Below are positions 1 to 64,000 of a stretch of 64,000 nt of DNA, in pieces. The position numbers and the translations under genes were made by a program. The notes beneath the pieces were generated by a model. That model did no database searches. It had not been told where the DNA came from and worked only from the letters and a program-made list of their open reading frames with translations. This DNA is from Phycisphaerae bacterium (GTDB lineage: Bacteria > Planctomycetota > Phycisphaerae > UBA1845 > Fen-1342), in assembly GCA_022072445.1 (NCBI GenBank), contig JAJVHV010000001.1, positions 124,001 through 188,000 of the forward strand, in the 5' to 3' direction. Position 1 is the stretch's first letter. Every line of letters starts with the position of its first letter.

Positions 1-237
1 GCGGCCGTCTGCTTGCTGAAGAACCCCGGCGACCCGATCCTGTACAACTGCAACACGAATCTCAACCGCGATTACAGCCCCTATCCATTCCACGACTGGT
101 GGCGCGATCTCGGCCGGCCGCTGGCGCCCTGCTACTGGGACGGCTTCGCCGTGCGGCGCGATTTCGAAAACGGCTCGATCGAGCTCGACATCCACACGCC
201 TCAACCCATCGTGCGGCTCTACTGGTCGGCAAGCTGA
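1..237 (+). CDS. C-terminal fragment, possible glycoside hydrolase-like protein
   Basis: The frame is open from base 1 to a TGA at 235-237, so only the last 78 residues of a longer protein are in the window. The fragment is rich in aromatic residues (SPYPFHDWWRDLG, CYWDG) and ends RRDFENGSIELDIHTP followed by a short beta-strand-like tail. An arginine plus 'FENG' near the C-terminus followed by hydrophobic strands is common at the end of putative bacterial glycoside hydrolases of the GHL type, and a sugar-transport ATPase lies next to it. The family assignment is an inference from a short tail; that this is a real coding end is more secure. Confidence 0.5.
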   Translation, partial: AAVCLLKNPGDPILYNCNTNLNRDYSPYPFHDWWRDLGRPLAPCYWDGFAVRRDFENGSIELDIHTPQPIVRLYWSAS

Positions 238-330
238 ATGCAGCGATGCAGCGCGGCATGCGCTCGCCTCCAGGCGTGAGCGTGCTGCGCGCCGGCAACC
301 CAATCGTGCGCGCGGGACGCACTCGCCGCG

Positions 331-1911
331 TCAGGCACCGCGCCCCACTTGCCCCGTTGCCAGCCGCATGATCGACTCCTCGTCGGCTTCGCGCCGCGCG
401 AGCGCGCCCGCGATGCGCCCCTCGTGCATCACCAGCACGCGATCCGACATCCCCAGAATCTCTTCCATCTCGCTGCTGATCATCAGCACCGCGGCACCCT
501 CCGCCAGCAGCGCGTCGATCAGCCGGTAAATTTCAGCCCGCGCCCCCACGTCGACGCCGCGCGTCGGCTCATCCAGAATCAGCACCGCCGGCCGCATGTC
601 CAGCCACTTGCCCAGCGCCACCTTCTGCTGATTCCCGCCCGAGAGCAGACGCGTCGCCTGCTCGATCGACGGCGTCCGCACGCCCAGCCGCTCGCAGGCC
701 GCCTGCGACTCGCGCTTCTCCCGCCGCCGGTCGATCAGCCCCACCCGGCTGAGCTGCCCCATCCGCGGAAGCGTCAGGTTCTCGCGCACCGACATGTCCA
801 GCACCAGCCCCTGCGCCTTGCGGTCCTCCGGCACCAGCACCACCCCCGCCGCAACCGCGGCACGCGGACCGTCGATGCGCCGGTCGACGCCGTCAACCAG
901 CACGCGGCCGCCCGCGACTGGCTCCAAGCCGACCAGTGCCCGCGCCATCCGGCTGCGACCCGCGCCGACCAGCCCGGCTACGCCGACGATCTCGCCCGCC
1001 CGCAGCTCGAGCGACAGCGAAATGCCCGGTCGCAACGCGAGCCGCAGCTCGCTGACGCGCAGCCGCACGCGATCCTGCTGTGCGCTGCTGCGGTGGCCGA
1101 ACGACGCCAGCTCGCGCCCCACCATCCGCGCAATGATCGCTTCCGGACGGATGTCGCCACCCGTCAGCTCGCCCGCGTTCTTCCCATCGCGCAGGACGGC
1201 GACGCGATCGGCGACACGCTGCACCTCGCCCAGCCGATGCGAAATGTACAGAACGCTTACGCCCCCATCGCGTAGTTCGCCGATCAGGTCGAAGAGCCGC
1301 TCCGCGTCCGCCGCCGATAGGCTCGACGTCGGCTCGTCCATCAGCAGGATGCGCGCCCCGATCGACAGCGCCCGCGCGATCTCGACCAGTTGCTTCTGGC
1401 CCAGCGACAGCTCGCTCACGGGCGTCAGCGGCGAGCTGGACAGCCCGACGCGCCGCAGCCACTGCCCCGCCTCGCCGCGCATCCGCCGCCCGTCGAGCCA
1501 GCCGGCCCGCCGCAGCAGCCCGCCGCCGAACCCTCCCGCGGCGCTCAGCGGCTCGCGCCCCAGAAAGATGTTCGAGGCGATGTCCAGGTTGTCCAGGATG
1601 CTGATTTCCTGGTGAATCAACGCCACGCCCAGCGCCGTCGCGTCGCGCGGCGACGCAAGCTCCACCACGCGCCCATTCAGCCGGATTTCGCCCGCGTCCG
1701 GCGGGAGAATGCCAGCGATGATCCGCATCAGCGTGGACTTGCCGGCCCCGTTTTCACCCACCAGCGCCAGCACTTCGCCCCGACCCACCGACAGACTCAC
1801 GTCGTGCAAGGCGCGCACGCCCGGAAACGACTTGCCGATGCCATGCAAGTCGAGAATGGGTTCGCCGGCGATCGGCGCGTGCCGGTCAGATGGCAGCGAG
1901 GCGGCATGCAT
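331..1911 (-). CDS. Sugar ABC transporter ATP-binding protein (RbsA/MglA/XylG type)
   Basis: This is a duplicated ABC ATPase that would power import of a monosaccharide through a CUT2-type permease. The first nucleotide-binding domain has Walker A GENGAGKST (about residues 52-60), signature LSLGQKQ and Walker B ILLMDEPTSS. The second has the usual degenerate P-loop GLVGAGRSRM, signature LLSGGNQQK and Walker B VLILDEPTRGVD. This asymmetry is typical of RbsA/MglA/XylG, as is a length near 500 residues. The start is taken as ATG at 1911; an in-frame GTG at 1929 adds six residues and neither has a clear ribosome binding site. No permease or substrate-binding gene lies beside it: the flanking genes are on the other strand. 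Confidence 0.92.
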   Translation of the reverse strand: MHAASLPSDRHAPIAGEPILDLHGIGKSFPGVRALHDVSLSVGRGEVLALVGENGAGKSTLMRIIAGILPPDAGEIRLNGRVVELASPRDATALGVALIHQEISILDNLDIASNIFLGREPLSAAGGFGGGLLRRAGWLDGRRMRGEAGQWLRRVGLSSSPLTPVSELSLGQKQLVEIARALSIGARILLMDEPTSSLSAADAERLFDLIGELRDGGVSVLYISHRLGEVQRVADRVAVLRDGKNAGELTGGDIRPEAIIARMVGRELASFGHRSSAQQDRVRLRVSELRLALRPGISLSLELRAGEIVGVAGLVGAGRSRMARALVGLEPVAGGRVLVDGVDRRIDGPRAAVAAGVVLVPEDRKAQGLVLDMSVRENLTLPRMGQLSRVGLIDRRREKRESQAACERLGVRTPSIEQATRLLSGGNQQKVALGKWLDMRPAVLILDEPTRGVDVGARAEIYRLIDALLAEGAAVLMISSEMEEILGMSDRVLVMHEGRIAGALARREADEESIMRLATGQVGRGA

Positions 1912-2115
1912 GGGCCGGTAGTGTAGCACGACCCATTCCCAGGCGTGTCATCGCCAGCCCGCTCACGTGCCCAGCGAACCGGCCGCCGCTGCGAGTGCGA
2001 GAAATATCTCCGGCAGCGTGTCCAAGCCAGGTCGAAAGCCCCAGTACATGCCGTGAAGGTTGCGACCGCCGCGACCTGACAACGAACAGCAACGCAAAGC
2101 CCGAAGGACAAACCC

Positions 2116-3690
2116 ATGAACGCTCGCAATCGCCTGAACGCCCGCAATCGTCGGAACGTGTCGCTGGTGCTGTGCCTGGCCGCCCTCGTCTCCGCCGCCC
2201 GCGCCCCGCTGGCCCTGGGCCAGTCCCCGCCGGAGTCCTTTCCCATCATCCGCATCAACACGACCGATAATCTGTCACAAAACGTGCTGCCCGCAATCTG
2301 GGCCGACGCCGGCTACGGCGAGTGGAACTTCGACGCCCAGACGTTGCAGAACGACAGCATGGTGGTCGGAATCGAGGGGCTCTGCGACGCGACGCTGACG
2401 CTTTTCACGTCCCTCGACTCGACGCACATCAGCGTCCCGCTCGACGCCGACAGCGTGCAGATCTCGTTCAAGGCCGCCACCAGCGGCAACGGCCGCGTGA
2501 AGTGCACGCTCTCGCTCCCCGACGCCACGCTCGACAGCGGCCTGTTTGTCATGACCGGCGCCGATGCCGACTGCATCATCCCCGATGAGTGGCTCGGCTT
2601 CGTCGGCCTCGCCGATCACTTCTCCGTGACCGCCACGGGCCTGACCGTCGATCTGGACGTCACGCTCGAGCACAACGACGGTCTGAAGGTCAAGACCGTG
2701 CACGAATTCAAAGTCCGCATCGGCAGCATCGAGATCGAAGACAGCAGCTTTCTGATCGAAGTGGCCGACTTTTTCGCCGGCGTCGCGCACTTCTTCGGCC
2801 TGAGCAGCGGCGACAATTTCAGCAAGTGCGCGACCAGCGTGGTCAACGGCGTCCTCAGCACGTCATTCATGTTCAAGAACGACGTCAAGGCGATCGTCAA
2901 CGAGGCGCTCGCCGAGCACACCGAGCTGCTCGGTTACTCCGCCACGCTGCCCTGCACCGACAACGTCAAGATGGCGATCGGCTGCCACCTCGACTATCTC
3001 TGGTCCAGCAGCAGCCAGTTCATCGCCGGCTGGAACTTCAAGACCCTTCAGGCCGTCAACGGCATCGACCCCGGCTTCCCCTACTCGCCCCTGAGCCGTC
3101 CGGCCGAGGACTTCAAGTACAACACCCCCAAGGGCGACATGCAGGTCTTCGTCCCGCTCATGATGATCGACCGCTTCGGTTACGAACTGTGCCGCGGCGG
3201 CGTGTTCACCAAGGTGTTCGCCGTGACTCTGCCGGACCCAATCAACCAGAAGTTCGCCATGACCGTCAAGCCGCGCGGCTGCCCGCGCGCCACCGCCGAC
3301 GCCACCTCGCAGAAGCGCATCACGCTTTCCATGCCGATCGAATTCGGCGGCGCCAGTTCGAGCGGTGCGAAGATGGCCGGCTCCGCCGACCTGTCCATCA
3401 CCTTCGAGTTCGGCGTGCGGTCCAATCGCAAGCTCTACGCCCGCCCGGTCCGAGCGACACTGGCGAATCTGCGCGGCGAAGTGACCTACCTGGGCGTCCG
3501 CAAGGACCTGGCGCCCTACGCCCGCGACATCGAACAGGGCATGGCCTCTGACCTGCTGAGCCGCATTCGCGAAGTCACGCTGATCCCGGCAGTGACCACC
3601 GTCAGCGACTCGGTGCAACTGGTGCTCACTTCGCTGAGCGTCGGCACGCGGTACATCGACTTCGGGCTCGAGTTCCAAGTCGCCGAGTAA
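2116..3690 (+). CDS. Secreted protein of unknown function
   Basis: 524 residues. The N-terminus has a basic stretch (NARNRLNARNRRN) followed by a hydrophobic core (LVLCLAALVSAARAPLALG) and an AxG/Q-like cleavage region near residue 36, so it is exported. The mature part is rich in beta-prone sequence and holds several cysteines, with no motif I recognise. An AAGGA element lies about 8 bases before the ATG. A strong hairpin terminator begins about 30 bases after the stop, so this is probably a single-gene unit. It is not a sugar-binding protein by appearance, although it sits beside the ABC ATPase gene. Confidence 0.8.
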   Translation: MNARNRLNARNRRNVSLVLCLAALVSAARAPLALGQSPPESFPIIRINTTDNLSQNVLPAIWADAGYGEWNFDAQTLQNDSMVVGIEGLCDATLTLFTSLDSTHISVPLDADSVQISFKAATSGNGRVKCTLSLPDATLDSGLFVMTGADADCIIPDEWLGFVGLADHFSVTATGLTVDLDVTLEHNDGLKVKTVHEFKVRIGSIEIEDSSFLIEVADFFAGVAHFFGLSSGDNFSKCATSVVNGVLSTSFMFKNDVKAIVNEALAEHTELLGYSATLPCTDNVKMAIGCHLDYLWSSSSQFIAGWNFKTLQAVNGIDPGFPYSPLSRPAEDFKYNTPKGDMQVFVPLMMIDRFGYELCRGGVFTKVFAVTLPDPINQKFAMTVKPRGCPRATADATSQKRITLSMPIEFGGASSSGAKMAGSADLSITFEFGVRSNRKLYARPVRATLANLRGEVTYLGVRKDLAPYARDIEQGMASDLLSRIREVTLIPAVTTVSDSVQLVLTSLSVGTRYIDFGLEFQVAE

Positions 3691-3717
3691 TCCCGGCCAG
3701 CGCACCAGCTTCACACC

Positions 3718-3755
3718 GCGCGGGGAGGGTCCATGCGACCCTCCCCGCCGTTTTC
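3718..3755 (+). terminator. Rho-independent terminator after the secreted-protein gene
   Basis: A perfect 11-bp inverted repeat (3721-3731 CGGGGAGGGTC pairing with 3737-3747) with a 5-base loop CATGC is followed by CCGTTTTCT. It lies about 30 bases past the stop at 3690. Confidence 0.8.
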
Positions 3756-3784
3756 TGCGCACCGCCGTGCCCACGGCCGCGGAC

Positions 3785-3811
3785 TTGACTTCCTAACAAA
3801 AACCGTATAAA
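3785..3811 (+). promoter_or_regulatory. Candidate sigma-70 promoter before the radical SAM gene
   Basis: TTGACT at 3785-3790 and TATAAA at 3806-3811 are separated by 15 bases, shorter than the ideal 17. The A/T-rich stretch stands out against its surroundings and lies just after a terminator and 131 bases before the next start codon. Any transcript would carry the octamer array in its leader. Confidence 0.35.
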
Positions 3812-3819
3812 AGGTAGAA

Positions 3820-3891
3820 GGGACGAAGGGACGAAGGGACGAAGGGACGAAGGGACGAAGGGACGAAGGGACGAAGGGACAAAGGGACGAA
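3820..3891. repeat. Octamer tandem array, 9 x GGGACGAA
   Basis: Nine contiguous copies of the 8-base unit GGGACGAA begin at 3820 and repeat every 8 bases. The eighth (3876-3883) is GGGACAAA; the rest are identical. The array sits between the candidate promoter and the start codon of the radical SAM gene. A related sequence (GCGACGAAGC-like) occurs inside the kinase pseudogene near 13090. Confidence 0.95.
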
Positions 3892-3941
3892 GGGGCAGGC
3901 GACAACCGGAGAGTGCAGCCGGTGAGTCGGACGACGGTGTC

Positions 3942-5072
3942 ATGAAGCGCATCGAGAACCCGCCCAACCCGTACCTGAGCGCCCATCGCGAATGGCTCGA
4001 GCCGCCGCCCGCCGTGGCGCTCGAAGTCTACCAGGACGACTCCCGCAACATCCTGAGTCACAACGACAGCCCCGACATTCCCTTTCGCTGGAGCGTCAAT
4101 CCCTACCGCGGCTGCCAGCACGCCTGCGCCTACTGCTACGCCCGGCCCACGCACGAGTATCTCGGCTTCGGCGCCGGAACCGACTTCGACACACGCCTCA
4201 CCGTCAAGCCCGACGCCGCCGCACTCCTCGCGCGCGCCTTCTCACGCAAGACCTGGCAGCGCGAATCGGTCGCCTTCGGCGGCGTGACCGACTGCTACCA
4301 GCCGCTCGAAGCCGTCTGGCGGGTCACGCGCGCCTGCCTCGAAGTCTGCCGCGACTTCGCAAATCCGCTCGCCATCGTCACCAAGTCGTACCTGGTCGTC
4401 CGCGACATCGACCTGTTGACGCAGATCAGCCGGCGCGCCAGCGCCTCGGTCCACATCAGCATCCCCTTCGCCGACGCCGCCCTCGCCCGCCAGATCGAGC
4501 CGCACGCCCCTTCGCCGCAGCGCCGCTTCGAAGCCCTGCGGCTGCTGCGCCAGGCCGGCGTCGACGCCTCGGTCTTCGTCGCCCCCATCATCCCGGGACT
4601 GAACGACCGCGACATACCCGCCATCCTCGAACAGGCCGCCGAATGCGGCGCCAATGGCGCCAGCTACGTCGCCCTGCGCCTCCCCGGCAGCACACAGCCC
4701 GTCTTCCTCGAACGCCTGCGACGCGAACTCCCGCTCCAGGCCGCTCGCATCGAAAAACGCATCCGCGACATCCGCGGCGGCCGCCTCGACGACGCCCGCT
4801 TTGGCTGCCGCATGACCGGCACCGGCCCCTACTGGGACGCCATCCGCCAGTTGTTCGATTCCACCGCCCGGCGGCTGGGGCTCGACGACGATTCGCTCGC
4901 GCGGCGTTGCGCCGAGCACGCGCAGGCTACGCCGGGCTCGGATTGCGGCAGCCACACACAAGAGACGTCCGCGGCTTCACGTGCCGGACCGCCCGCGCCG
5001 GCCGGTGCGGCCCGCGAGCCCGCCGCCGCGGCGCGGCGGTCCGCGGCGACCGGTCAGTTGGAGCTGTTCTGA
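3942..5072 (+). CDS. PA0069-family radical SAM protein
   Basis: 376 residues. The radical SAM cysteines are C58, C62 and C65 in the CxxxCxxC motif GCQHACAYCYAR, followed by HEYLGFGAGTDFDT, which is characteristic of the PA0069/Rv2578c family related to spore photoproduct lyase. The [4Fe-4S]-SAM enzyme presumably generates a 5'-deoxyadenosyl radical; the substrate is unknown for this family. A TIM-barrel pattern continues to about residue 300 (for example VFVAPIIPGLNDRDI). The tail is low-complexity Ala/Arg/Pro and ends GQLELF, an ending common in the family. The upstream leader holds the octamer array. There is no operon partner on either side. Confidence 0.9.
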   Translation: MKRIENPPNPYLSAHREWLEPPPAVALEVYQDDSRNILSHNDSPDIPFRWSVNPYRGCQHACAYCYARPTHEYLGFGAGTDFDTRLTVKPDAAALLARAFSRKTWQRESVAFGGVTDCYQPLEAVWRVTRACLEVCRDFANPLAIVTKSYLVVRDIDLLTQISRRASASVHISIPFADAALARQIEPHAPSPQRRFEALRLLRQAGVDASVFVAPIIPGLNDRDIPAILEQAAECGANGASYVALRLPGSTQPVFLERLRRELPLQAARIEKRIRDIRGGRLDDARFGCRMTGTGPYWDAIRQLFDSTARRLGLDDDSLARRCAEHAQATPGSDCGSHTQETSAASRAGPPAPAGAAREPAAAARRSAATGQLELF

Positions 5073-5216
5073 GCCGCCGGCTTGCAACTCGCCTTCGCCT
5101 CGAATAGGCTTAGCCGTGCTTGGCACGCGCACGATCGGTCGGCGCAAGGTCGGGCCTCACGGATGAGCCCGCGGGCGCGCGACGCGCCTGCGGCAGCAGA
5201 GTGGGAGTCGGCAGTC

Positions 5217-5924
5217 ATGAAAGCCTATCGTTGCTCTTGGGGTCTCTTGTCGGGTGTTGTGCTTCTGGCCGTGACCACCGGCTGTGGTCCGGACGCGAAG
5301 CAGATGCAGATCGATGCTCAGCAGGATCGCATCGCCGAGCTTGAACGGCAGAAGGGCGATCTCGAACAGCGGCTCGCGTCTTCGATGCGCGACGCTGATC
5401 AGGCCCGCGCCTCGCTGGCCGAGCTGCGCCGTCAGCTCGACGAAGCCCAGCGGCAGCTCGCGGCCCGCCCGGAACTGCCCGAAGGTTGGCAGGGCCGCGG
5501 CGCCTACGCCTGGACGAACCTGAGCGAAGATATCCTGTTCGATTCCGGCAAGAACGCGCTCAAGGGTGAAGGCGCTCGGCTGGTGGCCGAGACCGCCCGC
5601 ACCATCCAGAGTCGCTTCGCCGATATGGACGTCTGGGTCATCGGCCATACCGACACCGATCCGATCAAGCACTCCGCCAAGCTCTGGAAGGACAACCTCG
5701 ACCTCAGTCAGGGCCGCGCCCACACCGTCGCGCACGAGCTCATGAAGCTCGGCCTCGAACCGCGCACCATCATCGCCGGTGGCCAGGGCGAGTTCGCGCC
5801 GCTGGCCGACAACGCCAGTAAGGAAGGCAAGTCTCGCAATCGCCGCGTGCAGATCGTCGTCGTGCCCCCGCTGAATTCAGCCCCCGCCCCGGCCGAACGG
5901 GCCGCCGGCGGCGAACCGCAGTAG
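5217..5924 (+). CDS. OmpA/Pal-like outer-membrane lipoprotein
   Basis: 235 residues. A lipoprotein signal ends LLAVTTGC with C23 as the lipidated cysteine. Residues about 28-90 are a charged, heptad-like coiled coil (RIAELERQKGDLEQRL). The C-terminal OmpA domain (from about residue 100) has the peptidoglycan-binding signature VIGHTDTDPIK and NRRVQIVVVPP. The likely role is to tie the outer membrane to peptidoglycan. The start at 5217 places the signal peptide at the N-terminus and follows GGGAGT; an upstream in-frame ATG at 5082 would add an implausible 45-residue leader. A terminator follows at 5981. Confidence 0.88.
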   Translation: MKAYRCSWGLLSGVVLLAVTTGCGPDAKQMQIDAQQDRIAELERQKGDLEQRLASSMRDADQARASLAELRRQLDEAQRQLAARPELPEGWQGRGAYAWTNLSEDILFDSGKNALKGEGARLVAETARTIQSRFADMDVWVIGHTDTDPIKHSAKLWKDNLDLSQGRAHTVAHELMKLGLEPRTIIAGGQGEFAPLADNASKEGKSRNRRVQIVVVPPLNSAPAPAERAAGGEPQ

Positions 5925-5980
5925 CCCTGCTCGCCGCGGATTTCGTCTTTCGCGGCGGATTTCGGTCAATCGAAACACGC

Positions 5981-6014
5981 GACGGACGAGCCACGTGCTC
6001 GTCCGTCTGTTTTG
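5981..6014 (+). terminator. Rho-independent terminator after the OmpA-like gene
   Basis: A perfect 11-bp stem (5981-5991 GACGGACGAGC with 5997-6007) and a CACGT loop are followed by TGTTTTG. It lies 56 bases past the stop. Confidence 0.75.
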
Positions 6015-6015
6015 T

Positions 6016-6335
6016 GGAGAGCAGCCGCCCCGGCTGAACTCCCCGTTCGCACTCCCAGTTCACGCCCCTGAGTTCGGCACTCTGCATTCTGCATTCTTCA
6101 TTCCGCATGGCCGTTGGAGAGCAGCCGCCCCCGGCTGAACTCCCCGTTTGCTCTCCCAGTTCACGCCCCTGAATTCTGCACTCTGCATTCTGCATTCTGC
6201 ATTCTTCATTCCGCATGGCCGTTGGAGAGCAGCCGCCCCGGCTGAACTCCCCGCTCGCACTCCCAGTTCACGCCCCTGAATTCTGCACTCTGCATTCTGC
6301 ATTCTTCATTCTTCATTCTGCATTCTTCATTTTGC
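6016..6335. repeat. Three tandem ~100-112 bp units with an internal 7-bp repeat
   Basis: Units begin at 6016, 6116 and 6224 with GGAGAGCAGCCGCC and share the same body (CGGCTGAACTCCCCG...CTCCCAGTTCACGCCCCTGA). Each ends in a run of heptamers of the form CATTCTG or CATTCTT, and heptamer number differs between units. The last run reaches the 3' end of moaC: its stop codon (6327-6329 on the minus strand) lies inside a heptamer-like AATGAAG. Confidence 0.92.
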
Positions 6336-6818
6336 GTCGCGCCGCCACGGCCCCGACTTCCCGCCCTGCTTCTCTTCGAGCTGGATCGGACCAATCACCA
6401 TGTCCTTGCTCACCGACTTGCACATGTCGTAGATCGTCACCGCCGCGATCGTCGCCCCCACCAACGCGTCGATCTCCACCCCGGTCTTCGATTCGACCCG
6501 CGTCTCGACCGTGATTCGCAGCGCGTCCGGCGGCAGCGGTTCGATGCGAACGTCGACGAACTCCGGCGACAGCCCGTGACACAGCGGGATCAGCTCGGGT
6601 GTCCGCTTGGCCGCCAGAATGCCCGCGATCCGAGCCGTCGCGAACACGTCGCCCTTCGGCACCCCCTCGCCCATCAGCAGCCCGAACACCGCTGGCCCAA
6701 CACGCACCACGGCCGACGCCACCGCCCGCCGCTGCGTCGGCGATTTCGCCGAGACGTCGACCATCGAGATTTTCCCGGCGTCGTCGAGGTGTGTCAGTCG
6801 CTTGCCCGTATCGGCCAT
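6327..6818 (-). CDS. moaC: Cyclic pyranopterin monophosphate synthase MoaC
   Basis: 163 residues, the normal length. MoaC converts the 8-cyclo-GTP product of MoaA into cyclic pyranopterin monophosphate, the second step of molybdenum cofactor synthesis in the cytoplasm. Family hallmarks are LTHLDDAGKISMVDVSAK at the N-terminus, PELIPLCHGL with the conserved Cys-His around residues 77-80, SKTGVEIDALVGA, and YDMCKSVSKDMVI near the end. moaA and other moa genes are not adjacent. The upstream PLP-enzyme gene is on the same strand 40 bases away and may be co-transcribed. The 3' end runs into the heptamer array. Confidence 0.96.
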   Translation of the reverse strand: MADTGKRLTHLDDAGKISMVDVSAKSPTQRRAVASAVVRVGPAVFGLLMGEGVPKGDVFATARIAGILAAKRTPELIPLCHGLSPEFVDVRIEPLPPDALRITVETRVESKTGVEIDALVGATIAAVTIYDMCKSVSKDMVIGPIQLEEKQGGKSGPWRRDAK

Positions 6819-6858
6819 CGTGTGTTTGTCTCCGTTGCTGGGGGGAAGAATGTTGCGC

Positions 6859-7857
6859 TCAACGCCGCTCGCTCGCGAGCTGCTCCGGCCACGCGAAATC
6901 TGAAAAGATGCCCCCCGTGTGAATGAAGATCACCGGCCGCTCCCGCCCGAAGCGCCCGCCCCGCGCACCGTCCAGCAACGCGCAGAACGCCTTCCCCGTG
7001 TACACCGGGTCGAGCACGATCGCTTCCGAAGACGCCAGCTCGCGGATCGCCGCCAGCGCCGCCGGATACGGCCGCGCGTACCCCGGCCCGACGTATCCGT
7101 CGACAAACGCCAGGTCCGATTCATGGAACTCGATCGGCAACGCGTATTGCGCGATCGTCGCCCGGCACAGCCCTGCCGCCAGCCGTTGGTGATGCGCCAC
7201 GTCGTCGCTCACCGGCACCCCCCACAGCGCGACGTGCGTCAGCCGGTGCAGCAGCTTGCCCAGCAACAGGCCGGCGTACGTCCCGCCCGAGGAAACCGCC
7301 ACCAGCAGGTCGCAGGCCTGAATCCCACGCGCGTGAATCTGAACCGCCAGCTCGGCAATCCCCCGGATATACCCCCAGCAGCCCAGCGGATCGGATGCGC
7401 CCATCGGCGTCCAGCGCGGCCGGCGGCCGGCGGCCCGCAGCTCCTCCAGCACGCCCGCGACGATCGTCTCGCGCTGCTCATCGAATTGGGGCCGCGGATA
7501 CGAGCGAATCTCCGCCCCGAACAGAACGTCTAACAGGTGATTGCCCTGCGGCGCCCCGTGCGGCTCCGGCCGCAGCAGCAGCACACACCGCAACCCGCTC
7601 CGCGCACACGCCGCCGCCGTCGCACGGCAGTGATTCGACTGGGGCGTGCCCTCGGTCACCAGCGTGTCGCAGCCCGCCGCGATCGCCTCCGCCACCACGT
7701 ATTCGAGCTTGCGGACCTTGTTCCCCGAGGTTTCCAGCCCGGTCAGATCGTCGCGCTTCAGCAGAATCGCCGCGCCATTCAGCCGCGCCGAGAGCCGGTC
7801 CAGCGGCACCAGCGGCGTGGGAAGATTCGCAATTGAGATTCGTGGCGGCTCGTGCAC
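6859..7857 (-). CDS. D-cysteine desulfhydrase / ACC deaminase-family PLP enzyme
   Basis: 332 residues of a fold-type II PLP enzyme. The PLP lysine is K47 in LETSGNKVRKLEY, and VTEGTPQSNHCRATAAAC matches the substrate-binding loop of the D-cysteine desulfhydrase/1-aminocyclopropane-1-carboxylate deaminase family. SSGGTYAGLLLG is the phosphate-binding glycine loop and IFIHTGGIFSDF the C-terminal family signature. D-cysteine desulfhydrase would release pyruvate, sulfide and ammonia; which substrate is used cannot be told from sequence alone. It lies 40 bases upstream of moaC on the same strand. Confidence 0.85.
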   Translation of the reverse strand: MHEPPRISIANLPTPLVPLDRLSARLNGAAILLKRDDLTGLETSGNKVRKLEYVVAEAIAAGCDTLVTEGTPQSNHCRATAAACARSGLRCVLLLRPEPHGAPQGNHLLDVLFGAEIRSYPRPQFDEQRETIVAGVLEELRAAGRRPRWTPMGASDPLGCWGYIRGIAELAVQIHARGIQACDLLVAVSSGGTYAGLLLGKLLHRLTHVALWGVPVSDDVAHHQRLAAGLCRATIAQYALPIEFHESDLAFVDGYVGPGYARPYPAALAAIRELASSEAIVLDPVYTGKAFCALLDGARGGRFGRERPVIFIHTGGIFSDFAWPEQLASERR

Positions 7858-8112
7858 GCGCTTCTCACGTCAGACACCGGCCCCGCCGAAACGCCACGCG
7901 CAGCACTCCCGCCGCCGGCGTGCTGCTGATTCGGCGCGCCCCGGCGTCGCGCGGGGAGCATCGGCCGGCCGGTGCGAATGCCGCGCTCACAACGCGGCGA
8001 GCGCCCGTGTACGTTGCCCGGCTTCCGGCCGTGGTTGTTTCCCGTGGACGCCCGACGGAAAGCGCGCCGCGCCGAGCTTCGTTTCGACCGCGATCGCTTG
8101 CGCCGGTCGTCA

Positions 8113-8790
8113 CTAGCGGCCGTCCGACGTGCCCGGGTTGCACCACAGCTTGCCGGCGATCGGCTTCTGCATCTCTTGCAGATACTGATCGTGCGTCATC
8201 CATTCGGTGTGCCCGTCGATGCCGACCACTGTCGCTCCCTTGCCGTGCCGCTTGGTCAGCCCCTCGGTCGGGTAGCTCGAACCGTCGTTCCAGCCCGTCT
8301 CCTCCGCCTCCCAGAACACCAGCGCCTCCACCCGGAATTTCGGCACCTGAAACGACCAGCGCTCCCGCCCATAGCCCGCGATCGCACCGTTCATCAGGTA
8401 GCTCGTCACTTTGGCGCTCTTCTCGTGCGGCGGGTCGTGCTTGGGACAGTGATAGACGCCGGCTTCGGTCAGGTAGCGCCAGATCGAGCCGGTCTCGCGA
8501 TGCCACGGTTCGAACTTCTTCGGACGGATCGGCCCTTGATAGAGCCAGCCCAGCGCCGGGTCCTGCGACGCCCAGTTCGGCATCGGCATCGTGTCCCGAT
8601 AGTCGTTCACGTAGATCAGCACCGCCGTCATGAGCTGCTTCTGATTCGCGGCGCAGCGCACGCGCCACGCCGAGGCCTTCGCGTGCGCGATCGACGACGT
8701 GAGGATGGCCACCAGCAGCGCGATGATCGCAACCACCACGAGCAATTCAATCAACGTGAACGCCGCACGAGCACGCGAGTCTGAACGCAT
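8113..8790 (-). CDS. Type II secretion/type IV pilin-like pseudopilin with H-X9-DG tail
   Basis: 225 residues. The N-terminus RARAAFTLIELLVVVAIIALL is a prepilin leader with cleavage expected between A10 and F11 (alanine in place of the usual glycine) and E at mature position 5, then a single hydrophobic helix. Near the C-terminus, a histidine in TKRHGKGATVVGIDGH is followed nine residues later by DG, matching the planctomycete H-X9-DG-CTERM pattern. AAGGAG seven bases before the ATG at 8790 fixes the start; the frame stays open far upstream but that is chance in G+C-rich DNA. Large families of such proteins occur in planctomycetes, with function largely unknown. Confidence 0.88.
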   Translation of the reverse strand: MRSDSRARAAFTLIELLVVVAIIALLVAILTSSIAHAKASAWRVRCAANQKQLMTAVLIYVNDYRDTMPMPNWASQDPALGWLYQGPIRPKKFEPWHRETGSIWRYLTEAGVYHCPKHDPPHEKSAKVTSYLMNGAIAGYGRERWSFQVPKFRVEALVFWEAEETGWNDGSSYPTEGLTKRHGKGATVVGIDGHTEWMTHDQYLQEMQKPIAGKLWCNPGTSDGR

Positions 8791-9030
8791 GTCAAACTCC
8801 TTTGCGATGTGCAATTCGCCGACTTGCCAGCTCAACCACTCCAGTATACCGCACTTGCCGTCAATCTTCACCGGTGCTGTGGGAGTCATGGGTATCACCG
8901 GTGGGAGGTAAAAATCGGGTGTGGCACGCTCTCGCCGCCAGGCGCGAGCATGCTTGAACCCGGGTAGCCTGTCGCTCCCACGCCGACGCCGGTTACACTG
9001 AGCACCAAAACCCTGAACCCCGAACCCACG

Positions 9031-10044
9031 ATGGACGCCTCCACCGCCGTCTACGCCGCCGACGGATCGATCAACCAGGACATCACCTGCAAGAAGTGCG
9101 GCTACAACCTCCGCGGCCTGCGCGAAAACGGCCTCTGCCCCGAGTGCGCCACGCCCGTCGGCCGATCCGTCACCGGCGACCTGCTCCGCTTCGCCGACCC
9201 CGCTTGGGTCGGCCGCGTCGCATTCGGACTGAACCTGATCGTCCTCGGAATCGTGATCACCATCCTCCTGGGCTGCACCGGCGGCGTCCTCGCCGCCATG
9301 TCGGGCTCGGCGCTGCTGTCGCAGATCGCCGGATATGTCGGCATCGTCATCAACGCCGTCGGCATCTGGTGCATGACCTCGCCCGACCCCAGCGGCATCG
9401 GCGAGGACGCGCGCGTCAACGCCCGCCGCATCGTCCGCACCACCATGCTGATCCACGTCGCCGGCTCCATCGCGCCATCGCTCTGGCTCCATCCGCTCAG
9501 CGGACAGTTCGTGACAGCGCTGCTGGCGCTGCTCGGCTTTGCGAACGGAATCGTCCACCTCGTCTGCGAGTGGTTCAAGTTCTTCTTTTACCAGTCGCTC
9601 GCCCTGCGCGTGCCCGAGCCGACTCTCGCCCGCCGCGCACGCTTCCTGCGCTACGCCTACGCCGCGGCGCTGGGCCTCGGCATCATCGGCGGGATCATGC
9701 TCTTCGCCGACGCGGCTGCATTCGCGCCGCCCGGCGTCGCTATGCTCGCGCCCCCTGCCACGCTTCCCGCGCCCGGTACCGCGCCGCCCGCGCTCTCCTA
9801 CGGGGTATCGCGCCGCACAGTCCTGTCTTTTCCAGGCGGCGGCACCACCCCGTTCTCCCCGGGCGGCGGCCCGCTCACGTACATCGGGGGAATTCTCCTG
9901 GCCGTCGCCGGCCTCGCCGCGGTGATTTTCGGACTGCTGACCCTGTTGCTCGTCCTGCGCCTCCGCCGCGTGATGTCGATTCAGGCCCAGCTCGCGCGGC
10001 AGACCTGGGCGCGGGCCGTTTCCACCCAAGCGCCGACCACCTGA
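9031..10044 (+). CDS. Membrane protein with N-terminal CxxCGYxLRG zinc ribbon
   Basis: 337 residues. A zinc ribbon at the N-terminus uses C20, C23, C36 and C39 (CKKCGYNLRGL ... CPEC), a module common in planctomycete membrane proteins of unknown role. The rest has about six hydrophobic segments, including VAFGLNLIVLGIVITILLGC, FVTALLALLGF, LGLGIIGGIMLF and ILLAVAGLAAVIFGLLTLL, with a Pro/Ala-rich loop before the last. There is no clear ribosome binding site. It is 126 bases upstream of the GlmL-like gene on the same strand. The molecular function is unknown. Confidence 0.8.
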   Translation: MDASTAVYAADGSINQDITCKKCGYNLRGLRENGLCPECATPVGRSVTGDLLRFADPAWVGRVAFGLNLIVLGIVITILLGCTGGVLAAMSGSALLSQIAGYVGIVINAVGIWCMTSPDPSGIGEDARVNARRIVRTTMLIHVAGSIAPSLWLHPLSGQFVTALLALLGFANGIVHLVCEWFKFFFYQSLALRVPEPTLARRARFLRYAYAAALGLGIIGGIMLFADAAAFAPPGVAMLAPPATLPAPGTAPPALSYGVSRRTVLSFPGGGTTPFSPGGGPLTYIGGILLAVAGLAAVIFGLLTLLLVLRLRRVMSIQAQLARQTWARAVSTQAPTT

Positions 10045-10170
10045 TTTCGCCCCGCCCGCCCTCCACTTGGACCCGCCGCGCTCCGCGCCTATCATGCCCC
10101 ATTCGCGGTCCGCCGGCCGCCCTGCGCCGCCGCGCCCGCCACGAACCACCGTTTTCGAGGTCTCGACGCG

Positions 10171-12000
10171 ATGCCCCAACCGTCCGACGTTCGCACCATC
10201 CTCGCCACCGATTGCGGTTCCACCACCACCAAGGCCATCCTCATCGAGAAAAAGGACGGCCAGTACCGCCTCATCACGCGCGGCGAGGCGCCCACCACCG
10301 TCGAAGCCCCCGCCGAAGACGTCACCCGCGGCGTGATCAACGCCGTCGGAGAAATCGAAGACCTCACCGGCCGGAAATTCATCAAGAACGACCAGATCTG
10401 GCAGCCGCGCGAGGGCGAGAACGGCTGCGACATCTACGTCGGTACCAGCAGCGCCGGCGGCGGATTGCAGATGATGGTCGCCGGCGTGGTCAAGAGCATG
10501 ACCGCCGAATCCGCCGAACGCGCCGCGCTGGGCGCCGGCGCGATCGTCATGGACGCGCTGGCGACGAACGACGGCCGACTGCCGCATCAGCGCATCGAAC
10601 GCATCCGCCGCCTGCGGCCCGACATGATCCTGGTCTCCGGCGGGACGGACGGTGGCACGATCAAGCACGTGGTGGAAATGGGCGAGATGATCGCGGCCGC
10701 CGACCCGAAGCCGCGCTTCGGCGCCGGCTTCAAGCTGCCGGTGATTTTCGCGGGCAACAACAAGGCGCGCGACGAGATCAAGCGCATTCTCGACGAGCGG
10801 GCCTCGCTCTACATCACGGAGAATCTGCGGCCGACGCTGGAGTTCGAGAACCTCACGCCGGCGCGGCACGAGATTCACGATCTGTTTCTCGAGCACGTTA
10901 TGGCCCAGGCGCCGGGCTATGGGAAGCTCATGACGTGGACGTCGGTGCCGCTCATGCCGACGCCGGGCGCCGTCGGCCTGATCATGCAGCTCATCGCGCA
11001 GCGGGAGAAGATTCAGGTCGTGGGCGTGGACATTGGCGGCGCGACGACGGACGTTTTCAGCGTGTTCCGCAGCGAGCAGGAAGACCCGGCCAGCGAGACG
11101 GTTTTCAACCGGACGGTGAGCGCTAATCTCGGCATGAGCTACAGCATCAGCAACGTGGTCGCCGAAGCGGGCTTCGAAAACATCGTGCGGTGGGTGCCGC
11201 TCGACCTCGACGAGCGCGACATCCGCAACCGCATCCGCAACAAGATGATCCGCCCGACGACGATCCCGCAGACGCTCGAGGAGCTGATGATCGAGCAGGC
11301 CATCTGCCGCGAAGCGCTGCGACTGGCGTTCATTCAGCACAAGAGCATGGCGGTCGGCCTGAAGGGCGTGCAGCAGCAGCGCACCATCGCCGACACGTTC
11401 GAGCAGGAGACGTCGGGCCAGTCGCTGGTCGACATGCTGCATCTGAACATGATCATCGGCTCGGGTGGCGTGCTGAGCCACAGCCCGCGGCGGCACCAGG
11501 GCGCGCTGATGATGACCGACGCCTTCATGCCCGAAGGTTTCACCGAGCTGACGGTGGACAGCATTTTCATGATGCCGCAGCTTGGCGTGCTGAGCACGGT
11601 GCAGGAGCAGGCGGCGCTGCAGGTCTTCGAAAACGACTGCCTCATCCGCCTCGGCTGGTGCATTGCGCCGCGCGGCAACGGCAAAGAGGGCGCGGCGTGC
11701 ATGACGGTGCAGGTGCGCGTCGAGGGCGGCGGGTCGCAGAATTATGAGATCAAGGCGGGCGAGCTGAAGCTCGTGCCGCTCGCGCTCGGGCAGAAAGCCG
11801 TCGTGACTGCCACTCCGGCCAAGGGTTATGACTTCGGCGCTGGGCGTGGCGCGGCGCTGGAGCGCGAGATTTCGGGCGGGGTGGTGGGGCTGATGCTGGA
11901 CGGTCGCGGGCGGCCGTTCGAGCTGCCGAAGGAGCGCGCGGTGCGGCTGCGGAAGCTGGTGGAGTGGAACGCGGCGATGAACATGTATCCGGCGGCGTGA
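10171..12000 (+). CDS. GlmL/MutL-like ASKHA-fold protein
   Basis: 609 residues. The N-terminal phosphate-1 motif TILATDCGSTTTKAILI and the second motif VVGVDIGGATTDVFSVF define an actin/Hsp70/sugar-kinase fold. Together with LGMSYSISNVVAEAG and GSGGVLSHSP they match the MutL/GlmL family found beside coenzyme-B12-dependent glutamate mutase, where it is thought to protect or reactivate the mutase. No mutase subunit gene (mutS/glmS, glmE) is present here. The protein is longer than the roughly 460-residue clostridial members: about 130 extra C-terminal residues contain a beta-rich segment (VQVRVEGGGSQNYEIKAGEL). Assignment to the family is firm; the partner is unknown. Confidence 0.82.
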   Translation: MPQPSDVRTILATDCGSTTTKAILIEKKDGQYRLITRGEAPTTVEAPAEDVTRGVINAVGEIEDLTGRKFIKNDQIWQPREGENGCDIYVGTSSAGGGLQMMVAGVVKSMTAESAERAALGAGAIVMDALATNDGRLPHQRIERIRRLRPDMILVSGGTDGGTIKHVVEMGEMIAAADPKPRFGAGFKLPVIFAGNNKARDEIKRILDERASLYITENLRPTLEFENLTPARHEIHDLFLEHVMAQAPGYGKLMTWTSVPLMPTPGAVGLIMQLIAQREKIQVVGVDIGGATTDVFSVFRSEQEDPASETVFNRTVSANLGMSYSISNVVAEAGFENIVRWVPLDLDERDIRNRIRNKMIRPTTIPQTLEELMIEQAICREALRLAFIQHKSMAVGLKGVQQQRTIADTFEQETSGQSLVDMLHLNMIIGSGGVLSHSPRRHQGALMMTDAFMPEGFTELTVDSIFMMPQLGVLSTVQEQAALQVFENDCLIRLGWCIAPRGNGKEGAACMTVQVRVEGGGSQNYEIKAGELKLVPLALGQKAVVTATPAKGYDFGAGRGAALEREISGGVVGLMLDGRGRPFELPKERAVRLRKLVEWNAAMNMYPAA

Positions 12001-12166
12001 GGCTTCCGGTGCGGCCGCTGTTATGAGACGGTCGCGGCGGCGTTTGGCGCGGGTGGTGTAGCGGCTGGCGAGGGCGGTCAGTGTTCTCATGTAACTAGTA
12101 TTGCACGACTTTCTAGAACAGTCAAGTCGCGCGTGAGATTTTTGTTGAGATGGCTCGCACGGGAAC

Positions 12167-12770
12167 GTCGCCAGGGCGCAGAGGTGTCTCGCCGCGACGT
12201 TCTCGCCGTTGCGGCCCGCCCCCGACTGGCGTCGGGGGTTCGGATTTCCCGCGACGGGCGTCTGTCCGCCGTTGTGGCCGGCCCCCGACTGGCGTCGACG
12301 CATCCGAACCCCTCACGCGAGTGAGGGGCGGGAGGCCAAACAGGCGCGTTGCGTCAGAGATGTCGCCAGGGCGCAGAGGTGTCTCGCCGCGACGTTCTCG
12401 CCGTTGCGGCCCGCCCCCGACTGGCGTCGGGGGTTCGGATGTCCCGCGACGGGCGTCCGTCCGCCGTTGTGGCCCGCCCCCGACTGGCGTCGGGGGTTCG
12501 GATTGGGCCCTCCAACGAACGTCGACCCGTCGGACTGGCGTCGACGCATCCGAACCCCTCACGCGAGTGAGGGGCGGGAGGCCAAACAGGCGCGTTGCGT
12601 CCCCAGAGATGTCGCCAGGGCGCAGAGGTGTCTCGCCGCGACGTTCTCGCCGTTGTGGCCCGCCCCCGACTGGCGTCGGGGGTTCGGATTTCCCGCGACG
12701 GGCGTCCGTCCGCCGTTGCGGCCCGCCCCCGACTGGCGTCGGGGGTTCGGATGTCCCGCGACGGGCGTCG
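12167..12770. repeat. Composite palindromic repeat array
   Basis: Three long units begin with GTCGCCAGGGCGCAGAGG at 12167, 12362 and 12611 (periods 195 and 249). Inside them is a sub-unit of about 62 bases built on the palindrome CCCCCGAC-TGGC-GTCGGGGG. It is perfect at 12219-12238, 12414-12433, 12477-12496, 12663-12682 and 12726-12745, with a degenerate copy near 12283. A second palindrome, CCCCTCAC-GCGA-GTGAGGGG, occurs at 12309-12328 and 12555-12574. All frames stay open across much of the array, but no start, codon pattern or family supports a gene. The rest of the stretch from 12001 to 12166 shows nothing recognisable. Confidence 0.93.
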
Positions 12771-12775
12771 CTGCT

Positions 12776-13553
12776 ATGTCCACCGACATCGGCCAAGATA
12801 GCGGCAAGGCAGATCCACAGCCGGCGGGCTCAGCGGGCGCGGACCAGGAGTTTCTCGCGCGGCAGGAGCGGCTCGGCGGCCGGCCGATCGCGCTTAAGGT
12901 GCTCCCGCGCGCCGTGGCATTGTCACCGCGGGCGCGCGAGCATTTTCGGGCCGAGGCCGTGGCGATCGCACGCCTGCGGCACCCGAACATCGTGCAGGTG
13001 TACGACGTCGTCGAGCAGGACGGTGTGTACGCCTACGCGATGGAGTGGATCGATGGCCCGCCCCTGGCCGACCTGATCAGCGACCAAGCGACGAAGCGAA
13101 GAAGCGACGAAGGACGCGACCCGTCTCAGGCCACTCGCAGCGCACGACGCTCTCTCGATCCGGTCTCGGCCGCCCGTGTGGGCGTCGCGATCGCGCGCGC
13201 TGGGCGAAGTCCACCGCGCCGGACTGCTGCATCGCGACGTCAAGCCGTCCAACATCCTGCTGCGCCGCGACGGCACGCCGCTGCTTTCGGATTTCGGCCT
13301 GGTGCGCGACGCGGACGCCGCCATCACGCAGCCCGGCCGCTTCGCCGGCACGCCGGCGTATTCTTCGCCTGAGCAGCTTCGCGGCGCCACGGACTCACTC
13401 GACGCGCGCAGCGACGTCTATTCGCTCGGCGCGACGCTCTACCACACCCTGGCGCTGCGGCCGCCCTTCCGCGGTGACAACCCGAGCGCGCTGTTGCGGC
13501 AGGTCGAGGCGGGCCACTGCCCGGCGCTGCGGCGAATGGACCGACAGCGATGA
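12776..13553 (+). pseudogene. Serine/threonine protein kinase remnant (frameshifted, P-loop missing)
   Basis: The N-lobe is readable from ATG 12776: RPIALKVLPR (VAIK-type lysine), FRAEAVAIARLRHPNIV (helix C) and the hinge YAMEWIDGPPLADLI. It lacks any glycine-rich GxGxxG loop before the lysine. An insertion of about 22 residues (DQATKRRSDEGRD and on), encoded by octamer-like DNA near 13085-13145, follows the hinge. At 13193-13202 the frame shifts by the equivalent of a 2-bp loss in a GCGCGC run. The catalytic loop LLHRDVKPSNILL, SDFGLV, SSPEQ and SDVYSLGATLYHTL continue in the next frame and stop at 13553 within the C-lobe. The gene is therefore probably inactive. It starts within 10 bases of the repeat array. 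Confidence 0.85.
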
Positions 13554-13709
13554 GATGGGCGAGCACGACGACGCACGAACCGTAGCGGCGATCAGGCACA
13601 GGCGGTCTCCCAAGCGGTTTGGCGGCAGCTTAAAGGCCATCTACGTGCGCGCCAACGGCGCGGCGACCTCGACCCGCCGCTGCGGGCGGGCGGGCGGGCG
13701 CGCGCCGAC

Positions 13710-16592
13710 TCAAGGCTGCAGCAGCTCGACAAACGGCTCAATGTCGAATCCGTTGACCGACCCGTCTTGATTCACGTCGGCGTTGCCAAGGAAGCAATCC
13801 GGATTCGCGGCACGGTATGCCGACGGATCCTGGAGTGCGACGACAAACGGGTCGATGTCGAACACATTCGCGCTGCCGTCGCAATTCATGTCGCCATACG
13901 GAAACGGCCCGATCGCCCACAACTCCCGGCCGGTGTCCGCCGTGTACCCGGAGAAATACACGCGCTCTCCGCTGGCTGTGGTGCGCAGCGGCGCGAAGCT
14001 ATCCGCACCGGGCACATGGTCGGTCAGCAGCCGCGTGCCTTCGGGCGTTCCATCCGTGCGCCACAGCTCGCGGCCGTGCACGGGGTCGTAGGCTTCGAAT
14101 AGCGCCTCTCCGCGAAAGCGCGCGAACCCCGATGGGCTCGAGCTGCCGGGACCCGGGCAGATGTCCGCCAACATGAAAGTCCCGGCCGGCGTTCCGTCCG
14201 TTCGCCACGCCTCCGTGCCGTGCTCGGAATCCGCGGCGGTGAACAGGCACACGCTTCCCAGCGAAACGCTGGGGTCATCCAGCAAGCCGAGTGAAATGTC
14301 GTACTTAACCGACCCCTTCGAGCCCTGCGAACCTGGATAGATATCACGGAGCATGAATGTTCCCGTCGGAGTGCCGTCGCTGACCCACGGCTCTTTCCCG
14401 TGAATGCCGTCGCCTGCTCGGAATACCACGGAATCACCCAATGTGGCCAGGAAGTAATTCGTGTAGGTCGTCGCAGATCCGATTGGATGGCTGCTGACGA
14501 TTTGAGTGCCGTCCGTCGTCCCATCACTGATCCAGAGTCCGGGTCCCGTGGTGCCGTCGTCGGCGAAGAGAAACAACCGATCGCCGGCGACTATCGCCGC
14601 CACTCGAAACATGGACGAACCGGGACCCGGCTGGACGTCCTTGACCAGGGACGTACCCGCAATGCTGCCGTCCGTTCGCCAGAGCTCGTAGCCCGTTTCG
14701 GGCGTGGTCGCGGTGAATAACAGCAAGTCGCCCACGGGGTGGAACCAGGCCGCATAGGAGCTTCCGCTTCCGGGTACCAAGTCGTAGAACAGACTTGTTC
14801 CGTCAACCGTGCCGTCGGTGCTCCACATTTCGGACCCGTGTGTCCCATCGTCGCCATCTGTAAAGAACCGTCCGCCAAACGCCACGACGTCCGGGTCATA
14901 ACTACCACTCAGGAACGCAAATGTTCCGTCTGCGGTACCGTCAGACCGCCATGACGCGCCAGTGGCGCGAAAGAAGAGCAGCGCGCCGGCACCCTGAAGC
15001 GAAGATGGTCCGGATCCCAGTCCCGGGTAGCCCAGCAAGTCGGGGCCGGCCCGGGTGTCCGCCAGCCGTAGCGTGGTCTCAGCTGCCCCGTCCGTCGCCC
15101 AGATCTCGGTTCCAGATGTCGCATCGCGCGCAACAAAAAACAGCCGGTCATTCACATCCGTCAGCGATCTCGGCGCGGCGCTATTCGTATCTGGCGCGAT
15201 GTCGGCAACTAACTTGGTTCCGACGACCGTTGCGTCGCTGGTCCACAGTTCGTATCCATGCACGCCATCTTCGGCGCCCATCCAGAGCAGGCCAGTAGCG
15301 CGGCCGAACGACGGTGGGTAGGTCATCGCGCCACGATTGCCAGGCAGCAGGTCTCTCACCATCCACGTGCCGACGGTGGTACCGTCGCTGGTCCACAGCT
15401 CCTGGCCGCTCGCCCCGTCGTCGGCGCCGAAGAACAGACGTCCGGCGGCGCTGGTGAGCATACTGGGCTCCGTGTTCTTGAACCCGTCCTTGACCATGAC
15501 GGTTCCGGCCGCGGTTCCATCTGTTTTCCAGAGCCTGAAGTCTCCAATGAAGAACAACGTCTGATTCACAACCGTCAAATCTGGCAGGCTGCTGAGCCCA
15601 TCGGACGAGCCTGGCCGCACCTCGGTGAGCAAACCGGTCGCGCCGGGCGTCCCATCGGATCTCCAAAGCTCGTAGCCATGCTGGCCGTCGTTGGCCCGGA
15701 AGAAAAACGCTGCGCCCATCGGAGTCAGCGATGAAGGATTGGAGCCGGCCGCGCCTGGCAGGATATCCAAGATCATTGTGGTTCCAGACTCGGTTCCGTC
15801 GCTCGTCCAGAGCTCAGCGCCGTTGAGGCCGTCGTTCGCGGCGAAAACGAGCATTGAACCAAACGCGATCAAACTGCCCGGGGACGAGCTGCCCGATCCC
15901 GGATTGATATCGCGAACCAGTCGCGTGCCGCCCGGCGTTCCGTCCGTCGCCCACAATTCTCGTCCCGCGACTCCGTCGTCAGCCACGAAGAACAGTGTGC
16001 TGCCCACGACGGCAAAATTCGCGGGGCTGGAGTTTGCCTCACCCGCACGAATGTCGGCGACCAGTGTCGCACCTGAACCATCGGTTTTCCAAAGCTCGCT
16101 ACCCGTGACCGCGCTCGTCGCGCTGAAAAAGACCGATCCTCCCATCAGCGTGAGATTGGAAGGTGTTGAAGGTTCGGCCCCCGGAGCGATATCCGCCACG
16201 CGCTGCGTCGTTTCAGCCGTTCCGAGCGTCTTCCAAAGCTCAAGCCCGTGAGTATCGTCGGCGGCGGCAAAGAACAGTTCTGAGCCGCGTGCGAGCATCC
16301 GCGGCGTGATTTGAAAGAATCCCTCCATGCCGCTTCGGGTGGACGGAATAATGTCCGCGACCATGCGCGTGCCGCCCGCCGATCCATCCGAGACCCACAG
16401 TTCCCCGCCGAATTCCGGGTGCGTCGCGACGAAATACACCAGCCCCCCCGCCTCGACGAAGCCGTGAGGATACGACGAGTCCGGGCAGCCCGACGCGGCA
16501 ATGTCCTTCACGAGGTGTGGCGTGATGTCCGCCAGGGCGAGGACCTGCGTTGCGGACCCCAGGGCGGCGGCGAGCCAACGTCTGGCGCTCAT
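13710..16592 (-). CDS. Secreted ELWxxDGT-repeat protein with dockerin-like C-terminus
   Basis: 960 residues from ATG 16592, which follows GGAGAG at a good distance and begins a short signal peptide (SARRWLAAALGSATQVLALA). The body holds about 17 repeats of the form ELWxxDGTxxGTxxVxDI (for example ELWATDGTPGGTR, ELWTSDGTTVGT) spaced about 45-50 residues apart, expected to form an extracellular beta-propeller-like surface. The C-terminus carries two calcium-binding dockerin-like motifs, DMNCDGSANVFDIDPFV and DVNQDGSVNGFDIEPFV, and ends ELLQP. It is convergent with the kinase remnant. Ligand unknown; the dockerin-like end suggests attachment to a cohesin-type scaffold. Confidence 0.9.
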   Translation of the reverse strand: MSARRWLAAALGSATQVLALADITPHLVKDIAASGCPDSSYPHGFVEAGGLVYFVATHPEFGGELWVSDGSAGGTRMVADIIPSTRSGMEGFFQITPRMLARGSELFFAAADDTHGLELWKTLGTAETTQRVADIAPGAEPSTPSNLTLMGGSVFFSATSAVTGSELWKTDGSGATLVADIRAGEANSSPANFAVVGSTLFFVADDGVAGRELWATDGTPGGTRLVRDINPGSGSSSPGSLIAFGSMLVFAANDGLNGAELWTSDGTESGTTMILDILPGAAGSNPSSLTPMGAAFFFRANDGQHGYELWRSDGTPGATGLLTEVRPGSSDGLSSLPDLTVVNQTLFFIGDFRLWKTDGTAAGTVMVKDGFKNTEPSMLTSAAGRLFFGADDGASGQELWTSDGTTVGTWMVRDLLPGNRGAMTYPPSFGRATGLLWMGAEDGVHGYELWTSDATVVGTKLVADIAPDTNSAAPRSLTDVNDRLFFVARDATSGTEIWATDGAAETTLRLADTRAGPDLLGYPGLGSGPSSLQGAGALLFFRATGASWRSDGTADGTFAFLSGSYDPDVVAFGGRFFTDGDDGTHGSEMWSTDGTVDGTSLFYDLVPGSGSSYAAWFHPVGDLLLFTATTPETGYELWRTDGSIAGTSLVKDVQPGPGSSMFRVAAIVAGDRLFLFADDGTTGPGLWISDGTTDGTQIVSSHPIGSATTYTNYFLATLGDSVVFRAGDGIHGKEPWVSDGTPTGTFMLRDIYPGSQGSKGSVKYDISLGLLDDPSVSLGSVCLFTAADSEHGTEAWRTDGTPAGTFMLADICPGPGSSSPSGFARFRGEALFEAYDPVHGRELWRTDGTPEGTRLLTDHVPGADSFAPLRTTASGERVYFSGYTADTGRELWAIGPFPYGDMNCDGSANVFDIDPFVVALQDPSAYRAANPDCFLGNADVNQDGSVNGFDIEPFVELLQP

Positions 16593-16886
16593 CTGTCTCT
16601 CCAAGCGGTCGATGTTATCCCAACGGGTGACTCGGTGCGATGCACCGTAACTAAGACCGTCGTAGCAAACGCCGTGCCAGCGGCGCGAGAAACGCTAAGT
16701 GGACACCTGTCTCGCGGTGTGTACGTCACCCGGCGGTCAAACAGGCGTCGCGGGAGATCGCTGACCCGACAGGACCGTTCGGTGGGTCCCGCTCCGTCGA
16801 AAGGCCACGTCGGGCGCGACGGGCGCTCACGCGCCGCGGGGGCGATTCGCGCCGCTTCAGACTCGCCTCTCTGGTACAATGCGGGC

Positions 16887-19403
16887 ATGCTACGATCGCG
16901 ACGGGCGCTGCTGCTGGGCGCGACGCTGCTGGTCGCCGGCTGCGGGTGGTCGGCCAGGCCGCCGGTGAGTATCGCGCTTCGGGCGCACGTGGCGCGCGAG
17001 CTCGGCGAACGCCAGCGTGGCTTCGACGCGCCCGCCAAGGCGATGGATTTCTACGTTCGCCAGCGGGCGCCATTCGGCAAGCCGCTGCCGGCCGAGAAGT
17101 ACCTCGACGCACAGCAGCACATCCGCAACATGCTCGCGAGCGCCGCCGACGACAACCGCCGCGGACCGCGCGCTGCGGCGTCTGTCGGCGGAATCGTCGG
17201 CTGGCGCGGCATCGGTCCGGGCGACATCGGCGGGCGAACGCGGGCGCTGGCGATCCACCCCGTGGATCACAACATCATGTACGCCGGCGGCGTCTCCGGC
17301 GGCGTCTGGAAGACGACCGATGGCGGCCAAGCCTGGACGCCGCTCGACGATTTTCTCCCCAATCTCGCCGTCGCGACGATCGCCATCGACCCGACCGATC
17401 CGGAGGTGATCTACGTCGGAACCGGAGAGGGGTTTTACCCAGTCTCGTCGCCGACCACCGAGGCCATCTTTCTTCGCGGCCTGGGCATCTTCAAATCGCA
17501 GGACGGCGGCGCGACGTGGTCGCACCTGGCGGCGACGATCAACTCCAACTTCTATTACGTCAACGACATCCGCATCAGCCCGGACGACGCGCAACAGCTC
17601 TTCGCGGCCACCTGGCGCGGCGTTTACCGCAGTCTCGACGCCGGCCAGACCTGGACGCGCGTGCTGCGCGGCTCGACGCTCAATCAGGTCGGCTGCACCG
17701 AGCTCGCCGTCCGCTCGGACACCTCGCCGCCCGTCATGTTCGCGGCGTTCGGCAGCCTTCAGTCGGATGGCATCTATCGCTCGATCGACCACGGCAGCAC
17801 CTGGTCGAAGCTGACGACGGGCCTGCCCACCAGCGACCAGGGCCGCATCACGCTGGCCATCGCCCCCAGCGATCAGAACGTCATGTACGCCTGCATCGCC
17901 CAGAACTTCGCCGGCGCCGACGAGATCGGCGCGCTGCAGGGCGTCTATCGCAGCGTCGACGGCGGCACGACGTGGGAGCAGCGGGTCAACCTGGCGCTGC
18001 CGGTCGGCAAGAACCTGCTCGGAAATCAGCTCGCCATCGCCTGCATGCCCGGCCAGGGCTATCACCAGGGCTGGTACGACAACGCCATCGTCGTCGACGC
18101 GCTCGACCCGGAGGTCGTCTGGGTCGGCGGTGTCGACGTGCAGCGCAGCGACGACGGCGGCGTCACGTGGGGGCTGGTCAGCGCCTGGTGGCAGTACACG
18201 TACAACGGCCTGCCCGAAGAACCGAATTATTGCCACGCCGACATCCACCGCCTGCTGCTCCACCCCGAGTACGACGGTTCGTCGAACCAGTCGCTCTTCG
18301 TGTGCAGCGACGGCGGCATCTTCCGAACCGACAACCCGCGGGCCGCGACCACGACCAGCATCTGCGACTGGACGCCGCCGGCGGAGGTGAATTTCACCTC
18401 GCTCAACAACGGCTATGACACGATCCAGTTCTATCACGGTGACGCGGACCTGGCGTCCGGTCGCTTGCTGGGCGGCGCGCAGGACAACGGCTCATTCCGC
18501 GCTACGGCACCGGACGGCGCAGACTGGCAGCGCACGTTCGGCGGCGACGGCGGCTACTGCGCCATCGACCCGCGTAATCCCAACGTCCTGTACGTCGAGA
18601 TCCAGTTCTTCCCGCAGATCTACAAGTCGATCAACGGCGGCCAGACGTTCATCAAGCGCGTGACGGGCATTACCGGCGACAGCGGCTCGTTCATCAACCC
18701 GATCGCCATGGACCAGGTCAACCCGAGCATTCTCTGGGCGTGCGGCAATCGGCCGTGGCGCACGACGAATGGCGCGAACTCCTGGGCGGCCGCGGGTCCG
18801 GATTTCAGCCCTGGCGCGGCGATCAGTGCGGTGGCCATCGCGCCGTCCAATCATGAGATCGTGTACCTTGGTTTTTCGGACGGATACGTGCAGCGCAGCG
18901 ACGACGCGCTGGCCGCAAATCCGACCTGGGTCAGCCGAAGCAGCGGTTTGCGCGCCGGAACCGGGTACGTGAGCTGGGTGGAGATCGATCCGGTCGATCC
19001 GGACGTCGCGTATGCGACGTATTCCACGTTCGGCGGCGGGAAGATTTTCAAGACGATCAACGGCGGGGTCTCGTGGGCTAATGTCACCGGTTCCGGACTG
19101 ACTGGTCTACCCGATCTGCCGGTCAACTGCGTCGCGATCAACCGCATCGACCGCGACCTGGTTTACGCCGGCACCGACCTGGGCGTATTCGTCAGCGAGT
19201 CGGGCGGCACGACCTGGATTGCGGACGACGCCGGCTTGCCCCATACGATCGTTGAATCGTTCGACTGGCAGGGCTCCGGAAGGCTCGTCGCGTTCACGCA
19301 CGGCCGCAGCGTCTTCGTCACCGACGTGCGGACGCCGCTGGCTCTCGACGACGGCGGTCCCATCGACGCCGGCGGCGCGCAATCGATTCCACCGCCCCCG
19401 TAG
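16887..19403 (+). CDS. Lipoprotein with BNR/Asp-box (sortilin-like) beta-propeller
   Basis: 838 residues from ATG 16887, starting with a lipoprotein signal LLLGATLLVAGC. The rest shows repeated Asp-box patterns such as GGVWKTTDGGQAWTPLD, GIFKSQDGGATWSHL, GVYRSLDAGQTWTRV, GIYRSIDHGSTWSKL and VYRSVDGGTTWEQR, interspersed with IAIDPTDPEVIYVGT strands. These are typical of VPS10/sortilin-like and BNR-repeat propellers found in bacterial exported proteins. The tail DGGPIDAGGAQSIPPPP is low complexity. A TACAAT element lies six bases before the ATG. The frame is open for 576 bases upstream, but that part overlaps the divergent gene and has no coding character. Catalysis cannot be inferred. Confidence 0.85.
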   Translation: MLRSRRALLLGATLLVAGCGWSARPPVSIALRAHVARELGERQRGFDAPAKAMDFYVRQRAPFGKPLPAEKYLDAQQHIRNMLASAADDNRRGPRAAASVGGIVGWRGIGPGDIGGRTRALAIHPVDHNIMYAGGVSGGVWKTTDGGQAWTPLDDFLPNLAVATIAIDPTDPEVIYVGTGEGFYPVSSPTTEAIFLRGLGIFKSQDGGATWSHLAATINSNFYYVNDIRISPDDAQQLFAATWRGVYRSLDAGQTWTRVLRGSTLNQVGCTELAVRSDTSPPVMFAAFGSLQSDGIYRSIDHGSTWSKLTTGLPTSDQGRITLAIAPSDQNVMYACIAQNFAGADEIGALQGVYRSVDGGTTWEQRVNLALPVGKNLLGNQLAIACMPGQGYHQGWYDNAIVVDALDPEVVWVGGVDVQRSDDGGVTWGLVSAWWQYTYNGLPEEPNYCHADIHRLLLHPEYDGSSNQSLFVCSDGGIFRTDNPRAATTTSICDWTPPAEVNFTSLNNGYDTIQFYHGDADLASGRLLGGAQDNGSFRATAPDGADWQRTFGGDGGYCAIDPRNPNVLYVEIQFFPQIYKSINGGQTFIKRVTGITGDSGSFINPIAMDQVNPSILWACGNRPWRTTNGANSWAAAGPDFSPGAAISAVAIAPSNHEIVYLGFSDGYVQRSDDALAANPTWVSRSSGLRAGTGYVSWVEIDPVDPDVAYATYSTFGGGKIFKTINGGVSWANVTGSGLTGLPDLPVNCVAINRIDRDLVYAGTDLGVFVSESGGTTWIADDAGLPHTIVESFDWQGSGRLVAFTHGRSVFVTDVRTPLALDDGGPIDAGGAQSIPPPP

Positions 19404-19683
19404 CTCGGAGGCTAGCTAGCCTTATCTGGATCGCCTCCGGTTGGAATGCCGGAATGCACCATTTCGAGGGCAATCCGCTGCTCTCGGGCTCGGCGGCGGA
19501 TTGGAAACGCCTGATCGAGGCCACCGGGCCGGCGTCGCTGCTCGTCGCCATCGAAGCGCGGATGGGCGCTGCGCTGCGGCGGCGCTGCGCGAACGCCGTG
19601 CGGCCGCGCGACGGGGTCGCGGCTGGGCGAATGCTGCGCGGCCGCACGAACGCGACGCGAAATCTCGGGGCTCGCGCGAACCG

Positions 19684-22080
19684 CTATTCGCTTGCCGGCG
19701 TCTTCGCCAGCGGGACACTTCGCAACGCCGTGAGCCGAGCGGTCAACCGCGCGATCGCGTCTTCGTCGGGCGGCGAGCGCAGGCAGTGCATCTCGATGGC
19801 CTCTTCGAACAGCGTCGCCGCCTCCGCCAGTTCGCCGCGCCGCGTCAGACACTCGGCGAGCTCTTCCCAGGCGATCAGGGTATGGAAGAGGCGGCCGCCC
19901 AGGTCGGGATCGGCACGAAATGCCGTCACGGCTTCGCGCAACGCGGCCTCGGCAGTGCGATCGTCACCCTTGCGGGCGAGCAGGCGCCCCCAATAGGTGA
20001 GCGTGTGCAGCGTCCAATTGGCGGTGGCGTCGGCGTCGAGGCAGATCGCCAGCGACTCGCGAAAGCACGCATCGGCCCGCTCCAGATCGCCCATGCCCTC
20101 CAGCGCGCGGCCGAGGTTGTTGAGCGCCAGGGGCGTGTACATCGGGTTTGTCTGCCGTACGAGATCCAGTCCGGCGCGCAGGACGGGCTCGGCCGCGGCG
20201 AAGTCGCTCCGGGCCATCAGCAGCATGCCCAGGTTGTTCTGGGCGCGTGCCGATTCGAATGACCGTGCACCGTATTCGCGTGTCGCCAGTTCAAGGCTTT
20301 CGCGGACGAATGGCTCGGCTTCGTCGAGTCGTCCCAGGGCGCGATAAACCTCTCCCAGATTATTGACCAACGTGACGTAGAACCCGCCGCGATCCGTACC
20401 GGCGTGCCAGATGTCATACGCCGCCTGGTAGTGCCGCACGGCGGCGGACTTGTTCCCGGCCTCGCTGTAGTAGTAGCCCAGTTCATTGAGCGCCACGGCG
20501 GCGTGCGCGTCGCGGTTGGGGATCGACGCCGTCCGGAGGATTTCGAGCGACCGGAGAAGCTGTTTCTCGGCGTCGGCGAAGCGATGCACGCTGAGATAGG
20601 ACTGACCGATGGTCCGCCGCAGCAGCGCTTCGACCAGCGGCCGCTGCCGGAATGAACCACTATCCAATTGCACGACCGCCTCGTCGATCACCTGGCTGAC
20701 CTGCGGATCGCCGAATCGATTCTGCCGCGTCAGGAGCCCCTGGAGGAACTCGCGAATCGCACCGGAAGTTCCGGATTCGGCGGCAAGCGCTTCGCGCTGC
20801 GTGGTTTCGGCGCGCTGCGCGGCGACGGCCTGCCCGCGGGCCGTCTCAGCCTGCACGTAGAGGATCGTGCTCAGCACGGCGCCCGAGACGGTCACCAGGG
20901 CGGCCAGCGCCGCGGCCGACACCGTCCAGCGATTGCGTGCGATGAACTTTCCGGCACGATAGCGCCACGTGTCCGCGCGTGCCCGGACGGGCAGGCCGTC
21001 GAGGTGGCGGCGGACGTCGTCGGCCAACTGCTCGGCCGTCGGATAGCGCCGGGCCGGTTCCTTGCAGAGCGCCTTGAGCACGATCGTGTCGAGATCGCCG
21101 ACGAGCACGCGCCGCGAAGATCGATCCGTCGCCACGGCGCTGGGGCGCCGCGGCTGCTGCTCGCAGATGGCGTGCTCGTAAGCGGCCCGCGACTCGGCCT
21201 CGACTTCGTACGGCCCGCGTCCGGTCAGCAGCTCATACAGAATCACGCCCAGGGCGAACACGTCGCTGGCGGTCGTGACGCGCTCGCCGCGAACCTGCTC
21301 CGGGCTGGCGTAGCGCGGCGTCATGGGTCCGCCTTGGGTCGCGGTCAGGGCGGCGTCTTCATGCTGCAGGACTTTCGCGATGCCGAAGTCCAACAGTTTG
21401 GGCCGGCCCGCGCGATCCACAAAGATGTTGCCGGGCTTCAGGTCGCGATGGACCACAAGGTTCTGATGCGCGTACTGCACCGCGGCGCAGACCTCGCAGA
21501 ACAGGCTCAGCCGCCGGCGCAGGTCGAGGCGCTGGCCGGCGAGGTAGCGGTCGAGCGGCAGGCCGTCGACGTATTCCATGACCAGGTATGACCGGCCGTC
21601 GTCGGTCACGCCGCCGTCGATGAGCCGGGCGATGTTGGGATGCTCCAGCCCGGCGAGCACCTGCCGCTCCGCACCGAAGCGCCGCAGAATCTCGTCCGAC
21701 TCCATGCCGCGCTTGACGAGCTTGATCGCGACGCGCTGCTCAAACTGACCGTCGGCGCGCTGGCCGAGATAGACGTCGCCCATGCCGCCCGCGCCGAGCT
21801 TGGCGACGATCTCGTACGCAGCGATCCGCGGCGGCAGCGGCGTCATCTCCTCCACGGCGTCAAGAACCTGCCCGACCGTCGAGGCGCCCCCCTCCAGCGG
21901 CGATCGCAGAACACTCGAGCCGCAACGGTCGTGATGCGACAACAGCCGCCGGACGTAGTCGGACAACTCGGCGTCGCCCGCCAGGCGCTGCCGAAGCGCC
22001 GCGGCGCGCACCTCTTCGGCGGCATCGGCCAGCTCCTGAAAGACGGAGTCCGCCAACTTCAGTCGCTCAGCCGAGAGCAT
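19684..22080 (-). CDS. Transmembrane serine/threonine kinase with C-terminal TPR repeats
   Basis: 798 residues from ATG 22080. An N-terminal helical stretch (about 80 residues) is followed by a complete kinase domain: P-loop LGAGGMGDVY, VAIKLVKRG, catalytic HRDLKPGNIF, DFGIAKVL and YASPEQVRGE. One membrane helix (SAAALAALVTVSGAVLSTIL) lies near residue 390, and the outer part has several TPR-like repeats (for example ALNNLGRALEGMGDLERADA). Start codons at 22086 and 22098 are also possible. The gene begins inside the last codons of the ECF sigma gene (14-bp overlap), indicating translational coupling and joint function. Such sigma/kinase pairs are known in planctomycetes, where phosphorylation is thought to control the sigma factor. 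Confidence 0.93.
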   Translation of the reverse strand: MLSAERLKLADSVFQELADAAEEVRAAALRQRLAGDAELSDYVRRLLSHHDRCGSSVLRSPLEGGASTVGQVLDAVEEMTPLPPRIAAYEIVAKLGAGGMGDVYLGQRADGQFEQRVAIKLVKRGMESDEILRRFGAERQVLAGLEHPNIARLIDGGVTDDGRSYLVMEYVDGLPLDRYLAGQRLDLRRRLSLFCEVCAAVQYAHQNLVVHRDLKPGNIFVDRAGRPKLLDFGIAKVLQHEDAALTATQGGPMTPRYASPEQVRGERVTTASDVFALGVILYELLTGRGPYEVEAESRAAYEHAICEQQPRRPSAVATDRSSRRVLVGDLDTIVLKALCKEPARRYPTAEQLADDVRRHLDGLPVRARADTWRYRAGKFIARNRWTVSAAALAALVTVSGAVLSTILYVQAETARGQAVAAQRAETTQREALAAESGTSGAIREFLQGLLTRQNRFGDPQVSQVIDEAVVQLDSGSFRQRPLVEALLRRTIGQSYLSVHRFADAEKQLLRSLEILRTASIPNRDAHAAVALNELGYYYSEAGNKSAAVRHYQAAYDIWHAGTDRGGFYVTLVNNLGEVYRALGRLDEAEPFVRESLELATREYGARSFESARAQNNLGMLLMARSDFAAAEPVLRAGLDLVRQTNPMYTPLALNNLGRALEGMGDLERADACFRESLAICLDADATANWTLHTLTYWGRLLARKGDDRTAEAALREAVTAFRADPDLGGRLFHTLIAWEELAECLTRRGELAEAATLFEEAIEMHCLRSPPDEDAIARLTARLTALRSVPLAKTPASE

Positions 22081-22690
22081 CGTCATCCAACTCCGCAAGC
22101 TCCTCCAGCAGCACCGCGCGCGCGAAGCGCCACTCGCGCTCCACCGTGGCCGTGGAGATGCCCAGCGCCGACGCCGTCTCGTCGATGGTCATGCCGCCGA
22201 AAAACCGCATCGTCACCACCTGTGCCTTGCGCGCGTCGCGCTCTTCCAGTCGTCGCAGCGCGTCATCGAGCGTGACCATGTTCTTTGAAGGCGGCTCGAT
22301 CGCCAGTTCCGGTTCATTCGATTCGATCTCCGACTCGCGCCCGCCCCCGCTCACGGCCCGAGCGCGTACCAGCCGGGCCCCTCCGCCGCGCTTCTGCGCC
22401 GACTTGCGCCGCGCCTGGTCGACCAGGATCTGCCGCATGGCCTGAGCAGCGGCGGCGAAAAAGTGCGCCTTGCCCGCCCAGCCCTCGTCCTTGCCGACGA
22501 GCTTCAGATATGCCTCATGCACCAGCGACGTGGGTCGCGTGGTCTGGCCGGGAAATCGGGCCATCCGCGCCCGCGCCAGCCGCCGCAGCTCGTCATAAAC
22601 CAGCGGCAACAGGTCGGCGGCCGCCCGGCGGTCGCCCCCCGCGGCGGCTTCCAGCATCCGCGTCACCGGCCCCGATTGCCCTTCGCACAC
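22067..22690 (-). CDS. ECF RNA polymerase sigma factor (TIGR02999-like)
   Basis: 207 residues from GTG 22690, which follows GGAGG by eight bases; an earlier in-frame ATG would add about 77 unrelated residues. Region 2 is seen in LLPLVYDELRRLARARMAR and PTSLVHEAYLKLVG, and FFAAAAQAMRQILVDQARR is the hallmark of the TIGR02999 group. Region 4 is the helix-turn-helix MTIDETASALGISTATVERE. These factors redirect RNA polymerase in response to a signal relayed by the partner kinase. No anti-sigma gene is nearby; the overlapping TPR kinase takes that position. A divergent exported-protein gene starts 253 bases away. Confidence 0.93.
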   Translation of the reverse strand: MCEGQSGPVTRMLEAAAGGDRRAAADLLPLVYDELRRLARARMARFPGQTTRPTSLVHEAYLKLVGKDEGWAGKAHFFAAAAQAMRQILVDQARRKSAQKRGGGARLVRARAVSGGGRESEIESNEPELAIEPPSKNMVTLDDALRRLEERDARKAQVVTMRFFGGMTIDETASALGISTATVEREWRFARAVLLEELAELDDDALG

Positions 22691-22942
22691 CCGCGTGCCT
22701 CCGGTCCGAATGATGGAGTTTTCGGTAAGTTTGCGAATCCCAGTATAGCACGTGCTCGGGCGCAGCGGAGGAACCGCGCTGCCGGGGCACACGTCACGCT
22801 GTTCATCGGCCACAGACGATTGGCGGCCGGCGCCGTCGATCACGCCGACGGCGCCGTGGTGTGATAACCGCGCGCTGGGCGAGCCGGCAGAAGCGCTGCC
22901 GGTGCACTCTCGGTCGCGCAAGTCCTGTCAGGAGTTCTGACG

Positions 22943-25321
22943 ATGTGCTCAACTTACGCGGGCGTTTTCGGTCGCTTTGGCACACCGCTGCTGGCGTCAT
23001 TGCTGCTCAGCGGGTTGGCGCATGGGCAATCCACGGGGTTCACATATCAGGGAAGTCTGGAGGACGCCGGCGCGCCGGCCAACGGCAACTACGACCTGAC
23101 CTTCAAGCTCTTCGACGCCGCGACGAACGGCGCACAGCAGGGCTCAACCGTCACGCTGACCGGGCACGCGGTCACCGACGGACTCTTCAGCGCCAACGTG
23201 GACTTCGGCCTGTCGCCTTTCTCCGACGGCGCGAACCGCTGGCTTGAAATCAGCGTGAATGGCACGACGCTCTCGACGCGCCAGCGCATCCGGCCCACCC
23301 CCTACGCCATGTTCGCCGACGTGCTCGACGGCCAGCACGGCGCCTTCTACCAGAACGCGTCGAACCTCAACGCCGGCACCGTACCCTTGGCGCGGCTGGC
23401 GGGGGCATACAGTGGCATTACCGGCGTCGGCAACGTCACGAGCGGCACTTGGCGTGGCGACGCCGTCGGGGCGGCCTACGGCGGCACGGGCATCAGCACG
23501 GCCGGGGCGCCCACCGGATCGATGCTGTACACGACTTCGCTGGGTGTGTGGGGCTGGCTTCCGATCGGTACGAGCGGGCAGGTGCTGACGGTCTCGGCCG
23601 GCAAACCGGCGTGGGCGGCCGGCCCGCCGCCGGGGGGCGCCGCGGGCGGCGATCTGACGGGAACGTATCCAAACCCGACCCTTGCGAACAACGCTGTCAC
23701 GACGGCCAAGCTCGCCGATGGGGCGGTCGAGGCCAACAAACTGGCCGACGCGGCGGTCGCGAACAATAAGCTGGCAGACGGGGCGGTCACGTCCGGCAAG
23801 CTGTTTTCCGACGCCGCCTCGCTGAACAGAGTGAGCGGCGGCGCCTTGAGCGTTGTCGCCGGCCCGCGCGTGGGCATCGGCACGGCACCCGGCTCGGGCA
23901 AGTTCTTCGTCAGCGACAGCAGCCAGGGGCTTGTCTACCTCTCCGGCAGCTCCACCGGCGGCTCGTGGCTGACGCTCGACAACACCAGCGCCGGCGGCCA
24001 CGAGTGGGACCTGATCTCGTCCGGCTCGGCCAACAGCGAAGGCGCCGGCAAGCTGCTCTTCCGCGACGCCGATGGCAGCGGCGTCGTCGTGACCTTGAGC
24101 GCCGGCTCCGCCGGTATCGGCACGACGTCGCCGCAGTCCAAACTGCACGTCGTGGGTGACCTGCGCGTCGATAACGGCGAGATACGCAGTTGGGGCGGCC
24201 TGACGCTGCATCCCGACGTGGATGGCTCCGGCGACGACGAGATTCGCTTCACCAACAGCGCTGGCAGCGAAGTGGCACGCGTCCATACGAATGGAAACGT
24301 CGGCATCGGGACGAGCAGCCCCGGCGAACGCCTGACCGTCAGCGACGGCGGCGTTGGAATTCACGACACCACTGACAACAAGGACTGGGCGTGGAAGTAC
24401 AGCGCCACGTGGAATTGCCTCTACCTGGCCGAAGACGGCGTGGTGGCACCCAATGTCATGAGAATCAACAACGGCGGTAACGTCGGCTTTGGAGGGAACC
24501 CGAACGCCGCATACAAGGTCGGAATCGACAGCACCACGAATGGGCTTTCCGTCAATGCGTACAATGCGATCACGGCCACTAGCGGCGGCTCCCAGGGAGT
24601 CGCCGTGCTCGCCGAGGCCGCTGGCAGTGAAGGTTACGGAGTGTGGGCCCTGGAGCACCCCGCTGGCGGCGGCCCATTTGCAATCGCTATGTACGCCACC
24701 GCGTTTCAGGGCAAAGCTGTAGTCTCCGATGGCAACTTCGTGATGTACAACGGCACGTTTTACGCGTCGCCGACCTCCACCACCTGGACCACCAACAAGC
24801 CCGCCACCGTCAAGCTCGACAACGGCCGCCAAGTCAAGCTCTTCGCCGAAGAGGCTACCGAGGTGTTCTTCACCGACTACGGCGATGGGCAGCTCCGCGA
24901 CGGCCGCGCCCGGATCACACTCGACGCCGACTTCCTCCAGACCGTGACCATCTCCGACGAGTTTCCCATGCGTGTCTTTGTGCAGGTCGAAGGCGAGTGC
25001 AACGGCGTCTACGTCACAAACAAGGACGCCCACGGCTTCGACGTGATCGAGCTCATCGACGGCCGCTCCGACGCTCCGTTCACGTTCCGCGTCGTCTGCA
25101 CGCGCAAGCACTACGAGGGCGAGCGGCTGGCCTCCGAGGAGCAGGACATCGCCTTCAACACGCGCATGCTCGAAACCGTCTGGCCCGAGCAGCTCGCCGA
25201 GGCCGCGCGGCAACGCGAGCGCGCCATGGCCAGACTCGATCGTCATCGCGCCGCGACTGCTGCGAACGCCGCCGACTCGGCCGCGCGCGATACAGAGCCA
25301 CCGGGCAACAACAACGAGTGA
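22943..25321 (+). CDS. Secreted tail-fibre-like repeat protein
   Basis: 792 residues; AGGAG precedes the ATG by eight bases. The signal peptide (TPLLASLLLSGLAHG) ends near residue 28. Residues about 30-130 form a domain starting FTYQGSLEDAGAPANG and ending RQRIRPTPYAMFAD, seen at the start of many planctomycete exported proteins. A central segment repeats short units of the form KLADGAV, and then comes a stretch of VGIGTSSPG/KLHVVGD motifs like those of phage tail fibres and bacterial adhesins. The C-terminal 200 residues are a different globular domain (TVKLDNGRQVKLFAEEATEV) followed by a charged Ala/Arg tail. An adhesive or structural surface role is inferred. Confidence 0.82.
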   Translation: MCSTYAGVFGRFGTPLLASLLLSGLAHGQSTGFTYQGSLEDAGAPANGNYDLTFKLFDAATNGAQQGSTVTLTGHAVTDGLFSANVDFGLSPFSDGANRWLEISVNGTTLSTRQRIRPTPYAMFADVLDGQHGAFYQNASNLNAGTVPLARLAGAYSGITGVGNVTSGTWRGDAVGAAYGGTGISTAGAPTGSMLYTTSLGVWGWLPIGTSGQVLTVSAGKPAWAAGPPPGGAAGGDLTGTYPNPTLANNAVTTAKLADGAVEANKLADAAVANNKLADGAVTSGKLFSDAASLNRVSGGALSVVAGPRVGIGTAPGSGKFFVSDSSQGLVYLSGSSTGGSWLTLDNTSAGGHEWDLISSGSANSEGAGKLLFRDADGSGVVVTLSAGSAGIGTTSPQSKLHVVGDLRVDNGEIRSWGGLTLHPDVDGSGDDEIRFTNSAGSEVARVHTNGNVGIGTSSPGERLTVSDGGVGIHDTTDNKDWAWKYSATWNCLYLAEDGVVAPNVMRINNGGNVGFGGNPNAAYKVGIDSTTNGLSVNAYNAITATSGGSQGVAVLAEAAGSEGYGVWALEHPAGGGPFAIAMYATAFQGKAVVSDGNFVMYNGTFYASPTSTTWTTNKPATVKLDNGRQVKLFAEEATEVFFTDYGDGQLRDGRARITLDADFLQTVTISDEFPMRVFVQVEGECNGVYVTNKDAHGFDVIELIDGRSDAPFTFRVVCTRKHYEGERLASEEQDIAFNTRMLETVWPEQLAEAARQRERAMARLDRHRAATAANAADSAARDTEPPGNNNE

Positions 25322-25396
25322 CACAGCACCGCCGGCGCCGGGACGCCGTCGCAGACCGCGTTCCCAGCGAGCCGCGAGTTCAAGGAGCTTCACATC

Positions 25397-26266
25397 ATGT
25401 CGCACCGCAAGCGAGCGATTCTGTCGACCGTTACCATCCTGTCATTCATTGGCCTGTCGGCCGCAAGTGCCGCCGCCGAGCTGATCAGCTTTGCCGCGAT
25501 CCCGCCCAACGGTTCGGTCGAAGGGCTGGGAACCGTCGATGCGCGACTCAATATCCAGACTTCCCACGGCCTCGCCCAAGTCGAGCGTCCGGGATCGTCC
25601 AACTCGACGTACGGCTGGAACGGCGCGCCGCCAACCCAGAACGGTGGAATGGACCCGGACGGCGGTTTTGCCGACACGGACCGGGACAACGCCCTGTTCG
25701 ACGTTGCATTCACTTTCGCGCCCGGCGTGGCAGCCAGCGACTTCTCAATACGCATGCTGGACTTTGGAGACTTCAACCCGTACGAGGGAACGCTGAGTGT
25801 CGCGACACTGCGAGCGATGAATGCCGCCAACGTCGTCGTCGCGACGCAGACGCTCTCCTTCACGCACGATGCCGACATCAACCCGACGTCCGGCTCCGCG
25901 GGCAACCTCCAGATTACAGGCGATGCCACAGCCGCGCCCGGCGATCCGGGGAACTTCGTCTTTTCGCTCTCCGCGCCACGCATCTCAAGGGTGGAGTTCG
26001 TCTGGAGCCACAACGGCAGCGGCAATCCGACGCGCCCGTCCGATCCGAACATCGGCTTCGACACGCTGGAGATCAAGTTCGTCGAGGCCTGCCACCCCTG
26101 CGACGCCAACTGCGACGGAAGCGTAAACGGCTTCGACGTCGATCCGTTCGTCGCACTTCTCACCGGCGGCGGAACGCCCTGCTCGCCCTGCGCCGGCGAC
26201 GTCAACGGCGACGGTAGCGTCAGCGGTTTCGACATCGATAACTTCGTCGCCTGCCTCGGTGGATGA
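25397..26266 (+). CDS. Secreted dockerin-type protein
   Basis: 289 residues with AAGGAG about 10 bases before the ATG. The signal peptide is LSTVTILSFIGLSAASAAAE. The mature domain (about residues 28-230) is beta-rich, with no family recognised. The C-terminus has a CxxC-bordered pair of calcium-binding motifs: DANCDGSVNGFDVDPFVALL and DVNGDGSVSGFDIDNFVACL, ending GG. The pair is nearly the same as that of the 29.1-kb gene (about 49 of 58 residues identical by eye), so the module has been copied locally. It follows the tail-fibre-like gene by 75 bases and may be co-expressed. Confidence 0.82.
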   Translation: MSHRKRAILSTVTILSFIGLSAASAAAELISFAAIPPNGSVEGLGTVDARLNIQTSHGLAQVERPGSSNSTYGWNGAPPTQNGGMDPDGGFADTDRDNALFDVAFTFAPGVAASDFSIRMLDFGDFNPYEGTLSVATLRAMNAANVVVATQTLSFTHDADINPTSGSAGNLQITGDATAAPGDPGNFVFSLSAPRISRVEFVWSHNGSGNPTRPSDPNIGFDTLEIKFVEACHPCDANCDGSVNGFDVDPFVALLTGGGTPCSPCAGDVNGDGSVSGFDIDNFVACLGG

Positions 26267-26323
26267 TGTTGCCCACCCCCGGTGACCCTACAAGTACTGA
26301 TGTGCGACCAAGGGAGCCTTGAG

Positions 26324-29062
26324 ATGACGCACCTGATAGCCCGACTTCTTTGCCCGTTGGCAACGCTGGCCGTTCTGGCGCCCGCACTCGCTGGAGATCT
26401 CACTCCGCCGCCAGGGCCGATCCAGTCCACCATGAAGCCCCTGACCGACGTCGAGCCGCGCGTCGCCGTCAACGAACTCAACACGCCGGGCGACGACAAC
26501 GCGATTTACGTGATCGCGTCACCGGGCGCCTACTATCTGACCGACAACCTCGTGGGCGAGGCCGGAAAAGACGGCATTCGCATCGACGCGGCAAATGTGA
26601 CGCTTGACCTCATGGGGTTTACGCTCAGCGGCGCCGGCGACGGCGTCGGCGTTCACAATGCGTTGACCGCCGGCAAGATTACGATTGTCAACGGGTTTGT
26701 AACGGCTTGGGGAGACGGGATCGTCCTCAGGAACTTTGCGCACGTCGAGGACGTGACCAGCACGTACAACACGTATTCCGGCATCGAGGTTGGCAATACC
26801 TCATTGATCCGCAATTGCATTGCAGCATTCAACGGCTGGAGCGGCATTTCCGTCGGCATTGCCAGCGCCGTCAACGCCTGCATTGCGCACTCTAACACGC
26901 AACACGGGATCGTTATTGGAAAGGGCATTGTCTCCAATTGCACTTGCGATGCTAACGGCCTTGCGGGAATCTACGCTAGTTACGAAACCGTTGTCTGCGA
27001 CAATATGTGCTCCGCACCCACGATGGGCGGCAGCGCCGTCGGCATTCACGTCGATGCCCTCAATCGCGTCGTCAACAACCTCGTTTACGGCGGATCACGC
27101 GGCCTTCAGGTCGACGGCGTGAACAACGACATCTCAGGTAACTCCGTTCAGGCGGCGCTCGACAACTACAGCATTGTCCCCGGCAACAGGCTGAACATCC
27201 TGTTGTGTCAGATTCCTGAGTCAATCGACTGGCCTTGCACGGTCACACTCGCCGGAGATCTCACCGGCGTCACCGCCCAGCACGGCATCGCCGTCAATGC
27301 CGATCACGTCACGATCGACCTTGGCGGCCACGCGCTGATCGGCGTCGCCGGCGCGCTAAGCGGCATTTATATGAGCGCGTTTGAAAACCTGACGATTCGC
27401 AACGGCACGATTCGCGATTGGGGCGACTACGGGGTCAATGCGTTTTTCAGGGCCAACGTCCATGCGGAGAACGTTCATATCAGCGATGTCGGAGACACCG
27501 GACTGCTAATTGGCGACGACGCGCAGCTCACCCGCTGCTCAGCTACACGCTGTGGCGGCGCTGGCATCGCCGCCATCAGCGGCGCGATCGTCACCGAATG
27601 TGTCGCCTCTCACTGTTTGAACATGGGAATCAATGTCAGCTACGGCAGCACGATTCAGTCGTGCACCGCCCACGACAACGACCGCGGGTTTTATGCCTAC
27701 GGTTCGAGCATCGGTGCAAGCGTTGCTTATTTGAACACCGCCGCCGGATTCCAAGTTGATGACGGCACGAGTCTGGTCGATTGCTCTGCGGTTGATAACG
27801 CGGACGGCATCATCGCGGGCACGCGCTGCACCGTGACCAACTGCGCCGCACAGTCCAATGATGTTTCGGGCATCGCTGCTAGCGGCAGCGCGCGCATCAC
27901 CGGCTGCGACGTGGTGAGCAACGGGGGGGATGGCATCCTCGTCGGCAACCTGTGTGACGTTCGGAGCAACCGCTGCTATTCGAATGGCGCCGGCTCTGGT
28001 ACGGGCGCCGGCATCCACGCCACAAGCTCGCCCAACAGCATCGTCGATAACACGTGCGGCTTCGCGGAACGCGGCCTCGATATCGACGCCGGCGGTAACC
28101 TAATCTCCAAGAACATCGTTCGTGACAACGTCGATAATTACGACATCGTTGGAAGCAATCGTCTCGATCTGCTGCTCTCACACTTGCCCGAGTCCATCGA
28201 CTGGCCCGCGACGGTCACGCTGACCGGCGACCTGACCGGCGTCTCTGGCTCTAACGGAATCACGATCGCCGCCGACAACGTTACCATCGATCTCGGCGGC
28301 CACGCCCTGGTCGGAGTTGGCGGCTCGCTCGACGGCATCAACGTCTCCGGCTCACGCCGCAATATCGCCATCCGCAACGGCACCGCACGCAACTGGGCCG
28401 GCGACGGCATCGACGCCGCCAGCGCCGGCAATGCCCAGTTCGAGAACCTCAAGGTTTCCAACAATACCGGCGACGGCCTGCGCGTCGGCGTCGACTGCGC
28501 CGCTCGCGCATGCTCGGCGCTGAACAACGGCGGCGACGGCATTGAGGGCGGAGGCAACGGAACCATCCTTGAATGCGTTGCCAATGCCAACACGCAGACG
28601 GGAATCCTGGCCGGCGATTCGACCGTTGTGGCCAACTGCGAGGCTGCCTTCAACGCCGTCGACGGAATCCGCGTCGCCACCGGATCGACCGTCCGCCACT
28701 GCACCGTGCGCGGCAGCGTCGGCGACGGCATTGAGGCAGGCACCTCCTGCACGATTGCCGAAAACCACACCGACCTGAGCGGAAACGGCGGAAGCGGCGC
28801 GGGCGTTCACATCACCGGCACGGGGTGCCGCGTCGAGGGCAACACCTGCCTTGCCGCCGACCGCGGCGTCGACGTCGATTCGACCGGAAACCTCATCATC
28901 CGGAACACGGCGAGGAGCAACACGACCAATTACGACATCGTCGCCGGAAATCGCTACGGTCCGATCATCGACATCACCGCCGGCGGCACGGCGGCCGTAA
29001 CCGGCAACAGCGCTGCCAGCACCATGAGCACGACTGACCCTTGGGCCAACTTTGCGTATTGA
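26324..29062 (+). CDS. Secreted right-handed parallel beta-helix protein with three modules
   Basis: 912 residues from ATG 26324, preceded by AGGGAG; an upstream in-frame ATG at 26282 would place the signal peptide internally. The signal peptide is LIARLLCPLATLAVLAPALAG. The mature part is built of short NGxxGIxV and CxAxxN rungs typical of pectate-lyase-like parallel beta-helices. Three modules are evident: the second and third each open with PESIDWP, TVTLxGDLTGV and DHVTIDLGGHAL, offset by exactly 972 bp (324 codons), and modules close with an NYDIVxGNR-like motif. There is no catalytic signature, so polysaccharide binding or cleavage is only possible. The dockerin gene 29080 follows 17 bases after the stop. 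Confidence 0.87.
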   Translation: MTHLIARLLCPLATLAVLAPALAGDLTPPPGPIQSTMKPLTDVEPRVAVNELNTPGDDNAIYVIASPGAYYLTDNLVGEAGKDGIRIDAANVTLDLMGFTLSGAGDGVGVHNALTAGKITIVNGFVTAWGDGIVLRNFAHVEDVTSTYNTYSGIEVGNTSLIRNCIAAFNGWSGISVGIASAVNACIAHSNTQHGIVIGKGIVSNCTCDANGLAGIYASYETVVCDNMCSAPTMGGSAVGIHVDALNRVVNNLVYGGSRGLQVDGVNNDISGNSVQAALDNYSIVPGNRLNILLCQIPESIDWPCTVTLAGDLTGVTAQHGIAVNADHVTIDLGGHALIGVAGALSGIYMSAFENLTIRNGTIRDWGDYGVNAFFRANVHAENVHISDVGDTGLLIGDDAQLTRCSATRCGGAGIAAISGAIVTECVASHCLNMGINVSYGSTIQSCTAHDNDRGFYAYGSSIGASVAYLNTAAGFQVDDGTSLVDCSAVDNADGIIAGTRCTVTNCAAQSNDVSGIAASGSARITGCDVVSNGGDGILVGNLCDVRSNRCYSNGAGSGTGAGIHATSSPNSIVDNTCGFAERGLDIDAGGNLISKNIVRDNVDNYDIVGSNRLDLLLSHLPESIDWPATVTLTGDLTGVSGSNGITIAADNVTIDLGGHALVGVGGSLDGINVSGSRRNIAIRNGTARNWAGDGIDAASAGNAQFENLKVSNNTGDGLRVGVDCAARACSALNNGGDGIEGGGNGTILECVANANTQTGILAGDSTVVANCEAAFNAVDGIRVATGSTVRHCTVRGSVGDGIEAGTSCTIAENHTDLSGNGGSGAGVHITGTGCRVEGNTCLAADRGVDVDSTGNLIIRNTARSNTTNYDIVAGNRYGPIIDITAGGTAAVTGNSAASTMSTTDPWANFAY

Positions 29063-29079
29063 GCACAACGGAGCAAGCC

Positions 29080-29760
29080 ATGTACCGCGCCGTCTCTATC
29101 GCGAGCTGGGCGGCACTCGCTGCCGTCGCGGCGGTCGCGCAGTCCAACATCGACCCGAACCACAAGTCGGCCTGGTGCGAAAACCTGGGCTGGACCAACT
29201 GGCTCGACGCCGGCACGCCCCCGGGCGATCAGGGCGTCGTGGTTGGCGACACCATTCTTGCGGGCTTTATCTGGGCCGAAAACGTCGGCTGGATCAACGT
29301 CGGCGACGGTTCGCCAGCCGACGGTGAATTCTACGGAAACGTCACCGGCAGTGATTTCGGCGTCAACATCAAGCCCTCGACCGGCGAACTCTCCGGCTAC
29401 GCCTGGGCGGAGAACATCGGCTGGATCAACTTCGCGGGCGGCGCCTATGCCACGCCTCCCGCCACGCCGCGGATCGATCTGCTCGCCGACCCTCCCCGAT
29501 TGCGCGGTTTCGTCTGGTCTGAGAACGCCGGCTGGATCAACCTGGACCACAGCACGCACTACGTCGCTTTCACGCCGGCTGCCTGCCTCCCCTGCGACAC
29601 CAACTGCGACGGCAGCGTCAACGGTTTTGACGTCGACTCGTTTGTCGAGGTGCTCACCAGCGGCGGGACGCCGTGCTCGCCGTGTGCGGGCGACGTGAAC
29701 AGCGACGGCAGCGTCAGCGGCTTTGACATCGATGGATTCGTCGCCTGTTTGGGCGGATAA
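29080..29760 (+). CDS. Secreted WxENxGWIN-repeat dockerin protein
   Basis: 226 residues from ATG 29080, 17 bases after the beta-helix gene, so probably in the same operon. GGAGCAAG precedes the start. After the signal peptide (VSIASWAALAAVAAVAQS) come four repeats of a tryptophan motif: WCENLGWTNW, WAENVGWINVG, WAENIGWINFA and WSENAGWINLD. The C-terminus has two dockerin-like motifs, DTNCDGSVNGFDVDSFV and DVNSDGSVSGFDIDGFV, inside CxPC-type boundaries and ending in GG. The tryptophan repeats suggest a carbohydrate- or surface-binding module; function is otherwise unknown. Confidence 0.83.
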   Translation: MYRAVSIASWAALAAVAAVAQSNIDPNHKSAWCENLGWTNWLDAGTPPGDQGVVVGDTILAGFIWAENVGWINVGDGSPADGEFYGNVTGSDFGVNIKPSTGELSGYAWAENIGWINFAGGAYATPPATPRIDLLADPPRLRGFVWSENAGWINLDHSTHYVAFTPAACLPCDTNCDGSVNGFDVDSFVEVLTSGGTPCSPCAGDVNSDGSVSGFDIDGFVACLGG

Positions 29761-30142
29761 CGGCCGCACCGGCCTGGTGAACGCGGGCACTGGCATCCGA
29801 GCCGGGCTGTCCCCAGCCCGCTTGGCGCGCGCAGCGCTGCCCGCGCGCGTGATCATTGTTCGACACAACCGGCGCACCGTTCGCAATCAACCGGCGCGCT
29901 GTGCGCACATGAGCCGGCGCGCTGCTCGACACAACCGGCGTGTGGAGACGCCGGCTCGGTCGGGCGGAGCCGCACCGATCCCCCGCCTTACGAGCCTCAC
30001 CACGGATTCTCTTGCGGCCGGGACTCGTCGCCGATGTATAATCGGGGCGACCGCGCGGCACTGCTCGGCAGGGCAATGATGGAGGCGCCAGCGGATTGCG
30101 CGAGAGAGAGCGCCGGCCGGCTGCGGACGGGAAGGAAGCACG
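29761..30142. other. Intergenic stretch with short degenerate repeats
   Basis: No gene is seen. The 14-mer CGACACAACCGGCG occurs at 29861 and 29927, with a partial AACCGGCGC between, giving a weak 66-bp pattern. A hairpin GGGCTG-TCCC-CAGCCC near 29804-29819 could help end the preceding transcript, but it has no T tract. A promoter candidate lies at 30012-30042. Confidence 0.6.
30012..30042 (+). promoter_or_regulatory. Candidate promoter for the PEP-CTERM gene
   Basis: A perfect TATAAT at 30037-30042 has TTGCGG at 30012-30017 upstream with a 19-base spacer. It lies 100 bases before the start codon at 30143. The -10 match is strong in such G+C-rich DNA; the -35 and spacing are only fair. Confidence 0.45.
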
Positions 30143-31114
30143 ATGCCTCGGATTGTCATCGGAGCACTATCGCTCGCGCTCCTGCTGTCAGCCGCGGCAT
30201 CCGCCGCGGAATTGACGCCCGGCAACATCCTCGTCAGCGTCACCCGATCCACCGACGACTATACTATCCGCGAGTACACGCCGGCCGGCGACCTGGTGCA
30301 GCAGTGGTCAATCCCCCCGGTGGGCGATCCCCCGTTCCTGCGCGACCTCACGGTCAGTTCGGACGGAATCATCTCCGCCTACAACGGCACATTCGACCCG
30401 TTCCTGACGCGCCTCAATCCTTCAACCGGTGCCATGAACCACCGCACCTTCGCCGGTTGGTCGACCGTCAGCGGCGTCGGCTACGGCGGCGTCGCCGCGT
30501 GGAGCCACTACGTCTTCGCGACCGACATGGACACTTTCGGCGACGCGCCGCGCGGGATCGTGCGCTTTGATGTCGCCAGCAACACGGCCCAGCGTTTCGC
30601 GGACAACGCCGACTTTCGGCAGATCGAGCTCGGCCTCGACGGCCTGCTCTACGGTCAGACCGGCATCCGCAGCATCGCGGTCTACGAACCATCGACGCTG
30701 GCCCTGGTTCGAACGGTGAATCTTCCGTTTGAGGCCAACGACGTGCGCGGAATCGCCGTCAACGCTGCCGGCGACATCTTCACCAACTCACTTGACGCCG
30801 TGCTTCGCCGATTCAGTCCGACCGGGACGTTGCTCGATTCCATCCCCACCGGTTCGGTGCAGACGCAGGACATCGACCTGCTGCCCGACGGCCGCATCAT
30901 CGCCGGCCACTGCAACGAAGGTCGGGTCTTCCTCACCGACGAGTCGCTTGACAGCATCACCTCATTCGCCATTCCCAACGTGCACGTGACCTACGTCGCG
31001 TGGACCCCTGAGCCGACGACGTTCGCCATGCTGGCATTCGCCGCGAGCATGCTGAGGTCGCGCCGACGCCTGTTCCCGCGGCGCCGTGCTACCGGCCGCA
31101 CGCCGCGGGACTGA
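30143..31114 (+). CDS. PEP-CTERM exported protein, beta-propeller-like
   Basis: 323 residues, with GGAAGGA before the ATG. The signal peptide is IGALSLALLLSAAASAAE. The middle part (for example GIAVNAAGDIFTNSLDAVLRRF, DIDLLPDGRIIAGH) reads like an NHL/SMP-30-type propeller. The C-terminus has the PEP-CTERM sorting signal: PEPTTFAMLAFAASML followed by RSRRR, then an unusually long basic tail of about 18 residues. Exosortase would cut this signal, so a matching enzyme is expected elsewhere in the genome. Confidence 0.85.
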   Translation: MPRIVIGALSLALLLSAAASAAELTPGNILVSVTRSTDDYTIREYTPAGDLVQQWSIPPVGDPPFLRDLTVSSDGIISAYNGTFDPFLTRLNPSTGAMNHRTFAGWSTVSGVGYGGVAAWSHYVFATDMDTFGDAPRGIVRFDVASNTAQRFADNADFRQIELGLDGLLYGQTGIRSIAVYEPSTLALVRTVNLPFEANDVRGIAVNAAGDIFTNSLDAVLRRFSPTGTLLDSIPTGSVQTQDIDLLPDGRIIAGHCNEGRVFLTDESLDSITSFAIPNVHVTYVAWTPEPTTFAMLAFAASMLRSRRRLFPRRRATGRTPRD

Positions 31115-31261
31115 CGCACTCTCCCGTGCGGGATTCCCTTTCCGAACTCTCTCAGCGTTGACCGCGTCCCGCGCGTCGGCGACGATCCACGCGCCGTCGT
31201 CGCGATCAACGCACTCGTCCGGAGGCCCGACCCTGCGTCCCACCGAGCACGCGCCCCGCTG

Positions 31262-32479
31262 ATGCGCGTCTGCCTGCTGGTCACCGATCTTCAGCCCGGC
31301 GGAACGCCGCGAAGGCTGGCACGCCTGGCGCTCGGCCTGCGCGACGCCGGCGTCGAAGTCGTCGTCGGCTGTCTCGCGCCACCCGGGCCGGTCAGCGGCG
31401 AGCTGGCGACTGCTGGGATCGATACTTTCGCCTGCGAAGCGCGCCATGCCCGCGACCTCGCCGCGCTGTACCGGCTGATCGCGCACGTCCGCCGGCTGCG
31501 GCCCAACCTGCTGCACGCCACGCTGACCCACGCCAACGTCGCCGCCCGGCTGGCGGGATGCGCCTGCCGCGTGCCGGTGGTCGGCTCGACCGCCACGATC
31601 GAACTCGAGCGCCGCTGGCACCGCTGGGCCGAGTGGCTGACGGCCCGCTTCGATCGGCTGCACGTCGTCAATAGCCAGGCCGTCGCCCAGCACGTGCAGC
31701 GCTCCTTTCGTTTGCCACCCGACCGCGTGCGGATCATCCCCCCTTCCGTCGAACCGCCCGAGCCGCCCGCCACGCGGGCCGAGGTCCGCGCCGAAATGCG
31801 CGTTGCCGACGACGAGTTCGTCGTCCTTTGGGCGGGCCGCTTCGACCCGGTCAAACGCGTCACGACGATCATCGCGATCGCCGAACAGCTCGCCGACCTT
31901 CCGATCCGCTTCTGGCTCGCCGGCGACGGCCCCGCGCGGGCCGAGTTCGAGCGGCTGCGCGCCGCCAGCAGCGCGGCGCAGCGGATCGAACTGCTGGGCT
32001 GGCGCGAGGACGTACGCCGCCTGAACCGCGCCGCCGACGCGTTCATATTTCCATCGTTCACCGAAGGCATGCCGAATGCCGTCCTCGAGGCCATGGCGGC
32101 CGGTCTGCCGGTCGTCGGGCGCTCAATTCCCGCCCTGCGCGAACTGAGCGGCGCTGGCGAGACGCCGCTTTCTGCGACGGAAGTCCCACCGCCGTCCGAG
32201 CGTACCGAGGCAATCGCTCCGCTTGCGACGGCCGCTGGCGATGCGAACGCGACGGCGACGAGCGGGGTGTCGGGCACACGTTGTGCCGGCGACGCCGGAC
32301 GCCTGCTGGTTGTCGACCGCGACGAAGATTTCGCAGCCGCGCTGCGCCGCCTGCATCTGGACGCCGCGCTTCGCCGTGCGATCGGCGGCCGCGCCGCGGC
32401 GTGGGTGCAAGAGAACCTGAGCCTACAGCGCACGGTTCAGGCAATGATTCAGGTGTACCAGGAAGTCGCCGGCCGCTAA
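31262..32479 (+). CDS. GT4-family glycosyltransferase
   Basis: 405 residues with a GT-B fold. The N-terminal Rossmann half starts MRVCLLVTDLQPGGTPRRLA, and the donor-binding half has VLWAGRFDPVKR and the EX7E motif FTEGMPNAVLEAMAAGLPVV. These mark family GT4 retaining transferases using nucleotide-diphospho sugars, acting in surface polysaccharide or glycolipid synthesis. Between PALREL and GRLLVV, where related enzymes have only a few residues, there is an insertion of about 50 Ala/Thr/Pro/Glu-rich residues. It is not beside other glycan genes. It ends four bases from the end of convergent mnmA. Confidence 0.9.
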   Translation: MRVCLLVTDLQPGGTPRRLARLALGLRDAGVEVVVGCLAPPGPVSGELATAGIDTFACEARHARDLAALYRLIAHVRRLRPNLLHATLTHANVAARLAGCACRVPVVGSTATIELERRWHRWAEWLTARFDRLHVVNSQAVAQHVQRSFRLPPDRVRIIPPSVEPPEPPATRAEVRAEMRVADDEFVVLWAGRFDPVKRVTTIIAIAEQLADLPIRFWLAGDGPARAEFERLRAASSAAQRIELLGWREDVRRLNRAADAFIFPSFTEGMPNAVLEAMAAGLPVVGRSIPALRELSGAGETPLSATEVPPPSERTEAIAPLATAAGDANATATSGVSGTRCAGDAGRLLVVDRDEDFAAALRRLHLDAALRRAIGGRAAAWVQENLSLQRTVQAMIQVYQEVAGR

Positions 32480-32483
32480 CCGA

Positions 32484-33611
32484 CTAATCGCGGCGGGTGG
32501 ACTCGGTGATCCAGCCGCCGCCCAGCACGACGTCGTGGTCGTAGAAAACGGCCGCCTGACCGGGTGTGACGGCGGCCTGCGGCTCGGCAAAACGGACCTG
32601 CACGCGGCGGTCGGGCTCGACGATCAGCGTCGCCGGCGCGGGCGTGTGCATGTAGCGGATTTTGACGTCGACGGCCGCGCGGCATGGCGGGGGATCCGTC
32701 AGCCAGTTCACATCGGCGGCCCGCAGTGCGTCGGAAAACAGGTCTTCGCGCGATCCGACCGTGACCTGATTGCGCTGCGCGTCGAGCCGCGTCACGTACG
32801 TGGGCGTGCCCAACGCCAGGCGAAGGCCGCGGCGCTGGCCGATGGTGAAATTCCCCACGCCGCCGTGCGTTCCCAGCAGGCGTCCGCGCTGGTCGACGAC
32901 CTCCCCGGTGCGTTGCGTCTCCGGGGCGCGCTCCGCCAGCAGCCGCGTGTAGTCGTTGTCCGGAACGAAGCAGATTTCCTGGCTGTCGGGCTTGTCGTGC
33001 ACGGCCAGACCGAGCGACGCGGCCAGCTTTCGCACGTCGCGCTTCGGCAGGTCGCCAAGCGGAAACAGGCAGCGCGGCAGATCTTCGCGGCGAATTCCGA
33101 AGAGCACGTAGGACTGGTCCTTGGTCGAATCCTTGGCGCGCGCCAGGCACGGGCCGCCGGCGCGCTCGATGATCCGCGCGTAGTGGCCGCTCGCCACGTA
33201 CGACGCATCCATCATCGCGGCATACTGGAAGAGCCGCCCGAACTTGACCTCGATGTTGCAGACGACACACGGATTGGGCGTGCGGGCCTGACGGTACTCG
33301 TTGACGAAATAGTCGATGATGCGCTCGAACTCGCGCTCGAAATTCAACGCGTAGAAGGGAATGCCCAGGCGAGCCGCCACCGAACGCGCGTCCGCCGCGT
33401 CGCCCGCCGAGCAGCAGCCGTGCCGCAGCCGCCGCGCGGGCGGCGCTCCGGGCACGGCGGACGCGCAGACCTCGTCCGGTTCGGGCGCATGGGCGCCGAC
33501 CCGCAGGAACACGCCGACGCACTCGTAGCCCTGCTCCTTCAACAGGCAGGCAGCCACGGAGGAGTCGACGCCGCCCGACATGGCGACGATCACCTTTCCG
33601 TTTCGGGACAT
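32484..33611 (-). CDS. mnmA: tRNA-specific 2-thiouridylase MnmA
   Basis: 375 residues from ATG 33611. The PP-loop VIVAMSGGVDSSVAA binds ATP to adenylate U34 of tRNA-Lys, -Glu and -Gln. The nucleophilic cysteine is in NPCVVCN and the second catalytic cysteine in SQEICFVPDND. GHYARI and KDQSYVLFGI are further family markers, and the C-terminal beta-barrel ends VLGGGWI. Relative to shorter homologues there is an Ala/Pro-rich insertion with HGCCSAGDAADA before the first catalytic region. The gene converges on the GT4 gene with four bases between stops. Confidence 0.96.
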   Translation of the reverse strand: MSRNGKVIVAMSGGVDSSVAACLLKEQGYECVGVFLRVGAHAPEPDEVCASAVPGAPPARRLRHGCCSAGDAADARSVAARLGIPFYALNFEREFERIIDYFVNEYRQARTPNPCVVCNIEVKFGRLFQYAAMMDASYVASGHYARIIERAGGPCLARAKDSTKDQSYVLFGIRREDLPRCLFPLGDLPKRDVRKLAASLGLAVHDKPDSQEICFVPDNDYTRLLAERAPETQRTGEVVDQRGRLLGTHGGVGNFTIGQRRGLRLALGTPTYVTRLDAQRNQVTVGSREDLFSDALRAADVNWLTDPPPCRAAVDVKIRYMHTPAPATLIVEPDRRVQVRFAEPQAAVTPGQAAVFYDHDVVLGGGWITESTRRD

Positions 33612-33955
33612 GCGTCCCTTTTTACCGCGCGGACGAGGGCGGCGTAAACGTATTCGTTGCCCGATCGCGACGCGCCGCGCGTCAGCAGAGCGCCAGGTAC
33701 GCGGCGATCGCCATGATGAGCACGCGCGTCTTCTGCTCCGACCAGCGCCACAATGAGAGCATGGCTCGATCCCTCCCCAGGGTTGCACTTCATGATAGGC
33801 ACTCATGCCGTCGCCGTGCGCACATTCCTCGCGTTTCGATATCGGACGGGTTGGCGGCGAGGCGTGTTCGCCTATCATATCGGTCCCGCGCCGTATTCGA
33901 CGAGTTCGGGCGACGCGACGCCGAACAGCGGAGTGACAATGGTGGAGGAACGCCT

Positions 33956-36259
33956 GTGACGACGTGGAGCTGGACGATTATCGCGGCTGTCCTGGGGGGA
34001 CCGCAGGAGGCGGCGGAAGGCGATCTGGCGCGGCATTTCGGCTTCGGAGCCATGCAGATTTACAAAATCGACCAGGGCATCGGCGAGTTGTGCATCGCCG
34101 ACCTGGACCACGACGGCAGCAAGGACGTCGCGCTGTGGAACGGCTACAAGAGCCGCATCGAGCTGCTTTATCAGACGCGCGAGGCCGACCCGGCCGCCGG
34201 CGCCGCCGAAACCAGCGGCGAGCCGAACGAGGTGCGTGACCGCGGCGGCATGCGGCGCGAGCACGTGCCGGTGGCGTACCGCGTGGCGACGCTGCGTGTC
34301 GACGACCTGACTGGCGACGGGCTGAATGATTTCGTGTTTTTCGGCGAGCCGAAGGAAGTGGTCGTGATCCCCGGACGCAAGGAGGGTGGGTTCGGGCCAC
34401 CCGTGTCGGTGCGCGCGCCCGACGGCAACCCGCGCGGGAGCTGTCTGGCGATCGGCGATTTCGATTCGGACGGCCGGAAGGACGTCGCGCTGCTGGGCGC
34501 CGAATACCTGCTGATCTTCCCGCAGAAGGCCGACGGCGGACTGGGCAAGCCGCAGCGGATCGTCCACAACATCAAGCAGCCGCTCATGCTGATGTCGGGC
34601 GACCTCGACGGCGACCGGCGGGCCGACCTGATCGTCAGTTCGAGCGACGAAGTGTACGGGGCGGAAGTCTGGCTTCAGGGCGACGACGGGCGGATGGGCG
34701 CGCAGCAGCGCGTGCAGGTGCCCGTGGTGCGCAGCATGACCATGGTGCCGAACACAAAGGGCGGCGTGCGCGGCGCCGACACGCTGCTGGCCGTCGAGCA
34801 CATCACCGGCCGCCTCAAGGAATACGCCTGGCAGGCGCCCGCCGGCACGTCGGGCGAGGCCCGCTGGCCGGCCGAGGCTTACTCGTATCCGTCGCCCGCC
34901 AAAGGCAAGCGGCGGCCGATCGCCGTGGGAGACGTGACCGGCGACGGCCGGACGGACGTGGTCGCCGCCGACGCCGAGAACGCGCAACTGGTGCTGTTTC
35001 AGCAGGGGGCGCGCGGCTTGCAGCCGGGCGTGCCCTATCCGGGACTGGCGAAGGTGAGCGACGTGCAGGTGGGCGACGCGGACGCGGATGGCACGCTCGA
35101 GGTGCTCTGCGTCAGCGCCGAGGAAAAGTCGATCGGCATCGCGCACTTCACGGACGGCCGGCTGAGCTTCCCCGCGCCGATGCGGATCGCCGGCGAACCG
35201 TTTGCCGCCGCCGTCGGAGGACTCGTGGCGGGCGGGCCGACGACGCATCTGGCCTACGTCGCGCGGGACGAGAAAGGCTTCGTGCTGCACGTCGATCCCG
35301 CCGCGCCGCAAGCGGCCGAGCCGGCCGGCGGCGGAACGACGCTCGACCTGGGCAGCTTGAAGGACGACCCGGCCGGCCTGGTCTTCGCCGACGTGAATCA
35401 GGACGGCCGCAACGACCTGCTGCTCTTCGTCCAGTTTCAGCCGCTGACCACTTTCCTCCAGCAGGAGAACGGCGCGTTCGAGCGGCTGAGCGGGGCCGCG
35501 GCGCGCGACGGACTCGTCAAGGAGGCGTCGATCTCCGGCTATTGCCTGACCGACGTGACCGGCGACGGCAAGCCCGAGCTGCTGCTCGCGCAGAAGCAGT
35601 TTGTCCGCGCTCTGATCGTCAAAGATGGGGCCTGGACGGTCGTCGATCAATACAACCCCGAGGCCGGCGACGCCGACGTCACCGGCGTGGCGGCGCTGCC
35701 CGACGCGCCTGGCAGCCCGATCATCGCCATGTACGACCGCAAGTCGCAAGAGCTGCTCGTGCTCCGCCGCCGGCCCGATCACACCTACGCGGTGGCGCTG
35801 AGCATGCCGGCGGGCAATTTCGAGCTGACGGCGATGACGGCGGCGATGCTGCACCCGGACGGCGCGGCTCGGCTGCTGATGGCGGATGCCAACCGTCTGG
35901 CGGTGCTGACGCCGAAGGCCGGCAGCGCGACACTGGTCGAGCAACGCTCGTATGAAACAACCGTCAAGGACGCGTGGCTGGCGGATGCCGCGCCGGCAGA
36001 TTTCAACCACGACGGCGTACGCGACATGGCGGTGATGGACGTGGGCAAGGCGCACATCGACCTTGTGACGCTCGGCGGAGACTGCGCGTGGCGCCGCGCC
36101 AGCCGCTTCCAGGTCTTTCAGGGCAAACGCTTCTCCGACGCGCCGGGGCCCGGGCGGCGCGAGCCGCGCGAAATGCAGACCGGCGACGTAACCGGCGACG
36201 GCATCGACGACTTGTGCGTGGTGGTCCACGACCGGCTGATCGTCTATCCAGGGCAGTGA
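33956..36259 (+). CDS. Exported FG-GAP/VCBS-repeat protein
   Basis: 767 residues from GTG 33956, which follows GGTGGAGGA by seven bases and starts a short hydrophobic leader (WSWTIIAAVLGG). At least eight repeats of the FG-GAP/VCBS form appear, for example LCIADLDHDGSKDVALW, VDDLTGDGLNDFVFF, IGDFDSDGRKDVALL, SGDLDGDRRADLIV, VGDVTGDGRTDVVAA, FADVNQDGRNDLLLF and FNHDGVRDMAVMD. The DxDxDGxxD loops bind calcium and the repeats build a seven- or eight-bladed propeller. Its role is probably extracellular or periplasmic binding. The frame is open upstream to 33713, without coding character. Confidence 0.87.
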   Translation: MTTWSWTIIAAVLGGPQEAAEGDLARHFGFGAMQIYKIDQGIGELCIADLDHDGSKDVALWNGYKSRIELLYQTREADPAAGAAETSGEPNEVRDRGGMRREHVPVAYRVATLRVDDLTGDGLNDFVFFGEPKEVVVIPGRKEGGFGPPVSVRAPDGNPRGSCLAIGDFDSDGRKDVALLGAEYLLIFPQKADGGLGKPQRIVHNIKQPLMLMSGDLDGDRRADLIVSSSDEVYGAEVWLQGDDGRMGAQQRVQVPVVRSMTMVPNTKGGVRGADTLLAVEHITGRLKEYAWQAPAGTSGEARWPAEAYSYPSPAKGKRRPIAVGDVTGDGRTDVVAADAENAQLVLFQQGARGLQPGVPYPGLAKVSDVQVGDADADGTLEVLCVSAEEKSIGIAHFTDGRLSFPAPMRIAGEPFAAAVGGLVAGGPTTHLAYVARDEKGFVLHVDPAAPQAAEPAGGGTTLDLGSLKDDPAGLVFADVNQDGRNDLLLFVQFQPLTTFLQQENGAFERLSGAAARDGLVKEASISGYCLTDVTGDGKPELLLAQKQFVRALIVKDGAWTVVDQYNPEAGDADVTGVAALPDAPGSPIIAMYDRKSQELLVLRRRPDHTYAVALSMPAGNFELTAMTAAMLHPDGAARLLMADANRLAVLTPKAGSATLVEQRSYETTVKDAWLADAAPADFNHDGVRDMAVMDVGKAHIDLVTLGGDCAWRRASRFQVFQGKRFSDAPGPGRREPREMQTGDVTGDGIDDLCVVVHDRLIVYPGQ

Positions 36260-36284
36260 GGTAGCCGTCGACATCGTGGGGAGC

Positions 36285-36425
36285 ATCGGCGTCCCGCCGG
36301 TGTGAATTGGTGTATCGTGTGTGTATCGGCGTCCCGCCGGTGTGAATTGGTGTCACCGTGTGTGTATCGGCGTCCCGCGCGTGCGAATCGGCCTCACCGG
36401 GTGCGTATCGGCGTCGCGACGGTGT
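36285..36425. repeat. 40-41 bp tandem repeat, about four copies
   Basis: Units starting ATCGGCGTCCCGCCGGTGTG occur at 36285, 36325, 36366 and 36407. The first two are nearly identical; the last two are degenerate. The array lies in the 276-base gap between the FG-GAP gene and the next gene; nothing else is visible in that gap. Confidence 0.88.
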
Positions 36426-36535
36426 TGCGTGCTGAGCGCCTGGCGTGCCGGCGTCCAAGGGCTTGATCCGCACGCCGCAGGGGACTATCCTTGGTTGCTG
36501 ATGTGTTGCGCCTCGGGCTGGGGACGGAGGTGCGC

Positions 36536-38526
36536 ATGTGCAGGTCGGGGTTGGTCGAGCGAGAGCCGGCGGGCGGCGGCGTGCCGTCGACGCGGCGTCG
36601 AGGTGCGCGGGTCGCGCTTGGCGTGATCGGCGCGATGATCGCTGTTGGCGGGGGGGGGCGCAAACTGTCTTAGGGGGTGACCCGTTCTGGGCGATTTCCA
36701 GACCCGATAACGCCTATCACCTGGAACCGACCATCGCCGTCGGCGTCAATCGGATTATTGTGGCAGGTAACCACCGCATTGCGTGCTACGACCGCAACGG
36801 CAATGAGCAGTGGCGGGCACGAATGATCGAATCCGGCCAGGATGACGACTGGTCGTCGCAGGAGTTCTGGCGGCACACCGCGAACGGCCCGTTGATTTGT
36901 AACGAGATCAACGACGGCACGGACGTTCGAGCGCTTTACGACCAGTTCAGCCAGCGATTCGTCGTGGTCCAGCAGATCATCGGCAGCGCCGGTCAGTCGG
37001 CGCTGCTGCTGGCCTTTTCCAAGGGCTATTCGCAGAGTTCGAATGACCCGACGGGAGCTTACGACGGTTGGGACAAATACTGTGTCGCGACGCAAACGTG
37101 CGACGCCAGCGGGCAGAATTGCGTGGACGACGACTTTCATTACCCGGGGCTTGCGGTCACAAACACGGCACTCTACTTGACCGTCAAGCAGAACGTGGGC
37201 CAGGTCAACGATGAACTTGGCCATTCTCTGCACGTCTTCGCGAAGGCGACGGTGGGTGACCTGAGCTTTTATAGTACCGCCGGTCGATACAATAGCGCTG
37301 ACATCCCACTTGGTCATGCTGGCACTGGCCTGGACGACCTTGAGACGCTTCCGATGCCGGCGCATTTCTTTGGCACCGCTTCGGCGGAGGTCATGTACCT
37401 CGCGCAAGTCTGGAAGCGCGCCGATCCGAACGATCAGAACAGAGGCAAGATCCGCCTCATTGCTGTGCGTAACGCGTTCTCGTCGCCGCCGACGGTGGAT
37501 AGTCATGTCATCACGGTTGACGAGATCAAGAGCGAAGTTGCACCCTCGCCTCGCCAGCTCTGCCCGACCGTTGCAAGCTCGGGTTTGATCGAGCCAACCG
37601 AACACAACATCCAATCAGCGGTGTGGCGCAACGCTACACTCTACTTTGTTCACGAGCACGACATCGACGTTACCGGTACGCTGCGCGACCGCATCGGCGT
37701 CCGCTGGTACGAGGTTGCCACGAATGACTGGCCGATGAACGCCAGCGCGACGCCCAGCATCGTTCAGGCCGGGCTGGCTGATCCCGGGATCGTCTTTGAC
37801 GGCAGCACGGAGGGCGACTGCGATGACGAACCGTCCTGCGACCGGCCGGTGCATTTCATCTACCCCGTCCTGATGCCGCTCGCTTCGGGCGACATCACGC
37901 TCTTCATGACGCGCGTCTTCGAAAAGGGCTACCCCGACCTGGTCTGGACGGCGCACCGCGCGGGCGACCCCGCCGGGCGGCTCGGCGCGCCGCTCTGGAC
38001 CATGCAGGCGGGCACTTCCGGCATCTTCGACGGCGGCAAGTGGGGCGAATACATGGGCATCGCCCTGGACCCCAGCGACGGAAGTCGAGCCTGGGCCGTT
38101 GGTGAAGTTGGCCGCTGCCTGTCGCCGCCCTGCAACACGTGTACCGGCGGTGGCACCTGGCAGACGACATTCCACACGTCGGCCGGCAGCTACACCGTCC
38201 CGCAGGGAGCGATCCGAACGGTGACGGTGACGCGACAGTCGAGCAATCCGCCCGACACCGTGACCGTCTGGATCATGCCACCCGACGTGACGAACAACCA
38301 GGACGAGATTGTCCTCAACGCGGGGCACACGTCCGAGGCACGCGACTACCCGAACGGTGCGAACGTCACGCTGCGCGCGCTGAATATCTCGGGCTACGAC
38401 TTCAAACACTGGACGATCAACGGCTTGCAGGTAACGTCGCCGGTGCCGGGCCAGCCGCCGCCGCGGCAGATCAACGTCCTTTTGTCGGGCAACATTACCG
38501 CGGTGCCGGTCTACAAGCTTCCGTAA
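36536..38526 (+). CDS. Secreted protein with poly-G frameshift after the signal peptide
   Basis: ATG 36536 follows GGAGG by five bases and encodes a signal peptide (RRRGARVALGVIGAMIAVGG). A run of nine G (36650-36658) follows, after which that frame stops at 36673. The mature protein (AQTVLGGDPFWAISRPDNAY onward, about 620 residues) continues one frame over to 38526; one extra G would join them and create a GGA-QT cleavage site. The mature part has a C-terminal beta domain with YDFKHWTINGL, like bacterial InlB-type repeats. This may be phase variation, a real mutation or a sequencing error. The next gene follows after 16 bases. Confidence 0.8.
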
Positions 38527-38542
38527 CGCAAGGGGTACACAC

Positions 38543-39292
38543 ATGAGGTACACCATCACCTCTCTACTCGCCGCGGGCGTCGTTCTTGCGTGGCCGCCAG
38601 AAGCATCACCCCAGGGCGCACGCTTCTGGTTCTCGCGCGCCGGAGCAGACGAGTTCGAACCAATCAGCGGCACGCCCAGCGACTTCGTCGACTTTGACAA
38701 CGGCGGCATTCCATATGTTGTCAGCGACGTCGCATCCGTTGACTTGTTCGTGTGGGGAACGCTGGGTGTGATCGTCGACCGGTATAGCCGATTGTCCTTT
38801 GACGTCAACGTCTACCCAACCGCGGGCGACGTCTGGTTGGCGAACAGTTACTTTTATCAGGGAGTGGATACCAACGGAGCCCAGCGGTGGAGCGACATCT
38901 GGCAAGGCACGCGAACACAGCATAATCTGGATGACTCCGTTCTAACTGGATTCAATCGCCGGGGTTTCAGTGAATCCCCCCCGTACGACGTGCAATACGA
39001 CCCGGCGACGCGCTCCCTGCTCCTGGGCGTCATCACGCTTGCCATGACGCCCGGCGCGCAAGCCGACATCTTCTTCGGCGTCGGCACGCCGGGATTCGAC
39101 GCCATACCCGACATCTACGACGTCTATTTCGGCTGGGGCGACGGACTCGTCGACCGCACCGAGTGGGGTCTCGAAAGCACATTCGCCGACGCGAAGATCG
39201 TCCCCGAGCCGGCGACAGTGGCGACGATTCTGGCGGCGGCCGGGCTGCTGCGCTTGCGGCGGCCGCGATCGGCGGAGCGCGGGACAGGCTGA
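38543..39292 (+). CDS. PEP-CTERM exported protein
   Basis: 249 residues. AAGGGG precedes the ATG, 16 bases after the previous stop, so the two are likely co-transcribed. The signal peptide is TITSLLAAGVVLAWPPEA. The C-terminus is a textbook PEP-CTERM signal, VPEPATVATILAAAGLLRLR followed by RPR. The mature domain (about residues 25-220) is beta-rich, with no family recognised. Exosortase processing is inferred from the tail. Confidence 0.86.
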   Translation: MRYTITSLLAAGVVLAWPPEASPQGARFWFSRAGADEFEPISGTPSDFVDFDNGGIPYVVSDVASVDLFVWGTLGVIVDRYSRLSFDVNVYPTAGDVWLANSYFYQGVDTNGAQRWSDIWQGTRTQHNLDDSVLTGFNRRGFSESPPYDVQYDPATRSLLLGVITLAMTPGAQADIFFGVGTPGFDAIPDIYDVYFGWGDGLVDRTEWGLESTFADAKIVPEPATVATILAAAGLLRLRRPRSAERGTG

Positions 39293-39448
39293 ACGGAGCG
39301 CAAGACCTGGTGATGAGTGGTACGCAGCTCCTCCGGTTCGCGCCTGGCCGCGCGTCAGCGCATGGCCGGCGGCATGCGGTTGAGTCGTCGCCGCGCGTCG
39401 GATACCATCCCCCTGAAGTTCCGACCCAACCTGTGTGAGTGCATTTTC

Positions 39449-40981
39449 ATGATGATCGGTGGATGGCGAATTCGATTCGGCTGGCGGCCCGCGGCGCTGG
39501 CCGCGGCTTGTCTGGCGGTTAGCGCGTACGCAGCACAACAGATAGTGGGGCAACCGGCGGCCAAAGCCGGAGAGGCGGCCGTGAGCCAGGCGAAGGCCGC
39601 CGCCGGCAAGAAGACCGGCGACTGGACGATGTGGGGCGGGGCGCCGGATCGAAACATGACGTCCGATGAGACGGGCATGCCCGACGACTGGGACGTGAAG
39701 GCCGGCAAGCACGTCAAGTGGGTGGCGGACCTCGGGTCGCAATCCTACGGCAACCCGGTGATCGCGAAGGGCAAGATTTTCGTCGGGACGAACAACAACC
39801 TGGAGCGCAACTCGAAGATCAAGGGTGACAAGGGCGTGGTGATGTGCTTCCAGGAGTCGGACGGCAAGTTCCTGTGGCAGGCGGTGCACGACAAGCTCGA
39901 GAGCGGGCGCGTCAACGACTGGCCCGAGCAGGGCATCTGCTCGTCGCCGGCGGCGCTGGGCGACCGCATCTACTACGTCAGCAACCGCTGCGAGCTGATC
40001 TGCGCCGACGTCGAGGGCTTCACCGACGGCGAGAACGACGGCCCCTATAAGGACGAGAAATACAAGGACCCGATCGACGCCGACATCATCTGGCGGCTCG
40101 ACATGATGGAGGAGCTGGGCGTCTTTCCGCACAACCTGGCCACCAGCTCGCCGGTCGTGATCGGCGACCTGATCTACATCGTCACGTCGAATGGCGTCGA
40201 CGAAGGGCACGTCGACATCCCCTCTCCCAACGCGCCGAGCTTTCTGGCCGTCAACAAGGACACGGGAAAGGTGGCCTGGGAGCGCGGCGACCCGCACGAC
40301 AAGATCCTGCACGGACAGTGGTCGTGCCCGGTCTACGCCGAGGTCAACGGCGTCGGGCAGATCGTCTATCCCGGCGGGGACGGCTGGCTCTACGCGTTCG
40401 AGGCGAAAACCGGCGAACCGCTCTGGAAGTACGACTGCAACCCGAAAGACGCGGTTTACATCCTGGGAGGGCGCGGCACGCGCAACGAGATCATCGCCAC
40501 GCCGGTGATCTACAAGAACCGCGTGTACGTCGCCGTCGGACAGGACCCCGAGCATGGTGAAGGGCCGGGCAACATTCACTGCGTGGACATGACCAAGCGC
40601 GGCGACGTGACTGAGAGCGGGAAGGTGTGGCACGTGGGCGGCAAGGAGTTCAATCGCACGCTCTCGACCGTCGCGGTGCGCGACGGGCTGGCTTACGCAA
40701 CCGACCTGAGCGGGTTCCTGTACTGCTTCGACGCCGAGAATGGCAAGCGTTACTGGCGGCACGACCTGATGTCGGCGGTGTGGGGCTCGCCCTATTGCGT
40801 GGACGGCAAGGTGTACATCGGCGACGAAGACGGCGACGTGACGATCGTCAAGCACGATAAGGCGCTGAAAGTCATCCGCGAGATCAACGTCGGCGACTCG
40901 GTTTACACGACGCCCGTAGCATCCAACGGCGTGCTGTACCTGGTGACGCGGTCGAAGCTGTACGCGCTGACGGGGAAGTGA
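39449..40981 (+). CDS. Exported PQQ-like beta-propeller protein
   Basis: 510 residues from ATG 39449 (a second ATG follows at once). The hydrophobic leader is PAALAAACLAVSAYAAQQ. The mature part has repeated WD/PQQ-type blades, for example TMWGGAPDRNMTSDETGMP, YGNPVIAKGKIFVGTNN, VMCFQESDGKFLWQ, LYAFEAKTGEPLWKYDC, VAVRDGLAYATDLSGFLYCF and VYTTPVASNGVLYLVTR. This is the eight-bladed BamB/quinoprotein dehydrogenase-like fold. There is no evidence of bound PQQ, and such proteins are common and functionally undefined in planctomycetes. It is followed by convergent acylphosphatase. Confidence 0.85.
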   Translation: MMIGGWRIRFGWRPAALAAACLAVSAYAAQQIVGQPAAKAGEAAVSQAKAAAGKKTGDWTMWGGAPDRNMTSDETGMPDDWDVKAGKHVKWVADLGSQSYGNPVIAKGKIFVGTNNNLERNSKIKGDKGVVMCFQESDGKFLWQAVHDKLESGRVNDWPEQGICSSPAALGDRIYYVSNRCELICADVEGFTDGENDGPYKDEKYKDPIDADIIWRLDMMEELGVFPHNLATSSPVVIGDLIYIVTSNGVDEGHVDIPSPNAPSFLAVNKDTGKVAWERGDPHDKILHGQWSCPVYAEVNGVGQIVYPGGDGWLYAFEAKTGEPLWKYDCNPKDAVYILGGRGTRNEIIATPVIYKNRVYVAVGQDPEHGEGPGNIHCVDMTKRGDVTESGKVWHVGGKEFNRTLSTVAVRDGLAYATDLSGFLYCFDAENGKRYWRHDLMSAVWGSPYCVDGKVYIGDEDGDVTIVKHDKALKVIREINVGDSVYTTPVASNGVLYLVTRSKLYALTGK

Positions 40982-41005
40982 TCGCCGCGACGAGGTGACG
41001 CAGTT

Positions 41006-41296
41006 CTAGAACGCAATCTCGAACGACGCCTCCTGCCGGCGGGGTTCAAGCGGCTGACGGGCGACGTGCATGATGTGCGAGCGGAAACTCGCGCAGATGT
41101 CGTCGACAAACGCCTCCACCGCCGCGGCGTCGCCTTCGGCTTCCAACTCCACCGTGCGGTCAGGCAGGTTGCGGACGTAGCCCACCACCGCATGCGAGCG
41201 CGACAGATCGAGCGTCGTGTAGCGAAAACCCACACCCTGCACGCGGCCCGAGAAGACCACGCGAAGGCGGATCGGCGGCGTGCCGGCGGCGCTCAC
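41006..41296 (-). CDS. acyP: Acylphosphatase
   Basis: 96 residues from GTG 41296, two bases after the stop of the upstream lipoprotein gene. The signature RVVFSGRVQGVGFRYTT holds the phosphate-binding loop and catalytic arginine; YVRNLPDRTVELEAEGDAAA is the second conserved block with the catalytic asparagine. Acylphosphatase hydrolyses carboxyl-phosphate bonds in the cytoplasm. It is the last gene of an operon with gltX and a small lipoprotein. The close spacing suggests translational coupling, which fits use of GTG. Confidence 0.92.
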   Translation of the reverse strand: MSAAGTPPIRLRVVFSGRVQGVGFRYTTLDLSRSHAVVGYVRNLPDRTVELEAEGDAAAVEAFVDDICASFRSHIMHVARQPLEPRRQEASFEIAF

Positions 41297-41298
41297 GG

Positions 41299-41688
41299 CT
41301 AGCGCCTCCGTTCGAGGACGACCTTTCGCTTCGCGTCGGTCAGCTCCAGCCGGTCGATCACCAGCGAAGCTTCGAACTTCCGCTGTCCGCCGGCCGCCGG
41401 ACGCAGCGTTAGGCGCACGCCATTGAAGTCGAAGGTCCCCAGCTCGCGGATGGTCTTGCCGTCGATCGTGACATCCGCCAGAAAGCTGCCGTCCTGATGA
41501 AACGTGGCGTTGTCGATCGCAAACTCCTGCCGGCTGGGGGCGACATCCGTCAGGAACCAGCGGCCGACCAGCGCCCCGCGGCAGCCGGCCTGCGACGCGA
41601 GCAGCGCCGCAAGCAGGGCCGGCGCGCATCGCCCGACGAAGCGTGACGAGAGCGTGGCGACAGGGCAGATTGCGGATCGAGCGATCAT
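41299..41688 (-). CDS. Small lipoprotein of unknown function
   Basis: 129 residues. A signal ending LLAALLASQAGC gives a lipidated cysteine near residue 36. The mature part is a single small beta-rich domain (VGRWFLTDVAPSRQEFAID, TIDGKTIRELGTFDF), reminiscent of lipocalin-like lipoproteins that start with G-x-W, but no family can be named. It overlaps the gltX stop by ATGA at 41685-41688 and precedes acyP by two bases, so it is a middle gene of the operon. Confidence 0.78.
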   Translation of the reverse strand: MIARSAICPVATLSSRFVGRCAPALLAALLASQAGCRGALVGRWFLTDVAPSRQEFAIDNATFHQDGSFLADVTIDGKTIRELGTFDFNGVRLTLRPAAGGQRKFEASLVIDRLELTDAKRKVVLERRR

Positions 41689-43376
41689 GACGATGAACCC
41701 TGAGATGCCGGTGGTGCCGCGCGCGGCGCGTCCGCGGCCAAGCGGCGTAGCGTTTCGCCGATCCGCCGGAGCACGCGCTCGCGGCCGATCAGCTCCAGCG
41801 TGTCGAAGATGGGCGGACTGACCGTGTTGCCGCAGACCGCCACACGGATCGGCTGCGCGACTTTGCCCAGACCCAGCCCGCGCGATTCGCCGAAGCCCTT
41901 GATCGCCGTCTCCAGCGCGGCGGCGCGCCAGTCGCCAACGGCCGCCAGCACGGGTTGCAGCTCGGCCAGCACGTGCAGGCCGGCGCGCTCGCCCTTGATC
42001 AGCGTTTTCTGCACCGCGTCGTCGTCGTAGCTCAGCGCCTCATCGGGCGCAAAGAGCGCGGCACACTTCTCTTCGAGCTGACGGAAGAGCCGCAGGCCGT
42101 CGTTGATTTCCAGCAAGCGCCGCAGCGTATCGTCTGGAACGCCGGCCAGCGGGCTGCGCTCGCTCACGCCGAGATAATCGCGCAGCGCGGCCAGCAGCCG
42201 CTCTTTCGGTGCCGCGGCGATGGCCTGCGTGTTGAAATTGAGCAGCTTGGCACGGTCAAAGCGGGCGTTGGTCTTGCCGATCCGCTCCACGCTGAACGCC
42301 GCCGTCATCTCCTCCAGCGACATGCGCTCGCGCCCGTCGCCGGGCGACCAGCCTAGCAGCGCGATGAAGTTCAGCAGCGTCTCGGGCAGATAGCCGCTCA
42401 GGCGGAAGTCGTGAATCTCGATCTCCGGCAATTGCACGTGCAGCTCGCGCGCCAGGCGGCGCAGCGCATCGCCATCAAGCTGCGCGTCGCCCGTCAGCCA
42501 CGCCTCGAAGCTGCCCGGATCGGCGCTGGCGGCCGCCGCCAGCGCCGCCCGCTCGCCGCCGCCAGCCGCGAGCCGCGCCGCAGCCGCGGCCCGCACCGCG
42601 CGGTCTTTCTCGCGCTTGCTCATCTTCGAGCCGTCCATGTTCATGATGATCGGCAGATGAGCGTAGACGGGCGTCCGATAGCCGAGAGCCTCCTGCAGCG
42701 CGATGTGATTCGGCGTGTTCATCAGGTGCTCCTGGCCGCGGAGCACGTGCGTCACGCCCATGGCCTCGTCGTCGACGACCACCGCGAAGTGATACGTCGG
42801 CCAGCCGTCGGCCTTCAGAAGCACGAAGTCGTACAGCTCGCTCGCCGCGATCCGCACCTCGCCCAGAATCTGGTCGCTGACGACCACGTCGCGCGGCGGC
42901 ATCTTGAGCCGCACGACCACCGGACGGCCCTCGTCGCGGGCTTTCTGGGCTTCGCTCTCGGAGGGGAAGTGCGTCGGCCGGCGATAGAGGAAACCGCCCT
43001 GCTCTTTCTGCGCGGCCCGGCGCATGGCCTCCAGCTCTTCGCGCGTCTCGGTCGCGTAATACGCTTTTCCGCTGTCGAGCAGCTCGCGCGCCACGCGCTG
43101 ATAGCTCGCCAGCCGCCGGCTCTGGTGGTACTCCCCTGCCGGTCCGCCCACACCCGGCCCTTCGTCCCAGTGCAGGCCCAGCCAGCGCAGGTCGTCGAGC
43201 AGCTTCTGCTCGGCGCCGGCGATGTTGCGCGTCTGGTCCGTGTCTTCGATCCGCAGCGCGAACTTCCCGCCGCTCCGCCGCGCCAGAAGGTAATTGAACA
43301 GCGCCGTGCGCGCCCCGCCGATGTGCAGGTAGCCGGTGGGCGACGGGGCAAATCGCGTGCGGACGGTCGCGGTCAT
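41685..43376 (-). CDS. gltX: Glutamyl-tRNA synthetase
   Basis: 563 residues from ATG 43376, which gives the standard N-terminus RTRFAPSPTGYLHIGGART with the HIGH signature (HIGG). GQEHLMNTPNHIALQEALG and the KMSKR signature (DGSKMSKREK) complete the class I catalytic core, which charges tRNA-Glu. After KMSKR there is an extra Ala-rich segment of about 60 residues before GYLPETLLNFIALLGWSPGD; most bacterial enzymes have about 15 residues there. The C-terminal helical anticodon-binding domain is complete. It is the first gene of an operon with a lipoprotein gene (ATGA overlap) and acyP. Confidence 0.96.
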   Translation of the reverse strand: MTATVRTRFAPSPTGYLHIGGARTALFNYLLARRSGGKFALRIEDTDQTRNIAGAEQKLLDDLRWLGLHWDEGPGVGGPAGEYHQSRRLASYQRVARELLDSGKAYYATETREELEAMRRAAQKEQGGFLYRRPTHFPSESEAQKARDEGRPVVVRLKMPPRDVVVSDQILGEVRIAASELYDFVLLKADGWPTYHFAVVVDDEAMGVTHVLRGQEHLMNTPNHIALQEALGYRTPVYAHLPIIMNMDGSKMSKREKDRAVRAAAAARLAAGGGERAALAAAASADPGSFEAWLTGDAQLDGDALRRLARELHVQLPEIEIHDFRLSGYLPETLLNFIALLGWSPGDGRERMSLEEMTAAFSVERIGKTNARFDRAKLLNFNTQAIAAAPKERLLAALRDYLGVSERSPLAGVPDDTLRRLLEINDGLRLFRQLEEKCAALFAPDEALSYDDDAVQKTLIKGERAGLHVLAELQPVLAAVGDWRAAALETAIKGFGESRGLGLGKVAQPIRVAVCGNTVSPPIFDTLELIGRERVLRRIGETLRRLAADAPRAAPPASQGSSS

Positions 43377-43482
43377 GACGGGAGAATAAGGGGGAGGTGC
43401 GTCGCCCGGCAACCACTACGCGGGCGGCCGCGGCGGTGGTAGAATGACGGCATCCGACCAACCCTTTTTTGCGGGTGATGCG

Positions 43483-45144
43483 ATGAGTGCCAACGCCCTG
43501 ATGTGTGCCGTGTTTGCCTGCCTGCCCTATGCCAACGCTCCTCAGGAGTCGCAGGAGACGCGGAAGCGCTTCGATCCGTCTTTCCATCGCGAGCAGCCCA
43601 ACGACCCGCCCGCCCAGGTCGAACCCGACCGCGCCGCCGGCGGCGGGCCGCGCAGCATCTTCACGCGCGGACCCTGGCGCAGCATTCAGGTGAACGTGAA
43701 CGCCTCGCATGCGAACATTGTCGGCGACGCGGCGAATGAGCCGTCGATCGCGGTCGATCCGACCAACCCCAACCGCATGGTGATCGGCTGGCGGCAGTTC
43801 GACAGCATCTCGTCGGACTTTCGCGAGGCGGGCAGGGCGTACAGCACCAACCGTGGCGAAACCTGGACCTTTCCGGGCGTGCTGGAGAACGGCGTGTTCC
43901 GCAGCGACCCGGTGCTGCGGGCTGACGCGACCGGCAAGTTCTACTACAACAGCCTGAAGTCGAACTTTTTGTGCGACGTCTTCGTCTCGACCGATGGCGG
44001 CGTGACCTGGCCCAGCAAGTTCGCCGCCTTCGGCGGCGACAAGCAGTGGATGGCGATCGACACCAGCGGCAGCGTCGGCCAAGGCTTCATCTACGAATCG
44101 TGGAGCACGGCGGCCGGGTGCTGCGGCAGCAACATTTTCAGCCGCTCGACCAACGGGGCCGTCTCATGGCTGACGCCCATCGGCCTGCCTTCATCGCCGG
44201 TCTGGGGCACACCCTCGGTCGGTCCCGACGGCGAGCTCTACATCCCGGGTGTCGACAGCCCCCCGCTCTTCCCCGTCGTCAAGTCGACCAACGCCAAGAA
44301 CGGCGGCACACCCAGCTTCAGCCTGGTCGCCCAGGTCGATCTCGGTGGCGACATCGTTTTTGGAGAAACTCCCAATCCCGAAGGGCTGATGGGCCAGGTC
44401 TGGCTGGACGTCGACCGCTCGGACGGCCCCTCGCACGGCTACGTTTATCTGCTCTGCACGATCGACCGGCCCGGCAGCGACCCCGCCGACATCATGATTG
44501 CCCGCAGCACCAATGGCGGCACAAGCTGGAGCGCACCGCTCCGTATCAACGAATCGAGCGGCAACACCTGGCAGTGGTTTGGCACGCTGGGGGTCGCCCC
44601 GAACGGCCGTCTGGACGTGGTCTGGCTCGACACACGTGCCAGCCCGTCGAACTCGCGCTTCTGCGAGCTGTACTACGCCTATTCGCTCGATCGCGCGGTG
44701 ACCTGGTCCAAAAACCTGGTCGCCAGCCCGCAATTCAACAGCACAGTCGGCTGGCCGCAGCAGATGAAGATGGGAGACTACTACGACATCGCGTCCGAAA
44801 ACGCGGCGGCCAACGTCGCCTACGCCGCCACTCACAACGGAGAGCAGGACGTGTATTACATCCGGCTCGGCGACTGCGACGACAACGGCGTGCACGACGG
44901 CGAGGAGATCGCCAGCGGTGCCGGCACCGATTTCAATCACAACGGCATACTCGACCGCTGCGACGGCCTTGGCGACATGAACTGCGACGGCTCGATCAAC
45001 GGCTTCGACATCGACGAATTCGTCGCGGCGCTGACCGACCCCGGCAGCTACACGGGCTGCGACATCACACGCGGCGACATCAACGGCGACGGCTCGATCA
45101 ACGGTTTCGACATCGACCAGTTTGTCGCCATCCTGGGCGGTTGA
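43483..45144 (+). CDS. Exported sialidase-like/BNR protein with dockerin end
   Basis: 553 residues from ATG 43483. A weak signal peptide (ALMCAVFACLPYANA) is followed by a propeller with repeats such as PSIAVDPTNPNRMVIGW, STNRGETWTFPG, VSTDGGVTWPSKF, RSTNGAVSWLTPI, RSTNGGTSWSAPL and SLDRAVTWSKNL, all Asp-box-like. It ends with calcium-binding motifs DCDDNGVHDGEEIA, DFNHNGILDRCDG, DMNCDGSINGFDIDEFVAAL and DINGDGSINGFDIDQFVAIL, then GG. Sialidase catalytic residues are not evident, so binding is as likely as hydrolysis. The gene is divergent from gltX with about 106 bases between starts. Confidence 0.85.
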   Translation: MSANALMCAVFACLPYANAPQESQETRKRFDPSFHREQPNDPPAQVEPDRAAGGGPRSIFTRGPWRSIQVNVNASHANIVGDAANEPSIAVDPTNPNRMVIGWRQFDSISSDFREAGRAYSTNRGETWTFPGVLENGVFRSDPVLRADATGKFYYNSLKSNFLCDVFVSTDGGVTWPSKFAAFGGDKQWMAIDTSGSVGQGFIYESWSTAAGCCGSNIFSRSTNGAVSWLTPIGLPSSPVWGTPSVGPDGELYIPGVDSPPLFPVVKSTNAKNGGTPSFSLVAQVDLGGDIVFGETPNPEGLMGQVWLDVDRSDGPSHGYVYLLCTIDRPGSDPADIMIARSTNGGTSWSAPLRINESSGNTWQWFGTLGVAPNGRLDVVWLDTRASPSNSRFCELYYAYSLDRAVTWSKNLVASPQFNSTVGWPQQMKMGDYYDIASENAAANVAYAATHNGEQDVYYIRLGDCDDNGVHDGEEIASGAGTDFNHNGILDRCDGLGDMNCDGSINGFDIDEFVAALTDPGSYTGCDITRGDINGDGSINGFDIDQFVAILGG

Positions 45145-45225
45145 TCGACGGGCCGTGTCCGCCAGAGCCGCGCCCGGCAGCAAGCGGCGTCCAGCGGCAT
45201 CGCCCCGTCGCGCGTCGCGCCCTCT

Positions 45226-45298
45226 GTAGGGTGCGTCCCTCGACGCACCACACAACCTGCGTCCCTAGGCGGTGCGGTGCATCAGGGATGCACCCTAC
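45226..45298. repeat. 73-bp element with 15-bp terminal inverted repeats
   Basis: GTAGGGTGCGTCCCT at 45226-45240 faces AGGGATGCACCCTAC at 45284-45298; the arms match at 14 of 15 positions. The interior contains further short inverted pieces (CGACGCACC, GGTGCGGTGC). The size and termini resemble REP or small MITE-like elements. It lies between two converging genes and could also end transcription in both directions. No transposase is present. Confidence 0.8.
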
Positions 45299-45376
45299 GC
45301 AACTTCGGCGCGCGCGGCGCATAGCGCAGCGCACCAGCCACTTGCTCATCGGCGCCGGTCGTCCCCGGTTCTTCGT

Positions 45377-47104
45377 TCAACTCTTCCGCTTCCTCTCCAC
45401 AAACGCCCGCACATCCTTCACCCCGCCCGTGTTGAGCACGTCGCCGCGGCGCAGCCACGCCCGCCGCGCCGTCGTGATGCCGAACGGCATCTGATCGAGC
45501 TGGTCGGTCGAGTGTGCATCCGTGTCGATGCAAATCGTCACGCCCAGGTCGCGCGCCAGCCGCGCGTGCTGGTCCTTCAGATCCAGCCGCATCTCCGACG
45601 CGTTGATCTCCAGCGCCGTCCCCGTCCTGGCTGCCTCACGCGCCACCGCCTCCACGTCGAGCGGCATCGGCTCGCGGCGGTTGATCAGCCGGCCGGTCGG
45701 GTGTGCGATCAGGTTCACGTACGGATTGCGGATCGCCCCCAGCGTCCGACGCGTGTTCGCCTCGACGTCGCTGCTCATGCCGGCGTGCACCGAGGCGATG
45801 ACGAAATCCAGCTCCGCCAGAACGTCGTCGGGATAATCCATGCGCCCCTCGGCGAGGATGTCGACCTCCGAGCCGGCCAGAATCGTGATGCCCTTGATCT
45901 TCTTGTCCGCCGCCCGGATCGCGGCGACGTGTTCGCGCAGCCGCTCGACCTTCAGCCCGTTGGCGATGACGCTGCTCTGCGAGTGGTCGGTGATGCACAC
46001 GTACTTGTAGCCGCGCTCCTTGGCGGCCGCCGCCATCTCCTCGATCGTCGCGTGGCCGTCGCTGGCGACCGTGTGCATGTGCAGGTCGCCCTGAATGTCC
46101 TCCAGCGCCAGCAAGTCGGCCGGCGTCTCGCGCAGCTCGAACTCGCCGCGATCCTCGCGCAGCTCCGGCGGAATCCACGGCAGGCCCAGCGCCGCGTAAA
46201 TCTCCTCCTCGCTGCGCGACGCGATGACGCGCTCGCCTTCCGTCAATCCGTACTCATTCAGGCTCCAGCCGCGCTTCACCGCCATCTCGCGCAGCCGGAC
46301 GTTGTGCTCCTTGCTGCCGGTGAAATACTGCCACGCCGCCCCGAACGACTCGGCCGGCAGGACCCGCAGATCGACCTGAATGCTGCGGTCCTCGCGATAC
46401 GCGATCAGCACCGAGCCGCGCGTGTCGCCGCTGGCCATGACGCGCTGCACGCCCGACAGCTGGCAGAATGCCTCGACGATCCGTGGCCCGTCGTCGGCGA
46501 TGCACAGCAGGTCGAGATCGCCCACCGTCTCACGCCCGCGCCGCAGCGAGCCGGCGTGCTCCACCCGCTGCACGCCCGGCAGCTTGGCCAGCGTGCGGCG
46601 GATGACCTCGCCGATCTCCCACGCCGTCCCAAGCCGCGTCCGGCCCGCAGCGCTCTCGAGAAACGCGATGCCGGCCCTAAGCTGCGAGACGCTCTTCTCG
46701 CCGAAGCCCTTCAACCCCTCCAGCTTGCCGCTCTCGACCGCCGCCTTCAGCTCGGGCAGCGACGTGACGCCGCACTGCTTCCAGAGCAGCGCGACTTTCT
46801 TGGGCCCCATGTGCGGGATTTCGAGCAGCTTCAGCAGCGTCTCGGGCACCTCGCGCCGCAGCTCTTCGCGGAAGTTCAGCCGCCCGGTCGTCAGCAGCTC
46901 GCTCAGCTTCTCAGCGGTCGCCTTGCCCACGCCCGGTAGCTTGGCCAGCTCTCCGCGGGCGGCGACGTCGTTGATGTCGCCCGCCAGGTCTTCGACCGTC
47001 CGCGCCACCTTGCGATACGCGTTGACGCGAAACGAGTCTTCCCCCTGGATCTCCAGGATGTCGGCGATCTCCTCGAAAACGCGGGCGACTTCGGCGTTGT
47101 TCAT
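45377..47104 (-). CDS. polX: DNA polymerase X family protein with PHP domain
   Basis: 575 residues, the normal bacterial PolX length. The N-terminal helix-hairpin-helix region ([44 protein letters not shown]) binds DNA. The palm carries [19 protein letters not shown] with the metal-binding aspartates and a further one in [10 protein letters not shown]. The C-terminal PHP domain begins [18 protein letters not shown] and continues [10 protein letters not shown], giving 3'-5' exonuclease or phosphoesterase capacity. PolX fills short gaps in DNA repair. It is a single gene, converging on the 73-bp repeat. Confidence 0.96.
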
Positions 47105-47170
47105 GCCGACATCATACGGTCGCCGCCACCCTCTGCGGCATCCCGCGGGACGCGCACAGGGCGCCCGGCA

Positions 47171-48955
47171 CTAGCGCAGGAGCCGCGCGGATAGCCAGAG
47201 GGCCTCGTCGTCCCACGCCCCGTCGCCCCCATCCTCGACGATCAGCTCCAGGCAATCGACGCCGCCCAGATCCACTTCGGCCCGCGATTCGCTCCAGTGG
47301 CGGATGATGGGCGAGCGAAAGGCCTCGCGGTTGTCACAGCGGACGACGAAAACGACCGATCCGCCCGCGACCCAATTTTGCAGGGCAAACGCCGTGTCGA
47401 GCCGGGTCCACTTGCCGCCGAGCCGAAAGACGTAGGCCGATTCGGCGTGGGCGTAGAGGCCGCTGTCATGGACGCGCTCGGCCGATTCAAGCGGTGCGGC
47501 TTCGGGCGAGCCGTCGCGTGCCGGGCCGGGTCCGCCGGCGCCGGCGGATTCCCAGGCGAGCGAGGCGAGCCACGCCTCGCGCACGTCGCTCGGCAGTTCG
47601 GCCGGCTTCGGAAGCGGTGCGTCATCGCGCGTCAGCAGACGATGGACGACGCGGGCCTTGCGAAGCCAGAGATCATCCACGCCGCTGAGCAATTCAATGG
47701 CGGCGTTCAGTTTCGCGACGTCGCGAGAGAGCCGCGCCGGCTCGACGAACCGCTCATATAGGAATTGCCGGTGGAACGCGGCGGGGGATAGGTCGAGCGA
47801 CTCATCGAGTGCGTAGTGGAATGCGATGCTGCTCGCCGCGCCGTTGACATGGCAGCCGCGCAGACGCAGCTCGAATGGTCCGGGCTTCAGTTCGCCAACC
47901 TGAACTTCAAAGCAACCGTCCGCAGCGACAGTCGCGACCCAACTGTGCGCGTCGTAGTCGGCGCCGATGAGCTGCGAGTCGTGATAGGCGATCACGGCGT
48001 AGGGACGGATTTTGCCACGAATCCGGCCGGAAAACACCAGTCGGCCGCCACGCCGGGCGCAGGCGAGATCGTCGAACTGCGCGTCGAGCGGCGTTTCGAG
48101 GTCGATGCTGTCGCGCTTGAAGAGCGGGTGCGACGACAGGATGGTCGCTTCGGAATACGATAGGAAGGCACCCTTGCCGCCGCGAGGTGTCCGCTCGCGG
48201 CCATACTCGTAGTTGCCGTTGCCCATCAGCGCGGCGCCGAGCGCGTGCCTTTCCCGCGGCGTCTCGAGATCGTGCGGCAGGCCGAGCGCGTGGCCCAGCT
48301 CGTGCGCGACGCCGCCCATCTCGGCGACGACGTAGTCGCAAAGCGGCATGCGGCGGCCGTGGGCGTCAAGCTCGGGCTCCAACTTGTCGAGGTTGAGCGA
48401 ATCCTCGAGCGGATGATCGGTGACCCAGGCGGTGCCGCTGACATGATCGCCCAGACCGCCGTAGGTGTATCGGGCGGCGCTGCGGATCTGATTGCCGTCG
48501 ATGGCGAGCAGGTTCTGAAAGATGATGAGGTGCGCGCGATCGACGTCGACTCCGCTGGCACGCAATGCGTTTCGGACGTGCTGGTCGCGGACCTCGCCGA
48601 GGTCGATTTCGTCCTCCGGAGCATAGGTCCGCGGGCTGCGGACGACGTGAATAATCAGCCGGCCGCCGGCGTCACGTTGCAGCGGGAAGGTTCTCGGGCC
48701 GAAACCGTTCCGCTCCATTCCGGCACGGTAGAACGACCGCACGTCGGTCACGATGCGGTCGAGACGCTCGCGATAGCCGGGATGCGGTTCGCGGTCGGCG
48801 GGCGTGAAGTAGACAACGTGAACGAACTTGTCGAACGGGCGCGTCGCTGACGTGGCCGGTTGCGAGGTCTGCGCGGCCGACAGCGTGGCGACGACCGGCA
48901 CACTCGCCAGCACCACGGCGCGACGCATCGTTCGGCTCGTCGGCGTCATGCGCAT
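47171..48955 (-). CDS. Exported metzincin-type metalloprotease-like protein
   Basis: 594 residues from ATG 48955, with ATG 48949 as an alternative. The leader TMRRAVVLASVPVVATLSAA is a signal peptide. The motif AHELGHALGLPHD fits HExxHxxGxxHD, giving three zinc histidines and the catalytic glutamate of metzincins, and AALMGNGNYEY about 20 residues on could be the Met-turn. The C-terminal half is beta-rich without recognised domains. It is probably a secreted zinc endopeptidase. It lies next to an M28 peptidase gene on the same strand, 138 bases downstream of it. Confidence 0.8.
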   Translation of the reverse strand: MRMTPTSRTMRRAVVLASVPVVATLSAAQTSQPATSATRPFDKFVHVVYFTPADREPHPGYRERLDRIVTDVRSFYRAGMERNGFGPRTFPLQRDAGGRLIIHVVRSPRTYAPEDEIDLGEVRDQHVRNALRASGVDVDRAHLIIFQNLLAIDGNQIRSAARYTYGGLGDHVSGTAWVTDHPLEDSLNLDKLEPELDAHGRRMPLCDYVVAEMGGVAHELGHALGLPHDLETPRERHALGAALMGNGNYEYGRERTPRGGKGAFLSYSEATILSSHPLFKRDSIDLETPLDAQFDDLACARRGGRLVFSGRIRGKIRPYAVIAYHDSQLIGADYDAHSWVATVAADGCFEVQVGELKPGPFELRLRGCHVNGAASSIAFHYALDESLDLSPAAFHRQFLYERFVEPARLSRDVAKLNAAIELLSGVDDLWLRKARVVHRLLTRDDAPLPKPAELPSDVREAWLASLAWESAGAGGPGPARDGSPEAAPLESAERVHDSGLYAHAESAYVFRLGGKWTRLDTAFALQNWVAGGSVVFVVRCDNREAFRSPIIRHWSESRAEVDLGGVDCLELIVEDGGDGAWDDEALWLSARLLR

Positions 48956-49093
48956 CAGTTTACGCGCGGTGTGCCCGCGCGGCGAGGCACGACGCGGGCG
49001 GGTCGGCGTACCTCTGATCACGTCGTGCTTGGAGATCCCGTGCGCGGACGGCTCCCGCCTACGCGCGAGCAAACGCGAAACCGCGCCGATCGC

Positions 49094-50578
49094 TCACTCG
49101 TCACCGAGGCGTCCAGGCATATCGGCCAGGACAAAGGCCGTCGCGGCCATCAGCGCGACATTCTGCGAGAGATGCCGCGGGTCGATCTTGTCGACCGTGT
49201 CGGCATGCGTGTGGTGGTAGTCGAAGTAGGTGGACGAGTCCACTTCCTGGCCCAGCAGCACGACGCCGAACGGTTTCATGCGGCTGATGTCGGCTGCGGA
49301 GCCACCCGCCTGGGCCTGAAGCGTGACGCCGCGGAATGCGTCGGTCGCGGCGATGACGCGCATCAGCTCGGCGAGCTGGGGCACGGCCCGTTTTTCGCGC
49401 GCCGCATCGTTGATTTCGAAGCGGTAGCCGCGCGGCTCGAACGTGCCGCTGTCGGCTTCGATCGCCGCGACATGCTGCGGCATGGCGTCGAAGTGCTGAA
49501 CCGGATACTGCGAGCCGCCGCGTAGCCCGTTTTCCTCATTCGTCCAGAGCACGACCCGGATGGTGCGCCTCGGGCGCAGGTCGAGGCGTTTCAGCGCGGC
49601 CGCGGCTTCCAGCGCCATGATGCAGCCGCCACCGTCGTCGTGCGCCCCCTGCCCGACGTCCCACGAGTCGAAGTGCCCGCTGATGACGACCACTTCGTCG
49701 GGCAACTCTCGGCCGCGGATTTCGCCAACGGTGTTCGCGGATTCGACGTCGGGCTCGTCGTGCGCCTCCATCTTCAGCGTGATCACCACGCGCACACCCC
49801 GCGCGCAGAGCCGCGCGATCAGCTCGGCGTCCTCGACCGAAACCGCGGCAAAGGGAATCTTCCGCTCAATGTCGCCGTAGCCCGTGGCGCCGGTGTGTGG
49901 CGTGCGAAGCGAGCGGGCCGTGACGGAGCGCGTCAGGGCGGCGACGGCGCCGTATTTGGCGGCCCACTGCGCGCCGGACGAGCGGTAACGCACCGCCTCG
50001 CCGTAGCCCGTGCCGCGCTCGGTAGAGTAGGGCTGCATGGGGTTGTTGAAGAGCACGATTTTGCCGGCGACCGAGTCGCCGACACGCTCGAGTTCGTCCT
50101 TGTCGCGGACGGCGACCACCTGGGCGGTGATGCCCTCCGGCGGCGTTCCGACCGAGCCGCCGAGGCCGAGCATGGCGAGGGGCATTCGGCGGGGTTCGGT
50201 CATTTCGGCCGACTCGTGACCGCGGACCCATTTCGGGACCATGACCTTTTCCGCGCGGACGTTTTCGAGGCCGTCGCGGCGCATCGTTTCCTGCGCCCAG
50301 ACAATCGCCCGGGAGAGATTCTCCGACCCGCTCAGCCGTGGCCCGATGCCGTCGCACAACTCCTGGAGCTTGACGTAGGACTGATTGTCCGCGAGCACCG
50401 CATCCACGATCCGCTTCACGACTTCGGCGTACGACTCCCGGTCAGCGACACCACCCGGCTCGGCAGGCGGGGCCGACGACGGCGATCGCGGCGCGAAACC
50501 CAGCGTCGCGGCGGCGACGCCAAGTGCGAGGGAGAGTGGCAGTACCAGGCCTGACGTGCCGCAACGCCGTCGAAGCAT
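49094..50578 (-). CDS. Exported M28-family aminopeptidase
   Basis: 494 residues from ATG 50578, preceded by GGAGG at eight bases. The signal peptide contains LVLPLSLALGVAAATLG. A protease-associated (PA) insert occupies the middle of the first half (VVAVRDKDELERVGDSVAG). The catalytic domain carries the di-zinc ligands in VISGHFDSWDVGQGAHDDGG, WTNEENGLRGG and the final YHHTHADTVDKIDP. This order is standard for M28 aminopeptidases/carboxypeptidases that release amino acids outside the cytoplasm. Its neighbour is the metzincin-like gene, which together suggests extracellular peptide use. Confidence 0.92.
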   Translation of the reverse strand: MLRRRCGTSGLVLPLSLALGVAAATLGFAPRSPSSAPPAEPGGVADRESYAEVVKRIVDAVLADNQSYVKLQELCDGIGPRLSGSENLSRAIVWAQETMRRDGLENVRAEKVMVPKWVRGHESAEMTEPRRMPLAMLGLGGSVGTPPEGITAQVVAVRDKDELERVGDSVAGKIVLFNNPMQPYSTERGTGYGEAVRYRSSGAQWAAKYGAVAALTRSVTARSLRTPHTGATGYGDIERKIPFAAVSVEDAELIARLCARGVRVVITLKMEAHDEPDVESANTVGEIRGRELPDEVVVISGHFDSWDVGQGAHDDGGGCIMALEAAAALKRLDLRPRRTIRVVLWTNEENGLRGGSQYPVQHFDAMPQHVAAIEADSGTFEPRGYRFEINDAAREKRAVPQLAELMRVIAATDAFRGVTLQAQAGGSAADISRMKPFGVVLLGQEVDSSTYFDYHHTHADTVDKIDPRHLSQNVALMAATAFVLADMPGRLGDE

Positions 50579-50718
50579 CCCAACATCCTCCGTGTGCTGC
50601 GCCGCCGGCATGATACGCCGAATCCGCCACTTCGTACGCTGTCAAGCGGCGAGCTACCGAAATCGGCCGTGTCCGATAGAATTCGTCGCAAGAGAATCTC
50701 CTGGTGAGCGAGGCGTGC

Positions 50719-52032
50719 ATGCGGATCAGCGTCATCGGCAGCGGGTATGTGGGTCTGGTCACCGGAACGTGCCTGGCCGACAGCGGCAATCATGTCACGT
50801 GCGTTGACTCCGACGATCGCAAGGTCGAGTCGCTCTCGCAGGGTCGCAGCCCGATCTACGAGCCCGGCCTCGAGGAGATGATGCGGCTGAATCTCCGCAG
50901 CGGGCGGCTGCGCTTCACGACGGACCTGGCGGGCGCGGTGGCCCACTCGCGCGTGGTGTTCATCGCGGTCGGAACGCCGCCCTTGCCCGACGGTTCGGCC
51001 GACCTGCGGAACGTGGAGAGCGTCGCCGAGGGCATCGGGCGGGCGCTGGCTGGACCAACGGTCGTCGTGACCAAGAGCACCGTGCCGGTCGGAACCGGGG
51101 CGCGCGTCGAGGCGATTATCCGCCAGCTCGCCCGACATTCGTGTCACGTGGTGAGCAATCCGGAGTTCCTCAAGGAAGGGTCGGCGGTCGATGATTTCCT
51201 GCGGCCGGATCGCGTCGTCATCGGCGCCGACGACGCCGAGGCCGCCGAGATCGTGGCCGAACTGTACCGGCCGTTTGTGCTGAACAACAAGCCGATCATC
51301 CGCATGAGCCGGGCCGCCTCGGAGCTGACCAAGTACGCGGCCAACGCCTACCTGGCGACGCGGATCAGCTTCATCAACGAGATCGCCGCCGTGTGCGAAA
51401 AGTTCGACGTCGACGTCGACGAGGTCCGCCGCGGAATCGGCACCGACGCGCGGATCGGGCTTCACTTCCTCTATCCGGGCGTGGGCTATGGCGGGAGCTG
51501 TTTCCCGAAGGACGTGCAGGCGCTCTCGCACGTGGCGCGCAGCGCCGGCGTGCAGTGCGAGATTCTCGACGCAGTGCATCGGCGGAACCAGATTCAGCGC
51601 GAGGCGCTGGTGCAGAAGATCGTGGCGCGGCTGGGTGCCGGCATCCGCGGGGCACGGGTGGCGTTGTGGGGCGTCTCGTTCAAGCCCAAGACCGACGACA
51701 TCCGCGAAGCGCCGGCCGTCACAATCGTGGAGCAACTGCTCGCGGCGGGCGCATCCATCGCCATGCACGACCCGTGCGCGCTGCCGAATGCGCGGGCCCT
51801 GTTCGGACGCCGGGTCGAGTACTCCGACGACGCCTACGCGGCGTTGTCCGGGGCGGCGGCGCTGGTGATCGTGACCGAGTGGAACGAGTTCCGCAGCCCC
51901 GACTTTGAGCGCATCCGCCGCGAAATGCGCCAACCGCTCATCTTCGACGGGCGCAATATTTTCACTTTGTCTCAGATGCGCCGCGAAAAGTTCGAATACC
52001 ATAGTATGGGGCGTCCGAGCGTGACGCCGTGA
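50719..52032 (+). CDS. ugd: UDP-glucose 6-dehydrogenase
   Basis: 437 residues from ATG 50719. The N-terminal NAD-binding motif is RISVIGSGYVGLVTGTCLAD. The catalytic cysteine is in GYGGSCFPKDVQAL and the lysine-containing central domain has TKYAANAYLATRISFINEI. The C-terminal domain has VALWGVSFKPKTDDIREAPA. The enzyme oxidises UDP-glucose to UDP-glucuronate with two NAD+, supplying precursors for surface polysaccharide. It is followed after six bases by the AmrS-like gene. An in-frame GTG at 50704 is less likely since the family starts just before RISVIG. Confidence 0.95.
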   Translation: MRISVIGSGYVGLVTGTCLADSGNHVTCVDSDDRKVESLSQGRSPIYEPGLEEMMRLNLRSGRLRFTTDLAGAVAHSRVVFIAVGTPPLPDGSADLRNVESVAEGIGRALAGPTVVVTKSTVPVGTGARVEAIIRQLARHSCHVVSNPEFLKEGSAVDDFLRPDRVVIGADDAEAAEIVAELYRPFVLNNKPIIRMSRAASELTKYAANAYLATRISFINEIAAVCEKFDVDVDEVRRGIGTDARIGLHFLYPGVGYGGSCFPKDVQALSHVARSAGVQCEILDAVHRRNQIQREALVQKIVARLGAGIRGARVALWGVSFKPKTDDIREAPAVTIVEQLLAAGASIAMHDPCALPNARALFGRRVEYSDDAYAALSGAAALVIVTEWNEFRSPDFERIRREMRQPLIFDGRNIFTLSQMRREKFEYHSMGRPSVTP

Positions 52033-52038
52033 TGTGCC

Positions 52039-53187
52039 ATGCCGGCATCCACTTCGCTGCGTGAATTGCTGAACCAGCACTCGGGGCCCGCCGCGCACGA
52101 GCTGATCGAGCGCTACGCCGACGGCGACGTGCGCTGCTTCGCCTGCGGGCACCGCTGCCTGGTGCGGCCGGGGCGCTTCGGCGTCTGCCGCGTGCGCTTC
52201 AACGACGGCGGCGAGCTGCGCGTGCCGCGCGGTTACGTCGCCGGCATCGCGGTCGATCCGATCGAGAAGAAGCCGTTCTTTCACGCCTATCCGGGCAGCG
52301 AGGCACTCTCGTTCGGCATGCTGGGCTGCGATTTTCATTGCGGCTACTGCCAGAACTGGATTACGAGCCAGGCGCTGCGCGATGAGCGCGCCCAGGCACC
52401 GCCCAGCTTCATCGACGCCGAGCGCATCGTCAGTCTGGCGCTGGAGCACGGCTGCCGCGTGCTGACGAGCACGTACAACGAGCCGCTGATCACCAGCGAA
52501 TGGGCCGTCGAGATCTTCAAGTTGGGCAAGCAATCCGGGCTGGTCGGCTCCTACGTCTCAAACGGCAACGCGACGCCGCAGGTGCTCGAGTTCATCCGGC
52601 CCTATGTCGACCTGTACAAGGTCGATCTCAAGGCGTTCCGCGACCGGACCTATCGCGAGCTGGGCGGCGTGCTGGAAAACACGCTCAACACCATCAAGCT
52701 GCTGAAGCAGATGGACTTCTGGGTCGAAATCGTCACGCTGATCGTCCCCGGCTTGAACGACAGCGATCAGGAGCTGCGCGAGATCGCCGATTTCATCGCC
52801 GGCGTCTCGCCCGAGATTCCGTGGCACGTCACCGCCTTCCATCCCGACTATCGCATGACTGATCCGCCGCGCACCACCGTCGAGACGCTCCTGCGGGCGC
52901 ACGAGCTGGGCCGGCAGGCCGGCCTGCGCTTCGTCTACGCGGGCAATCTGCCCGCGCTCGTCGGCGACCGCGAGAACACGCGCTGTCAGAACTGCGGCGA
53001 GCGCGTCATTCGGCGGCGCGGCTTTGAGGTGCTCGAGAACCGGCTCATGTCGCTGACTGAGCACGGGCCACGGGCGAAGTGCCCGGCCTGTGAGGCCGTC
53101 GTGCCGGGAGTCTGGGGAAACTCGAAGGACGCTCGTCTTTCCGCTGGGGTGGGTGCGCCGCGACGCGTCTCGCTACGGACGCTCTGA
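52039..53187 (+). CDS. AmmeMemoRadiSam-system radical SAM enzyme (AmrS-like)
   Basis: 382 residues. The radical SAM cysteines are in GCDFHCGYCQNW. Preceding them is a cysteine-rich CFACGHRCLVRPGRFGVCRV and RGYVAGIAVDPIEKKPFFHA, both typical of AmrS. The barrel continues LYKVDLKAFRDRTYRELGG and VEIVTLIVPGLNDSDQELRE. The C-terminal tail has two CxxC pairs (CQNCGERV, CPACEA). In many genomes this enzyme forms a three-part system with Memo-like and AMMECR1 proteins; neither gene is in this window. It is tightly linked to ugd (six bases) and its 3' end overlaps the convergent gene by 15 bases. Confidence 0.9.
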   Translation: MPASTSLRELLNQHSGPAAHELIERYADGDVRCFACGHRCLVRPGRFGVCRVRFNDGGELRVPRGYVAGIAVDPIEKKPFFHAYPGSEALSFGMLGCDFHCGYCQNWITSQALRDERAQAPPSFIDAERIVSLALEHGCRVLTSTYNEPLITSEWAVEIFKLGKQSGLVGSYVSNGNATPQVLEFIRPYVDLYKVDLKAFRDRTYRELGGVLENTLNTIKLLKQMDFWVEIVTLIVPGLNDSDQELREIADFIAGVSPEIPWHVTAFHPDYRMTDPPRTTVETLLRAHELGRQAGLRFVYAGNLPALVGDRENTRCQNCGERVIRRRGFEVLENRLMSLTEHGPRAKCPACEAVVPGVWGNSKDARLSAGVGAPRRVSLRTL

Positions 53188-54066
53188 GGCCGCGGGCTGC
53201 GAAGCCGCGGCGGCGCGGGCGACCCAGTCGGGGCCGAACAGATCGCTGATTTCGCGGTGTCGGAGCGGTCCGGGCCGAGGTTCCATTTCGTCGAGCCACT
53301 CGCGAATGACCGGAAGGCAGCGCTCATCGCGCGCCGCGGCCAGGACGCGCGCTGCGCCCCAGCGCACTTCGCGGATCGGGTCGCTCAGGAATTGGGCGGC
53401 GCGTGTCACGACGTCGTTGCGCATTGGCTTCCACTCGTCCGGTGTGAGCAGAAGCTCCCGGAGGTGCAGGTTCATCCGCTCGGCAAGCGAAACCCCCGTT
53501 CTGGCAATCAAACACGTTGGAAAGACGTCATACATCCCGGGTTGGGCGCCGATCGCGAGCATCCAGCGGTCGGCGGTCAGTGCGCTTTCGTCCGGATAGA
53601 GATCGTTGGTGAGCAGAGTGACCGTCACGTCGCCGCTCTCGGGAAGCAGTGCAATGCGCTGCTCCAGCGGCGTCGCCACCAGCCACGCGCCGAGCACGTC
53701 CACGAGGCGCGCGGCGGCGTTGCTTCGCGAGATCAGGTGGCGGGCCACGCCCAGCGCGTTGCGCACAACGTCCCGGTCCGCGTCCGCCAGCAGCTCATCC
53801 ACGATATCGGCCTCGCGGCCGGGCGAACGTTCGGCCGCGATGCCCAGAATCGCCGACGCGGCGCCGCTTGCTTCGCGCGAAAGCGGCCGGCTACGCAGCA
53901 GCCAGCGAAGCTCGTCGGGCGGGCCGCCGGCTCCCGGCAACCGCAACGTGATCGCGACAATCAGCCACACCGTCGCCGCGGAGAGCAGCCAGCTCGCTAT
54001 TCGCCGGCCAAGCGGCGCACGGTCCGCCGACGTCGTAGCTGCGGAATCGTGCGGCGAGGGCTTCAT
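53173..54066 (-). CDS. Membrane-anchored HEAT-like repeat protein, unknown function
   Basis: 297 residues from ATG 54066. One membrane helix (RIASWLLSAATVWLIVAITL) lies near residue 35. The outer or periplasmic part is helical, with repeats such as DIVDELLADADRDVVRNALG and AAQFLSDPIREVRWGAARVL, which look like HEAT/PBS-lyase-type repeats. The frame remains open upstream through the 27-bp minisatellite to 54321, which would add an N-terminal QAPAYSRES repeat; I consider that unlikely but cannot exclude it, since ATG 54066 has no clear ribosome binding site. It overlaps the AmrS gene by 15 bases at the 3' end. Confidence 0.7.
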   Translation of the reverse strand: MKPSPHDSAATTSADRAPLGRRIASWLLSAATVWLIVAITLRLPGAGGPPDELRWLLRSRPLSREASGAASAILGIAAERSPGREADIVDELLADADRDVVRNALGVARHLISRSNAAARLVDVLGAWLVATPLEQRIALLPESGDVTVTLLTNDLYPDESALTADRWMLAIGAQPGMYDVFPTCLIARTGVSLAERMNLHLRELLLTPDEWKPMRNDVVTRAAQFLSDPIREVRWGAARVLAAARDERCLPVIREWLDEMEPRPGPLRHREISDLFGPDWVARAAAASQPAASERP

Positions 54067-54076
54067 GCCGCAATCG

Positions 54077-54292
54077 TACGCCGGCGCCTGGTTCTTGTGG
54101 GAGTACGCTGGCGCGTGGCTTTCGCGGGAGTACGCTGGCGCCTGGCTTTCGCGGGAGTACGCTGGCGCCTGGCTTTCGCGGGAGTACGCTGGCGCCTGGC
54201 TTTCGCGGGAGTACGCTGGTGCGTGGCTTTCGCGGGAGTACGCCGGCGCCTGGTTCTTGTGGGAGTACGCTGGCGCCTGGCGCTCACGACAT
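54077..54292. repeat. 27-bp minisatellite, eight copies
   Basis: Copies begin every 27 bases at 54077, 54104, 54131, 54158, 54185, 54212, 54239 and 54266. The common unit is TACGCTGGCGCCTGGCTTTC followed by GCGGGAG. Copies 1 and 7 are identical to each other and differ from the rest (TTCTTGTGG in place of CTTTCGCGG), indicating a higher-order duplication of six units. Copy 8 is degraded at its end. It occupies most of the 312-base gap between two minus-strand genes. Confidence 0.95.
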
Positions 54293-54378
54293 AGGGATCG
54301 TCGCGAGACGAATCGCCGCAAGACGGATCCCGGCCGGAGCCCCGAACGCGCACGGCGCGCCCAGCCGAGCCCCGAGCG

Positions 54379-57327
54379 TCAGCGAGGGGTTCGACCTGGG
54401 CGTGCCCCCGAACTCGGCGAAGTCCGGCGCCGCGCCCGCCGCGGACGCCTCGATTCCGCCATCGCGCGGTAGTACGCGTCCAGCAGCGGACGCAGCCGCG
54501 GCGCCACGTTCTGCTCTGCCGGCGGCGCGATCGTCGTGGCGTCGTCAACTTCGCCGCGCGGTCGCAGGCGTTCGAGCGTCAGGTCCGTGGCTCGCCGCGT
54601 ACCCGCCGCGGCGCGCTCATCGCCCGGCCGGTAAGCATGCGAGGAACGCGCGACCGCGCCGCTGCGCTCGACGCCGCGCTGCGCGTGCAGACGCTCGACC
54701 GCGCGCGTGAACGCCTCCCGTCGCTCCGGCGAGCGCGTCAGGTCCTGAAACGTGCCTTCATCCAGCACCCCACGCCGCTTCAGCAGCTCCAGCAGGTCGG
54801 TCCGCTCCGCGCGGCCCGCTGAATCGATCGGCCCGTCGCCGACCGGCGGCGGCGCGTCGGATTCGACGTTGCCGTCAGCCCGCGGTTCCTTCGACGGCGG
54901 ATCGCCCACCGCGGTCTCGCCAGACGGCGCGGGGCCGGCCGGCGTGCTCGGCAGACGCTCGCCGGCGCCGCCACCTCCGCCAGAATCGCCTTCGCCGCTC
55001 GCGTCGGAGCGCGGCGGCGTCTCCCCAGATTCTTGCGGGCTGCCGGCACCGCGGTCGGCGGGGCGGCCGGCGCCGCTCTGGCCACTCTTGTCGGAAGGCT
55101 GGCGACTATCAGCTTGTTCGCCGGGAGTTTCCTGCTGGCCTGATTCACCGCCCGAATTGGACTCGCCCCGCGGCGCCTGCGACGGCGAGTCCGCGGGTTC
55201 GCCCTCGCGCGGTTCGCCCGGTTGCGAATCGCCATCCTGCGAATTCGTATCGCCCACCGCGACCTTCGAGTCGTCCGTCGAATTCAATTGGCCGCCGGCG
55301 TCGCTCGCGTCGCTGTTGGGCTGCTGCGCGAGCTTTCGTATCTGTTCAGCATTCTGACTGACGAATTTCTCCCAATCGTCGGCACCGCCCGCGCCGCCGC
55401 GTTCCGGCCGTTCGCCTTGGCCCTGCTCGGCCTGGCCGCGGCCGCTCTGGCCGCCAGCGCCGGGGCCGGGTCGTTCGTGCTGCGAGTCACCGCCGCTGTC
55501 CACGTTGTCGCCACGGTCGCCATTCGCACGATCGACCTCGTCCGCGCCACGGGTCGCGTCAGCGGCGCCGGCCTGGCCGGATTGCGGGTCGCTCTGCGGC
55601 GACTCACCGCCGCCGGCAGGTTCGTCGGCTTCGCTCGCACCGTCACCCGGGCGCGACGTGGGCTCGCCGGTCGGGGCCGAGCGCGTCAGCGTGAGAGCGG
55701 TGCTGCGTCCGGTCTGCGGGCTCGGGCGACCATCGGGTAAAACGCGCCGATCGCGCGCTTCGACCCAGCCAGCAGCCCGTTGCCCCGCCGCCAGCGGAAT
55801 GCGCTCCGTCGCGACGCGCACCTCGCCGACGCACCGTTCCGGATGTTCCTCGCCGGCCGCATCCGCATCGTGCGATCTACGCTCCGGTGCGATCACCAGC
55901 GGCAGTCGCCACGTCCCGCCATCGTCGCTGCTCAGTACGAAATCCGCCTCGCCGACGCCGAGATCATCGGCGACGTGGACGACCAGTTCGGCGATGACGG
56001 CAAGATCGACCGTCGCACCGACGGACGCATCCTCGGCCGGAGTGATCCATTCGACCGTCGGCGGCTCGTCGTGCCGCACGGTGATGCTGTGCCTCTCGGC
56101 CGCGCGTGGCCGCCGGCCGTAGGCGTCGCTGAATTCGATCCGATAGAGACCCGACTCCAGCAGCGGCACCTCCACGACGGCACGCGTCACGTCGGCGGCG
56201 TCGATCCGCATCCACGTCCGCGCGACTTCGTGATCGCCGAAGACGAAGACCGGATCGCGCAGCGCCGTGCGCCCCCGAATGGCGATCGTCGCCAGCGTGC
56301 CGGCCCAGGCTGTGATCTCCGGACTGCTTGATACCGCTCTGGGCAGACCCGTGTATGCCGGCGGCGAAAGCGCGACCTCGAACGCGAGGATGGCCGGCTG
56401 CGGCTGCACGCGAATGACGCCTTGAAGCGTCGCGTCACCCCCAGCCGCCGCATAGTGAATGTCGCCGACCACCTCCGATGCCGCCAGCGTCACACGCCAG
56501 CGCGACGAACCTCCCGCGCCGTCGATCGGCTGCATCCGCCGTCGCAGCCAACGCGCTCCCGCGCCATCGTCGGCCGGTCCATCGCTCGCTGGCACAACAC
56601 CGTTCGAGCCATGCCACGCGAATTCGATCTCGTCCGGCAGTACGCCGGCCGCGCTGACCTCGACCGCAAGCGGCTCGGATTCATAAACAACCGCGTCGCG
56701 CGCCGGCCGCTCCAGCGTCAGTCGTGTCGCCGTCGGCACTGCCGCCCCGCTGCCCAGCAGGCGTCCCAGCGACTGCGGCGCCGATTTCGGCGACAGCAGG
56801 CTGTATCCGGCGAACAAGCCGAGCAGCACCGCCCCCGCAATCGCGGCGCGGCGCGCCGCGCGCCGCACCGGCGGTCGTATCGCGCCGGCCACGCGCGCGT
56901 CGCGCGCCGCCTGCCGAATCGCCGCGCCGCTCGCTCCCTCCGGCTCCACCGTGTCGCGCGCCAACAGCACGCCGTTGATGATCGAGTTGTGTCGCACGCC
57001 CCCGTCGCGCTCGATCCGCCACGCCGCGAACAGGTCGCTGATTCGCGACGCGCGCCGCGCGAACGCCAGCCATATCGCAGTTCCCGCCGCCAGCGCCGCG
57101 GCGGCGATCAGACCCGGCACGAGCCCGACGTGCGGAACGCCCCCCGGCACGACGTGATCGACGACGACCAGGCTCAGCAACACGCCCAGCAGCACGCACG
57201 TCAGGACCGCCACGCCATCCGCCAGCCACTCGCGGGCCACGCGCCAGCGAAACGCCCCGAGCAACCCGCGCAGGACGCCGCGCGCGTCCGCGGCCCCGTC
57301 AGCCGGAGCGATCGAGTCTTGTGACAT
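54379..57327 (-). CDS. Large membrane protein, DUF4175-like, with long disordered linker
   Basis: 982 residues from ATG 57327. The N-terminus has two membrane helices (GVAVLTCVLLGVLLSLVVV, GLIAAAALAAGTAIWLAF) and a third after a basic stretch (AIAGAVLLGLFAGYSLL). Beta-rich repeats follow to about residue 550 (for example TRLTLERPARDAVVYESEPL). Residues about 550-850 are almost wholly Gly/Ser/Glu/Gln/Asp/Pro, surely disordered. A C-terminal helical segment has LLELLKRRGVLDEGTF, and the end (RLRPLLDAYYRAMAE) is common in planctomycete proteins of this kind. It is 17 bases downstream of the STN-like gene. Function unknown; the DUF4175 comparison is by architecture only. Confidence 0.78.
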   Translation of the reverse strand: MSQDSIAPADGAADARGVLRGLLGAFRWRVAREWLADGVAVLTCVLLGVLLSLVVVDHVVPGGVPHVGLVPGLIAAAALAAGTAIWLAFARRASRISDLFAAWRIERDGGVRHNSIINGVLLARDTVEPEGASGAAIRQAARDARVAGAIRPPVRRAARRAAIAGAVLLGLFAGYSLLSPKSAPQSLGRLLGSGAAVPTATRLTLERPARDAVVYESEPLAVEVSAAGVLPDEIEFAWHGSNGVVPASDGPADDGAGARWLRRRMQPIDGAGGSSRWRVTLAASEVVGDIHYAAAGGDATLQGVIRVQPQPAILAFEVALSPPAYTGLPRAVSSSPEITAWAGTLATIAIRGRTALRDPVFVFGDHEVARTWMRIDAADVTRAVVEVPLLESGLYRIEFSDAYGRRPRAAERHSITVRHDEPPTVEWITPAEDASVGATVDLAVIAELVVHVADDLGVGEADFVLSSDDGGTWRLPLVIAPERRSHDADAAGEEHPERCVGEVRVATERIPLAAGQRAAGWVEARDRRVLPDGRPSPQTGRSTALTLTRSAPTGEPTSRPGDGASEADEPAGGGESPQSDPQSGQAGAADATRGADEVDRANGDRGDNVDSGGDSQHERPGPGAGGQSGRGQAEQGQGERPERGGAGGADDWEKFVSQNAEQIRKLAQQPNSDASDAGGQLNSTDDSKVAVGDTNSQDGDSQPGEPREGEPADSPSQAPRGESNSGGESGQQETPGEQADSRQPSDKSGQSGAGRPADRGAGSPQESGETPPRSDASGEGDSGGGGGAGERLPSTPAGPAPSGETAVGDPPSKEPRADGNVESDAPPPVGDGPIDSAGRAERTDLLELLKRRGVLDEGTFQDLTRSPERREAFTRAVERLHAQRGVERSGAVARSSHAYRPGDERAAAGTRRATDLTLERLRPRGEVDDATTIAPPAEQNVAPRLRPLLDAYYRAMAESRRPRRARRRTSPSSGARPGRTPR

Positions 57328-57344
57328 GCGGGCGGGTCCGGATA

Positions 57345-58184
57345 CTACGGCGAGCGCAGCGTGACGCGTCCGCCGAGCTTCTGGTGAACGGCGATCGTGT
57401 TGTGAACGATCAGCTTTCCGTCGAACGTGCGGATCACGCCTTTGCCGCCGTTCTGGCTCCACGACTCGGGTTCGATCGACGTGGTGATGACGTCGACCAG
57501 TTGTGCCAGCCGCCGCGCCTGGCGCTCGCGCCCCGCATCGCGCTCGTCGTCGCGTTCGTCGGGGTTGTTGTTATCGAACTGGATCCGCACCCCGCTGGTC
57601 ACGCGGCCCATCACCGGCGCGTAACCGACGGCCCCGGGCGCCACCTGCGGCACCAGGCCGATCGGCGTGGTGTACGTCCGTCCGATCTCGATCGACGGAC
57701 TTTGTGTTTCACGTGAAACAACGTCGCGCACGTCGTAGACCCGCGTCACCATTTCCCCGCCCAGGTCCTCGTCGGTCGAAACGACCACCATCTCCGGGTC
57801 GGCCCGATAAGCGAGCTTCACGTCCTTGTCGGCGGCCTGGTTCAGGATCAGCCACAGCACACGCCCGACGTCCACGTGCCGCGCGCTGAACGATATTTTC
57901 TGCTCGCGCGACACGCCCGCTTCGTCGAGCTTGTCCCACTTCACGACCAGGTTGACGCGGCACTTTTCGGCGACCCAGGCGAACGCCTCTTCGAGCGTCG
58001 CGTCCTCGAATTGCACGCGGGCCACGCGCCGCTCGAGCAACACGGTCGCTGGCAGGTCCGACTCGGTGACGCGCACCTGCCGCGGCGGACGCGGCTTGGG
58101 TTGCTGTTTCCTGGCCGAGCGCGTCTGTGCGTCGGCGCTGGTGAGGAGAAGTCCCAGAACCGAGAGAACGCAGACGAGACGCAT
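57345..58184 (-). CDS. Exported STN/secretin-N-like protein; carries a parS site
   Basis: 279 residues from ATG 58184. The signal peptide is LVCVLSVLGLLLTSADAQ, then a basic stretch. Residues about 60-150 (VQFEDATLEEAFAWVAEKC to LWLILNQA) match the secretin and TonB short N-terminal domain pattern seen in many planctomycete exported proteins. The C-terminal half resembles a region after it with TRVYDVRDVVSRET and DVITTSIEPESW. Gene spacing of 17 bases to the DUF4175-like gene suggests an operon. The codons for VVSRET contain the parS palindrome. There is no outer-membrane secretin domain, so it is not a secretin itself. Confidence 0.8.
   Translation of the reverse strand: MRLVCVLSVLGLLLTSADAQTRSARKQQPKPRPPRQVRVTESDLPATVLLERRVARVQFEDATLEEAFAWVAEKCRVNLVVKWDKLDEAGVSREQKISFSARHVDVGRVLWLILNQAADKDVKLAYRADPEMVVVSTDEDLGGEMVTRVYDVRDVVSRETQSPSIEIGRTYTTPIGLVPQVAPGAVGYAPVMGRVTSGVRIQFDNNNPDERDDERDAGRERQARRLAQLVDVITTSIEPESWSQNGGKGVIRTFDGKLIVHNTIAVHQKLGGRVTLRSP
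57705..57720. promoter_or_regulatory. parS chromosome-partitioning site
   Basis: TGTTTCACGTGAAACA is a perfect 16-base palindrome and matches the consensus ParB-binding parS site of chromosomes exactly. It lies inside the STN-like gene, encoding VSRET on the minus strand. A given 16-mer is expected about 0.000015 times in 64 kb by chance, less in G+C-rich DNA. I saw no second copy in the window. Confidence 0.88.
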
Positions 58185-58323
58185 GAAGATTATCTCCACC
58201 GGCGGGTCGGTTTGTCGGCAGCCTGCCGCTATTATCGCCGCTCCCGAGTGACCAGGCGAGCACTGTGCTTTCCCGGTTACGTCCCGGCACGGCCGTCCCG
58301 CTTGTAAGTGACTGGAACCAATA

Positions 58324-59037
58324 GTGTTACGCGTATTGCTCTGCAATGACGACGGAATCGACGCGCCGGGCCTCGCGACGCTGATCGCGGTCGTCCGCGA
58401 ACTCGGTCATGCACCCATCGTCGTCGCCCCGCGCACGCAGATGAGCATGTGCGGGCACGCGATTTCCGGACGCGACGCGGTCTCGGTCGAATTGCACGCG
58501 ACGACCGATGGCGTGCCGCGGTATGCCGTCGACGGAACGCCCGCCGACTGCGTGCGGGTGGCGTTGCGGCACCTGCCCATCGGGCCGGTCGACCGGGTGA
58601 TCGCCGGAATCAATCGCGGTGCCAACGCCGGTGTCGACGTTTACTACTCGGGCACCGCGGCGGCGGCCCGCGAGGCGGCAATTCTGGGCGTTCCGGCGAT
58701 TGCGGTCTCGCAACTCATCCGCGCGGATTTCGACGACGACTGGACCCCTCCCGGTCGGAATGCGGCGCTGGCGCTGCGCGAGATATTACCGGAGCGCGCG
58801 CGGCCGCGGGGCACGACGTTTGTGAACGTCAACCTTCCCGAGTTCCGCGACGGTTGCGCGCCGCGCGGGCTGCGCTGGTGCGACCTGACACCGGCGCCGT
58901 TGCTGATCGAGTATCAGGACCGTGCGGGCGCGGTCCGCAACACCGGTTCGTATTTTGCGCGACCGGCGCCCGCGGGGTACGACTTTGCGCTGCTGCTGGA
59001 AGGGTGGATTACGCTGACGCGTGTGGCGATATTCTGA
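58324..59037 (+). CDS. surE: 5'/3'-nucleotidase SurE
   Basis: 237 residues from GTG 58324. The family's N-terminal signature appears as LRVLLCNDDGIDAPGLATL with the metal-binding Asp pair. VVAPRTQMSMCGHAIS and VDGTPADCVRVAL are the next conserved blocks, and VIAGINRGANAGVDVYYSGT is the nucleotide-site loop. SurE removes phosphate from nucleoside monophosphates under stress. The gene is divergent from the STN-like gene with 139 bases between starts. The pcm and rpoS genes found next to it in gammaproteobacteria are absent. Confidence 0.95.
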   Translation: MLRVLLCNDDGIDAPGLATLIAVVRELGHAPIVVAPRTQMSMCGHAISGRDAVSVELHATTDGVPRYAVDGTPADCVRVALRHLPIGPVDRVIAGINRGANAGVDVYYSGTAAAAREAAILGVPAIAVSQLIRADFDDDWTPPGRNAALALREILPERARPRGTTFVNVNLPEFRDGCAPRGLRWCDLTPAPLLIEYQDRAGAVRNTGSYFARPAPAGYDFALLLEGWITLTRVAIF

Positions 59038-59151
59038 CCGCGCCCGCGTGCTCGGCGAATTGTGCGGGCGGCGCGCCCGAGCGCGCTACTTCAGACGCGC
59101 CAGCGCATCGACGATAGGTTGATGCACAAACTGCCCGGGGGTCGGTCAATC

Positions 59152-59592
59152 ATGCGCGGATCTCCTGTTCACGTCGACGCACTGGCGCAGATGCCGGATC
59201 GCTTCCTGCGCTCGCTCGCGGCGCGCCTCGGCCAGACCGAGCCGATAGCAGCGGGCGCCGGCGAGCGCCGCGTCCCATACTCGCCGACGGCCGGAATCAG
59301 CGTGACGCTGCGAACGAGCACCGGCGCCACCGTGCGGGCGCGCGCTTATGGGACGGAGCTCAGCACGGACGAAATCCGCCTGATTCACGGAGCGTTCTGC
59401 CACGTCGGCACCAGCGCCGTCGTCGATCTGCCGACGCGCGATGGGGAACTCGTCTCGGCCGCCGGCACTGTCGTGCACTGCAAGTACCTCGAATCGCGGC
59501 TGTACGAGATCGTCGTGCACTGGAATCAGGCGCTTGAAGTGCCGCTCTTCGCGACCTGCGCGGAACCGCCCGCCAGCCTGCCGCAAGCCTGA
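59152..59592 (+). CDS. Small protein with possible PilZ-like domain
   Basis: 146 residues from ATG 59152, with GGGGTCGG upstream; in-frame ATGs at 59062 and 59122 are alternatives. A helical N-terminus (DRFLRSLAARLG) is followed by a beta-barrel-like segment (SVTLRTSTGATVRARAYGTE, CHVGTSAVVDLPTRDGEL, YEIVVHWNQALEVP). The length and strand order recall PilZ domains, but the RxxxR and D/NxSxxG c-di-GMP motifs are not evident, so binding is doubtful. It stands alone between surE and the SGNH gene. Confidence 0.6.
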   Translation: MRGSPVHVDALAQMPDRFLRSLAARLGQTEPIAAGAGERRVPYSPTAGISVTLRTSTGATVRARAYGTELSTDEIRLIHGAFCHVGTSAVVDLPTRDGELVSAAGTVVHCKYLESRLYEIVVHWNQALEVPLFATCAEPPASLPQA

Positions 59593-59630
59593 TCACGCGC
59601 CGAGCCGAAGCTCAGAGCGCCTATCAGAAA

Positions 59631-59680
59631 CCCGCACGCGAGTGCCGGGCGGTGTAAACCCACCACTCGCGTGGTGGGTT
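59631..59680. repeat. Paired palindromes with GCGA/TCGC loops
   Basis: CCCGCAC-GCGA-GTGCCGGG (59631-59649, one bulge) is followed by the perfect AACCCACCAC-TCGC-GTGGTGGGTT (59657-59680). The second is followed by CTGTTGGCGTTTCTT and may serve as a terminator for the preceding gene. The shared CAC-GCGA-GTG core links them to the palindromes at 12309 and 12555. Confidence 0.8.
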
Positions 59681-59724
59681 CTGTTGGCGTTTCTTAGAAT
59701 GAAGTGGTGGTCGAAGCGAACCTG

Positions 59725-61893
59725 ATGGACAGTCCGTCCGAACCGGCCGCGCCCACGCCGGTGACGATCTCGCGCCGGCGCCGCTGGCTCTTTCGCGCCG
59801 TCTGCGCCGCGTTGCCCGTCGTCGCGCTGGTCGCCGCGGAGGGGCTTTGCCGCTGGGCGGGTTACGGCGGCTATCCGCCGGCCATTCTGCGCGTTGGCAG
59901 CGACGGGACGCGTACCTGGTACACGACGCATCGGCCGGGCGTCGACACCTACTTTCACCAGCGGCTCTCGCTGACCGGCGGAGTGCGTGCTTTCACCTTC
60001 CGCACGCCCAAGCCGCCACAGACGTTTCGCGTCTTCATGTTCGGCGGCTCGGCGATGCAGGGCTATCCCCAGCCGCTCAATCTGACGAACGGGGCATTCC
60101 TCGAGGCGATGCTGAGCGACGCGTGGAGCGGCGAGCGCCGCGCCGAGGTGCTCAACTTCGGCGCGACCGCGATGGCAAGCTTCCCGGCGGCCTGCTTTCT
60201 GGATGAGACCATCGACCTGCAACCCGACCTCGTGATCGTCATGAGCGGAAACAACGAGTTCTACGGGGCGTTCGGCGTCGCGTCGCTTCATCGTTTCGGC
60301 ACCACGCCCTGGGGGATGCGGCTGACGCGCTGGATGCGGCAGTGGGGGCTGGCGCAGTGGCTGGACACGCTGCTCGTCACGCCGCCGGCCGACGAACGCG
60401 TCCGGCGGCAGACGCTCATGGAGCGCGTCGTGGCGGTCGGGCAGATCGCCGCCGATGATCCGCTGCGCGCCGCCGCCGACCGCGCGCTGGAGGCCAATCT
60501 CCGGCAGATGGCGCGGCGCTGCCGGGCGCGCGGCGTGCCGCTGATCCTGTGCACACTGCCGACGAACGAGCGCGGGATGGCGCCCATCGGCGCGGACGTC
60601 GAACCGAAGCTGCCGGCGGCACAGCGTGCGGAATTCGACGCGCTGCGGGCGCGAGCAGAACAGGAGGTGCGCGACGGTGTCGCTGGCGCCGCGGACACGC
60701 TCCGCCGGGCGCTGGCGATCGACAGCGGCAGCGCGGGCCTGCATTTCCTGCTGGCGCAGGCGCTGCGCGCCGCGGGCGACCCGGACGGAGCGCGGCGCTG
60801 CTTCATCGAGGCCCGCGACCGCGACACGATGCCCTGGCGGGCGTCGTCGCGCATCAACGACGTGGTCCGCCGCGTGGCTGCCGACGAGAGCGCGATATTC
60901 TGCGACATGGAAGCGGCATTTCGGGCCGCTAGCCCGGATGGGACAATCGGCTGGGAGCTGATGGACGACCACGTGCACATGTCGTTGCGCGGGCAGGCGC
61001 TCTTCGCGCAGGTGATCGCGCGGACCATCGCCGATCGGACCGACGCCCCAACGTCCGCCGACGCGCGCAGAAGCGAGGGCGGCCCGCCCGCGGCGCCGCA
61101 CTCGATTTTGCCGCGGCTCTCGCACGAAGCGCTCCACAAGCTGCCGGCGTGGGACGAGTACGCCCGGCGGCTCGGCCGCAACGAGTTCGACGCGTACTGC
61201 GCTGCGAGCCGCATGCGGACGCTGTTCGATATTCCTTTCATGGCGCGGGCCAATCCCGAGGCGCAAGCCCGCGCCGCACAGCGCTGCGACGAGCTACTCG
61301 CCGCGATGTCGGAGGCCGACCGCGCCGCCGTGCGGCAATGGAAAGACGATCCGGCGTTGCACGTCAGCAACCACCGGCCGATCACGATGGTCGTGGCCTA
61401 TCAACGCATGCTCGCCGGCGACGTCGGCGGTGCGGCAGAGTTGTTCGCCATCGCGCGCCGCAGCGTGACCAACGTCTCGCTCTGGCGGCTGCAACTCGAC
61501 TGGTGCTGGCTGCATTGCCGGCAGCGACTGGCGGCGCCACAGGCGGAGGAAGATCGCGCCGTGCTGGCCGACGCGATCGAGGTCGGCGAGCTGCTGCGGC
61601 GGTTCGGGGGGTTCCACGACGCGCTGGGGCCCAGCTATCTCGGCATGGTCTACAACATGGCCGGCGACCACGCGGCGGCGATTCAGCTTCTGGATGACGC
61701 CGTGCGCTATGCGCGTGGCGTCGAGGGCTGGCCGGTGGTAGTGGCGCTGGCCGATTCGCTGGTGCGCACCGGGCAGGCGGGTCGCGCCAGGCTGCTGCTG
61801 GAGCTGGCGCAGCGCGACCCCGCGATGCGGGCGGGCGCCGCCCAGCTCCTGAGCCGCCTGAATTCGGCCGCCGCCTCGCAGCCGGCACCCTAG
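59725..61893 (+). CDS. Membrane-anchored SGNH-hydrolase-like protein with TPR-like C-terminus
   Basis: 722 residues from ATG 59725; GTG 59704 is an alternative. One membrane helix (RAVCAALPVVALVAAEGLC) lies near the N-terminus. The SGNH hydrolase blocks follow: VFMFGGSAMQG (block I serine), VIVMSGNNEFYG (block III Asn) and MDDHVHMSLRG (block V Asp-His). These suggest an esterase or acyltransferase on the outside of the membrane. TPR-like helices (TLRRALAIDSGSAGLHFLLA) are inserted before block V and more fill the C-terminal 250 residues. The next gene follows after 20 bases, probably co-transcribed. Confidence 0.84.
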   Translation: MDSPSEPAAPTPVTISRRRRWLFRAVCAALPVVALVAAEGLCRWAGYGGYPPAILRVGSDGTRTWYTTHRPGVDTYFHQRLSLTGGVRAFTFRTPKPPQTFRVFMFGGSAMQGYPQPLNLTNGAFLEAMLSDAWSGERRAEVLNFGATAMASFPAACFLDETIDLQPDLVIVMSGNNEFYGAFGVASLHRFGTTPWGMRLTRWMRQWGLAQWLDTLLVTPPADERVRRQTLMERVVAVGQIAADDPLRAAADRALEANLRQMARRCRARGVPLILCTLPTNERGMAPIGADVEPKLPAAQRAEFDALRARAEQEVRDGVAGAADTLRRALAIDSGSAGLHFLLAQALRAAGDPDGARRCFIEARDRDTMPWRASSRINDVVRRVAADESAIFCDMEAAFRAASPDGTIGWELMDDHVHMSLRGQALFAQVIARTIADRTDAPTSADARRSEGGPPAAPHSILPRLSHEALHKLPAWDEYARRLGRNEFDAYCAASRMRTLFDIPFMARANPEAQARAAQRCDELLAAMSEADRAAVRQWKDDPALHVSNHRPITMVVAYQRMLAGDVGGAAELFAIARRSVTNVSLWRLQLDWCWLHCRQRLAAPQAEEDRAVLADAIEVGELLRRFGGFHDALGPSYLGMVYNMAGDHAAAIQLLDDAVRYARGVEGWPVVVALADSLVRTGQAGRARLLLELAQRDPAMRAGAAQLLSRLNSAAASQPAP

Positions 61894-61913
61894 CCCGCCG
61901 CTACACTGCCAAC

Positions 61914-62579
61914 ATGATCGAACCGGCGGGTGTGATTTTCGACATGGATGGCGTACTCGTCGCGTCGGGCCCGGCCCACCGCGCGAGCTGGCAACTGCTC
62001 GCTCGCCGCCACGCCTTCAACGTCAGCGACGAGGATTTCGACCGCACGTTCGGCCGCACGAGCCGCGACATCATCCGGCTACTAGCCGGCCGCACGCTGA
62101 GCGATGCGGAAGTCCGAACGCTCGACGACGAAAAAGAGGCGCTCTACCGCGAGCTGGTGCGCGGCGTCGTGCCGCTGATGATCGGGGCGCGCGAGACGCT
62201 CGAGGCCCTGCGCTCGGCCGGCCTGGCGCTGGCCGTGGCCACATCCGGCCCGCGCGACAACGTCGAACTGGTCCTGACCGAGACCGGCATCGCGACGTAC
62301 TTCTCGGGCGTCGTGCATGGCGGCGACATCGAACGCGGTAAACCGGCGCCGGACTGCTTTCTGCTGGCCGCCGAACGCTTGCGGCGTTTGCCGGCGCGCT
62401 GCGTGGTGGTTGAAGACGCACCGGTGGGGATCGAGGCGGCCCGTGCCGCGGGCATGCGCGTGGTCGCACTGGTGGGAACGCACGGCGAAGCGGTGCTCCG
62501 CGCCGCCGGCGCCGATCGCGTCGTCGAGCGCCTCGCGCAGATCACGCCCGAGCTGGTGGCTGCGCTCGTGGCGGTGTAG
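61914..62579 (+). CDS. HAD-superfamily phosphatase, beta-phosphoglucomutase-like
   Basis: 221 residues. Motif I is VIFDMDGVLVASG with the nucleophile and acid/base aspartates, motif II is VATSGPRDN, motif III is RGKPAPDCFLLA, and motif IV is VVEDAPVGIEAARAAG. The helical cap after motif I (HRASWQLLARRHAFNVSDED) places it in HAD subfamily IA near beta-phosphoglucomutases and sugar-phosphate phosphatases. The substrate is uncertain. It lies 20 bases after the SGNH/TPR gene. Confidence 0.91.
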   Translation: MIEPAGVIFDMDGVLVASGPAHRASWQLLARRHAFNVSDEDFDRTFGRTSRDIIRLLAGRTLSDAEVRTLDDEKEALYRELVRGVVPLMIGARETLEALRSAGLALAVATSGPRDNVELVLTETGIATYFSGVVHGGDIERGKPAPDCFLLAAERLRRLPARCVVVEDAPVGIEAARAAGMRVVALVGTHGEAVLRAAGADRVVERLAQITPELVAALVAV

Positions 62580-62600
62580 CCCCGGCGGGGGGGCGGCTGC

Positions 62601-62812
62601 CGGCTGCTCTACACAGCCGGGGGCGGCTGTGCCACACGCGGCCTTACAGATTCCCGAGCACAAACGCGTCGCGCATCTCGGTCACGTGCTCGTGCGGAAA
62701 CAGTCCAGCCGAGGGCGGCTGCTCTACACAGCCGAGGGCGGCTGTGCCACACGCGGCCTTACAGATTCCCGAGCACAAACGCGTCGCGCATCTCGATCAC
62801 GTGCTCGTGCGG
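62601..62812. repeat. Two direct copies of a 97-bp segment including the end of the S9 peptidase gene
   Basis: Copy 1 is 62601-62697 and copy 2 is 62716-62812, offset by 115 bases and differing at about two positions. Each contains CGGCTGCTCTACACAGCC, a partly palindromic AGCCGAGGGCGGCT-type element, and the reverse complement of the last 17 codons and stop of the S9 peptidase. Only copy 2 is part of the gene; copy 1 is a non-functional duplicate beyond its stop. Confidence 0.93.
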
Positions 62813-64000
62813 GAACAACCCGTGACCGGCGCGCGGGTAGAACATGACGTCGAACTGCTTCCCGGCCCGCTGAAGCTGATCCACAAACTGCACCGAATTC
62901 TGAAAGTGCACATTGTCGTCCATCAGACCGTGCATGATCAGCAGCCGCCCATGCAGGTTCTTGGCCAGCTTCGTCGGCGACGTCCGCTCGTAGCCCTGCG
63001 GGTTGTTCTGTGGCGTACGCATGTAGCGCTCGGTGTAGATCGTGTCGTAGCAGCGCCAATCGGTCACCGGCGCGCCCGCCACGCCGAGCTTGAACATCGT
63101 GCTGTTGGTGAGGCAGAAGCTGGTCTGAAAACCGCCATAGCTGTGCCCGTGAATGCCGATCCGCTCCGGATCGGCCGGGTAATTCGCGATCAGCCACCGC
63201 AGCCCGTCTTCCAGGTCCTGGCATTCGCTGACGCCCAGCCGCATGTAGTTCTGCCAGGCCGAGACGGCGCCCTGCCCGCTGCACGAGCGGTTGTCGCACA
63301 CCCACACCATGTAGCCCTGCTGGGCGAAATACTGCGAGTGCATCAGCCCGCCGCCCTGCCACGCGTTCCGTACGCTCGGCGCGTGCGGCCCCGAATACGT
63401 GTAGCTCCAGACCGGATACTTCTTCCCCTCCTCCATCCGCGGCGGCAGCACGAGCATCGCATTCATGATGTAGCCGTCGCGGGTCGGCACGCGCAGGAAC
63501 TTCACCTCGCCCAGCTCGAACTCGTGAATCGTCTTCACCTCGTTGGCGCTGATGACGCGCAGCAGCGAGCCGTCGCCGTGCCGCAAGTCGACGCGCGGCG
63601 CCGTCATGACGTTGCTGTACGTGTCGAAGAAGTATCGGAATCGCGGATCGAAATTGACGCGATGATCGAAGCCGGGCTCGGTCAGCCGCTCCAGCCCGCT
63701 GCCGTCGAGCTGCACGCGATACGCGTTCGACTGGATCGGGCTGTCGCGCGTGCCCGACAGATAAACCCAGCCCGCGGTCTCGTCGACGCCGTGCAGCGTG
63801 CGTGCCTCCCAGTCGCCACTCGTCACGCGCGTGATCAGTTCCCCGTCGCGCGCGTAATGATAAATGTGCCGCCAGCCGTCGCGCTGGCTCGACCACAGAA
63901 ACGACCCGTCGGCCAGCCAGTGCGGCGTGCCGATCACGTCCACCCACGCGGGCGAGTTCTCGCGGAACAGATTTCTTGACGCGCCGCTGACCGGGTCGGC
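62759..64000 (-). CDS. S9 family (dipeptidyl-peptidase IV-type) peptidase, N-terminus outside window
   Basis: 414 residues are visible and the frame is open to base 64000, so the N-terminal propeller part is cut off. The visible part has the end of the beta-propeller (LADGSFLWSSQRDGWRHIYH), then the alpha/beta-hydrolase domain. The nucleophile serine is in IGIHGHSYGGFQTS, the aspartate in IMHGLMDDNVHFQNS, and the histidine in PRAGHGLFPHE. CDNRSCSGQG and YERTSPTKLAKNLHG are typical of DPP IV-like enzymes, which remove X-Pro dipeptides. The last codons are duplicated downstream of the stop. Confidence 0.95.
   Translation of the reverse strand, partial: ADPVSGASRNLFRENSPAWVDVIGTPHWLADGSFLWSSQRDGWRHIYHYARDGELITRVTSGDWEARTLHGVDETAGWVYLSGTRDSPIQSNAYRVQLDGSGLERLTEPGFDHRVNFDPRFRYFFDTYSNVMTAPRVDLRHGDGSLLRVISANEVKTIHEFELGEVKFLRVPTRDGYIMNAMLVLPPRMEEGKKYPVWSYTYSGPHAPSVRNAWQGGGLMHSQYFAQQGYMVWVCDNRSCSGQGAVSAWQNYMRLGVSECQDLEDGLRWLIANYPADPERIGIHGHSYGGFQTSFCLTNSTMFKLGVAGAPVTDWRCYDTIYTERYMRTPQNNPQGYERTSPTKLAKNLHGRLLIMHGLMDDNVHFQNSVQFVDQLQRAGKQFDVMFYPRAGHGLFPHEHVIEMRDAFVLGNL

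Follow-up and report, generated by a model that had tools for sequence, protein, structure and literature searches.

When a perfect ParB-binding site turns up inside a protein-coding gene, does it place the surrounding DNA near the replication origin, or does it tell us something else about the chromosome that carries it? The question arises from a 64-kb stretch of Phycisphaerae DNA (hereafter, the window), in which the sequence-only reading had pointed to a parS palindrome that matches the consensus at every base, that is extremely unlikely by chance and that may signal an origin-proximal location. The window spans positions 124001-188000 of contig C2 in the source genome (G000), a draft of 5.25 Mb in 50 contigs, and the features of interest are given in Table 1.

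Table 1. Features in and around the parS-bearing gene (positions in the window).
Feature	Position	Strand	Remarks
parS palindrome TGTTTCACGTGAAACA	57705..57720	.	perfect consensus match; minus-strand reading V-S-R-E-T
Left flank GACTTTG	57698..57704	.	without the CAA arm of the family
Right flank TCGC at arm position	57724..57727	.	one mismatch from the TTGC of the family (near-miss)
Host gene, 279 aa, start MRLVCVLSVLGLLLTSADAQ	57345..58184	-	without Pfam family
Large ORF (context only)	54379..57327	-	follows the host gene in reading direction, same strand; without Pfam family
surE (context only)	58324..59037	+	divergent neighbour of the host gene

The palindrome and its host gene

Two of these claims were borne out. 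The motif is perfect and palindromic, its 16-bp core being that of parS and not NBS, and it is the sole match to parS at up to three mismatches in the 64 kb scanned, for which shuffle controls yielded a mean of 0.07 matches even with three mismatches allowed. Over the whole draft, the scan recovered eight perfect copies and one with a single mismatch, i.e., nine sites on seven contigs (C2, C4, C7 with two, C14, C30 with two, C32 and C34), to be compared with about 1e-4 perfect copies expected in 5.25 Mb according to our own estimate from base composition (GC about 0.67). A reversed but not complemented control pattern had no match in G000.

The start of the host protein is, in our judgement, signal-peptide-like; its description as an STN-like protein could not be confirmed, since a Pfam search of the protein returned zero matches. 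The site directly follows a conserved YDVRD motif and falls in a linker whose length and sequence differ from one homologue to the next, so imposing five residues there is cheap, and the protein constraint at VSRET is probably weak. On the DNA side, the codons used (GTT TCA CGT GAA ACA) are rare, with a joint synonymous probability of 2.8e-6 under the codon usage of C2, and a second VSRE of the same protein is spelled GTG TCG CGC GAG, which makes DNA-level constraint the simplest explanation. Hence, of the proposal that two selective constraints share the same bases, the sharing and the DNA side stand, the protein side being the doubtful half.

Within the family, homologues of the host protein share no more than 43% identity with it and are multi-copy paralogues, and the palindrome is absent from all the host-gene homologue loci that were fetched. 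Such an absence, together with a single copy in a single gene and the lack of full arms (see below), is what one would expect of a palindrome arisen by chance within a coding sequence, but the improbable codon choice, the expectation of about 1e-4 copies per genome and the eight further sites in G000 make this explanation hardly credible.

Location relative to the replication origin

G000 encodes one full-score chromosomal ParB (178 bits) on contig C30, its other matches being weak and partial. The parB homologue, whose presence had been proposed as a check, thus exists and comes with its own pair of parS, two tandem copies 25 bp apart just upstream of the gene, which agrees with the assignment of the palindrome to the parS class. 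On the same contig, we recognised dnaN and gyrB from their translations, 8-10 kb beyond parB and its parS, and within the interval 17-24 kb the GC skew flips sharply, from about -0.3 to +0.25; the canonical copies beside parB and oriC are therefore those of C30. No ParA was evident among the ORFs adjoining parB on C30. Two DnaA-like genes score above the family cut-off in G000 (C38:2839-4101 and C14:34089-35330), neither of them on C30. As the assembly is a MAG, some of its contigs might in principle belong to a second replicon.

The origin-proximal location expected for the window is not supported by these results. Contig C2 (366 kb), in the middle of which the window lies, has no skew flip like that of C30, the sign changing several times along its length. 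Because the origin region falls on C30 and a minimum of 181.7 kb separates the window site from either end of C2, i.e., roughly at least 200 kb from the C30 centromere, the step from "parS" to "origin-near" cannot be upheld. An attempt to place the window by SurE synteny with near-complete relatives failed, since the genome encodes two SurE paralogues, the best match being in another draft; the surE of the window shares 52% identity with one in G011.

One might still argue for an ordinary origin-domain parS: every G000 site would lie in the origin-proximal fifth of the chromosome, oriC being a few hundred kb away from the window, as with the outlying sites of Streptomyces or P. aeruginosa. Several parS near the origin are indeed the rule (PMC7333895), and the G000 sites could fit within as little as 0.83 Mb, or 16% of the genome, a lower bound given that the contigs are unordered. 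Set against this are the distance of the site from the C30 centromere, the wandering skew of C2 compared to the sharp flip of C30 and, as detailed below, a spread in many-site relatives that exceeds 31-40% of the genome, so that we regard this reading as unlikely.

Dispersed sites and extended arms in Phycisphaerae

A survey of 114 genomes of the order with YGTTTCACGTGAAACR returned 0-3 sites for most of them and nine for G000, and revealed four outliers with 60, 50 (G062), 31 and 27 (G004) sites; elsewhere in the phylum, the maximum was 13 sites among the 392 genomes sampled. The many-site genomes fall in three families, in which close relatives keep 0-3 sites. The sites span at least 31% of the genome in G004 and at least 40% in G062 (contig-based lower bounds), more than the origin-proximal 20% that normally harbours the vast majority of parS (PMC7022226). 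Wide dispersal is thus proven in relatives and not in G000, whose own sites could fit in 16% of the genome.

In some genomes, half or more of the sites are intragenic. A dnaE2-like gene carries parS at identical codons and with identical spelling in two genera (G000 C4 and G024 C205), which indicates that some genic sites persist. Beyond the parB locus and this gene, no other dispersed site was shared between the genomes compared; since few of them are common between genera, individual sites appear to turn over and single copies are unlikely to be essential.

In the family of the window, the palindrome is extended to GCAAnnn-parS-nnnTTGC. At 12-15 bp from the dyad, each arm is separated from the core half-site by about one helical turn and hence lies on the same face of the DNA. 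TTG occupies the arm position in 83% of cases in G020, 62% in G004, 75% in G007, 100% in G024 (three sites only) and 33% in G000, compared to a background of about 1% and to 8% in the few-site genomes of the same family. The 31 genic sites alone have TTG in 33 of their 62 arms (p = 3e-48 against the 1% background, sites taken as independent), and the open frames read VSRET at 20 sites and FHVK at 11. Over 85,000 species genomes, the strict extended form was found mostly in Phycisphaerae, the exceptions being six scattered Firmicutes and actinobacterial matches, about as many as expected by chance according to our own estimate. A single strict extended parS was also observed on a viral contig (IMGVR_UViG_3300037515_000667, positions 7987-8016). 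G062, which is of another family, has its sites in doublets spaced by 31-32 bp, with A/T arms; in G109, the sites are clustered and lack clear arms. With at most one weak arm, the copy of the window ranks among the weak or young members of the dispersed set: a real site with an ordinary core in an unusual setting.

Could a REP-like mobile palindrome containing parS have copied itself around these chromosomes, the match to ParB being incidental or parasitic? Many intergenic sites of G020 do bear a one-sided hairpin extension, TTTGCGTCGCGCAA, and the sites of G062 abut AATCTGCG repeats that also occur alone. Yet every match to the strict extension pattern adjoins a parS core (18/18 in G020, 3/3 in G000), so the extension does not occur as a repeat of its own in these two genomes, and no conserved repeat body surrounds the core, the extension being one-sided and limited to part of the intergenic sites. 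Moreover, the sequence between core and arm is variable and shows no palindromic covariation, as expected of a protein-recognition motif rather than of a copied hairpin; the arms at genic sites lie within open frames; the flanks beyond them are unrelated; and the window copy has no one-sided extension at all. A mobile element is thus quite improbable.

A few further observations concern these extensions. In G020, they comprise a small hairpin (e.g., at loci L101, L106 and L107), and two G000 loci (L082 and L085) show a one-sided hairpin extension, CGTTTGCGCGCCGAAAGTGC, beside parS. By eye, they often face away from the 3' end of a nearby gene, and none was seen at genic sites. At about position 2429 of G020 locus L113, a variant parS, GTTTCACATGAAAC, still has its extension, which suggests site turnover.

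ParB and the possible use of dispersed sites

The best PDB match of the G000 ParB is the Caulobacter ParB 6t1f (9.6e-49), with which it aligns across the DNA-binding domain, keeping the residues at R173 and G201. These positions are absolutely conserved among ParB orthologues, Noc having Q and R instead (PMC7383237). The ParB of G000 thus lacks the Noc-type Q173 and R201, and its specificity residues are of the parS type. Given this alignment and the two retained residues, ParB would be expected to load at the sites. In the ParB tree, the many-site genomes form no clade and many forks are poorly supported, so no ParB residue can be linked to dispersal.

The dispersed sites might instead be operators of another DNA-binding protein that recognises the same core as ParB, be it a transcription factor or a ParB paralogue. 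This would fit the lack of arms at most parB-proximal sites of few-site genomes, as well as the three extra ParB-like proteins (about 590 aa) of G062. In contrast, the parB-proximal cluster of G020 has the same arms as its dispersed sites, G004 yields a single ParB hit for its 27 sites, G000 has the lone full-score ParB described above, and a set of sites of which half or more can be intragenic is unlike operators; we therefore consider such a protein very unlikely. The extra proteins of G062, in which many of the 50 sites form doublets, are encoded on its contigs C9, C30 and C41.

Altogether, the site in the window is probably a genuine ParB-loading site that belongs to a dispersed set and not to the origin cluster. 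The two parS beside parB on C30 would serve as an ordinary origin centromere, and the same ParB would be expected to nucleate at lone copies elsewhere, including the genic copy of the window. Lying about one helical turn outside the half-site, the outer GCAA...TTGC arms may stabilise isolated sites, strengthening them enough for a lone copy to load ParB clamps. The most likely use of such loading would be chromosome-wide recruitment of ParB/SMC or nucleoid organisation, in a Noc-like manner but through ParB itself; by analogy with the dispersed Noc sites of Firmicutes, we hypothesise that dispersed loading organises the chromosome. In Caulobacter, transposon work has shown that the cell tolerates an additional parS cluster mainly when it lies no more than about 500 kb from the native one, mid-arm positions being disfavoured (PMC5815017). 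As mid-arm parS are costly there, the action of ParB or SMC would have to differ in the lineages studied here.

Compared to known systems, the closest likeness is with the chromosomal ParABS of Caulobacter crescentus, Bacillus subtilis and Streptomyces coelicolor, which have the same 16-bp core, matching ParB specificity residues and, as in G000, two parS adjoining parB, close to dnaN/gyrB and to the skew flip. Known chromosomal systems have from one to about 20-23 origin-near parS (PMC7333895), whereas the Phycisphaerae relatives reach 27-60 sites, dispersed wherever their spread can be bounded and, in one family, flanked by an outer GCAA/TTGC arm. Since both ParB and the core are canonical, we interpret this as a variant of ParABS rather than as a separate system. 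Noc offers a parallel, as a ParB-family protein with many chromosome-wide binding sites (binding being presumed in our case), but it is a ParB paralogue that recognises a different site (PMC7383237, PMC7333895), whereas in Phycisphaerae the core is exactly parS and ParB keeps R and G. Likewise, the ParB of P. aeruginosa engages DNA away from the origin, as ours may do, but at hundreds of 7-bp half-sites that give narrow peaks (PMC7022226, PMC10419367) and not at full palindromes with arms.

In the open literature, of which our coverage was partial and mostly limited to titles and abstracts, we found no report of such a dispersal or of such an extended site. How parS sites multiply and why they are confined to the origin is a stated open question (PMC7333895). 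It is possible, and we propose it only tentatively, that ParB has come to organise the whole chromosome in several lineages of Phycisphaerae, parS having multiplied to dozens of copies, as extended GCAAnnn-parS-nnnTTGC sites in one family and as 31-32 bp doublets with A/T arms in another, and the origin-only rule having been broken. The occurrence of 27-60 sites in members of at least three families, next to near relatives with 0-3, amounts to a natural experiment on the origin rule, and the extended ParB site provides a concrete biochemical prediction.
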